39,619 bases of DNA, taken from positions 1 through 39,619 of the forward strand of contig LCQF01000008.1 of assembly GCA_001004005.1 (NCBI GenBank), given 5' to 3'. The notes under the pieces are model-generated. The model had not been told where the DNA came from. It made no database searches and saw only the letters and a list, made by a program, of their open reading frames with translations. Within the stretch, counting starts at the first letter, position 1. Each line of letters begins with the position of its first letter. The position numbers and the translations under genes were made by a program. Of this stretch, positions 1 to 39,619 are shown one piece after another. This DNA is from Parcubacteria group bacterium GW2011_GWA2_49_9 (GTDB lineage: Bacteria > Patescibacteriota > Minisyncoccia > Phycocordibacterales > UBA10002).

Positions 1-266
1 ATATCCTTAGGATGAATCACCAAGGTAAAGCCGGACTTGAGTGTCGCGGCCGATACGCGTGTCCCATCCCGCATCTCAAAGAAAACAGAACCGCGGTCCC
101 ACAGTTCTTGATTGGGGCGCACGTATTGGCGCTCCGCTTTTTCACGATAGGTGCTTCCCTGCACAATCTGAACGAAATACAGCTTTCCGAGGAGCACCAG
201 TCCTGCCAAAACACAGCATACGCTGATAAAGCGGACGCGAAATAGAAATTGCTGATTGGACTTCAT
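1..266 (-). CDS. ftsI: Penicillin-binding protein / FtsI-like transpeptidase, N-terminal part (truncated by window edge)
   Basis: Minus-strand reading from ATG at 266: MKSNQQFLFRVRFISVCCVLAGLVLLGKLYFVQIVQGSTYREKAERQYVRPNQELWDRGSVFFEMRDGTRVSAATLKSGFTLVIHPKD; TM plus PBP-dimer start, downstream of mraZ/rsmH/ftsL-like. Not in the ORF track because it runs off the window. Confidence 0.8.
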   Translation of the reverse strand, partial: MKSNQQFLFRVRFISVCCVLAGLVLLGKLYFVQIVQGSTYREKAERQYVRPNQELWDRGSVFFEMRDGTRVSAATLKSGFTLVIHPKD

Positions 267-503
267 CGGAGCAAGCGTTGCGTACAGAGGCTAGTTTATT
301 TCGGCTAGCGAGGAGCGCCGCGCAAACTTCTTAGTTTGCATGGCGTCCGAGCGAAGACGAAATATAAGGGGGTAATACCGCTTTTATTTCAATATATTTC
401 GCGGAGCGTATATCACTCTTTATTTCATATTTCAACCGATATACATGGATACAAACAGAAATAAGTTGAAATACTGTTGTATAGAGTAAGCGTCACAAAT
501 GGG

Positions 504-830
504 TCAAATTTCCTTCGCTGTAGCCACCGCGCCGACCTTCTGCGTGGAGATGAATCTGACTGTTTTCACATCCTCAAACCCCTTGGCGTAGGCGACTTTA
601 AGCGTGACTGACTGCTTCAGCGAGAGGTATCGGGATTCAAGTTCCGAGACGTTCGCCCCACGGGAAGAAATTTCCTTTTCCACCTTACCCCAGCGTGCAC
701 CGTTTTCCGATGTCGTATTGAGCAGATACACGTAGAGCGAGGTGGCGAAAAGTACAAAACAAGCGAGTGTCCAAAACACACCTTTGCCGTGCTCTTCTAT
801 CTTTTTTAGGTTTTTCTGTACTGATTTCAT
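504..830 (-). CDS. FtsL/DivIC-like small single-pass membrane protein
   Basis: 108 aa, one TM, dcw position between rsmH and ftsI. Confidence 0.55.
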   Translation of the reverse strand: MKSVQKNLKKIEEHGKGVFWTLACFVLFATSLYVYLLNTTSENGARWGKVEKEISSRGANVSELESRYLSLKQSVTLKVAYAKGFEDVKTVRFISTQKVGAVATAKEI

Positions 831-945
831 AGTATGTATGATGCGAATATTCGAATCGGGAGCGAATCTACGAATAGATTCGAATAAGACAAGTGGCTTT
901 TCTTATTCGCAGTATTCGCATATTCGGAAAATTAGTTGATTCGCA

Positions 946-1878
946 TTATAATTTTTCAATAATTCGGAGCTTGGCACTTCTGGACCGAGGATTTACCTGT
1001 ATTTCTTCCTGCGTCGGTACTATCGGTTTTTTAGTCATGACCTTTCCTTCGCATCTCTGTCCAAGCTCTCTGAAGAAATCTTTCACTACCCTATCTTCCA
1101 TACTATGGAACGAAATAACGGCGATGCGGCCTCCGGGAAGTAGTTTTTCCCATGCCTTGACGAGCCCGTCCTTTAACCCTTGAAACTCGTCGTTCACCGC
1201 GATGCGGAGTGCCTGAAACGTCTTCGTCGCGGGATGAATCTTCCCTTTCCGTTTGACGACCGACTCGACAATCCCCGCAAGCTGGAAAGTCGTGGAGATG
1301 AGCGAATGCTCCCTCGCCTCCACAATCTTCCGCGCTATCCGCCTCGCCTGTTTTTCTTCTCCATAACTTTCAAGGAGCGTCGTAATGGTGTCTTCACTCC
1401 ACTCGTTCACAATAGTCTTGGCGGTAAGTATCGGCTCTTCAATTCTCCCTTTGTAAAAGGGAGCACTGCCGTCCTCGGCAGGAGGGATTTTCTCAAAAGT
1501 CATCTCAAGCGGTTCGTCCCGCATGAAGCTGAAGCCTCTTCCCGATTCCTCAAGCTGGAAACTGGAAAGTCCGAGGTCAAAGAGCGCCCGATTGATACCC
1601 GAAATACCGAGCTCCGCGAGTGCCGTATCAAGATTGCGGTAATTCGTTTGGTAAAAAAGAAACGAGCAACCGCACCCCTCCAATCTCTTTCGGCTTCGCT
1701 CTATCGCGTCCTCATCAGCATCAAGGCAGACAATCGTCCCGCTCCCGATGGCACGGCAGAGTGCTTCACTGTGCCCTCCGCCACCGACCGTCGCATCAAG
1801 AATCACCTCGCCCTTCTTGGCCAAGAGTCCCGCTACCACTTCTTGTAAAAGAACCGGAATATGCATAGTAAGTACCAA
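946..1878 (-). CDS. rsmH: 16S rRNA (cytosine-1402-N4)-methyltransferase RsmH (MraW)
   Basis: MHIPVLLQEVV..., DATVGGGGHSEA, GRGFSF, ISFHSMEDRVVK; contains a repeat-derived in-frame insertion. Confidence 0.95.
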   Translation of the reverse strand: MVLTMHIPVLLQEVVAGLLAKKGEVILDATVGGGGHSEALCRAIGSGTIVCLDADEDAIERSRKRLEGCGCSFLFYQTNYRNLDTALAELGISGINRALFDLGLSSFQLEESGRGFSFMRDEPLEMTFEKIPPAEDGSAPFYKGRIEEPILTAKTIVNEWSEDTITTLLESYGEEKQARRIARKIVEAREHSLISTTFQLAGIVESVVKRKGKIHPATKTFQALRIAVNDEFQGLKDGLVKAWEKLLPGGRIAVISFHSMEDRVVKDFFRELGQRCEGKVMTKKPIVPTQEEIQVNPRSRSAKLRIIEKL

Positions 1879-1967
1879 TCTACGAATGAACGAATACTGC
1901 TAATGCCTACCAATAAGATTCCTCGGATTAGTAAGCATTTGTAGATTAGTAACAATCTGATTAGTAC

Positions 1968-2366
1968 TTACAACACACCAACTTGTCCTAACTTCTCCTC
2001 ACCACCGACCGCAAAACCGACCCGAAATCCCTCCAATCCATCGACGCTCGGGATATCGTCAGTCCGCAGGCGTTCCGCGCGCTCACGAAGGAAATCCGGA
2101 ATCAGCACACGTCCGATGGAATCCACCTCCGCTTCCGTCGCGCCGCCGAGCATATAGCGGTTGAAACTTCGCGTATCCGCCTGAAGCATTGATGACTCGC
2201 CAAGCCGCTGTGAAATCTTTTCCCATTGCTTCAGCGTAAAAACGAACAAACATCCATCCAACCCCGGTGTCACCACCACCTTCTTCCCCATCTCGGTACG
2301 GAACTTCGCAGGCAGAGATAATCTGTTCTTGTCATCTATGGTGTGAATGAATTCGCCGATTAGCAT
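1968..2366 (-). CDS. mraZ: Transcriptional regulator/division protein MraZ
   Basis: MLIGEFIHTIDDKNRLSLPAKFR..., first gene of dcw cluster. Confidence 0.95.
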   Translation of the reverse strand: MLIGEFIHTIDDKNRLSLPAKFRTEMGKKVVVTPGLDGCLFVFTLKQWEKISQRLGESSMLQADTRSFNRYMLGGATEAEVDSIGRVLIPDFLRERAERLRTDDIPSVDGLEGFRVGFAVGGEEKLGQVGVL

Positions 2367-2766
2367 GACTGATTTTTTTAACGAGTCTGCGAGTTTTTAA
2401 AAATCGTCACCCCGTGAAATAAGTCGGCACTTTGGCCGACCCCGCCCTTGGCGGGATTTCACTGGGGTAGTTTCAACTTTTTTCTTATCAAAACCCTCTC
2501 CCGCTGAAATGAACCGAGACTTATCAGTATCGGGAATTCATATTTCTTTCCTTTATAGAAAACTCTGTACGTTCGTTTCTCTATTTTCATTCTTTTCTTT
2601 CGTTAAGGATTAAGGATGTCCTCCAGAGGCGGATTCGTCCTTTGGCGGAAAAGATTAAGGATTTCTTATTCTTCCCACAAAATCCCACTTACCGCATATT
2701 GTATAACACTTTGCCCCACCACATAGCACTGCAACTGTGGATAACAGGGGGATAAGAGGTGCATAA

Positions 2767-2797
2767 CAAAAACGGCACCTAGAGGGTGCTGTTTTTC
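2767..2797 (-). terminator. Rho-independent terminator (possibly bidirectional)
   Basis: aaaaacggcacctagagggtgctgttttt: GC hairpin with A/T tracts on both sides, downstream of the 2823..3476 gene. Confidence 0.65.
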
Positions 2798-2822
2798 TTT
2801 TCTTGTTTAGTCTGTCTATAGA

Positions 2823-3476
2823 CTACCGCTTCAAGTAATCGGCGCATTTCATGCTAGAGCCATCGTCCATCCAAACATCTCCGTTTGGGTTGATCTTGCA
2901 ATTTTCTATCACCCTTCGTTCTACTAGTATATCTTTTCTCATTTCTGGGACAATCTGATACTTGATAAAATAATAGAAGTTTAGGACTGTAATTATTGTA
3001 GCCATGGTCGCCAACCACTGCATTATTAAATTACCACTCCTTTGTTCACTTTCGGTTTTACTGTAAATAAAGAAGAAATTCATCCATACATTAATCCCAT
3101 AATCACTTATCTCTTCAGAAAATGGATCTTTTTGAACTGTCTGTATTTTATCCTCATCAACTTCTGATTTAATTCTCAGCTGGACTTTATGCAAACCGTG
3201 AGCATATGTACCTGAGGTTTCCACCCAAATTTCTTTTTTTTCTCGCGGATTCAGCACATCCAGACAATAACTCTTGGCAACTTCGGCAATAATATTTGGA
3301 CCCCCAGCGGGGCCCCACTTGATTTCACTCACCTGAATTCTTTTGGTGGGATTATTTCCTATGTTTGTGAACCGAAAACCATATTTAAACGGTTCAGACT
3401 GAACAATGTCGCCTTGTAAAAATTGGAAAATTCCTTTCCTACGTGAGATAAACTCTATCTGTATTCTGTGCTGCAT
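2823..3476 (-). CDS. Hypothetical membrane-associated protein
   Basis: 217 aa ORF, one hydrophobic segment; followed by a terminator. Confidence 0.6.
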   Translation of the reverse strand: MQHRIQIEFISRRKGIFQFLQGDIVQSEPFKYGFRFTNIGNNPTKRIQVSEIKWGPAGGPNIIAEVAKSYCLDVLNPREKKEIWVETSGTYAHGLHKVQLRIKSEVDEDKIQTVQKDPFSEEISDYGINVWMNFFFIYSKTESEQRSGNLIMQWLATMATIITVLNFYYFIKYQIVPEMRKDILVERRVIENCKINPNGDVWMDDGSSMKCADYLKR

Positions 3477-3484
3477 GTATATTT

Positions 3485-4957
3485 CTAAAATTCATTCTTC
3501 GGCCTAAGTGTCGGGAAGAAAATAACTTCGCGAATATTTTGTGTATCTGTTAAAAGCATCACGAGTCGTTCAATACCCATACCCACTCCGCCGGCCGGAG
3601 GCATTCCGTATTCAAGCGCTTCTACAAATTCCGCGTCGTTCGGTTGAGCTTCCTTATCCCCTTCTTTACGGTGTGACTCTTCAAGATTGAAACGCTGACT
3701 TTGCTCTTCGGGGTCATTCAGTTCCGAAAAGGCTTTGACAAGTTCCATACCGCCCGCGTAAAACTGAAACGCGTCAACCAGATTTTTATTCGCTTCGTCC
3801 TGTTTGGCGAGTGGAATCATACGGGCAGGATAGGAGATGACGTAGGTCGGCTGAATAAGTTTTGGGCGTACCGTTTTTTTGAACATACTATCCATGATTT
3901 TCTCGGCGGTATCATGTGGCGCGACAGAAACGCCGAGCTGGGCGGCTTTGAGCGCGAGCTCTTCGCGTGTCGCTTTCTCCGGATTTGGAATGAGCGCGTA
4001 TCGCTGAAGCGCTTCCGCATAGGTCAGTACCGTAAATGGCTTGCTGAAATCCACGTCATTTCCTCCGAATGAGAGTGTCTCGCTCCCCTTCACTGCTTTC
4101 ACAAGCGTGCGGAACAGTGTTTCAATAAACGCCCGCTGCTTCGCGGCATCACTGTACGCCTCGTACCATTCAATTGTCGTGAACTCGGGATTATGCGTAA
4201 CATCAATACCCTCGTTGCGAAAACTCCGCCCGATTTCATAAATTTTCGGAAAGCCGCCGATGAGGAGTTTCTTAAGGTCAAGCTCCGGCGCAATGCGAAG
4301 ATACAAGTCAATATCAAGCGCCTTGTGATGTGTCTTGAAGGGTTCCGCGTTCGCTCCGCCGGCAAGCTGTTGCAGCATAGAGGTCTCCACCTCCATAAAT
4401 CCTTCTTTGTCCAACAGTGCACGGAGCGTAGAGAGAACGCGTGAACGGAGCACAAACCGTCCGCGAACTTCTTCATTCATCAACGTATCAAGATAACGCC
4501 TGCGAAAACGCTCTTCCGTGTCGGTAAGACCGTGCCATTTTTCCGGAAGCGGACGAAGACTCTTCGCGAGCATACGCCACTTTTTCACCTGCACTGTCTT
4601 TTCATTTCGCTTCGTAAGAAAAAGCGTACCGGAGACCTCAACGAAATCACCGATATCCACGGTGTCGCTCCAGAGCGTAAATGCCTCGTCGCCCACTTCG
4701 TCTTTTTTGAGGAGTGCCTGAAACTTCCCCGTCCCGTCAAAAAGGTCTGCGAAGGCAAGTCCTCCCTGCCCTCGCATCGCCATGATGCGTCCCGTGAGAT
4801 ACAGTTCTTTTTTCTTCGCGAGTTTATCAAAACTCTCTGATGCTTCCGCTAAGGTTACGTCAGCACGCGCCGAAACGGGATAGGGGTTGACGCCCTTATC
4901 ACGCAAAATCTGTAACTTACTCAAACGGTTTGCTCGGATTTCTTCAAAAGATGACAT
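3485..4957 (-). CDS. lysS: Lysyl-tRNA synthetase class II
   Basis: Class II motifs: RRRYLDTLMN, FRNEGIDVTHNPEFTTIEWYEAY, GMGIERLVMLLT. Confidence 0.97.
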   Translation of the reverse strand: MSSFEEIRANRLSKLQILRDKGVNPYPVSARADVTLAEASESFDKLAKKKELYLTGRIMAMRGQGGLAFADLFDGTGKFQALLKKDEVGDEAFTLWSDTVDIGDFVEVSGTLFLTKRNEKTVQVKKWRMLAKSLRPLPEKWHGLTDTEERFRRRYLDTLMNEEVRGRFVLRSRVLSTLRALLDKEGFMEVETSMLQQLAGGANAEPFKTHHKALDIDLYLRIAPELDLKKLLIGGFPKIYEIGRSFRNEGIDVTHNPEFTTIEWYEAYSDAAKQRAFIETLFRTLVKAVKGSETLSFGGNDVDFSKPFTVLTYAEALQRYALIPNPEKATREELALKAAQLGVSVAPHDTAEKIMDSMFKKTVRPKLIQPTYVISYPARMIPLAKQDEANKNLVDAFQFYAGGMELVKAFSELNDPEEQSQRFNLEESHRKEGDKEAQPNDAEFVEALEYGMPPAGGVGMGIERLVMLLTDTQNIREVIFFPTLRPKNEF

Positions 4958-5107
4958 GTACAGCGTCTCTAATTACCTAATTCACCTAATTATCTAATTT
5001 CTAATAAAATTCCAAATGTCCAACATTAGGAATTTGACCTTTTATTAGGTGTTACTTGTCCCAACGTAGTTTAGGGATTAGAAATTAGACAATTAGAAAT
5101 TACCAAG

Positions 5108-5575
5108 TTATTCTATCTGAATAACTTGGTAGTTCACATTTCCTCCCGGAGTCTTGGCAACAAGGTGTTCGCCTTTTCTCTTGCCGACAAGCGCTTGTCC
5201 GAGCGGTGAATTGATGGAAAGTTTGCGCTTTGAGAGGTCGGCCTCTTCCGAACCGACAATCTTATAGGATACCGGCTCTTTCGCCCCCTCTTTGGTGAGT
5301 GTGACCGTCGAGCCGATGTTCACGGATTCCGTGTGATGCATCTTCATAATAACCGCCGACTGAAGCATCGCCTCCAGTTTCTTAATGCGGTCCTCAATAT
5401 TCGCCTGCAGTTCACGCGCCTCCTGATACTCGGCGTTTTCCGAAAGGTCTCCGAGCGATTTGGCGTACTCAAGACTTTCGGCAACTTCCTTGCGCTTAAC
5501 GGTTCGCAACGTATCCAATTCTTTGGCGAGTTCGTTATATTTCTCTTGCGTGAGGTATTCGGGTGCGTCGGGCAT
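5108..5575 (-). CDS. greA: Transcription elongation factor GreA
   Basis: LTQEKYNELAKELDTLRTVKRKEVAESLEYAKSLGDLSENAEYQEARE...SPLGQALVGKRKGE. Confidence 0.95.
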   Translation of the reverse strand: MPDAPEYLTQEKYNELAKELDTLRTVKRKEVAESLEYAKSLGDLSENAEYQEARELQANIEDRIKKLEAMLQSAVIMKMHHTESVNIGSTVTLTKEGAKEPVSYKIVGSEEADLSKRKLSINSPLGQALVGKRKGEHLVAKTPGGNVNYQVIQIE

Positions 5576-5727
5576 AAGAATAGCTGATAGCTTTTAGCTT
5601 ATAGCTTTTAGCGACCAGTCATTAAAATTAGTTGCTCTATCTTACTGTAAATCGCATAAAAGTCAAAATTGTTTCTCGTCTCGTAAAATTGAGATTACTT
5701 CTTTGAGCGAGTTATCTCAAATATAGC

Positions 5728-5868
5728 AACCCCTTACACTCCTAACATCCCCCTTATCAAAGGGGGTGGACGCATTCTCATGCGCCGGGGGATGTTACAG
5801 AACACCCCTCCTGCCGAAGACGGCAGTGCTCCCCTTGTTAGGGGAGATACAGACGAGTGAGAGGGGTT
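5728..5868. repeat. Composite CCTCC/GGAGG-type palindromic repeat (intergenic)
   Basis: aaccccttacactc...ccccctta tcaa aggggg...gaagacggcagtgctccccttgttaggggag...gagtgagaggggtt; nested inverted repeats. Confidence 0.7.
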
Positions 5869-5932
5869 ACCAAATATATCGTGGTTTCTTCAAATTTTAT
5901 TTTATACGATAATGTACTGGTGTACTTAAACT

Positions 5933-6181
5933 TCATCGGAGGGCGGGGGCATAGCCAGTGTCAGGCATTACCTGCATCACCACCACTTCCTTTTTGCCTG
6001 TCTTCTGCAACACTTCCGAGAGAGTTTCTCCAACCGCCAACAACTTTTTGTAACTAGGAGAAATAGCAACCCACTTGTTTTCATGGGCTTTCTTGAGAAG
6101 TTTTGAATAACCAAGTTGATTTACCATGTTCGTACTATATCCTATTTTCCACTTTACCGCCACCCTACCATTATCTAACAC
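5933..6181 (-). CDS. Small hypothetical protein (DUF5678-like)
   Basis: ENKWVAISPSYKKLLAVGETLSEVLQKTGKKEVVVMQV pattern. Confidence 0.45.
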   Translation of the reverse strand: MLDNGRVAVKWKIGYSTNMVNQLGYSKLLKKAHENKWVAISPSYKKLLAVGETLSEVLQKTGKKEVVVMQVMPDTGYAPALR

Positions 6182-6231
6182 TTTTTTTATTTTAGGGGAA
6201 TTTTGTAGGTCAAAAAACTCGTAGTTTAGCT

Positions 6232-6849
6232 CTACTGCTTGAAAAGTCGGCGTAGGTTAGGGTCTGTAAATTCCTTGACATCTTTATATTCAATCCAGAA
6301 ATCAGTACTTCTACTTTCCCTAACTCTGTTGTGATATAGCCTAGAATATTTTTTGCTGAATATCTCGGCCGCCTTCTTATGCGAAAGGGTAAAAAAGTTT
6401 GTAGTGCCGTGTTTTATCCACGTGTCAACATCAACAAAAACATAAAATAAATTAGAACCATTATCTATATCTATTTCTTTACCTACGATTTGTTTAGAGG
6501 TCTCAGGGTCAACCTCTATTACACAATAGGTCTTTGCTTGCTGTCTCACCCATCTAGGATTTTTGGTTTTATCTTTCACCCTTGTAGCCTTAGCGTTAAG
6601 GTACACGGTCTTCTTACCAAGTGTTAGCGAAATATCCCATCTTTTATTGGCAGAGCCGACATACTGAAATCCATTCGCTGCAAACGAACAAAGTTTAGCC
6701 CCATATGTCTTCAAAAGACGTTCCAGAACTAACAATTCGCCGATAAATCCTCTATCAAACGGCTTGCCGCATAATTTGCTAAATTTTCTGCAGGCGTCTA
6801 GCGTTTTGCGAGTTGAATCCACCCATTTTCTCACTTCTTCTTTTTTCAT
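6232..6849 (-). CDS. Hypothetical protein, possible PD-(D/E)xK nuclease-like fold
   Basis: 205 aa; GFIGELLVLERLLKTYGAKL...KRWDISLTLGKKTVYLNAKATRVK resembles E...D...xAK arrangement. Confidence 0.5.
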   Translation of the reverse strand: MKKEEVRKWVDSTRKTLDACRKFSKLCGKPFDRGFIGELLVLERLLKTYGAKLCSFAANGFQYVGSANKRWDISLTLGKKTVYLNAKATRVKDKTKNPRWVRQQAKTYCVIEVDPETSKQIVGKEIDIDNGSNLFYVFVDVDTWIKHGTTNFFTLSHKKAAEIFSKKYSRLYHNRVRESRSTDFWIEYKDVKEFTDPNLRRLFKQ

Positions 6850-6937
6850 AGATTTGTCATCACATACTACATCTTCATTCCATTTTGTGAAGCGGAATTC
6901 ACCAAAAAACTGCCTCTTCTTCCCTATAAGCTAAAAG

Positions 6938-8556
6938 CTATAAGCTCGGTCTTAGATATTCTGGCGTGTACACGCTCATCCATTCCAGAAGCTCACGCAT
7001 CACGTAGAGTCCGCCGACAGTATTGTCGTGCGGACCGCGCTCCATAATGACCGCGAAAGCGTAACGGGGCTTTTCGTACGGGAAAAAACCGACCACCCAT
7101 GAATTGACAAATTGTTTGCGCGTACCGAGTTCCGCGGTTCCGGTCTTGGCGGACACGGCCACTTGCGGAATGAAAAGCCCCGCGGCGGTACCGCCTTCCG
7201 TAACAGCATCACGCATTCCCTCCCGCACGATTTGAAATGAAGAGGTTTGTATCGGCAATACGCTATAGGCAGGCGGCACGTCTTTTTCTTCCACCAGCCG
7301 CGGTTCAAGCAGTTTCCCCCCATTTGCCACGGCTGCGATGGCGCGGACAACTTGTAGTGGCGTCACCTGAAAACCATACTGCCCGATGGCGGTGTGGTAT
7401 GTGTTACCGAGTCGCCATCCATCGCCGTTGAAATTCGCCTTTTTCCATTCGGGATTGGGAATGACTCCGGCCTCGCCGAACATATCGCTCCCCGGAGGTA
7501 CCGAACCAAATCCGAACATCCGCATGTATTTTTCAATAGTCGCGATACCAAGTCCTTTCTGGTCCTCAAATCCACCTCCGATTTCGTAGAAATAGACGTC
7601 GGAGGACACGGCGAGCGCTCGCCGCATATCCACCGCGCCGTGCGCCTTCCAGTCGTTGAATATTGTCGGCTTTTTCGGGTCAAACGGATTCGGCACGGAG
7701 AGAGAGCCTGTACTCACAATCGTCTTTTCGGGCGAAATGATTTTTTCTTCTCCGTACCATCGGTAAGCGCCTGCGAATCGTATTCGGGAAAACTAGCCAT
7801 TGAAAGTAAGTCCCCGTTCTCTACATCCATAAGTACCGCGGCACCACCCTGAAAGCCACGGTCTTTGGCCAGCTGCTCTATAAATCCGTAGAGCTTGTCC
7901 TGCAGCCGCGCGTCAATCGTGAGCGTCACACTCTCGCCATCCCTAGGGGGTTTGAGCACACTCTCAGACTGTACCTTGCCGTGCGCGTCGGTCTCCACGA
8001 TTTTGAGGCCATGCTGAGGAGTGATGTATTCGTTGTAATATTTTTCCACGCCGTCGCGGCCTTCAAAATCCACTTTGTAATAAAACCCCGCCTTGTCCTT
8101 GGTTGGATACTTTAAAAATCCGAGAATATGCGAGAGTCCCGCCTGGTCCAGATACTTCCGCTTTGAAAATTCCGGTTCATCGGTATCAATGATATTCCAC
8201 GCGAGAAACGTCCCTCTTTTGTCGTAGAGGACACCGCGTGAACCGAAGATGAGTGTGTGGCGCAGCCGATTCTGCGCGCTCTGCTTCGCGTACGTTCCGC
8301 CGTCTTGCACCTGTAGCGTATAGGTCTTTCCAAGAAGAAGCAGGAGTATGAGCGTAAAGACAACCCCGACACTCCAGATGATACGCCGTGAAATGGGGCG
8401 CTCCAAGCGCCCTTCAAACTGGTGGCGGTCAAACGCGGGAAGATTCCGCGAGTCAAGAAAAATCTGGTCGGGGTCTATTTCGCGCACCGGCGGATGCGGG
8501 TGCCGTATCTTGTGTAAGAAACGAGTGATAAATCGGAACATAAAGTTAATTATCAA
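6938..8556 (-). pseudogene. mrdA: Penicillin-binding protein 2 (MrdA) split into two ORFs (7714..8556 and 6938..7717)
   Basis: 5' ORF has TM and PBP-dimer domain up to MASFPEYDSQALTDGT; 3' ORF resumes after an unread GEEKIISPEKTI with VSTGSLSVPNPFDPKKPTIFNDWKAHG...SAKTGTAELGT; the SxxK segment between them is absent. Confidence 0.85.
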
Positions 8557-8638
8557 TTATCAATTTACAATTTTCAATCAAATTACAATTCCTTAATCTT
8601 CCGGCTTTTTGAAGATTGGAAATTGAGACTTGAAAATT

Positions 8639-8893
8639 CTATACGCGCATTCTCTTCTTCACGAAGGTGAATAGCACTGAAAGAAATACGGCTCCGAGCG
8701 ACAACACAAATTGAAAATCAAAGAAACGAGGAAGCGGAGCACCGTAGAGGAGGTCAGAGAAAAGCGCAATGAGCATGAATTCAACATACTTCTCAAATAC
8801 GAAAAAAAGCACAGCGGCAGAAAGTAAGACAAGCCACCACGGAAGGAGCGCGGCCATACCGATAAGCAAGAGGTCGGCAAGAAGTCGTATCAT
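8639..8893 (-). CDS. mreD: MreD-like small membrane protein
   Basis: 84 aa, multiple hydrophobic segments, between mreC and PBP2. Confidence 0.55.
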   Translation of the reverse strand: MIRLLADLLLIGMAALLPWWLVLLSAAVLFFVFEKYVEFMLIALFSDLLYGAPLPRFFDFQFVLSLGAVFLSVLFTFVKKRMRV

Positions 8894-9717
8894 AGATTAT
8901 TTCCGGATGATAGCTCAACGTCCACGACGCGAAGTGAACCGATAGAGAGTGGGTTCTTGAAACGGATAACCTGGAACGAATCGGTAACACTGCTTTCAAT
9001 CGCTTCAACGGTCGCGAACGCGAGGGGATTAAGGCCGGGCATCGTGACGCCATCTCCAACCTCTATCGTGATTTCTTTCGGTATCGTCGCTTTGAACGCG
9101 CCGCCCCCTTCCCCCACCGCCTCCGCGGGAATAACACCGCCGGCGTGCAGAATAGTAACAGGTGTTTTCTTCCCCGCGGTGGAAAAAAACTCAACAAGTG
9201 ATGTATACGTATACGTTTTACTCACTACGCCGAGCAATGTGGAACCCGAAAGAACGGAATTACCCACGGTAACACCATCGGCTGTGCCAATATCAACAAT
9301 CGCGGTGTCATAAGGCGACCGCGGTGGAGTCGCGAGAAGTGCCCCGATGATGCGAATACCTTTCCGCTCGGTACGGCCCGCGGCTTCTTTCAGTATCCGG
9401 TTTTCTTCAGCCAAAAGGTCGCGGTCCGTAAGCAACCGGTGGGCATCCTGAAGCTCGGAGGTAAGCCGCTCCACGTCACGAGCGAGCTTGTCTTTGGATG
9501 AAAAGAAATATAAAAGCGCGTGCGTCTCATCGGAAAGGAATCGCCCCGCGCTCCAGAAAGGGAGCGCGACACGCGACGCGAGAGCGCCAAGCAACGTTGG
9601 AAAGTAAAAATGAAACACAAAAAGAGCCGCGATGAAAAAGAGCGGCACACCGAGCACCGCGAAGCGTCCTTTTGCTTTCACATTACGAATGAGGCGGTAA
9701 TTCATCTTCGTTCTCAA
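8890..9717 (-). CDS. mreC: Rod shape-determining protein MreC
   Basis: N-terminal TM, coiled coil, beta-domain (GADGVTVGNSVLSGSTLLGVVSK-like), next to mreB. Confidence 0.9.
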   Translation of the reverse strand: MRTKMNYRLIRNVKAKGRFAVLGVPLFFIAALFVFHFYFPTLLGALASRVALPFWSAGRFLSDETHALLYFFSSKDKLARDVERLTSELQDAHRLLTDRDLLAEENRILKEAAGRTERKGIRIIGALLATPPRSPYDTAIVDIGTADGVTVGNSVLSGSTLLGVVSKTYTYTSLVEFFSTAGKKTPVTILHAGGVIPAEAVGEGGGAFKATIPKEITIEVGDGVTMPGLNPLAFATVEAIESSVTDSFQVIRFKNPLSIGSLRVVDVELSSGNNL

Positions 9718-10759
9718 TTAGCACCCCTTTATACGCGTCAAAATCTTCAAGAATAATCCCCGCGCCACGCGCGACCGCGGTCATCGGGTCGTCGGCCTGA
9801 TGAACCGGAATCTTGAGACTTTCCGCGAGGAGTTCGGGAAGACCCATAATAAGCGCCCCACCTCCGACAAGGTAGAGTCCGCGCCCCATAACGTCGGATA
9901 CGATTTCGGGAGGAGTGGTTTCAAGCACTTCCTTGACGGCTTCTATGAGATTATCAATGGAAAGCGCGATGGCTTCACGTACATCGGTATCGGAAACCAT
10001 AACTTCGCGCGGAAGTCCCGTGATAAGGTCGCGTCCTTTTATCATAGCCTCAAGCGCGGAGCCTTGCGGGAGTACCGAGCCAATGGCAATTTTGAGATTT
10101 TCCGCGGTCTTTTCTCCGATAAGGATTTTAAATTCACCCCGAACGTACGAAATAATATCTTCATTTAGTTTGTCTCCCGCGATTTTCAAGCTCTTTGACC
10201 GAACGATGCCTCCGAGCGAAATGACGGCGATATCGGATGTTCCCCCACCGATGTCCACAATCATATTCCCCACGGGGTCGTTTACCGGAAGCCGGATACC
10301 GATAGCCGCGGCCATCGGTTCTTCCACGATAAACACCGTGCGCGCTCCATTATTCTTTGTCGCGTCACGCACGGCGCGCGTTTCCACATTGGTGATACCT
10401 GACGGCACGCCGACGACAACGCGCGGTCCGAGGAATTTCTTGGAATTCAGTTCCGCGCGCCGAATGAGGTACGCGAGCATCTCTTCGGTCACTTCAAAAT
10501 CGGATACAACACCACCGACCAACGGCTTCACGGCAGCGATATGCGGAGGCGTCCGCCCGAGCATCTCTTTCGCCTGCGCGCCAACCGCCACCACCTGTCC
10601 GGTTTTCTGATTGACGGCAACGACGGAAGGCTCGTTGATAACAATGCCCTGTCCCCGCATATATACGAGCGTGTTCGCGGTACCGAGGTCAATACCGATA
10701 TCGTTGGAGAGATAGCCGTTCATCCGGTCCCAGTGTTTTTTGAAGTGTTTTCGGAGCAT
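9683..10759 (-). CDS. mreB: Rod shape-determining protein MreB (copy 1)
   Basis: DIGIDLGTANTLVYMRGQGIVINEPSVVAVN...VDIGGGTSDIAVISLGGIV. Confidence 0.97.
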   Translation of the reverse strand: MLRKHFKKHWDRMNGYLSNDIGIDLGTANTLVYMRGQGIVINEPSVVAVNQKTGQVVAVGAQAKEMLGRTPPHIAAVKPLVGGVVSDFEVTEEMLAYLIRRAELNSKKFLGPRVVVGVPSGITNVETRAVRDATKNNGARTVFIVEEPMAAAIGIRLPVNDPVGNMIVDIGGGTSDIAVISLGGIVRSKSLKIAGDKLNEDIISYVRGEFKILIGEKTAENLKIAIGSVLPQGSALEAMIKGRDLITGLPREVMVSDTDVREAIALSIDNLIEAVKEVLETTPPEIVSDVMGRGLYLVGGGALIMGLPELLAESLKIPVHQADDPMTAVARGAGIILEDFDAYKGVLIENEDELPPHS

Positions 10760-10852
10760 AGGTTGGTGTAGGCATTATAAGCGCTGGCATCGGAAACGCA
10801 AAGGTAAGGCGGTATACCGTCAATTTTAATTTTGTCTGATGTTGGCTATCCC

Positions 10853-10894
10853 CATTTTAGCATGTAAGCACGGCCGTGCTTACATGCTAAAATG
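10853..10894. repeat. 42-bp perfect palindrome, left flank of Cas2-like gene
   Basis: cattttagcatgtaagcacggccgtgcttacatgctaaaatg; shares a 36-bp core with 11508..11549. Confidence 0.97.
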
Positions 10895-10895
10895 A

Positions 10896-11504
10896 TTGGA
10901 CATAGATAGTGCGGCGCGAAATCAAAAAGTACGAATGAGAAAGGCGCGAAAGCGTTTCGGCCCGATTCAGCAGAAGATACTATTGCTTCTCTTGGGAGGA
11001 GTGGCGCTCTCGTGCGCACGGACGGCAAAAAGACAGTGGAACATTATCAAAGGCATCCACGCGGGTTGGCAGGATATCAGGCGTCAAGCGGCCGAGCGTG
11101 CCGTTGATGCCCTCTATGAATCGCGTTTGATAGAAGCACGGGAAAATCCCGACGGAAGTTGCACACTCCTCCTAAGCGACGCGGGAAAGACGAGAGCCCT
11201 CACTTACAAGCCGCGGTATATGAAGATCGAGCACGCCGGTCCTTGGAATAAAAAATGGTGGATTGTTTTGTACGATATCCCGGAAGACGAACGGGAAGCG
11301 CGAGACGCTTTTCGTGGCCACCTTACAGAACTGGGTTTCCGGAAACTGCAACAGTCCGCGGGTATTTATCCGTTTGATTGCCGAAAGGAAATCGAATTCA
11401 TCGTTGAGCTTCTTGATATCAGAAAATACGTCCGAATTATTGAGGCCGACCATATTGACAATGAATGGCACTGGAAGCGTCTCTTCAAGCTTGAACAAGT
11501 TTAG
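10896..11504 (+). CDS. Winged-helix + Cas2-like (PaaX central domain-like) protein; ATG at 10935 is the likelier start
   Basis: KKWWIVLYDIPEDEREARDAFRGHLTELGFRKLQQSAGIYPFDCRKEIEFIVELLDIRKYVRIIEADHI resembles the Cas2 ferredoxin-like fold (YDI, QxS motifs); N-terminal helical/wHTH region. Confidence 0.85.
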   Translation: MDIDSAARNQKVRMRKARKRFGPIQQKILLLLLGGVALSCARTAKRQWNIIKGIHAGWQDIRRQAAERAVDALYESRLIEARENPDGSCTLLLSDAGKTRALTYKPRYMKIEHAGPWNKKWWIVLYDIPEDEREARDAFRGHLTELGFRKLQQSAGIYPFDCRKEIEFIVELLDIRKYVRIIEADHIDNEWHWKRLFKLEQV

Positions 11505-11507
11505 AGC

Positions 11508-11549
11508 CGATTTAGCATGTAAGCACGGCCGTGCTTACATGCTAAATCG
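11508..11549. repeat. 42-bp perfect palindrome, right flank of Cas2-like gene
   Basis: cgatttagcatgtaagcacggccgtgcttacatgctaaatcg. Confidence 0.97.
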
Positions 11550-11565
11550 TCAGGAAACCTAAATG

Positions 11566-12822
11566 TCAGCGGACTATCGAGAGTTGGTTGAGAAGCTCGG
11601 CTTCGGAGAGCATGGAGACAGTGCCGGTTTTGCGGCTCTTTACTTCAAGTTTTCCCTGCGCGAGCGTCTTTTCGCTTACAACTACGCGGGTGGGTATACC
11701 GATAAGGTCGGAGTCGGCAAATTTTTCACCGGGACGGACATCGCGGTCGTCGTAGAGTACTTCTACTCCTTTTTTCGTAAGGGTCTCATACAGTTTGTCT
11801 GCTTCTACTTTTACGTTCCCTCCTTCAGCGCCCAACAGCGAGACAAGATGCACGTTAAACGGCGCGACACTTTCGGGCCAGACCATCCCTTTTTCATCCG
11901 AAAATACTTCCACAATCGTGCCCATAAGCCGAGTCGTACCGATGCCGTAACAGCCCACGATTGGAGTCTGTTCCTTTCCCTCCTTATCTTTATAGGTGAA
12001 GTTGAACGCTTTCGGATACTTCACGCCGAGGTCAAAGACATTTCCCACTTCCGCCGCGCGGGCTTTCGCGAGTGTTCCCTTTCCGCACTTCGGACAGCTC
12101 CCTCCCGCTTCGGCCTTCGCAATTTCGGTATTGGCACAGTGTGTGCAAAAAGGACAATAAACAATGTCGTCTTCACCTGCGTCGGTGAGCACCATAAATT
12201 CGTATGAGATTTTTTCGGAAAAACTTCCGCCTGCGGCTTCGGTCACCTTCGCATCCAATCCCGTGCGCTTGAATACGCGGAGGTAGGCTTCTTTTGTCAC
12301 CGCGTAAAAACGTTCAAAATCCTCCTGCGATTCGTGGAAGCTATACATATCCTTCATACCGAATTCGCGACCGCGCATAATACCCGATTTTGCACGGAGC
12401 TCGTCACGATATTTCTGTCCTATCTGGTAGATGGCGACAGGCAGGTCTTTATACGAATTCGCGTATTCCTGCGCAATCGGAGTGACGATTTCTTCTTCGC
12501 TTTGCCCCAGCGCGTATTCTTTCTCTGTCCGGCTCTGAAGTTTAAAAAGCACATCAACGGCATCCCACCCTCCCGTCTGCTTCCACTTCTCGCTCGGATG
12601 GAGCGTCGCCATCCTGATTTCCTGTCCGCCGATGGCGTCCATTTCCTCGCGGATGATGTTCTCAATCTTGGTGAGTGTCCGAAGACCGAGGGGTAAATAC
12701 GAGTAGACACCGGCCATTTCCTTATGGATAAAACCTCCACGAATTAACAGTTGCGCGTTCTTCGCGATTTCGTCCGACGGCGCTTCCTTGCGAGTTTTGG
12801 TGAAGAGGTTGGATTGCTTCAT
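11566..12822 (-). CDS. proS: Prolyl-tRNA synthetase (short form)
   Basis: MKQSNLFTKTRKEAPSDEIAKNAQLLIRGGFIHKEMAGVYSYLPLGLRTL...VGCYGIGTTRLMGTIVE. Confidence 0.96.
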   Translation of the reverse strand: MKQSNLFTKTRKEAPSDEIAKNAQLLIRGGFIHKEMAGVYSYLPLGLRTLTKIENIIREEMDAIGGQEIRMATLHPSEKWKQTGGWDAVDVLFKLQSRTEKEYALGQSEEEIVTPIAQEYANSYKDLPVAIYQIGQKYRDELRAKSGIMRGREFGMKDMYSFHESQEDFERFYAVTKEAYLRVFKRTGLDAKVTEAAGGSFSEKISYEFMVLTDAGEDDIVYCPFCTHCANTEIAKAEAGGSCPKCGKGTLAKARAAEVGNVFDLGVKYPKAFNFTYKDKEGKEQTPIVGCYGIGTTRLMGTIVEVFSDEKGMVWPESVAPFNVHLVSLLGAEGGNVKVEADKLYETLTKKGVEVLYDDRDVRPGEKFADSDLIGIPTRVVVSEKTLAQGKLEVKSRKTGTVSMLSEAELLNQLSIVR

Positions 12823-12835
12823 GGATTTTATCCGA

Positions 12836-12941
12836 TTCCTCCTTTCTTAAAGGAGATGACGCATTCCGATGCGACGGAGGATTTTGAAATCCCTCCTGCA
12901 CAAGAATGCAGTGCTCCCTTTAGGAAAGGGAGAATTAAGAC
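12836..12941. repeat. Composite CCTCC/GGAGG palindromic repeat
   Basis: cctcctttcttaaaggag...gcattccgatgc...ctccctttaggaaagggag. Confidence 0.75.
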
Positions 12942-12978
12942 ATTCCGATAATCATAGCAGATAACTGCCCGAAGACAC

Positions 12979-14270
12979 CACTACTGTCCGGTTAAACCCA
13001 TAAACTCATCTGGGGAAAGTCAGGAGGTTTCAGCCGTTTGAGCGTTTTTGTAGAAAGCGACAGCAGGTCGATGATCTGCCGTCGCATCATGAGCGTTTCC
13101 CGTATCATGCGGGTAAGCTCAAGGAGCGAGCCTTTGAATCTTGTCTGGAACTTGATGTACGCAAGAAGCAGGTAGTAGATCATGGCAACCCAGATTTGCG
13201 ACAACACGGCGTTCTTGGAGGTGCCGAGAAACGACTTGATCTTGAGATTCTGCTTGATCCATTTGAAGAACAGCTCGATCTGCCAGCGATTTTTGTAGAT
13301 GAGCGCGACCTGCTCGGCCGACAGTTTGAAGTTGTTGGTGATGAAGCGGTACGTTTCTCCGCTTGCTTCGTCTTTCCACGTTACCCTCCGGAGCGCGTCA
13401 GGGTAATCATGTTGATTTGCAAATTCGCCGATGTATATCTTTTCATCGGCAAGACAGCGTGGGTGTACAGGCTTTTCATGCTGTCCGGCTACAATCACGG
13501 ACTGGTTGTCCTTTGCCCTCGTCACCCACCATATCTTCTGCTGCGTCAGTTGGTACCACCATCGGTAGTCAACGTATCCGCGGTCAAAAACAACGATACT
13601 TTCAGCTTCAAGCGCATGCAGACGTTCCCTCGCTTCGGTGATGTCTCCCCGTTTTCCGTCTGTTACGGTCAAAAACTCCGGTATGCCGGTACGCACGTTG
13701 AACAATGCGTGTATCTTCAAAGCTCCTTTGGTCGTCCGGTACTTCGCCCACGGGAACAGACTGTGGCACAGCTCCACCATTGTGGAATCAAGCGCATACA
13801 AGGGATTTTTGAACGTGAAGCGGTGGCGCGGAGTGATGCCGGTGCAGTGCGAGAGCAGGTCGTAGAATGTTGATTCAAAGATACGATAGCTTCTTCGTGC
13901 ATGCGCGTCTGCCAGCGTGGAACGCTTCACCGAACGGATGCCGAGGTGATGCCATGCTCCTTCGTTGGTCAGGAGTCCTGTTTCAATCTCCCGTAGCGAA
14001 TCTTTACCCGTCGCCTGAGCGTAGAGGAGTACCTGCAGCTCGTTCCATGCGCTGTACTTCTTGGTGTAGCGGTCGCCTGCATGCTGTCCGACAACCGCCT
14101 GAAAGTGATATCTTGAAAGAAACGACGATACTTGACCAAAAATCGTGGTAGAGTAATCCATACGAAAAAGCCCGTAGGCAAATGAGAGTTACTAAAAGGT
14201 TCAACGCTCTTAGTATGGCTCAACCTGCGGTCTTTTTCTATTTGTGGAGAAAATTAACCGGACGCTAGTG
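12979..14270 (-). mobile_element. IS4-family-like insertion sequence
   Basis: TIRs CACTAcTGTCCGGTTAAa / CACTAgCGTCCGGTTAAt at the ends; flanked by 9-bp direct repeat cgaagacac (12970-12978 and 14271-14279). Confidence 0.9.
12992..14161 (-). CDS. IS4-family transposase (DUF4372 N-terminus plus DDE domain)
   Basis: FSSFLSRYHFQ-type N-terminus, YALDSTMVELC, VVFDRGYVDY, YKNRWQIELFFKWIKQNLKIKSFLGTSKNAV. Confidence 0.93.
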   Translation of the reverse strand: MDYSTTIFGQVSSFLSRYHFQAVVGQHAGDRYTKKYSAWNELQVLLYAQATGKDSLREIETGLLTNEGAWHHLGIRSVKRSTLADAHARRSYRIFESTFYDLLSHCTGITPRHRFTFKNPLYALDSTMVELCHSLFPWAKYRTTKGALKIHALFNVRTGIPEFLTVTDGKRGDITEARERLHALEAESIVVFDRGYVDYRWWYQLTQQKIWWVTRAKDNQSVIVAGQHEKPVHPRCLADEKIYIGEFANQHDYPDALRRVTWKDEASGETYRFITNNFKLSAEQVALIYKNRWQIELFFKWIKQNLKIKSFLGTSKNAVLSQIWVAMIYYLLLAYIKFQTRFKGSLLELTRMIRETLMMRRQIIDLLSLSTKTLKRLKPPDFPQMSLWV

Positions 14271-14339
14271 CGAAGACACAGATATCCTTGCTTTCTATAC
14301 ATAAATGTGTTTGAATTACACTGGTTATCTGACATATTG

Positions 14340-14383
14340 GCTCTAGCGGGGAGAGGCTTGATTTTGCCTTTTCCCGCTAGAGC
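14340..14383 (+). repeat. Stable stem-loop upstream of orphan ORF
   Basis: gctctagcggggagaggc ttgatttt gccttttcccgctagagc; 18-bp stem with 2 G.U-compatible positions. Confidence 0.75.
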
Positions 14384-14446
14384 GAAACCATACAGGCCAA
14401 GCTTGATAGCAGTAACCCCAAAGTCTATAAGACGAAGGAGGGTTCG

Positions 14447-14977
14447 GTGAAGTACCATAAGTTCAGAGATGAAGTTAGAAAAAACCCGTGGCTGATGATA
14501 ATTCTCTATCCTTACATCAAGGGATTGGCGAAGGATATCAAACGCTTGAATAACATTGAGGGATGGCGATTGAGAGAGTTCGCCAGAAACCAGTTGCAGT
14601 TCATAGCTTTTCGGCCCACACCGACCGATTTGCTGGACTTTCTCAACCTTATGAGTGGCCAATCTTCAGTTTTGCTGGAAGAACGCGGTGAAGGAAGGGA
14701 GTCTGACTGTTTTCCTCGGATAGACGAGATGAGAATGGGTTTGAGGAGAGAGTTCTTTTCGGTCGTGGCTGAAAACCCGTCTTCTCATTTAATCGCGTTG
14801 TCTACGCCGCTTCCCAAAAAGGACGGGGTTGGCCCGAGTAGGGTTATTGATGTCATAACAGTTCTTAAACAAGCGAAGTCATGTTCCACGATCAGGTGTG
14901 TCGCCAGGCATTGTGTTGTTGACATTGGTTCGGTCGTGGAAATTTCCGTGGATTCAACTTCGGAATTCCTGCTTTAG
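14447..14977 (+). CDS. Hypothetical protein (GTG start)
   Basis: 176 aa; strong SD AAGGAGG just upstream of GTG. Confidence 0.6.
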   Translation: MKYHKFRDEVRKNPWLMIILYPYIKGLAKDIKRLNNIEGWRLREFARNQLQFIAFRPTPTDLLDFLNLMSGQSSVLLEERGEGRESDCFPRIDEMRMGLRREFFSVVAENPSSHLIALSTPLPKKDGVGPSRVIDVITVLKQAKSCSTIRCVARHCVVDIGSVVEISVDSTSEFLL

Positions 14978-15024
14978 TCTACGACTACTGCGCCGCTACT
15001 CCGTCACGGGAATGACAGAAAAAA

Positions 15025-16191
15025 CTAAAACAATTTAACAATATCCCGATAGGTGATGAACAACATAAACGCAATCAGCAGGAAAAAACCGGCGGTGTTG
15101 ACGAACCGTGTAAACTTCACCGGAATCGGGCGGCGGATGATGCCCTCAATCGCAAGAAACAGGAGGCGTCCGCCGTCGAGCGCCGGAATCGGGAGCAGGT
15201 TAATGACCGCGAGGTTGATGGAAATAAACGCGGTAAATGAGAGAAGATACACAAAGCCGAGCACGCGTGCCTCGCCGACAAGCCCCGCGATACCCACCGG
15301 ACCCGAAATGGAACCGAGGTCCGCTTGTCCCATCACCGCCTCCTTAATAAAGCCGAGCAGTCCGTAGGTTACCTCACGAAGAATATCCCACGTGGTAAGT
15401 GCTCCCTCATAGAACGCACGGAAGATGTTGAAACGGACGACGCCAATCGTATCAAGACTCACGCCAATGGCCGGCTTCCCCGCCACGATACCGCGCACCG
15501 GTTCCACTTGAGCGGTATAGTCCGTTTCTTCGCGCGTATATTCAATAGTGAGAATACCTTTGCTTTCGCCGATAAATTCGCGCGCGGGTTCTGATTCGGA
15601 ACCCGAGAAGACACGCGTCCCGTCGGTAAGTGAGTGAACGACATCTCCGCTTTTGAGCCCCGCCTTCCCCGCGGGAGAATCGGGAAGTACCGTCGCAATG
15701 GTCAATTTCGGATTCTGCACCTCGCTCGCGTATCTGCCGTCAACGGATGACGGAATACCGGACATAAAGCTTATGGAAATAAGGAGCCACGCGAAAATAA
15801 TATTTCCGAGTATACCGGAAACCAATACGAGGGCTTGAATCCATCGTGATTTGGAGGTGAAGCGGCGATTAAAATCCTCCGGCTCATCAGAATGAGCCAC
15901 CTCCTTTTGTAAAGGAGGAATGGAAGACGCTACCACCCCTCTATCCCCTCCTTGGAAAGGAGGGGAGGAAGAATCGTCACCGTCCTCGCCGAATATCTTC
16001 ACGTACCCGCCAAATGGGATGAGGTTGAGGTCGTACTGTGTTTCTCCGAACTTTTTCCCGTATATCTTGGGCGGAAAGCCAATCGCAAAGGCATCAACGC
16101 GAATCCCCGCTTTTTTCGCGGAGATAAAGTGGCCGAGCTCGTGCACGAAGACGAGAGCGCCGAGGATGATGAAAAATAAGACAATAGTCAT
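15025..16191 (-). CDS. rseP: RIP metalloprotease RseP (site-2 protease, M50)
   Basis: HELGHF, GGYVKIFGE, PDZ region, NLLPIPALDGGR; contains repeat-derived in-frame insertion. Confidence 0.95.
   Translation of the reverse strand: MTIVLFFIILGALVFVHELGHFISAKKAGIRVDAFAIGFPPKIYGKKFGETQYDLNLIPFGGYVKIFGEDGDDSSSPPFQGGDRGVVASSIPPLQKEVAHSDEPEDFNRRFTSKSRWIQALVLVSGILGNIIFAWLLISISFMSGIPSSVDGRYASEVQNPKLTIATVLPDSPAGKAGLKSGDVVHSLTDGTRVFSGSESEPAREFIGESKGILTIEYTREETDYTAQVEPVRGIVAGKPAIGVSLDTIGVVRFNIFRAFYEGALTTWDILREVTYGLLGFIKEAVMGQADLGSISGPVGIAGLVGEARVLGFVYLLSFTAFISINLAVINLLPIPALDGGRLLFLAIEGIIRRPIPVKFTRFVNTAGFFLLIAFMLFITYRDIVKLF
15871..15970. repeat. CCTCC/GGAGG palindromic repeat inside rseP
   Basis: cctccggctcatcagaatgagccacctccttttgtaaaggagg...cccctccttggaaaggagggg. 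Confidence 0.8.
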
Positions 16192-16268
16192 GGGGAATCC
16201 TTAATCTTTAATCCTTTATCCTTAACAAAAAATGTCTGTGTTAAGGATTACGGATAAAGGATTTTTAG

Positions 16269-16820
16269 TTACGCGGTTATTTCGCGTTCTTTCCGCTCGT
16301 ACGCTTCCTGCAATTTCTTGTTTTCCGCTTCGCTTAGCTTGTCCACTTCTTTCTTAAGTCGGAACTTCTCGTCTTCACCCATTCCGCCCTCCTTTTCCTT
16401 CGCTTCAATGTCCTGCAGTACCTCATCGCGGACTTTACGCATAGTAATACGTGCCGATTCAAGTTTTTCCTTGGCAACTTTCATAAGCGTCGTGCGGCGT
16501 TCGGAAGTAAGCTCCGGAAAATGAGCCCGCACACCTTTGTCGTCCGCGGAAACAGAAAGACCTAAGTTTGCCGAGGCAATCGCCTTCTCTATGTCTTTCG
16601 CCGCCCCTGCATCAAACGGGGTGATACGAAGTGTGCGAGCGTCCTCAATAGAAACTGTCGCAACATGCTTTATCGGAAGTTTGGTGCCATAACTCTCCAC
16701 GAGTATGCCGTCCAGAACTGTGGGCGCAGCTCGCCCACTCCGAAGACCTCCGAACTCCTTCGCGAGCCAGTCGTGTACTTCTTTTGCCTTTGTCGTAAAT
16801 GTTGAAAAATTGTAGGGCAT
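16269..16820 (-). CDS. frr: Ribosome recycling factor
   Basis: LRSGRAAPTVLDGILVESYGTKLPIKHVATVSIEDARTLRITPFD. Confidence 0.96.
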   Translation of the reverse strand: MPYNFSTFTTKAKEVHDWLAKEFGGLRSGRAAPTVLDGILVESYGTKLPIKHVATVSIEDARTLRITPFDAGAAKDIEKAIASANLGLSVSADDKGVRAHFPELTSERRTTLMKVAKEKLESARITMRKVRDEVLQDIEAKEKEGGMGEDEKFRLKKEVDKLSEAENKKLQEAYERKEREITA

Positions 16821-16821
16821 A

Positions 16822-17142
16822 TTACTCCTTCTCCCCATACCTTATATCGGCTTCAGTTTTGTCTGTCTCTCTCATTCTTTCCGTGGACGCACTCACCTCT
16901 GTATCTTTCCACTCACCCTTTGCAATCGTCTCCCCAGTCTTCGCATCTTCCGGACCAAAGGCACTTGGGTCGTCACGACGGAAACCCGCACCAGTATCAA
17001 ACGCCTCCGAAGTTCTCATCGGCCTCCATGCTTCAGGGACTAGTTCTGTAGCCTGTGCCTGTTCTTCAGCTAATTTCCTGTTGCGTGCAACTTTTTCGTC
17101 GTAAGCACTGGTATCAAACTTACCCGGCTGTTCCATATTCAT
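16822..17142 (-). CDS. Hypothetical protein
   Basis: 106 aa ORF just upstream of frr; stop codon 1 nt from the frr ATG. Confidence 0.5.
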   Translation of the reverse strand: MNMEQPGKFDTSAYDEKVARNRKLAEEQAQATELVPEAWRPMRTSEAFDTGAGFRRDDPSAFGPEDAKTGETIAKGEWKDTEVSASTERMRETDKTEADIRYGEKE

Positions 17143-17191
17143 ACCTGTTTAAGCTAAGTGGATAACTCGTATATAGTACCACAACGTGCTC

Positions 17192-17857
17192 TTACTTCAC
17201 CACCGGCAACACAAGCGCGAGATGCTCCAAAAGCAATTTAAGCGACGGCGCTCGGTCACGGCTGTACTTCTTCACTTCCAGAATCTCCGACAGAGCGACG
17301 GCGTTATTTGTTCGGTCTCCCTCCGCGACGGTGTGTTCAAGTGCGTCAAGAAAATCAACGAGCTTTTGTTTCCCCATCTCTTCTTCCGCTGTTTTCAGCA
17401 TTCCCTGAATGGTCTTCAGCCGTTTGGGGACGGGACTCGCGAGAAAGTCTGCGGCGTCGGAAGTGATTGCTGTTTCCCGAACAGATACGTCCGACAGTAT
17501 ATGCAGACGCGAACGAAGGGTGGGAAGCAGTATTTCAAGCGAGGGGAGGATGAGAAAAATCTGCGTGCCTTCCGGCGGTTCTTCCAATACTTTAAGCAAG
17601 GCGTTTTGCGCCTCTGCGGTGATGCCCCGTGCGGAAATTACAAATACTTTCTTGTTGCCCGACACCGCTTTCCGATAGGTAGCATCTTTCAGTTCGCGCG
17701 CTTCGTCAATGCCGAATACATCATAGACTTCGGAACGAAAATCAGGATTGCCGCGGGTTTTGATGCCACACCTCTCTAGACTCCTTATGAGTGTCACAAG
17801 AGTACCCTCTTGCGAACCGACAAGCGCGTACGCATGGTGATTGAGTGAAGCGAGCAT
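17192..17857 (-). CDS. holB: DNA polymerase III delta'-like clamp-loader subunit
   Basis: VYDVFGIDEARELKDATYRKAVSGNKKVFVISARGITAEAQNALLKVLEEPPEGTQIFLILPSLEILLPTLRSRL. Confidence 0.85.
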   Translation of the reverse strand: MLASLNHHAYALVGSQEGTLVTLIRSLERCGIKTRGNPDFRSEVYDVFGIDEARELKDATYRKAVSGNKKVFVISARGITAEAQNALLKVLEEPPEGTQIFLILPSLEILLPTLRSRLHILSDVSVRETAITSDAADFLASPVPKRLKTIQGMLKTAEEEMGKQKLVDFLDALEHTVAEGDRTNNAVALSEILEVKKYSRDRAPSLKLLLEHLALVLPVVK

Positions 17858-17883
17858 GGGAGGATTATAACAAAGAAGGAATC

Positions 17884-17990
17884 TTAATTCTCCCTTTCTT
17901 AAAGGGAGTGGCGAGTCGGCGAGCCGAGGGATTTTAAATCCTCCGATTCATCAGAATGAACCACCTCCTTTAGAAAAGGAGGAATAAGAA
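17884..17990. repeat. CCTCC/GGAGG composite palindromic repeat
   Basis: ctccctttcttaaagggag...cctccgattcatcagaatgaaccacctcctttagaaaaggagg. Confidence 0.8.
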
Positions 17991-17993
17991 CTG

Positions 17994-19019
17994 CTACCGC
18001 TTCGCAATAATGGTTTTCTTATACGTATCCAAATGTTCAAGCGCGATACCCGTGCCCTTCGCCACGCAAAAGTAGGCGTCTTTCGCGAGTGTCGCTTTTA
18101 CGCCCGTCCGGCGGAACACCAATTCGGGAAAATTGCGGAGCTGGGACGAACCGCCGGTCATAATAATGCCGCGGTCAATGATATCGGCGGATAGTTCAGG
18201 CGGAGTTTCCTGAAGAACATCTTTAAGCGCCTTGATAACCTCGCGCAGTTCCCTGCTGATGGCCCTCACAATCTCGTTGGTCTTTACCTCGGCGGTACGC
18301 GGAAGTCCCGTGACGAAATCACGCCCTTTGATGATGATAGACAATTCTTCTTCAAGCGGCACGGCGGAACCGATTTCCAGTTTGATATCCTCCGCCATTT
18401 TGTCTCCGATGCCGAGATTAAATGTTTTTTTGATGTAATCCGCGATGGCGGCGTCAATGCGGTTCCCCGCGCATTTCACGGATGTGGAAGAAACAATGCC
18501 TCCGAGTGAAATGACCGCGACGTCGGTTGTGCCTCCGCCGATGTCCACCACCATATGTCCCGCTGGTTCGTGAATGGGAATACCGGCACCGATGGCGGCA
18601 AGAATCGGTTCTTTCACGACATAGGCATTTTTCGCTCCGGCCTTAATCGCCGCTTCCACCACGGCGCGACGTTCAGTTGAGGTCACGCCGGCGGGAACGG
18701 AAAGCAGAACTTCGGGTTTCCAGATATTCCATTTGCCGAGCGCTTTCGTGATGAAATAGCGGAGCATCGCCTCGGTCACACGGTAATCGGCAATCACACC
18801 GTCCTTCATCGGGCGATACGCAACGATGGATTCGGGCGTCTTCCCCACCATATTTTTCGCGTCAATGCCGACGGCAAGAATGCGGTTGTCCTGCTCGGAG
18901 ACCGCCACCACCGACGGCTCATTCAGCACGATACCTTTCCCCGGCACGAACACGAGCGTATTCGCGGTCCCGAGGTCAATGCCGAGTTTGGGGGTCCAGA
19001 ATGACATAAATAAAACCAA
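17994..19019 (-). CDS. mreB: MreB-family rod shape protein (copy 2)
   Basis: KLGIDLGTANTLVFVPGKGIVLNEPSVVAVS...VVDIGGGTTDVAVISLGGIV. Confidence 0.96.
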   Translation of the reverse strand: MVLFMSFWTPKLGIDLGTANTLVFVPGKGIVLNEPSVVAVSEQDNRILAVGIDAKNMVGKTPESIVAYRPMKDGVIADYRVTEAMLRYFITKALGKWNIWKPEVLLSVPAGVTSTERRAVVEAAIKAGAKNAYVVKEPILAAIGAGIPIHEPAGHMVVDIGGGTTDVAVISLGGIVSSTSVKCAGNRIDAAIADYIKKTFNLGIGDKMAEDIKLEIGSAVPLEEELSIIIKGRDFVTGLPRTAEVKTNEIVRAISRELREVIKALKDVLQETPPELSADIIDRGIIMTGGSSQLRNFPELVFRRTGVKATLAKDAYFCVAKGTGIALEHLDTYKKTIIAKR

Positions 19020-19067
19020 TCAACGAATGAAACGAATCTACGAATACCTGCGAATAAGAAAAAAGGT

Positions 19068-19162
19068 GTCTCCCTCCCCTCCTTTCCAAGGAGGGGATTG
19101 AGGGGTGGTAAGATTGATATGTACCCCCTCTCATATCTCCCCCTTAGAAGGGGGAGAGGTTC
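19068..19162. repeat. CCTCC/GGAGG palindromic repeats
   Basis: cccctcctttccaaggagggg and ctcccccttagaagggggag. Confidence 0.7.
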
Positions 19163-19181
19163 AGCTAAGGAATGATAGCAC

Positions 19182-19227
19182 TATACCCCCACACCAACCT
19201 AGCCGACAAGGTTGGAGTGGTGGTATA
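19182..19227. repeat. TATACCCCCACACCAAC palindrome (copy 1)
   Basis: tatacccccacaccaacct agccgaca aggttggagtggtggtata; 2 mismatches. Confidence 0.8.
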
Positions 19228-19310
19228 CCAAACAAGAGTAAAAATGAGAGGAGGGTTGACGGACTCCAGTAGATATGCTTACATAGCTTAAACTCAACGA
19301 AAGGAAATAT

Positions 19311-19523
19311 CTGAAAACTCTGATATTAGCTCTCCAAATATATTCGGCCGTCTGCGTGTCACTTGCTCTTCTGTACCAAATCAAGGGGATACGGGTCATC
19401 AGAGACAAGCAAGACCCTGACAGGTGGCGGAAGAATTCTAGTTGCCTAGCAAAAGCCATATTCGGATATGGATTCGCTTTTCTCTCGACACAAATGGCAC
19501 TCATTCTCCTACAACTCCTGTGA
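19311..19523 (+). CDS. Possible small two-TM membrane protein with non-AUG start or frameshifted start
   Basis: LKTLILALQIYSAVCVSLALLYQIKGIRVIRDKQDPDRWRKNSSCLAKAIFGYGFAFLSTQMALILLQLL; GAAAGG 6-9 nt upstream; absent from ORF track because no ATG. Confidence 0.35.
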   Translation: MKTLILALQIYSAVCVSLALLYQIKGIRVIRDKQDPDRWRKNSSCLAKAIFGYGFAFLSTQMALILLQLL

Positions 19524-19555
19524 GTAAACAACAGCCGTCTCCGTCCAAACCGAAA

Positions 19556-19614
19556 TGGCTCGCCTGCACCGAAATGGGAATTCGTTCCATTCGGGCGGGC
19601 TTTTTTATTTTATG
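19556..19614 (+). terminator. Likely rho-independent terminator
   Basis: gctcgcctgcaccgaaatgggaattcgttccattcgggcgggcttttttatttt. Confidence 0.6.
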
Positions 19615-19631
19615 TCAATGGTTAATGGTCA

Positions 19632-20475
19632 GGTAATACTAACAAGTTGTCCCAAGCGTTAGTGATTTTGTTAAGTAAAATAACGGGTTTTTGAATAATT
19701 CGGGTGAGGAGAATCTGAAGCAGAATTCCCTCACGTATTTTTCCAAATTAATCGACCAGTGATGGTGATACATTCTTCGGGCAAAGGTGCGGTAGTTTCC
19801 GAACACTCCTTCGATCTCTGACGTGTGTTCGAACTCAAATTTTTTGTGGATGTCCCTGCTGTGCTTCACTGGCCACCACTTGCCGATGCCTTTGTAGATG
19901 GCCGCACCATCGGTCCAGAGTTCCGAGCCCGGCTTCACCTTGCGGAACAGGAAATATCCTGCATGGTGTCGTTGCACAGCCGTACCCATGATGACATCGT
20001 AGGCTAGATTTCTCGTGCCTTTCTGCTTGCCCATGATGAGCGTCATGTTCTTGAAGTAGGCCTCGTCTAACTGCACGATATGCTCCAATACATGGGTTTC
20101 TTTAGGTAGGTGCTCCCGAAATGTGTCGAACCATTTGCGTATGGATACCGTGGAGAGCTTGGTGAGTGCGCGGGCTTGTTTGACCGGTATCTCACAGCTC
20201 CAGCACCAGAGTACCATCCACCATGTTTCGAGTGGCAACTTGAGGTTGGAGAGCCAACTGTGCGAGAGCAGGGTGAACCGGATACGGCAGTCTTTGCATC
20301 GATACCTGCCTCCCTGCACGTGTACCCTCCGTGACCGACAGTCGGGACAAAAAACATTCTTCCCGAACAAAATGCGTCGCAGATATTTACGAATCTGCGC
20401 CTCCGAAGGTATTTGATTGAGTGTGTACATGCGTCCCATTGTAAATCTATGTGGGACAACTGGTATATATTACCC
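19632..20475 (-). mobile_element. IS1595-family-like insertion sequence
   Basis: Ends ggtaatactaacaagttgtccca / (rc) gggtaatatataccagttgtccca; flanking direct repeat taatggtca at 19623-19631 and 20476-20484. Confidence 0.85.
19639..20439 (-). CDS. IS1595-family (ISXO2-like) transposase with zinc ribbon
   Basis: CPDCRSRRVHVQGGRYRCKDC, LDEAYFKN, ELWTDGAAIYKGI, SEIEGVFGNYRTFARRMYHH. Confidence 0.9.
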   Translation of the reverse strand: MGRMYTLNQIPSEAQIRKYLRRILFGKNVFCPDCRSRRVHVQGGRYRCKDCRIRFTLLSHSWLSNLKLPLETWWMVLWCWSCEIPVKQARALTKLSTVSIRKWFDTFREHLPKETHVLEHIVQLDEAYFKNMTLIMGKQKGTRNLAYDVIMGTAVQRHHAGYFLFRKVKPGSELWTDGAAIYKGIGKWWPVKHSRDIHKKFEFEHTSEIEGVFGNYRTFARRMYHHHWSINLEKYVREFCFRFSSPELFKNPLFYLTKSLTLGTTC

Positions 20476-20520
20476 TAATGGTCAATTGTCTTTTATCTCA
20501 TATATGGTATACTGCTCGGT

Positions 20521-21909
20521 ATGTCCATAGCCCGCCTCAAACACATTGGCGCTCTTATCCGCGACCTTAGAGAGGAGCGCGGGCTTTCGCAGTCCGAGTT
20601 CGCGAAGAAGCTGAAAACCAGCCAGAGCGCCATCGCCCGTATAGAACAGGGCGAACAAAACCTCTCCACCGAAACACTCGCGAAAATCAGCACGGCGCTG
20701 AACCGCGACATCCTCCAGCTTTCCGACCGCTCGCTTACTATAGAGATAGAAGGGGGAAGAAAGCTCCGCGGGACCGTCACGACCCATACCTCCAAGAACG
20801 GAGCCGTGGGACTTTTATGTGCTTCACTTCTCAATACCGGCACCACAACACTTCGGAATATGCCTCATATAGAGGAGGTGCATCGGATTATTGAAGTACT
20901 CCAGAGTATCGGCGTATCAGTAAAATGGGAGGGAAATAACGTGGAGATTAAGGTACCCGAAAAGCTGAATGTGTCCGGTATCAATAGTGAATCGGCGACC
21001 AAGACACGGAGTATCGTGATGCTTCTCGCTCCGCTTCTCCACCATCTGAAGGCGTTCAAACTCCCCCACCCCGGCGGATGCCGGCTCGGCGCTCGGAGCG
21101 TCCGTCCACATCTCCTTGCGCTGGAAAAATTCGGCGCTCATATTAAAACTCGCTCCAAAGATTATGTGGTGACGCATAAGGGACTGCGGTGCTTTTTCCT
21201 GCAAGCCCTCGGCGTAGAGATTACGGGGATCGGGACGACGACACTCACGGTCCGTGGTATACCCATAATAGAGAGAAATGTCTCCTACGCTGTCTCGGAA
21301 GACCCCATTGAGGTAATGTTTTTTCTCACTGCCGCGATACTCACCCGCTCGTCTATCCGCATCAACCGCGCCCCAATTGAATTTCTTGAATTGGAACTCT
21401 TGAAGCTTGAGGAGATGGGATTTAAGTATAAAATCCTCAAGCGGTATCTCGCCGAAAACGGCCAGACCAAACTCGTTGATATCCGCACCTACCCGTCCAA
21501 ACTCACTGCTCTGCCGGATAAAATTGAAGCGCGTCCCTACCCCGGACTCAATATAGACAATCTGCCATTCTTTGCCGTTATCGCCACACAGGCCAAGGGC
21601 ACCACGCTGATTCACGATTGGGTGTACGAAAACCGAACCGTATACTACAAAGAACTTGATAAGCTCCGAGCGGAAACACTTCTCGCGGACCCGCACCGTA
21701 TCTATGTCACCGGCCCGACGAAACTCAAGGCCGCCGAAGTGGTCTGCCCGCCGGCACTCCGTCCGGGCGCCATTATCCTCATCGCGATGCTCGGGGCCGA
21801 AGGTACCTCCACGCTTCGCAACATCTACAGCATTAACCGCGGATACGAGGGGATTATCGAACGGCTCAACGCGCTGGGGGCGAGGATAAAGATTTTACGT
21901 TCACTATAA
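20521..21909 (+). CDS. XRE-type HTH fused to MurA-like UDP-GlcNAc 1-carboxyvinyltransferase
   Basis: N-term IGALIRDLREERGLSQSEFAKKLKTSQSAIARIEQG (HTH_3), then TSKNGAVGLLCASLL, PGGCRLGARSVRPHLLALEKFGA, ARPYPGLNIDNLPFFAVIATQAKGTT. Confidence 0.9.
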   Translation: MSIARLKHIGALIRDLREERGLSQSEFAKKLKTSQSAIARIEQGEQNLSTETLAKISTALNRDILQLSDRSLTIEIEGGRKLRGTVTTHTSKNGAVGLLCASLLNTGTTTLRNMPHIEEVHRIIEVLQSIGVSVKWEGNNVEIKVPEKLNVSGINSESATKTRSIVMLLAPLLHHLKAFKLPHPGGCRLGARSVRPHLLALEKFGAHIKTRSKDYVVTHKGLRCFFLQALGVEITGIGTTTLTVRGIPIIERNVSYAVSEDPIEVMFFLTAAILTRSSIRINRAPIEFLELELLKLEEMGFKYKILKRYLAENGQTKLVDIRTYPSKLTALPDKIEARPYPGLNIDNLPFFAVIATQAKGTTLIHDWVYENRTVYYKELDKLRAETLLADPHRIYVTGPTKLKAAEVVCPPALRPGAIILIAMLGAEGTSTLRNIYSINRGYEGIIERLNALGARIKILRSL

Positions 21910-22025
21910 TGCAAATGCCACGAATGAGGAATGCGAATGCCACAAATAATGCATCTTCATTCGCTGTATTCGCATTCGGGATTAGCGGTATTCGCATTAT
22001 GGTTGCGGATTGGTATGATGATTAA

Positions 22026-22433
22026 ATGGATATCCCCAAAGACTACCTCTCCAAGCTACAGGTGGCGAAAAAGCTGAAAATCACCAGCGAACGCCAAGAG
22101 CTTATCCAGCGATTCGTCGATAAAATCAATCTGGAGCGAATCGGCACGAAGTTTAAACCGGTCATCTGGCGCCAAATAAACGGACTGGTGGCACACGTTA
22201 AGATTGGAGACTTGTATTGGTTTTTTAAGGAGTGCGAACAAGGTGATTCTTTCAGTAAGAAATTTTTCGGTATTTTAAAAAACACGCGGATACCTTCTGC
22301 ACTCGTAGTCCCCCGACACGATGGAACGAGCGCCAGCGATAAACTGTGTGGCCTCGCGTTTGAGGCTGGCGCAACGGTCTTGTTCAAGCATCAGTTTGCC
22401 ACGCAACGTTTCATGCAGATGCTCAAGTTGTAG
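22026..22433 (+). CDS. Hypothetical protein
   Basis: 135 aa; N-terminal ~90 aa look coding (KFKPVIWRQINGLVAHVKIGDLYWFFKEC); C-terminus overlaps the convergent gene. Confidence 0.5.
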   Translation: MDIPKDYLSKLQVAKKLKITSERQELIQRFVDKINLERIGTKFKPVIWRQINGLVAHVKIGDLYWFFKECEQGDSFSKKFFGILKNTRIPSALVVPRHDGTSASDKLCGLAFEAGATVLFKHQFATQRFMQMLKL

Positions 22434-23057
22434 CAGTTTAACGGACAGCTCATTACTCCTGTCCCCACCCCTCTTTGCTCGTTCCAGTGCTTCCGCCAGC
22501 TGTTCAAAGACCGTTTGCTCGTTCGGCCGAGCGACGACCGCTTTTTCCACTTCGTCCGGTTGCGCGTCCCCGGTCATGTAGCGGCAGAGTACGTTGCCGT
22601 CGCACACGACGTGGAAGCCTTTGTTAGTGAGCGCGGCATGGTCCTTCCCCAGAAGGTCAAGCGGGGAATAAACGAATGTCTTCTCTTCAATGCGAACCGA
22701 GAGCATTGCCTGACTCCACTCACCTGTGATTTCTCCCAGTCGGCCTGCCCGGGGGATGAAAAACTTATCGGGTTCTACCCATGGTCTTTCGCCACTGAAG
22801 GATACGCGGACGAGAAAGTTCGCGCGGGAGACGGATCCTCTCCGCTCCTGAGCGTGAGCAACAACCGCAAGCGCAACGACCTCTTCCTTGTTCTTTCGTG
22901 GCGCGATGGTTATTGATTTCAGAGAAGCAAATGCCGGTTGGACGCTTGCCGAACAACTTGCGCCGAGAAATATGAATTCCTCGTTCCCGCTACAAACTGA
23001 CAACGAAACACTGTCTTCACTGTTACGTGCATGCAGATAACCATTCATGTCTTTCAT
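22275..23057 (-). CDS. Hypothetical protein
   Basis: Start MKDMNGYLHARN with upstream GGAAGGAA; consistent composition. Confidence 0.55.
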   Translation of the reverse strand: MKDMNGYLHARNSEDSVSLSVCSGNEEFIFLGASCSASVQPAFASLKSITIAPRKNKEEVVALAVVAHAQERRGSVSRANFLVRVSFSGERPWVEPDKFFIPRAGRLGEITGEWSQAMLSVRIEEKTFVYSPLDLLGKDHAALTNKGFHVVCDGNVLCRYMTGDAQPDEVEKAVVARPNEQTVFEQLAEALERAKRGGDRSNELSVKLLQLEHLHETLRGKLMLEQDRCASLKREATQFIAGARSIVSGDYECRRYPRVF

Positions 23058-23284
23058 GCTACTTGTTCCTTCCTTACTCCGACAACACAGTGTGCTGTCA
23101 AAGAACAACAGTTGTCGCTTATCGCGAGCAACCTAGACGAATTGACCCTCATCTTACCGGGTAGAACTCGTATCGGTCCGAACTCATAGGAGTCGGACAA
23201 CAAGCGCTGAAAACACACTACAATAGCTAGGTCGGTATGTCAAATATCTAGGAAAAACCGAATGGAAAAGGTACAATCAGAGCC

Positions 23285-23842
23285 ATGATTCCCGAAATAG
23301 TACAAAACGGAGCGTCGGTACTACGGAAGAAAGCGACAGAAGTGCCCCTCTCGGAAATTGGCAGTCCGAAAATACGGAAAATCTTGAAGGAGATGGCATC
23401 CGCTCTCTTTACGCAGGATGACGGCGTCGCGATTGCCGCTCCTCAAATCGGAGTTTCGCTCCGTATTTTCCTCGTGGCTAAGGCGGTACTTGATATGCCG
23501 GAAGCGATTGAGGAGCGGAAAAAAGTGGAACACCGAAAAGAGCTGAAACAAGAAGCGGGGTGCCTCACCTTTATCAACCCCGTGATTACCAAACTCTCGC
23601 GAGACAAGGCACTGCTTGACGAAGGATGTCTCTCGGTTCGTCCGCTGTACGGCAAAATCAAGCGCGCAAAGAAAGCGAGTATCCGAGCATACGATGAAAA
23701 CGGAAATCTCTTCGAACGCGGAGCATCGGGACTTCTCGCGCAAATCTTTCAGCACGAAACCGACCACTTGGAGGGCATTTTGTTTATTGATAAGGCGACG
23801 AACCTTCGGGAAATGCCACCGACTGAAGGTCGGAACAATTAA
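23285..23842 (+). CDS. def: Peptide deformylase
   Basis: GVAIAAPQIGVSLRIF, DEGCLSV, FQHETDHLEGILFIDK. Confidence 0.96.
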   Translation: MIPEIVQNGASVLRKKATEVPLSEIGSPKIRKILKEMASALFTQDDGVAIAAPQIGVSLRIFLVAKAVLDMPEAIEERKKVEHRKELKQEAGCLTFINPVITKLSRDKALLDEGCLSVRPLYGKIKRAKKASIRAYDENGNLFERGASGLLAQIFQHETDHLEGILFIDKATNLREMPPTEGRNN

Positions 23843-23894
23843 CTTTTAATCTTTAACTGTTAACAGTTAAGAGTTAACGGTTAATTTCATTCTT

Positions 23895-24839
23895 ATGAAA
23901 TTCGTCTTCTTCGGGACACCCGAACTTTCCGTGGACATACTGGAAACGCTAAAGCGGCACGGCCTTGTGCCGTCCGTTATCGTCACGAACCCTGACCGAC
24001 CGCAGGGACGGAAAATGGTGCTGACTCCCCCACCCGTCAAACTCTGGGCGCTCGCCAACAACATTCCGTGCCTCCAACCCGAATCTCCGTCCGGCCCTGA
24101 CTTTCTCTATAAACTACAAACTATAAACTACAAACTTTTCATCGTCGTGGCGTATGGCTCTCTCCTCCCGAAAGAGCTACTCGCTATTCCCGAAAAAGGT
24201 AGTTTGAACATCCACTATTCCCTGCTCCCGAAATATCGGGGGGCTTCGCCGATAGAATCGCAAATCCTCGCGGATGACAAAGACGCGGGGGTCTCGATAC
24301 TTCTCCTAGATGAAGAAATGGACCACGGACCAACTGTTGCGAAGCAGCAATTGGAAATCCAAAATCCCACTGTCCAAATTCCAAACAAGTCGAACCATCA
24401 AAATATCAACATATCAAAATATCAAAATGATTCTCTGCTTTGGCCACCAAAGGCGAGTGAATTGCGGAGTGCGATGAACACGCTCGCGGGGGAAATGCTG
24501 GCGGAGGTTATGCCGAAATGGGTGGAGGGAAAGATTGAGGCAAAACCACAAGACCACTCCAAGGCGACGTATACAAAGAAATTCAAAAAGGCGGATGGAG
24601 AAATTAATTTAGCGGATGATGGTTATAAAAATTATTTGAAGATTCAAGCGTTTGAGAGTTCCATCGGCACCTTCTTCTTCACCTCCCCTCCTTTCCAAGG
24701 AGGGGATAAGAGGGGTGGTAGGATTCGCGTCATCATCAAATCTGCCGAGTTCCGAGACGGTAACCTAATCCTCACCCGTGTCGTGCCGGAAGGGAAAAAG
24801 GAAATGAGCTATGAGGAATTTCAGCGGGGTATGAAATAA
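23895..24839 (+). CDS. fmt: Methionyl-tRNA formyltransferase
   Basis: MKFVFFGTPELSVDILETL, LLPKYRGASPIESQIL, WPPKASELR; contains repeat-derived insertions. Confidence 0.95.
   Translation: MKFVFFGTPELSVDILETLKRHGLVPSVIVTNPDRPQGRKMVLTPPPVKLWALANNIPCLQPESPSGPDFLYKLQTINYKLFIVVAYGSLLPKELLAIPEKGSLNIHYSLLPKYRGASPIESQILADDKDAGVSILLLDEEMDHGPTVAKQQLEIQNPTVQIPNKSNHQNINISKYQNDSLLWPPKASELRSAMNTLAGEMLAEVMPKWVEGKIEAKPQDHSKATYTKKFKKADGEINLADDGYKNYLKIQAFESSIGTFFFTSPPFQGGDKRGGRIRVIIKSAEFRDGNLILTRVVPEGKKEMSYEEFQRGMK
24680..24722. repeat. CCTCC/GGAGG palindromic repeat inside fmt
   Basis: cacctcccctcctttccaaggaggggataagaggggtggta. Confidence 0.8.
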
Positions 24840-24840
24840 A

Positions 24841-24876
24841 AAGAGCGCTTCCGACCCGATGTCGAGAGCGCCCGCG
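24841..24876 (-). terminator. Rho-independent terminator for the 24901..25611 gene
   Basis: Minus strand: GCGCTCTCGACATCGGGTCGGAAGCGCTCTTTTTATTT. Confidence 0.7.
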
Positions 24877-24900
24877 CTATGTAAATCCTGATGGAACTGG

Positions 24901-25611
24901 CTAACCGCAAACGGAGAGAATCTGTCGGACAGCTTCCAATTTATTGTGGGTTTCTCCATCGGACATGTCCAGGTGCCAGATAGTCCCTAGGGCAACATAT
25001 GTTTCCGTTCTATTCATCCCAACCTGTGGCCCGACCATGTTGGGTTCGTGTTTGTAGTCAGAAACCAACACGAACGCGAGCGCTTGACGAGCGAGTTCAG
25101 CGGAGAAAGTGCAAGCGCCGCTGAAAAGCTCGGCATCCGGGAGGAACACACTGTGAACCGCCTCCTGAACCCGAATGAGGATCGCAACAGCCTCTTCCTC
25201 CGGTGGAGGCTGAGTTTGCGTCGGAGTTTCGTCTCCGGCAACAGCATCAACAGCATAAAGGACGGCTTTCAATTTGACGGCCTCCTCTCCAACCAGGCTT
25301 TTCGCCCTCGCCAGAGCTGCCCGAAGCGCAGTAACCGTGGAAAACCCGGAGGCATCAGCAATAGACCTTTGAGAGAATCGCATCTCTCCTTTCGCAAGCC
25401 GTATTCTGCTTGCCTCCGTAAGAGCAGCCGCGAAGGCTCGTCGCACAGGAGCCAAATCCCTGCGTGTGCGGTCATTCAACTCCGTCATCATCGGGATGTC
25501 GGTAAACACTTCTTCAATCTTCTTGGCAATTCTTTGCTGGAGCTCCTTCGAAATGGGAGCCGTTCGTCTTTTCAGCATTGTCAGCATTGTTGTTCTTGAT
25601 TTTCTGGGCAT
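24901..25611 (-). CDS. Hypothetical protein
   Basis: 236 aa, followed by a terminator; C-terminal HEPNMVGPQVGMNRTETYVALGTI faintly recalls DnaA domain IV (not asserted). Confidence 0.6.
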   Translation of the reverse strand: MPRKSRTTMLTMLKRRTAPISKELQQRIAKKIEEVFTDIPMMTELNDRTRRDLAPVRRAFAAALTEASRIRLAKGEMRFSQRSIADASGFSTVTALRAALARAKSLVGEEAVKLKAVLYAVDAVAGDETPTQTQPPPEEEAVAILIRVQEAVHSVFLPDAELFSGACTFSAELARQALAFVLVSDYKHEPNMVGPQVGMNRTETYVALGTIWHLDMSDGETHNKLEAVRQILSVCG

Positions 25612-25794
25612 CTGTCTGTCTCCTGATTTCCGATACGTTGCGTCATTATGTAAATGAGCCTGTTTATAGCGTTGTTTTCGTCACGGCTGTGACGGTTCAT
25701 ACATCCTCGGCGGAAGCCGAGAACAAAACACACTAACGTATCTAGCCTCTCTATAACATATTTTGAGGAGATGCGCAAGATATATGGGGATTCA

Positions 25795-25934
25795 TTCTCC
25801 CTTTTCTAAAGGGAGCACTGCATTCTTATGCAGGAGGGATTTATCCCCCTTAGTAAAGGGGGCGAGGGGGTTGTTTAAATCTTCCACCTCGGAAGACCTC
25901 GGCACCTCCTTTAGGAAAGGAGGAATAAGAACTA
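25795..25934. repeat. CCTCC/GGAGG composite palindromic repeat
   Basis: ctcccttttctaaagggag...cccccttagtaaaggggg...cctcctttaggaaaggagg. Confidence 0.8.
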
Positions 25935-26585
25935 CTACTTGAGAATGATTTCTTGCACCACGACCGCCGTTTTGGGAACATCGTTCGGACCAACCGGAGT
26001 ATTCTCAATCTTGTCCACCACGTCCATCCCCTTCACCACTTTGCCGAACGCCGTGTGCTTGCCGTCCAGCCATGGTGTCGCGGGCGAAGTGACGATAAAG
26101 AATTGACTGCCGTTGGTGTTCGGTCCCGCATTCGCCATCGCGAGTACACCGCGCACCAGTTTATTGCCGTTGAATTCATCCTCAAACTGATATCCCGGAC
26201 CGCCACTTCCCCATCGTGCTTTCTGTGTATCGTCTTTGGTAAGCGGGTCGCCGCCTTGAATCATAAAACCTTTGATGACGCGATGGAATTTGGTGCCGGC
26301 GTAAAATCCAGTGTCGGCAAGTTTGCGGAAGTTATCCACGGTCTTGGGTGCATCGCTTCCGAAGAATACGACTTCAATATCTCCGAGGTTCGTTTTAATA
26401 ACCGCACCGGTAACCGAAGACGGAGCTGTTTGCGCGGCGGCTTGTACCGCCGGAGTAGCCGAAGCTGCAGCCGGTTCCTGTTTACTGTTGGTAGTTTTCA
26501 TGTTGATAAAAAAATAACCGGCAACACCGACAATGATGAGGGCGACGACAAGACCGAGAAGATGAGACGGTTTGGATAAGTTCAT
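25935..26585 (-). CDS. Cyclophilin-type peptidyl-prolyl cis-trans isomerase with N-terminal TM
   Basis: FHRVIKGFMIQGGDP, NTNGSQFFIVTSPATPWLDGKHTAFGKVVKGMDVV. Confidence 0.96.
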   Translation of the reverse strand: MNLSKPSHLLGLVVALIIVGVAGYFFINMKTTNSKQEPAAASATPAVQAAAQTAPSSVTGAVIKTNLGDIEVVFFGSDAPKTVDNFRKLADTGFYAGTKFHRVIKGFMIQGGDPLTKDDTQKARWGSGGPGYQFEDEFNGNKLVRGVLAMANAGPNTNGSQFFIVTSPATPWLDGKHTAFGKVVKGMDVVDKIENTPVGPNDVPKTAVVVQEIILK

Positions 26586-26676
26586 AGCTGATAGCTTATA
26601 GCTTTTAGCTTATAGTTTCAAGACTACACTAATAAAGTATATTTCCCCTAAAAGCTATCAGCTATAAGCTAAAAGC

Positions 26677-27114
26677 TTATTTGCGTCTCCAGCGCAAGTT
26701 CTTAAGATACCTCCATCCGGCGCGCGCGGGGCGACCGAGATAGCCAAGACCGTCATACCCGCCTTTGAGCAACATCTTGGCGACTTGTCCGCTCCGGCGA
26801 GAGAGCACGCGTATTTTTCCCTTTCGCGCCGAGAGCTCTCCCGCGATTTCCTCACGCATATCGTCAATGGCGCTTTGTAAATCGGGACGCTCGGAAACCG
26901 AGCGAAACGTTTCCTTGCCTCGGTGGATGGTTATTTCCGCGAAAAAGATGTCTCCGTTCTGATGTCGGTTTGAGGAACGGCCGAGTTCCACATCAAGCAT
27001 AACCGCGGGGTCCTCAAGGGAAATAAGTTTATCCAAACTCCGGAGCCGCTTCTCCAGATACTCCTTAATTTCAGCGCTTAAGGTGACGTTCGTTGCTTTG
27101 AGGTTTAATCTCAT
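26677..27114 (-). CDS. hpf: Ribosome hibernation promoting factor / RaiA family
   Basis: MRLNLKATNVTLSAEIKEYLEKRLRSLDKLI...DLQSAIDDMREEIAGEL. Confidence 0.85.
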   Translation of the reverse strand: MRLNLKATNVTLSAEIKEYLEKRLRSLDKLISLEDPAVMLDVELGRSSNRHQNGDIFFAEITIHRGKETFRSVSERPDLQSAIDDMREEIAGELSARKGKIRVLSRRSGQVAKMLLKGGYDGLGYLGRPARAGWRYLKNLRWRRK

Positions 27115-27121
27115 GTTTCTC

Positions 27122-27192
27122 TGTCATTCCCGCGGAGGCGGGAATCTAGAAATAATGACCTATCCTGGATTCCCGCCTCCGCGGGAATGACA
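27122..27192. repeat. 25-bp inverted repeat, TGTCATTCCCGCGGAGGCGGGAATC type
   Basis: tgtcattcccgcggaggcgggaatc ... gattcccgcctccgcgggaatgaca. Confidence 0.95.
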
Positions 27193-27196
27193 CCGC

Positions 27197-27409
27197 CTAA
27201 TCTACCGAAATAATTTTATGAGGCGCATGATGGCCACTCACGATACGTAGCCGTTTACCGAGACCAAATCTTACGCGAAGCAGGTCAAGCATTTTGCGGT
27301 TCGCCGCTCCCTGCTCTGCCTTCTCACGAACACTCACGTAAAGTACCTCATTTTTTTCCGAAATGGCCTCTTCTTTACTTTCCGCAATGACGTGCACTTT
27401 AATATACAC
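27197..27409 (-). CDS. DUF167 (YggU) family protein
   Basis: MYIKVHVIAESKEEAI...VREKAEQGAANRKMLDLLRVRFGL..LRIVSGHHAPHKII. Confidence 0.85.
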   Translation of the reverse strand: MYIKVHVIAESKEEAISEKNEVLYVSVREKAEQGAANRKMLDLLRVRFGLGKRLRIVSGHHAPHKIISVD

Positions 27410-27483
27410 AGTGGGTGAACTATTATTTCACTCTTTTATTTAAAACAGAAGCCGAAAGAAAAATGTGACTACTCCGGAATTAA

Positions 27484-28233
27484 TTATTCCGCAAAGGTTT
27501 GTTCGCCTTCTCCGCCGCGAAAGATGCCCTTTACGACTCCGGTAATATCTTTCAGTATCCGTTCTACCACTTTTCCCAGCTTTCGGAGGCTCCCCCACGT
27601 AAGACGCCCGCCACCGGCAATATATGATTCCGCCAGCTCTTTCGCAACATCCTCCCGTACCCGTTTCCCGTCCTTATCGTGGAAAAAACGACCATCCTTG
27701 GTCCTCCCTGTCTGCGCGACATGCTCACGCTCCGATTCCGAAAGATTTGAGAGCTCGTCAAAGACGGGCTCGTGTTTATCCGCGAACTCAAGGTTCCGCT
27801 TGTCTTCTATGAGCTTCTCCCGTGCCGCTTCAAGCTCTTTAAGCTCTTCTCCCGCTTCGTGCGGTGCACCAAGTTTCGCTCTCGCGTTTCCAAGTGCAGC
27901 TTCTTCCTCCTTCTTTCTCGCGATACGTTTATCAAGTTCCCCGATGTCTGCGTTTATACCGTGAAGCTCTTGAGAAACGAGTACCTCCTCGTCAGGGTCG
28001 TGTGGAGTCTGTATCTTTTTCAAAAGAGTCTGCGTGTCCGAATAGCGGAGTGAACCGTCATCCTCAAAATCGGAAAAAGCACCGACGGCGCGTTTCTCTT
28101 GCCCGAAGAGTGCTTCGGGTGTTTCCGTACCAGTACCATCTAAAGCCTCGGCGGAAGTACGCCTTCCCGAAACAGAATGTCCTGTACGTTCCACATCGTC
28201 TTCAAGCGAGGTTGAGAAATCTTCAATACTCAT
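27484..28233 (-). CDS. Hypothetical charged/coiled-coil protein
   Basis: 249 aa ORF. Confidence 0.6.
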   Translation of the reverse strand: MSIEDFSTSLEDDVERTGHSVSGRRTSAEALDGTGTETPEALFGQEKRAVGAFSDFEDDGSLRYSDTQTLLKKIQTPHDPDEEVLVSQELHGINADIGELDKRIARKKEEEAALGNARAKLGAPHEAGEELKELEAAREKLIEDKRNLEFADKHEPVFDELSNLSESEREHVAQTGRTKDGRFFHDKDGKRVREDVAKELAESYIAGGGRLTWGSLRKLGKVVERILKDITGVVKGIFRGGEGEQTFAE

Positions 28234-28276
28234 AGTGCGTATTATACCATTTTAGTTATATCTTGTAAAGTATTTC

Positions 28277-28672
28277 TTACCCTACTACTCCTCGTTCCCG
28301 TTCACGCCTCTCCACTGCCTCCTCATCCAAGCCGAAATGGTGCGCGACTTCGTGCCAAACGGTGTCAATAACGTGTTTCCGCACCTCATCATGCGTTTCA
28401 GCCTCTTCTTCAATCGGTTTTTTGAAAATCGTAATGCGGTCGGGTAACACCATTCCACCATATCCTTCTCCGCGCGCGGGATGTGGAATACCTTCATATA
28501 AACCGAGAAGTGTTTCGTCTGGAGAAAGTTTATTCTCTGCTCGTTGCTCCGGCGTCGGTTCGTCATCCGCGAGAAAGGCGACATTGGCGATGCGCGAGCG
28601 AAACTTTGCCGGTATCGCCTCCACCCCCTCTCGCACGAACGACTCAAACTCCTCCAAACTAACCGTGAACAT
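28277..28672 (-). CDS. Zincin-like metallopeptidase family protein
   Basis: VIDTVWHEVAHHFGLDEEAVERRE (HExxH), LLGLYEGIPH. Confidence 0.85.
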   Translation of the reverse strand: MFTVSLEEFESFVREGVEAIPAKFRSRIANVAFLADDEPTPEQRAENKLSPDETLLGLYEGIPHPARGEGYGGMVLPDRITIFKKPIEEEAETHDEVRKHVIDTVWHEVAHHFGLDEEAVERRERERGVVG

Positions 28673-28845
28673 ACCCTTTACTATACCACGCGCGACATAC
28701 AGAACGCCCCGATGGATATCGGAGCGTTTGTGTAGAAATTATCGATGACGGACTTTGTCTCGCCGTAGCCTAGCGGTGGCGGACCTGAATCTTTTTGCCG
28801 TGCTTTTTTCGCTGCTTTTTGCGCGCGTGTTTTTCTTTCTTATTC

Positions 28846-28979
28846 ATCCCGTAGTGAAATTTCAAGCCGTTCCGAAGGAACAAATTGAAACCCAGTATTA
28901 TCCTACTAAAACTATGTGGACATCATACAACAATTCAGAACTTTTGCCACATCCAGAGCTTGAAATTCTACTACGGGAT
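28846..28979 (+). repeat. MITE-like unit, left (134 bp)
   Basis: atcccgtagtgaaatttcaag...cttgaaattctactacgggat with internal GTTCCgaaGGAAC. Confidence 0.85.
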
Positions 28980-29013
28980 TCATGGCTCCCTTTGCCTGGC
29001 TGGGGGTAGTTTC

Positions 29014-29060
29014 TGTAGAAGTTAAACCTCTACAGCGGCTGTAGAGGTTTAACTTCTACA
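29014..29060. repeat. Perfect 23-bp-stem palindrome
   Basis: tgtagaagttaaacctctacagc g gctgtagaggtttaacttctaca. Confidence 0.97.
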
Positions 29061-29146
29061 CGCATCCAACGCCGATTGCCACGCAAGAAGATACACTGGA
29101 TACTGTTCCTCTTGGCGAAAAGAGACGGTGGGTTACAATACAAGGT

Positions 29147-30145
29147 ATGCAAAATTGCCGTTCAAGATTTGCTATTTCTCTTGGCTGCGCCGTTTTTTTC
29201 GGAGCCGGTATTGCCGGTGGGTGGTTTTTGCGCGGAGCGATAGCCAAACCCGCAGAGCCGACTATATTCAGAGAGCCTTCGGGAAAATACAAGTTTATTG
29301 ACCCACTTATCGGTTTTAATGTCGGAGAAAAGGACGATTTTAAAGAATACGGCGACCTAGAGAAGAAACTGCGGACAAAAATAGATACGCTGAAAAAAGC
29401 GGTAAAAGTTCATTCCGTGTCGGTATATTTCAGGGATATGGAAAACGCGCACTGGACGGGTGTGAACGAAGGCGAGCTGTATTCTCCGGCAAGTCTCTAT
29501 AAAGTCGCTCTTATGATTGCAGTCTTAAAGCAGGCCGACAGCGACTCGTCGTTGCTCAAAAAGGAACTATCCTATACGGGGAGCAAGAGTCCCGAAAAAC
29601 CCGATTATCCACCCATGACGGTGGGTAAAGCCTATACCATTGAGCAGCTTCTTACTCGTCTTATCGCCCTTTCGGATAACGACGCGAAAGCTATACTTCG
29701 TGACCGTATCGGACAAGAAGCGGTCAGTGCCGTATTCGCCGACCTACGACTTTCCGAACCGGCACTTTCCGAGACGGGAGACAGCATGTCCGCGCGACTG
29801 TATTCGCGTTTTTTCCGCGCGCTCTACAACGCGACCTATCTTAGCCGAGTCCATTCGGAATATGCCCTCTCTCTTTTAAGCCAAGCGGAGTTTAAGAGTG
29901 GCATTGTGAACGGACTTCCTCCCGAAGCGCGTACGCTTACCGTCGCCCATAAATTCGGGTATCGTGTCATAGAGGACCCGACCGATACAGTCACAGAGGA
30001 GATTCACGATTGCGGGATTGTGTATACTCCCACACATCCATATTTCGTCTGCGTTATGACGAAGGGGTGGAAGCAAACCGACCTTTTGGACACTATACAA
30101 CTACTTTCCCGTCTTGTGTACGAGGAAACCACGACTACGCCATGA
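29147..30145 (+). CDS. Class A beta-lactamase-like serine hydrolase, membrane-anchored
   Basis: SLYKVALM (SxxK), ALSDNDAK (SDN), VAHKFGY (KTG-like). Confidence 0.88.
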   Translation: MQNCRSRFAISLGCAVFFGAGIAGGWFLRGAIAKPAEPTIFREPSGKYKFIDPLIGFNVGEKDDFKEYGDLEKKLRTKIDTLKKAVKVHSVSVYFRDMENAHWTGVNEGELYSPASLYKVALMIAVLKQADSDSSLLKKELSYTGSKSPEKPDYPPMTVGKAYTIEQLLTRLIALSDNDAKAILRDRIGQEAVSAVFADLRLSEPALSETGDSMSARLYSRFFRALYNATYLSRVHSEYALSLLSQAEFKSGIVNGLPPEARTLTVAHKFGYRVIEDPTDTVTEEIHDCGIVYTPTHPYFVCVMTKGWKQTDLLDTIQLLSRLVYEETTTTP

Positions 30146-30277
30146 ATCCTGTAGTAGAATTTCAAGTTGCGTCAGGTGTCTAAAGAAAAATAATAATGTA
30201 TCGCACTTAGGTCAGCCTTACCGTTGACCCACTATTCAGTTGTTCCGCAGGAACCACTTGAAATTTCACTACAGGAT
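30146..30277 (-). repeat. MITE-like unit, right (132 bp), inverted relative to 28846..28979
   Basis: atcctgtagtagaatttcaag...cttgaaatttcactacaggat with internal GTTCCgcaGGAAC. Confidence 0.85.
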
Positions 30278-32056
30278 GAAGTTTCCCGCCTGAATCTCCC
30301 AGAGTTTCCGGTAGATGCCCTGCTGTGAAAGCAAGACGTCGTGCGTGCCCTCGGCAACAATAGCCCCGCTATCAATAACGATAATCCGGTCCATTTCCCG
30401 TATGGTAGAAAGGCGATGCGCGATGGCAATCACGGTTTTTTCGCGCATGAGTTCGTGAAGCGCGTCCTGAATGAGCGACTCGGATTCCGAATCAAGACTG
30501 GAGGTTGCTTCGTCAAGCACGAGTATCGGCGCGTTCTTAAGTATCGCTCGAGCTATCGCGACGCGCTGACGCTCCCCACCCGAAAGTTTGACGCCGCATT
30601 CACCCACGTAGGTTTCGTAGCCGTTCGGGAGCGAGGAAATAAACTCGTGGCAATGCGCGCGCCTCGCCGCTTCTATGACTTCCGCGTCAGTCGCATCACG
30701 CCTGCCGTACAAAATATTCTCGCGGAGCGTCCGGTGGAAGAGTACCGGCTCTTGAGGAACGAGGGCGACGGCGTTCCAGAGACTCTCTAGAGTGACTTTT
30801 GAAATATCGTGCCCATCAATCGTAATCGCGCCGCCGGCAATATCGTGAAATCGGAGCAGTAACCGCGTAATCGTGGTCTTCCCCGCTCCCGACGAACCGA
30901 CAAGCGCCACTTTCTCGCGAGCGGCAATGGGGAGCGAGAAATCCGTAAGTACCGTTCGTGTCTTATGGAACGCGAAGGTCACATGATTAAACGATATCGC
31001 CCCGCGGGAAACGGCAAGGGCTTCCGCGTTCGGCGCGTCTGTAATCTCAAGCGGTGTATCCATAATCTCCACCATTTCGCCCGCGTCGGCAAATGACTCA
31101 AAGAGCTTCCGGATAACCCGCTCAAAATCATCAATACGGTTATAGATGGCGTTGAGATAGAGTTGAATGAGTACGAAATCGCCGACCGTGAGTATTCCTT
31201 TCTGCCACAGAATAATGGCAACGGCGAGCATACCAATTTCGGTGGAAAACATGATGAGGCCCTGCACGGCGCCGACAAGCTCATGCAGACTCCACGCGAC
31301 AACGCGGGCTTTCCGGAGTAGGTTGTTTATCTTTCCGAAGAGGGCGACCTCAAACGCGTGCCCGCTGAACAACTTGATAGTGGACGCGTTTCCGATGGCA
31401 TCCGCGATAACACCCGTCGCTTCCGAATCTCGGTCATTACGGATAACCTCGTATTTTTGTTTCCACAGTCCCGCGATGACGTTAAAAACGATAAAACATC
31501 CAATACCAATGCTCAAAGTAACACCGAGAAGCATATCGCGCTGTGAAAGTACGTAGAGGCTTCCGGCAATAATCAGCAGGCTGGGAAAGAGATTAAACCC
31601 TATCTGGTCCGCGATCGCTTCAAACGACCCGACGAATTTATTCACCCGCCGCACGAGTGTTCCCGCGAAGTTATCGGTAAAAAAGCTATGCGAGTGCCGC
31701 ATCAAACGGTCAAACGCCGTCATCGCGAGGTCGGCCATGACACGCGATTCAAACCTGACCATACACACACCGCGTAGTCTCCGAGAAATCCACGCGAGAC
31801 CCTTGATGGCCGCGATGGAGGAAAGAATGACCAGAAGTCCGTGTACGACTTCCGCGGTGGGACTCGTTGCCACGATAGCCGCGTCTATGAGACGTTTATA
31901 GAAAATCGGAGTGAGTACTTGCGAAAGAATGAGCAAAACAACGGCGGTGAACAGCCCGATAAGTGTCCACGGATAGTGTGACGCGTGTTGCCACATTATC
32001 TGCAACACGCGGAGCATCATTCCTTTTTCTATCGCTTTTTTCGGGCGGCGGCTCAT
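30269..32056 (-). CDS. ABC transporter, fused permease/ATP-binding (exporter type)
   Basis: VALVGSSGAGKTTITRLLLRF (Walker A), VKLSGGERQRVAIARAILKNAPILVLDEATSSLD. Confidence 0.96.
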   Translation of the reverse strand: MSRRPKKAIEKGMMLRVLQIMWQHASHYPWTLIGLFTAVVLLILSQVLTPIFYKRLIDAAIVATSPTAEVVHGLLVILSSIAAIKGLAWISRRLRGVCMVRFESRVMADLAMTAFDRLMRHSHSFFTDNFAGTLVRRVNKFVGSFEAIADQIGFNLFPSLLIIAGSLYVLSQRDMLLGVTLSIGIGCFIVFNVIAGLWKQKYEVIRNDRDSEATGVIADAIGNASTIKLFSGHAFEVALFGKINNLLRKARVVAWSLHELVGAVQGLIMFSTEIGMLAVAIILWQKGILTVGDFVLIQLYLNAIYNRIDDFERVIRKLFESFADAGEMVEIMDTPLEITDAPNAEALAVSRGAISFNHVTFAFHKTRTVLTDFSLPIAAREKVALVGSSGAGKTTITRLLLRFHDIAGGAITIDGHDISKVTLESLWNAVALVPQEPVLFHRTLRENILYGRRDATDAEVIEAARRAHCHEFISSLPNGYETYVGECGVKLSGGERQRVAIARAILKNAPILVLDEATSSLDSESESLIQDALHELMREKTVIAIAHRLSTIREMDRIIVIDSGAIVAEGTHDVLLSQQGIYRKLWEIQAGNFIL

Positions 32057-32071
32057 ACTATTGGAAGTGAG

Positions 32072-32110
32072 GCAAGGCTCAACCTTACTTTAGGTAAGGT
32101 TGAGCCTTGC
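32072..32110. repeat. REP-like hairpin, left flank of RAYT gene
   Basis: gcaaggctcaaccttac tttag gtaaggttgagccttgc. Confidence 0.95.
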
Positions 32111-32138
32111 ATTTTATTTGATATACTACTTTCTATCT

Positions 32139-32858
32139 ATGTCAAGAAAAATAATTTTTGCTGAAAATGAATTCTATCACCTCTACAACCGCGGGGTTGA
32201 TAAAAGAATTGTATTTGAAAATGAATGGGACTACAAGCGTTTTATTCTGCTTTTATACCTCTGCAATGGAAAGATACCAGTTCGTTTTGAAGATTTACCA
32301 AATTGGAAAAGTGGAAAATTTGAGGAACTCGCTAAAACGGTATTTGCCGAAAGAATCGACTCTCCAATTATCGCCATCGGGGCATATTGTCTTATGCCGA
32401 ATCACTTCCATTTGCTCATACGCGAAATCTCCGAAAAGGGCGTTAGCACATTCATGCACAGACTTTCAACTGCCTACACTATGTATTTCAATGAGAGCCG
32501 TAAGAGAACTGGATCCTTATTTCAAGGCAGATTCAAAGCCGAACACGCTGATACTGATATGTATCTCAAATATCTATTTTCGTATATTCATCTCAATCCA
32601 ATAAAACTGGTAGAGCCGAAATGGAAGGAGTTCGGGATTGTCGACAGGCAAAGAGTTAAAAGATTCCTATTCGCCTATCAATACTCAAGTCTTCCAGATT
32701 ATTCCGGCACAACGCGAGAATGTTCAAAAATTTTGAACAAAAAGGAATTCCCGGATTATTTCTCAACAAAAAAAGATGTTGAGCGTCATATTGATGATTG
32801 GCTTATTTACAAGAAGTACAGTAGCTGCGTAGGCAAGGCTCAACCTTACCCAAAGTAA
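32139..32858 (+). CDS. REP-associated tyrosine transposase (RAYT, Y1_Tnp family)
   Basis: FYHLYNRGVDKRIVF, IGAYCLMPNHFHLLIRE (HxH), YTMYFNESRKRTGSLFQGRFKAEH, YIHLNPIK. Confidence 0.95.
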   Translation: MSRKIIFAENEFYHLYNRGVDKRIVFENEWDYKRFILLLYLCNGKIPVRFEDLPNWKSGKFEELAKTVFAERIDSPIIAIGAYCLMPNHFHLLIREISEKGVSTFMHRLSTAYTMYFNESRKRTGSLFQGRFKAEHADTDMYLKYLFSYIHLNPIKLVEPKWKEFGIVDRQRVKRFLFAYQYSSLPDYSGTTRECSKILNKKEFPDYFSTKKDVERHIDDWLIYKKYSSCVGKAQPYPK

Positions 32859-32873
32859 GGTTGAGCCTTGCCT
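32831..32873. repeat. REP-like hairpin, right flank of RAYT gene (inverted copy)
   Basis: aggcaaggctcaaccttac ccaaa gtaaggttgagccttgcct. Confidence 0.95.
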
Positions 32874-32887
32874 TTTGTTTTCTCTTC

Positions 32888-34012
32888 CTAAAACGTTTCT
32901 TCTTTTAATGTGGGGTTTTCTGCTGTATCCTCCACGGTAAAATCAAATCGCCCGATAATCTGGCCGCGTGGTGTTTCCACATCCACGCGCCACTTCCCCG
33001 CCGTGATGTGTTCCTTTGTAGAATACCCGCGAAATCCTTCGGCACGCCCGCCGGAAATAATAAAGGAAACCGTCGTTACCGTTGTCCATTCCCCCGTGCC
33101 ATCATCTTGCCGCAACCAGCGGTGCACGACCGGAGTATCCAGCCGTGTCGGCGCGTAAATGGAACTGAAGACATACACTGGCCCATCCCCCGTTCTATGG
33201 AACACCGAAGCGGTTTTCTCTCCGAACTCATACCACCGCGCCTTTTCAAATCCGAGAACATACTCCCCGCTTTTGGCGCGGGAGAGGCTGTGGTAGACAC
33301 CGATGTCCTTGAGCGAAAGCGGAATCGGCGGAATCATATTGTTGAAATACAGGACGTTAAACGTAATGAGGAGTATGCCGACAATAGGCAGAAGCACCCG
33401 CTTGCTTGCTTCCACTTCATCCCGTGCGACAAGCCGAAGGGCGCGGAGCGAGAGCCAAAAAAGAACAAGCGCGAGACCTCCGCTCAAAATGAAGATATCG
33501 GCGCCAATCTCGCCAAGTATCACGGGAAGTATGAGTACCGAATAGGAAAACAGAATTGCAAAAAAGACGGACATCTGAAAGGTGAGGCGTTCATAGTGCT
33601 TCTTAAAGAGTTCGTTGCCTACGAAAAAGGAGCCGAGCACGAGGAGAAACGGCAAACTCGCGATGACCGCTCCGCTCCGCGAGAAGAAGATGATAAAAAC
33701 ACTGAAAAGTCCGCCAAACGCGAATTGCATCGCGAATTCAATGAACCCGATGGCGGGAAATGGCGAGGCTTTCTTTTTGAGCCGCGCCCGATGCGCGTTC
33801 AAGAGGACAATGCAGGTAAACGCGATGACAAGATACGCAAGCAAAATGAGATTATCGCGGAGCCGGTCAATTTCCGTAAGCATAAGCGTATCCCAGAGGA
33901 ATCCCCCCACGAAGGCGAGGAGCGAGAGCCGCCGTTCATTCCGTTCCCAAAACGATGTCATACGCGTAAACATGCTGTGTATTATACACTGCTCTTCTCT
34001 AAAAAATCGCAA
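32888..34012 (-). CDS. Multi-TM membrane protein with C-terminal DUF2914-like domain
   Basis: Several TM helices; HRWLRQDDGTGEWTTVTTVSFIISGGRAEGFRGYSTKEHITAGKWRVDVET. Confidence 0.75.
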   Translation of the reverse strand: MRFFREEQCIIHSMFTRMTSFWERNERRLSLLAFVGGFLWDTLMLTEIDRLRDNLILLAYLVIAFTCIVLLNAHRARLKKKASPFPAIGFIEFAMQFAFGGLFSVFIIFFSRSGAVIASLPFLLVLGSFFVGNELFKKHYERLTFQMSVFFAILFSYSVLILPVILGEIGADIFILSGGLALVLFWLSLRALRLVARDEVEASKRVLLPIVGILLITFNVLYFNNMIPPIPLSLKDIGVYHSLSRAKSGEYVLGFEKARWYEFGEKTASVFHRTGDGPVYVFSSIYAPTRLDTPVVHRWLRQDDGTGEWTTVTTVSFIISGGRAEGFRGYSTKEHITAGKWRVDVETPRGQIIGRFDFTVEDTAENPTLKEETF

Positions 34013-34021
34013 CCGTTTCTT

Positions 34022-34126
34022 ATTCTCCCTTTCTTAAAGGGAGTGACTCATTCTTATGAGGCGAGGGATTTAAAATTTTTCAACTCGCAGACTCGCCACC
34101 TCCTTTACTAAAGGAGGAATAAGAGC
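34022..34126. repeat. CCTCC/GGAGG composite palindromic repeat
   Basis: ctccctttcttaaagggag...cacctcctttactaaaggagg. Confidence 0.8.
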
Positions 34127-34128
34127 TG

Positions 34129-35457
34129 CTATATTTTCTTTAATTGCTTGAGAAGTTCCGCGCGGATGGCGTCCGCGCCGAGTTTGGTTTGCAGTCTTTT
34201 GAATACCATTCCAAGAAGGAACATCACCGCCTTCTCGTTACCCGCGCGGAAATCCGCAACCGCTTTCGCGTTTTCCGTAATTACGGTGGCGACCGCTTCC
34301 GCGATTTTTTCGGGAGACGGCGCGTCCGCCGTTTTCTTGGCATGATAGTGCGCGTGTATCTCGGCAACCGGTGTTTGATTTGTGAACGCTGTCTTTTTGT
34401 TCGCGACGTCTTTCACGACATCGGCGACGGGAACAGTTTCTTTTTTGAGCGCCGAGAAAAGCGCGTCCCATTTGTCCGCTTCCGCTCGGTCGTCACTTAG
34501 CATCGTTCCGTACCGCTCCTCTATAGCATAGTCCTTCTTCCAGCGTTCCACTTTCGCACTCGGCAATTCTGGAATAGCCGCCTTGAGTTCGTTTAGAAGT
34601 TCTTCCGAAAGTTCAATCGGCGGTATGTCGGGGTCGGGAAAATAGCGGTAGTCGTCGGCATTTTCTTTGCTTCGTTGCAGTACGGTTTCCCCCGTTTGCT
34701 CGTGCCATCCGCGCGTTTCCTGCGCCGGCTGTATTCCCTCTTCAAGAAGCGCCGTCTGACGTTTGATTTCAAACTGGATGGCTTTCTCCATAAAGCTGAA
34801 CGAGTTGATGTTTTTCAATTCCACTTTGTACGAAGGAAGCGCCGTCTCCCCCTCTTTCCGTAGCGAGACGCTCGCCTCAAGACGCATGTTCCCGCGCTCA
34901 AGGTCGGCATCGGAAATGCCGAGGTACAAAATGATGGTGCGAAGTTTCTTCCCAAACTCCTTCGCCTGCGCGGATGAAAGGATGTCCGGCTCGGTCACGA
35001 GCTCCATAAGCGGGACACCTCCCCGATTGAAATCAATCCGGCTCTCCTCGCCTTTGTTTTTCGCGTGCAGAAGTTTTGCTGTGTCTTCCTCAAGATGAAT
35101 TCTACGAAGGCGCACCGGACCTTCGCTTGTGTGAAGCTCACTTCCATAGCAGAACGGAAGTTCATACTGTGTGATTTGATAGCCCTTAGGCAGGTCGGGA
35201 TAGCGGTAGTGCTTGCGGTCAAATTTGGAATGCCTATTGATGGAACACCCAAGCGCAAGCCCGAGGAGCACGGTGGATTCAATCGCTTTTTTGTTCGGGA
35301 CCGGAAGCGCACCCGGCATTCCGAGACAGACGGGACACACATGGCTGTTCGGTTTGTCCGCGCCGAATGGGTCGTTCTTGCAGCCGCAAAACATCTTGGA
35401 GTTGGTGCTTAACTCTACGTGGATTTCCAGACCGATGACGGGGGTGTATTTATTCAT
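34129..35457 (-). CDS. gatB: Asp-tRNA(Asn)/Glu-tRNA(Gln) amidotransferase subunit B
   Basis: YTPVIGLEIHVELSTNSKMFCGC...CLGMPGALPVPN. Confidence 0.97.
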   Translation of the reverse strand: MNKYTPVIGLEIHVELSTNSKMFCGCKNDPFGADKPNSHVCPVCLGMPGALPVPNKKAIESTVLLGLALGCSINRHSKFDRKHYRYPDLPKGYQITQYELPFCYGSELHTSEGPVRLRRIHLEEDTAKLLHAKNKGEESRIDFNRGGVPLMELVTEPDILSSAQAKEFGKKLRTIILYLGISDADLERGNMRLEASVSLRKEGETALPSYKVELKNINSFSFMEKAIQFEIKRQTALLEEGIQPAQETRGWHEQTGETVLQRSKENADDYRYFPDPDIPPIELSEELLNELKAAIPELPSAKVERWKKDYAIEERYGTMLSDDRAEADKWDALFSALKKETVPVADVVKDVANKKTAFTNQTPVAEIHAHYHAKKTADAPSPEKIAEAVATVITENAKAVADFRAGNEKAVMFLLGMVFKRLQTKLGADAIRAELLKQLKKI

Positions 35458-35483
35458 GATGTATTGAAATCTTTTTTTCGGTT

Positions 35484-35626
35484 ATCCCCCTTAATAAAGG
35501 GGGTGCTCCGTCTTCGAGGGCGGCGGAGTAGTCGTAGACTGGGGTTGTTTTAATCTCTCCCATTACCACCACACCCCTCCTGTCGAAGACGGCAGTGCTC
35601 CCCTTACTAAGGGAGATGGGAGAATT
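35484..35626. repeat. CCTCC/GGAGG composite palindromic repeat
   Basis: cccccttaataaaggggg...cccctcctgtcgaagacggcagtgctccccttactaagggag. Confidence 0.75.
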
Positions 35627-37034
35627 AAGACAACAGTGCCGGTTTCTTCTTATGCCAATCGGTTGCTTTCTGATACGCGTGTCCGACCGCGAGAATTGTC
35701 GCTTCGTCAAACTTCCTGCCAATGATTTGCATTCCGACAGGCAGCCCTGATTTGGAAAAGCCTGCGGGAATCGCAAGACTGGGGGAACCCACAAGGCTCA
35801 CCGGCGCCGTAAACGCGTCCGCAAGATACGCACTCATCGTGTTCTCCGAAAGGTCACCAAGTTTATTCGGAAGCGTCGGAATGGTCGGACCGAGAAGAAC
35901 ATCGCATGTTTCCCAAAGCGCATCAAACTCGCGTATGAGCATCGTTCGGCCTTTGAGTGCGCGTCCGTAGAGGTCATCGTGATATCCCGCCTTCAGCGCG
36001 TAGGTCCCGATAATGATGCGGCGCATTCCCTCTTCCCCGAAAAAGCTCGGGTTATTCCCGAATCGCACGCCATCGTATCGGTTCAAGTTTGAGCTGGTTT
36101 CGCTCATCGCGATGAGATAGTAGATGGACACTCCGAATGGAAGTGACGGGAGACTCACCTCAAGTGTCTGGGCGCCGAGCGATTCAAGCATGCGCGTCGC
36201 CTTCACAAAAATGTCGCGGACTTCCGGAGTGAGTCCTTCCGCAAAGAATTCCTTCGGGATACCAACACGCATTCCCGAAAGAGGTTTTTCAAGTAGCGTA
36301 CTGTAGTGGGGCACCTCACGACGAGAGCTGGTCGCGTCCTTCGGGTCAACACCGGCAATAACTTCAAGTATCTCGGCGATGTCTGAAACGCTTTTCGCCA
36401 TCGGCCCTACCGTATCAAGAGAAGAGGCATACGCAATGGCGCCATAGCGCGACACTCTGCCGTAGGTCACCTTGAGACCGGCGATATTGCACATACTGGC
36501 GGGATTGCGGATAGAACCTCCCGTATCTTCACCGATGCTAAATGCGGCCATGCGCGCTGAAACGGCGGCCGCACTACCACCTGAAGAGCCTCCCGCAACA
36601 CGTGTTGTATCCCACAGATTCTTCACTGGGCCATAATCGCTGTTTTCATTTGTCGCCCCGTGTCCCCACGCGTCCATATTGTTCTTGCCGATGAGAATCG
36701 CCCCGCTTGCGAGCAATTTCTGCACGACGGTTGCCGAATAGGGCGGAACGAACGTATCAAGCACCTTGCTCCCCGCGGTTGTCTTGAGGTCTTTGGTGAC
36801 GTACGCGTCTTTAAGACAAAACGGAATACCCGCAAGCGGCCCGCGCGAAGACGAAGCATCGGAAGCGTCGGCGTCACAAAGCGCGTCTTTTTTTTCGCGC
36901 ACGGTGATGAACGCGGAAAGTGCTCCGTTGTGTTTCTCTATGGAGTCGTACGCTTCCTCCACGAGCTCACGAGAGGAAATCTTTTTGGAGCGCAAAAGCG
37001 TCCCGAGTTCGGTAATGGTGTTATCTAACAACAT
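35625..37034 (-). CDS. gatA: Asp-tRNA(Asn)/Glu-tRNA(Gln) amidotransferase subunit A
   Basis: GPLAGIPFCLKDAYVTKDLKTTAGSKVL...TRVAGGSSGGSAAAVSA...GEDTGGSIRNPAS. Confidence 0.97.
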   Translation of the reverse strand: MLLDNTITELGTLLRSKKISSRELVEEAYDSIEKHNGALSAFITVREKKDALCDADASDASSSRGPLAGIPFCLKDAYVTKDLKTTAGSKVLDTFVPPYSATVVQKLLASGAILIGKNNMDAWGHGATNENSDYGPVKNLWDTTRVAGGSSGGSAAAVSARMAAFSIGEDTGGSIRNPASMCNIAGLKVTYGRVSRYGAIAYASSLDTVGPMAKSVSDIAEILEVIAGVDPKDATSSRREVPHYSTLLEKPLSGMRVGIPKEFFAEGLTPEVRDIFVKATRMLESLGAQTLEVSLPSLPFGVSIYYLIAMSETSSNLNRYDGVRFGNNPSFFGEEGMRRIIIGTYALKAGYHDDLYGRALKGRTMLIREFDALWETCDVLLGPTIPTLPNKLGDLSENTMSAYLADAFTAPVSLVGSPSLAIPAGFSKSGLPVGMQIIGRKFDEATILAVGHAYQKATDWHKKKPALLS

Positions 37035-37042
37035 AGTGAGTG

Positions 37043-37336
37043 TTATTTGTGCTTAAGCACCGCAGGTACGACAAAATATCCGTCGGCGTTCGTACCATTC
37101 TGGAATACCTCCGTCTGTGTCAGCGAATCGGTTACGGTGTCCTCTCGCCAGACATTATGTTCTTCGGTCAGCCGCGCCGTTTCGGGCACGCTTTCAACCG
37201 GAAGTCTTTTCACTTCCTCCATATAGGCAATAATAGCGGTGATGCCTTTCGCGAAACGCTCCAGTTTTTCGGGTGCGACGGTGAGCCCCACGAGCCGTGC
37301 GACTTCCTGTACTTCTTCTTCGGTAATGGTACTCAT
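37043..37336 (-). CDS. gatC: Asp-tRNA(Asn)/Glu-tRNA(Gln) amidotransferase subunit C
   Basis: EVQEVARLVGLTVAPEKLERFAKGITAIIAYMEEV, adjacent to gatA. Confidence 0.92.
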   Translation of the reverse strand: MSTITEEEVQEVARLVGLTVAPEKLERFAKGITAIIAYMEEVKRLPVESVPETARLTEEHNVWREDTVTDSLTQTEVFQNGTNADGYFVVPAVLKHK

Positions 37337-37410
37337 AGATATAGGTCTAGAGAATAGCAAAAACCAGCGAAATTGACGAGGGGGGCGTCAGCAACGAGGA
37401 TAAGGGGGTT

Positions 37411-37510
37411 CTCCCTTTCCTAAAGGAAGCACTCCGACGTGACGTCGGAGGAGGGATTTAAATCCTCTGCCCTCGCAGACTCGGGCACCTCCTTTAACAA
37501 AGGAGGAATA
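37411..37510. repeat. CCTCC/GGAGG composite palindromic repeat
   Basis: ctccctttcctaaaggaag...cgacgtgacgtcg...cacctcctttaacaaaggagg. Confidence 0.75.
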
Positions 37511-37536
37511 AGAAGCTGAAAGGTACTACGCGAACC

Positions 37537-39075
37537 TTATCCCATCGCACGTCTCAAGACGGCCATCTGCTCTATTTCTTTCGTGAACGAAGTAGTCAGC
37601 CTGCAGTCGTAGACTGTAGACTGCGGCTTCCCTTTTTTCAGTGCCGCGACAATCTTTCCCGACAGCGCGACATGCGCGAGCTCGTGCTTCGTCTTCGGCC
37701 CGAGTTTCTCGCCGAGGTATTCCTCAATTAGTTCTATTTCTTTCGCGATGCCGTGTAAGCCGAGTTCGGTCAGACTTTCTTTACGAAGATATCGTCCCGC
37801 GCGGATAAGGGCCGGACGGAGACTCTTATAGAGCGCCTCAACCGTGTGAAGCTGTTCCTCTTTCCGCGCCCGCACAATGCCGTGCCCCACGCCGAAGAAT
37901 TCGGGAGGAATGCCGAGCGAGTAACACGCGGCCGTAAATCCGATAGCGCGTGGAAGCCGCAGCTTTCCCACGCCGCGGGAATACCCAAACAATCCGATGT
38001 GTTGCATACGTTCCCTCCGTAGCGGGATATGCTCCGCGACACGCTGAATAAACGGTGCCACCTCAATCATCGCCTTTCGGTATGGTTTCTCAAACCACGG
38101 AATAATCTGCTCAAGAGCCCGCCCTGTTTCTTCGGGGAGCAACACGGTTTTTGTATCGGGAGCCTTGCGAATAATGTCTTGCACTCCTTTTTTCACTTTG
38201 GCGAGCGGGTAGTCATACCGGAACGCGGATTGAATGACAAATGTCCGAACACCGGCGAATTCGTCCATAAATTCCCCCGCTGTCTCGGGCGTAAGACCTC
38301 CTCGGAACGGCAACGAACCGGGCGCGATAATCGGGTAGGTCGGGACACCGGTCCGTTTGCTGAATTTCGCGTATTCGGAGAGTGCCCACTTAATCGCGAG
38401 TGTTGTCGCGACAATACCCGAATTAAGCGCGGGGTCGGAGCGGGCCAAGAACGGTCGGATATATGGAGGAAGCCGCTTAAATTGCTTTTCATATCCGGCG
38501 AGATAGTTCTCAAGAATCTGCCCTGATTTGAAAATCGTCTCCACTCGCTCAAAGAGCGGTATGACTTCCAGCGGGCGGGCGCCATTCGCTTTCTGGCCGA
38601 ACGAATATTCCGCGGCTTTTGAAAAACGTTCAAAACTCTTATGGAGCGTGAGGAGTTCATCGGCACTCTCGGTCATCGGCAAAATCACTTCAAACAGCGG
38701 AGATGACGGAAGTCCCGCGTCCTCTGCCGCCTCCCGCGCCGAGAGAATCACCATAAACGCGCGCCCGAGCCGGTACCCCGATTCCACCCGTGGATTCGGC
38801 ACTCTGAACGTGAGAAACACCTTCTCGCCGAGTGGATGCTTTTTGAAAAACGCGAGATGTTCGCCTAAGAGTCGTTCCATCACCGCTTCATCCACGAGCT
38901 TCCCTTCCCAGTCCCACATCACTTCCTCGGCGCCGATATCCCGCATCATAAGAAAGCACTCGCGAAGTTCGTCACGCGTTTCAATGAGCGGCTTTGTATG
39001 CCAATACGGTTTCCCCGCGTGGTCGGGGTGCTGTGAGAACATCACGCTTGGTATGTTTCGTTTTGTGTTTTTCAT
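37537..39075 (-). CDS. ppcA: Phosphoenolpyruvate carboxylase, archaeal type
   Basis: PSVMFSQHPDHAGKPYW, EVMWDWEGKLVDE, LFRGGLTPE-type motif, FGYSRGVGKLRLPRAIGFTAACYSLGIPPEFFG. Confidence 0.88.
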   Translation of the reverse strand: MKNTKRNIPSVMFSQHPDHAGKPYWHTKPLIETRDELRECFLMMRDIGAEEVMWDWEGKLVDEAVMERLLGEHLAFFKKHPLGEKVFLTFRVPNPRVESGYRLGRAFMVILSAREAAEDAGLPSSPLFEVILPMTESADELLTLHKSFERFSKAAEYSFGQKANGARPLEVIPLFERVETIFKSGQILENYLAGYEKQFKRLPPYIRPFLARSDPALNSGIVATTLAIKWALSEYAKFSKRTGVPTYPIIAPGSLPFRGGLTPETAGEFMDEFAGVRTFVIQSAFRYDYPLAKVKKGVQDIIRKAPDTKTVLLPEETGRALEQIIPWFEKPYRKAMIEVAPFIQRVAEHIPLRRERMQHIGLFGYSRGVGKLRLPRAIGFTAACYSLGIPPEFFGVGHGIVRARKEEQLHTVEALYKSLRPALIRAGRYLRKESLTELGLHGIAKEIELIEEYLGEKLGPKTKHELAHVALSGKIVAALKKGKPQSTVYDCRLTTSFTKEIEQMAVLRRAMG

Positions 39076-39292
39076 AACCTTTTCTCTCCCCTCCCCCCCT
39101 CTTTAGAGGGGAGGATTGAGGTGGGGTGTTTTATTCGCAGGTATTCGTAGATTAGTACCTATTTGTAGATTAGTATCCAAAAAAATGACCCTCTTCGGGG
39201 CCTTAAGTAACGTGCGCGTGACAAAAGGAACCCTCTAGAGAGCTTCGGTAACGTCCTGATTGTTATTGCGGGCTGTTTTCATCACAAGAGGA

Positions 39293-39341
39293 GTATACCC
39301 CCACACCAACTCTTTTGCAAAAAGTTGGTGTGGGGGTATAC
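39293..39341. repeat. TATACCCCCACACCAAC palindrome (copy 2)
   Basis: gtatacccccacaccaact cttttgcaaaa agttggtgtgggggtatac. Confidence 0.95.
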
Positions 39342-39585
39342 CCTTGCCCCGCCTTTTTGCAAATTTTTCTCTTTTTCTTCCTTTCCCCCTCATTTGAGGT
39401 GAGATGCGACCTTAGGAGCATCGCAAGACCTTGAGCGCTCCGTCTTCGGAGAGAGCGAAAGGTGTATAGCTTCTGTAAGAAGGAACGCCGAGTCTGCGAG
39501 GCGAGGTGGTGGTGTTTTTTAATCGGAAATGTGTTTTATCCACACCTAGAGCTCGCAAAGAGGTATATACTTAAGGGTAGCGTTT

Positions 39586-39619
39586 CACCCCCACACCAAT
39601 CCGTCGCAACGGATTGGTG
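39586..39619. repeat. CCCCCACACCAA palindrome (copy 3, cut by window end)
   Basis: cacccccacaccaatccgt cgca acggattggtg. Confidence 0.85.

Follow-up and report, generated by a model that had tools for sequence, protein, structure and literature searches.

A split penicillin-binding protein 2 gene in a patescibacterial draft genome, most probably a local assembly error

Why does the gene for PBP2 (mrdA), the transpeptidase that accompanies the mre genes, appear in two pieces and without its catalytic nucleophile in the stretch of 39,619 nt analyzed here (the window)? The window belongs to G000, a Taylorbacteria-like patescibacterial draft genome of 44 contigs and 909,954 nt. On its minus strand, mreB (10759-9683), mreC (9717-8890) and a short mreD (8893-8639) are all intact and are followed by PBP2, read as two ORFs. 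The upstream ORF (8556-7714, minus strand) has the tail ...ALTDGTEKKKSFRPKRRL and ends with ...FPEYDSQALTDGTEKKKSFRPKRRL followed by the stop codon. The downstream ORF (7717-6938, minus strand) carries SSD, within ALAVSSDVYFYE, and KTGT, that is, the SxN/SxD and KTG motifs. They overlap as GTGA at 7717-7714. This split had been described in an earlier note, together with the retention of KTGT and the absence of the SxxK segment from both ORFs, and all three points were borne out. MreD is 51 residues shorter than the corresponding ORF of G008, the closest relative of G000. Truncation of mreD was rejected: the short MreD is probably natural, since the additional G008 residues stem from an upstream start codon located within the end of mreC.

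TIGR03423 (pbp2_mrdA) is the best NCBIfam match for both PBP2 parts, each scoring under the whole-protein cut-off. The N-terminal part (7751..8556, minus strand) comprises the membrane anchor, the dimerization domain (PF03717) and the start of the transpeptidase domain as far as TDGT, and covers TIGR03423 positions 144-283. Its true start is probably the ATG at 8541. The C-terminal part (6938..7750, minus strand) runs from EEKIISPEK to the stop codon; its matches span positions 70-282 of PF00905, the transpeptidase model (299 positions), and 342-581 of TIGR03423. The PBP2/MrdA domain order, dimerization and then transpeptidase, is thus confirmed. The TIGR03423 matches of both halves, the place after mreB-mreC-mreD and the SSD and KTGT motifs are shared with the mreBCD-PBP2 operon of Taylorbacteria-like Patescibacteria, while about 40 residues with SxxK are lacking in the G000 assembly only. 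The frame of the downstream ORF stays open 5′ of its GTG codon, up to ...GEEKIISPEKTIVSTGSL. Judging from the sequence, this GTG start is an accidental by-product of the frameshift, since homology reaches upstream of it to about 7750. Past the junction, the upstream frame continues as a spurious tail to the stop at 7714.

The nucleophile motif (PGSxxKP) is found in neither ORF of the assembled sequence. In the aligned relatives, the interval from FPEY to (I/V)xSTG is of near-constant length and includes PFLNR...GLY(T/A)PGS(I/V)xKP; they have about 40 more residues at the junction, with PGS(I/V)xKP. Frame-aware protein alignment to PBP2 of G008 places the junction near 7751/7750 (7749..7753, minus strand) and gives a loss of 118 nt, i.e. 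39 codons plus 1 nt, PGSxxKP included. In all 12 congeners, one uninterrupted frame of 575-660 codons encodes PBP2, versus 284 codons in G000. A whole-genome search of G000 for the missing segment returned just an FtsI-like paralogue on contig C11. The description of the gene as the only visible PBP2 stands for PBP2 itself, but a second class B PBP (C11, a 588-codon open frame with SIMK and KTGT) and a class A PBP (C23, an 850-codon open frame) exist, as do two RodA/FtsW-family proteins.

Could the two ORFs nevertheless yield a functional protein, whether through coupled translation or a programmed frameshift at the overlap? A GTGA overlap can couple translation. However, the SxxK segment is lacking from the DNA of the locus and, the paralogue aside, from the remainder of the assembly; recoding therefore cannot restore it. 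Moreover, the GTG codon sits inside conserved sequence and none of the 12 congeners shows this arrangement. A genuinely split PBP2 can practically be dismissed.

For both PBP2 halves, comparison with G008 and five other congeners gave dN values of 0.15-0.27; dS was saturated or no lower than 1.4. The halves are under purifying selection and show no sign of decay, a signal that fits an intact PBP2 in the organism. A very recent real loss would look the same.

A comparison of G000 with G008 (851,315 nt compared) was made by tblastn in both directions, with 505 queries (129,282 residues) from G008 to G000 and 550 queries (131,984 residues) from G000 to G008; the queries were mechanical ORFs, so that their numbers are not gene counts. 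An event was counted when two parts of a gene lay in different frames and abutted, with 85-149 nt missing. In G000, this gave at least 14 independent frame-shifting losses over the 129,282 aligned residues; the reverse comparison, over 131,984 residues, yielded no such event. Were both genomes equally prone to these losses, a result of 14 versus 0 would arise with a probability of about 6e-5. Genes named by Pfam or NCBIfam profile matches are those for FBP aldolase (149 nt lost), the gyrase/topoisomerase IV A subunit (gyrA/parC, 104 nt), ribosomal protein S1 (rpsA, 134 nt), RNase Y (130 nt), PBP2 (118 nt), ribosomal protein S4 (rpsD, 127 nt) and FtsH (103 nt). Those named by eye from the sequence are secA, with two losses (104 and 106 nt), and the genes for a large surface protein (133 nt), a TrmB-like regulator (85 nt), an ABC-F ATPase (127 nt), an ATP-grasp protein (106 nt) and RecG (122 nt). 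We excluded from this count an alcohol-dehydrogenase-like gene on C12, whose loss came out at conflicting sizes (121 versus 19 nt). Because gaps that preserve the frame turned up in either direction (12 in G000 versus 36 in G008), they were not taken as evidence at the genome scale. A loss of constant length from a single software step was rejected: the shortest measures 85 nt and the longest 149 nt, and both non-zero remainders occur on division by 3. In the G000 assembly, a frame-shifting micro-deletion thus occurs about once in every 28 kb of the coding sequence compared.

Universal essential genes are among those hit, namely those for S4, SecA, S1, FtsH, the gyrase/topoisomerase IV A subunit, RecG and RNase Y, and a cell without all of them would not survive. 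Two of these genes serve as a control. Among the 13 genomes of the genus, G000 is alone in having rpsD in two pieces, and it has no second copy; the gene is whole in the 12 congeners. The secA gene is in three frames in G000 and in one long open frame in the other congeners, except for the draft G003, which holds just a fragment. No cell is viable with its S4 and SecA genes broken as printed; the assembly must therefore be at fault at those genes, and the PBP2 join matches the rpsD and secA joins in form and size.

These data bear directly on the three options left by the earlier note. A real, recent deletion that inactivated PBP2, the cell managing on the class B PBP of C11 and the class A PBP of C23, would account for the removal of the nucleophile and the shifted frame, as in a null mutation, and further PBPs with transpeptidase domains do exist in G000. 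Yet the same kind of loss affects indispensable genes, all 12 congeners have an unbroken PBP2, and the adjoining mreB, mreC and mreD are intact. Such a deletion is very unlikely because of the genome-wide survey and the broken single-copy essential genes, and it is hardly credible that an elongasome transpeptidase would have lost its catalytic centre with the rest of the mre operon kept. The second option was a mixed population in which intact and deleted PBP2 alleles coexist, the assembler having taken the deleted path. Strain variation commonly breaks paths when metagenomes are assembled. However, this scenario needs deletion alleles as the consensus at 14 or more loci, rpsD and secA among them, and is accordingly most improbable; strain variation without deletion alleles amounts to an assembly error, and a strain mixture may have been the trigger of the bad joins.

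The remaining option, an assembly or collapse error, is the one favored by the survey and the broken essential genes: the split PBP2 very probably reflects a local assembly error and not biology. As expected for such an error, the defect repeats across G000, indispensable genes included. The living organism very probably has one continuous PBP2 of about 580 codons. The missing PBP2 segment, its size, the genome-wide recurrence and the broken essential single-copy genes are directly observed; that the fault lies with the assembler or scaffolder and not in the DNA, and the manner of the join, is what we infer. Two contigs or graph paths flanking an unresolved stretch of about 100-150 nt would have been joined directly, which would drop the 118 nt with the SxxK codons and shift the PBP2 frame. 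Systematic local mis-assembly of this type, in collapsed contig or scaffold joins, would also be behind at least 13 other losses in G000. Five G000 contigs contain runs of N, of 25-154 nt, and G000 was therefore scaffolded. It is very probably a short-read metagenome assembly; the metagenomic origin is deduced from the fact that almost all its relatives are MAGs of Taylorbacteria, Zambryskibacteria and similar groups. The varying lengths of the losses (85-149 nt) and the lack of a repeat that would explain the PBP2 join count against an artefact. Such a repeat was looked for at the join and none was found, and repeat-driven collapse there was rejected.

In MAGs, protein-coding sequences can be incomplete or incorrect because of local assembly errors and scaffolding gaps, and IDBA-UD assemblies are suspected to be the most prone to the former (Chen et al. 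2020, Genome Res. 30:315, PMC7111523). The errors reported there for CPR/Patescibacteria MAGs are, like those proposed for G000, short and local, and yield incomplete or incorrect genes. The frequency is of the same order, with 13 local assembly errors in one 1.13-Mb CPR genome versus at least 14 frame-shifting ones in the 910 kb of G000. In that study, however, errors were identified by a lack of read support, whereas the G000 losses are inferred from comparison with a relative. The split PBP2 would be without biological weight, and claims of missing domains or split genes from G000 should await a check of the reads. The estimate of 92% completeness and 1.4% contamination does not expose assembly errors of this kind.

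Several further observations were made in the window and beyond. Between PBP2 and greA, the minus strand encodes a 205-aa protein without Pfam match (6232-6849) and an 82-aa DUF5678 protein (5933-6181); the G008 ORFs of this region match neither. In mraZ (1992-2366, minus strand), the first 98 residues share 97% identity with G008; the next stretch, of about 25 residues, is unlike that of the five other congeners, after which EKLGQVGVL and the stop codon are back in frame. This odd 84-nt segment, which has no other copy in G000, is possibly a scrambled local assembly. The murA-like gene (20533..21906, plus strand) encodes an N-terminal helix-turn-helix and a UDP-GlcNAc carboxyvinyltransferase; the N-terminal Cro/C1-type domain is also present in the G008 homologue. 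Compared with G008, the one congener used here, the product lacks 42 aa near 21190 without a change of frame, probably through a second event of the same kind in the window. Elsewhere in G000, in-frame gaps with well-conserved flanks are candidates for in-frame losses of this kind: 37 aa in an RpoC-looking protein (C4:21679), 48 aa in an FtsZ-like GTPase (C42:4494) and 30 aa in a DNA ligase-looking protein (C26:12558).

Follow-up and report, generated by a model that had tools for sequence, protein, structure and literature searches.

The window, by which we mean the whole 39,619-nt stretch of DNA analysed here, is contig 8 of a 0.91 Mb draft genome (G000; 44 contigs, about 92% complete). Its minus strand carries rseP at positions 15025-16191, coding for a 388-aa RIP metalloprotease of the M50 type (Pfam M50, E 6e-60; NCBIfam RseP equivalog TIGR00054, above cut-off). 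Inside this gene, the in-frame stretch 15872-15972 consists of two adjacent dispersed palindromic repeats: a family A element on the plus strand at 15872-15921 (minus-strand reading IPPLQKEVAHSDEPEDF; nhmmer 49.4 bits, among 152 genome matches) and a family B element, likewise on the plus strand, at 15931-15972 (minus-strand reading SSSPPFQGGDRGVV; nhmmer 51.7 bits, among 48 genome matches). Together they code for the loop residues DSSSPPFQGGDRGVVASSIPPLQKEVAHSDEPEDFNRR, approximately residues 74-110 of the protein, and a predicted example of a host-insert junction peptide is IFGEDGDDSSSPPFQGGDR. A preliminary description of this DNA had given the peptide and its coordinates correctly and had rightly noted that no stop codon interrupts the segment. 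It had also attributed the segment to two hairpins; hairpins do encode it, but there are three of them, two in the family A element (15881-15898 and 15900-15918; DNA fold -14 kcal/mol, z -6) and one in the family B element (15944-15966, folding as a single DNA hairpin).

The repeat DNA in rseP measures 101 bp, whereas RseP gains 23 residues (69 bp) over that of the sister species G002, with which it shares 75% identity. Because the repeats are longer than the net gain, part of an older variable loop was lost or overwritten. The stretch is thus in frame and repeat-derived, as had been described, but it is not a simple insertion; a comparison with relatives indicates that a short variable loop was replaced. 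AlphaFold2 assigns a pLDDT below 50 to residues 73-102 within an otherwise mostly confident model (mean 81), and the resulting Pro/Ser/Gly/Arg-rich loop, which from knowledge of the RseP family we take to lie on the cytosolic side, is probably disordered.

The nearest RseP relatives come from metagenome-assembled genomes named Candidatus Taylorbacteria, Candidatus Nomurabacteria and Parcubacteria group, which places the organism in the Patescibacteria (Candidate Phyla Radiation). Loop length varies across the order. In G002, G001, G004 and G008 the loop is short and lacks the insert peptide; homologues without the repeat are thus also without the peptide, and the repeat origin of this segment withstood the alignment. 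The same loop of G009 RseP contains a unit from another family A subfamily (nhmmer E 3e-6), which adjoins a different repeat of GCGGAT type, and that of G003 contains a weaker A/B-like hairpin (E 0.002). The GCGGAT-type dispersed repeat (GCGGATAAACGCGGAT, peptide ADKRGL-INAD) lies in frame in the RseP loop of G007, G009 and G010, and in G007 and G010 it is the only repeat there. A tree of RseP computed without the loop groups G000 with G002 (91/92) and G009 with G007 (100/99), so that the A-type insert requires either three separate gains or one gain followed by many losses. The loop sequences point to related repeats having entered the same site independently in the two other species, G009 and G003.

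Families A and B are abundant throughout the genome. nhmmer returned 152 matches for family A (about 150 copies) and 48 for family B, and there are about 234 hairpin sites of A/B type. The genome contains 63 occurrences of the hairpin motif CCTCCTTN{2,8}AAGGAGG, eight of them within the window; neither dinucleotide shuffles of the window nor a reversed control pattern gave a single hit, which upholds the earlier recognition of a hairpin repeat family. A family A unit is laid out as AAATCC(Y)n, hairpin 1, a Y-rich arm-TTT, a short loop, an AAA-R-rich arm and GAAT, usually followed by (T)AAGA. Its copies end in GAAT(T)AAGA, with mirror-image ends in doublets, a feature of interest for comparison with MITEs, which have terminal inverted repeats and a target-site duplication. 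Of 36 pairs of neighbouring family A units, 30 have a head-to-head arrangement and measure about 85-150 bp overall. A hairpin 1 stem of at least 5 bp is found in 61% of copies compared with 16% of shuffles, and its 54 distinct stem sequences indicate that pairing is kept while the sequence varies. The Y-rich tract in front of hairpin 1 tends to repeat the hairpin 2 arm, the commonest tract/arm combinations being CCCC with CCCC, CTCC with CTCC, and TCCC with TCCT or TCCC; the tract could therefore pair alternatively with the 3′ arm. Family B follows the layout CTACCACCCCTC-n-CCCCTCCTTGGAAAGGAGGGGAGG. Some of its copies also possess a first hairpin, which suggests that it is related to family A. 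We rejected a strong intrinsic coding design, since family A is just slightly more stop-free than its shuffles (3.78 versus 3.52 open frames of six), family B more clearly so (4.97 versus 4.02). Searches of phage and plasmid records returned no match to the insert.

Two further genes of the window host such repeats in frame. A family A copy lies on the minus strand at 1442-1491 in rsmH/mraW (ORF 949-1878, minus; peptide KIPPAEDGSAPFYKGRI), which is 42 bp longer here than in the comparator G007, Parcubacteria GW2011_GWC2_48_17. A family B copy on the minus strand at 24682-24720 lies in an fmt-like formyltransferase gene (ORF 23895-24836, plus; peptide TSPPFQGGDKRGGR; 24 bp longer than in G007). 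Head-to-head family A doublets occur at 12835-12935 (REPIN-like) and 17887-17985, both outside called ORFs, as well as at 25794-25926 (with a 35-bp spacer), 34022-34120 and 37409-37509, and a single family B copy on the minus strand at 19069-19110 is also outside called ORFs.

For a survey on the genome scale, 413 G007 proteins were chained onto G000 DNA as ungapped HSPs in any frame and without gene calling in the target. An insertion was counted if it had at least 24 bp and consisted to at least 40% of dispersed repeat, defined by at least three other copies. This yielded 56 repeat-derived insertions in the 413 comparable genes, a count that depends on one reference relative with a median identity of 67%. 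Fifty-two of them are in frame without a stop, two contain a stop and two shift the frame; the length is a multiple of three in 54. At most one third would be expected in frame by chance (binomial p about 1e-20). The 52 in-frame insertions fall into about 44 of the 413 genes (about 10%), or 43 ORFs or loci when assigned to the target sequence, and the claim that the rseP repeat is a coding-tolerant dispersed one is borne out by about 40 further conserved genes that contain members of these families in frame. Insert lengths range from 24 to 306 bp, and the sequence differs among copies. With respect to gene sense, in-frame insertions of family A are oriented 15 same and 13 opposite and those of family B three same and five opposite; both orientations and five of the six frames are read. 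Compositionally, the inserts show an excess of P, S, G and R and a deficit of M, Y, I and W. The density of repeats falls from 8.9% outside conserved genes to 2.6% within them; a further tally assigned 76 of the 200 repeats to greedy ORFs, which include spurious ones, and the main count is not based on it.

The reverse comparison found nine repeat-derived insertions in G007 (excess in G000, p about 1e-9), whereas non-repeat insertions were similarly frequent in the two directions (32 and 53). For G001, 366 kb containing 204 genes yielded a single repeat-derived insertion, although its repeat mask was built from less sequence and may hide some. Since its genome contains 33 hairpins of A/B type, heavy invasion of genes does not follow automatically from the presence of the repeats.

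The host genes are largely core, single-copy genes with unrelated functions, as judged from their annotation and copy number. They include those for ThrRS, GMP synthase (GuaA), IMP dehydrogenase (GuaB), MurB, MurC and MurD, UvrC, NAD-dependent DNA ligase (LigA), DNA polymerase I (PolA), RecO and a DinB-type polymerase, and for a cysteine desulfurase, a thioredoxin reductase, an M24 peptidase, a Dus family enzyme, a beta-CASP ribonuclease and a ClpB/ClpX-like AAA protein. Each of 42 hosts is encoded by one gene copy only, and identity to the congener is 0.684 for hosts versus 0.694 for non-hosts (p 0.69). As a separate observation, three G007 genes (C6:11777-15577, C4:37231-40638 and C19:445-2616) contain insertions of 657, 432 and 368 aa relative to their G000 orthologues, which start with C or S, end in HN or SN and look like inteins.

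Depletion in genes, maintenance of the frame, insertion in any orientation and the loop-like composition together fit selfish elements under purifying selection. We consider it highly probable that families A and B are REP/REPIN-like palindromic elements which, filtered by selection, persist in genes as in-frame inserts coding for disordered loops. Small non-autonomous palindromic elements of both families would have spread genome-wide in both orientations and several frames, and two copies would have come to replace part of a variable, cytosolic RseP loop that connects the re-entrant beta region to the transmembrane helix following it. Copies that broke genes would have been removed by purifying selection, and those retained would be the ones with a net length divisible by three, no stop and a tolerant loop as landing site, where the hairpin DNA would be transcribed and translated into a probably disordered segment without a required function. 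That the inserts are translated as extra protein loops is the most likely outcome judging by their frames, and they are presumably neutral. The mobility of both families is suggested by their dispersal and lineage-specific presence. With the nearest relative sharing only 75% protein identity, the comparison yielded neither an exact empty site nor a target-site duplication.

Strong hairpins within an open frame could also be removed after transcription, by self-excising RNA, ribosome hopping or proteolysis, so that the host protein is restored, and ribosomes are known to bypass hairpin elements in other systems. Removal from or bypass on the mRNA would relax selection on frame and stop codons, yet among the 56 insertions the length is divisible by three in 54 and a stop is absent from 52, and no Rfam family matched in the window. 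Frame maintenance therefore speaks against removal from the mRNA, while removal at the protein level is compatible with the frame data; taken as a whole, we regard post-transcriptional removal as very improbable. Even less credit is due to an assembly or binning artefact, in which repeat-induced misjoins would have placed hairpin sequence into genes. A 44-contig draft with short dispersed repeats can indeed mislead assemblers, but the inserts vary in length and in sequence from one another and yet mostly keep the reading frame, for which misjoins give no reason. Moreover, the independently assembled G009 has its family A unit in the very same RseP loop, and in-frame family A or related units are present in RseP of G003 and in another gene of G001.

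The recurrence in RseP might alternatively reflect domestication, with inserts conferring a function on their host proteins, or a targeted hotspot in the loop. According to the tree and the loop sequences, A/B-related units would have been gained there three times separately (G000, G009 and G003), and the presence of the GCGGAT-type repeat in three relatives adds to this impression. However, the hosts are functionally unrelated, many frames and both orientations are used and sister species do without the inserts, which argues against domestication; as the length of the RseP loop varies across the order, tolerance alone would explain why it was hit repeatedly. Domestication or targeting is accordingly a slim prospect in our estimation, and selection-filtered persistence of REP/REPIN-like elements is the reading we carry forward.

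Protein genes of Rickettsia, Wolbachia and Methanocaldococcus are known to contain in-frame palindromes, those of Rickettsia being the Rickettsia palindromic elements (RPEs; PMC2229807). Like families A and B, the palindromes of these three genera are dispersed, inserted in frame in conserved genes and also intergenic, and their hosts stay open (PMC2229807). A and B are shorter, with units of 42-50 nt and doublets of about 100 bp, they reside in a different phylum, and their 52 in-frame insertions exceed the 19 reading frames in which RPEs were first reported (PMC2229807). Seven insert peptides had no match at E <= 1 in NCBIfam, a library that may not hold RPE models. The comparison with RPEs made in the preliminary description is apt as an analogy, while membership in RPE goes beyond the evidence. 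REPs tagged with GTAG or CGTC are described inside ORFs of several species, often in DNA repair and tRNA genes (PMC3733652); they resemble A and B in being intragenic and predominantly head-to-head dimers, and their hosts likewise include uvr genes, DNA polymerase I, DNA ligase and tRNA synthetases. In the passages of this source considered here, the bacteria named as having GTAG repeats are Proteobacteria, Cyanobacteria, Chloroflexi and the PVC group, a list from which Patescibacteria are absent. Near the ends of family A, GTAG was found in 0 and CGTC in 1 of 100 copies, and 21 of 23 family B copies have CTAC, the reverse complement of GTAG, at the 5′ end. We therefore rejected an assignment to the GTAG/CGTC superfamily, as family A ends lack the tag and family B has the reverse complement only.

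A and B share with REPINs and their RAYTs (PMC3116915) the inverted REP doublets, variable stems, hairpins and the presence of Y1 transposase genes in the genome, and they are dispersed high-copy short palindromes whose stem pairing is kept. Unlike REPINs, which are described as extragenic (PMC3116915), they are often intragenic, no RAYT is flanked by them and their copy number does not track Y1 genes. The most fitting classification is as a new REP-like group of coding-tolerant palindromes in Patescibacteria that would work like RPEs, and the best reading of our comparison is an RPE phenomenon in this phylum on an unusually large scale. In the open-licence literature, we found no paper on repeats in Taylorbacteria or on repetitive extragenic palindromic elements in Patescibacteria, and for protein insertions in Parcubacteria a general review only.

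Mobilisation by a RAYT was rejected. None of the three Y1 transposase genes is flanked by A or B copies, the nearest being 801, 1431 and 1462 bp away (random median 2067), Y1_Tnp and hairpin counts do not correspond across 99 genomes, and G012 and G089 have 17 and 12 hairpins but no Y1 match. A mobiliser that recognises structure, unlike RAYT/REPIN pairs, and spreads two-hairpin elements might have led to a recent flooding of one Patescibacteria lineage. We view this possibility as rather doubtful; if true, it would account for stems that are nearly free in sequence with pairing kept, and for element-coded loops in about a tenth of comparable conserved proteins. A Y1 (RAYT-like) transposase ORF in the window (32100-32858, plus) lies between 41-nt inverted repeats at 32070-32110 and 32833-32873, which are 98% complementary, each palindromic and rare in the genome, their core 15-mer having four genome matches with both strands counted. 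This arrangement resembles the transposases flanked by terminal inverted repeats (TIRtrons) described in PMC3733652.

Discussion of protein-coding palindromes has centred on Rickettsia, other organisms contributing scattered REP cases. Here a single small Patescibacteria genome amounts to a natural experiment with dozens of insertions into essential proteins, for which congeners that lack the inserts serve as controls. It thereby becomes testable where proteins tolerate insertions of 10-50 residues and how selfish repeats turn into protein sequence. Caution is also called for when proteins of such genomes are searched for homologues or modelled, since element-coded segments are included.

The window contains additional repeats. 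A 36-nt perfect palindrome, TTTAGCATGTAAGCACGGCCGTGCTTACATGCTAAA, is present in two identical copies 619 nt apart (10856-10891 and 11511-11546), and its half sequence has seven genome matches with both strands counted. The inverted repeat TGTCATTCCCGCGGAGGCGGGAATCTAG at 27122-27192 is part of another dispersed family (TCATTCCCGC, 33 genome matches), from which the peptides CHSRESGNPESD and AGVQKGKKGEGALDSRLRGND inside conserved proteins probably derive. Finally, the 86-nt stretches 10613-10698 and 18900-18985 are 74% identical and probably belong to paralogous genes.
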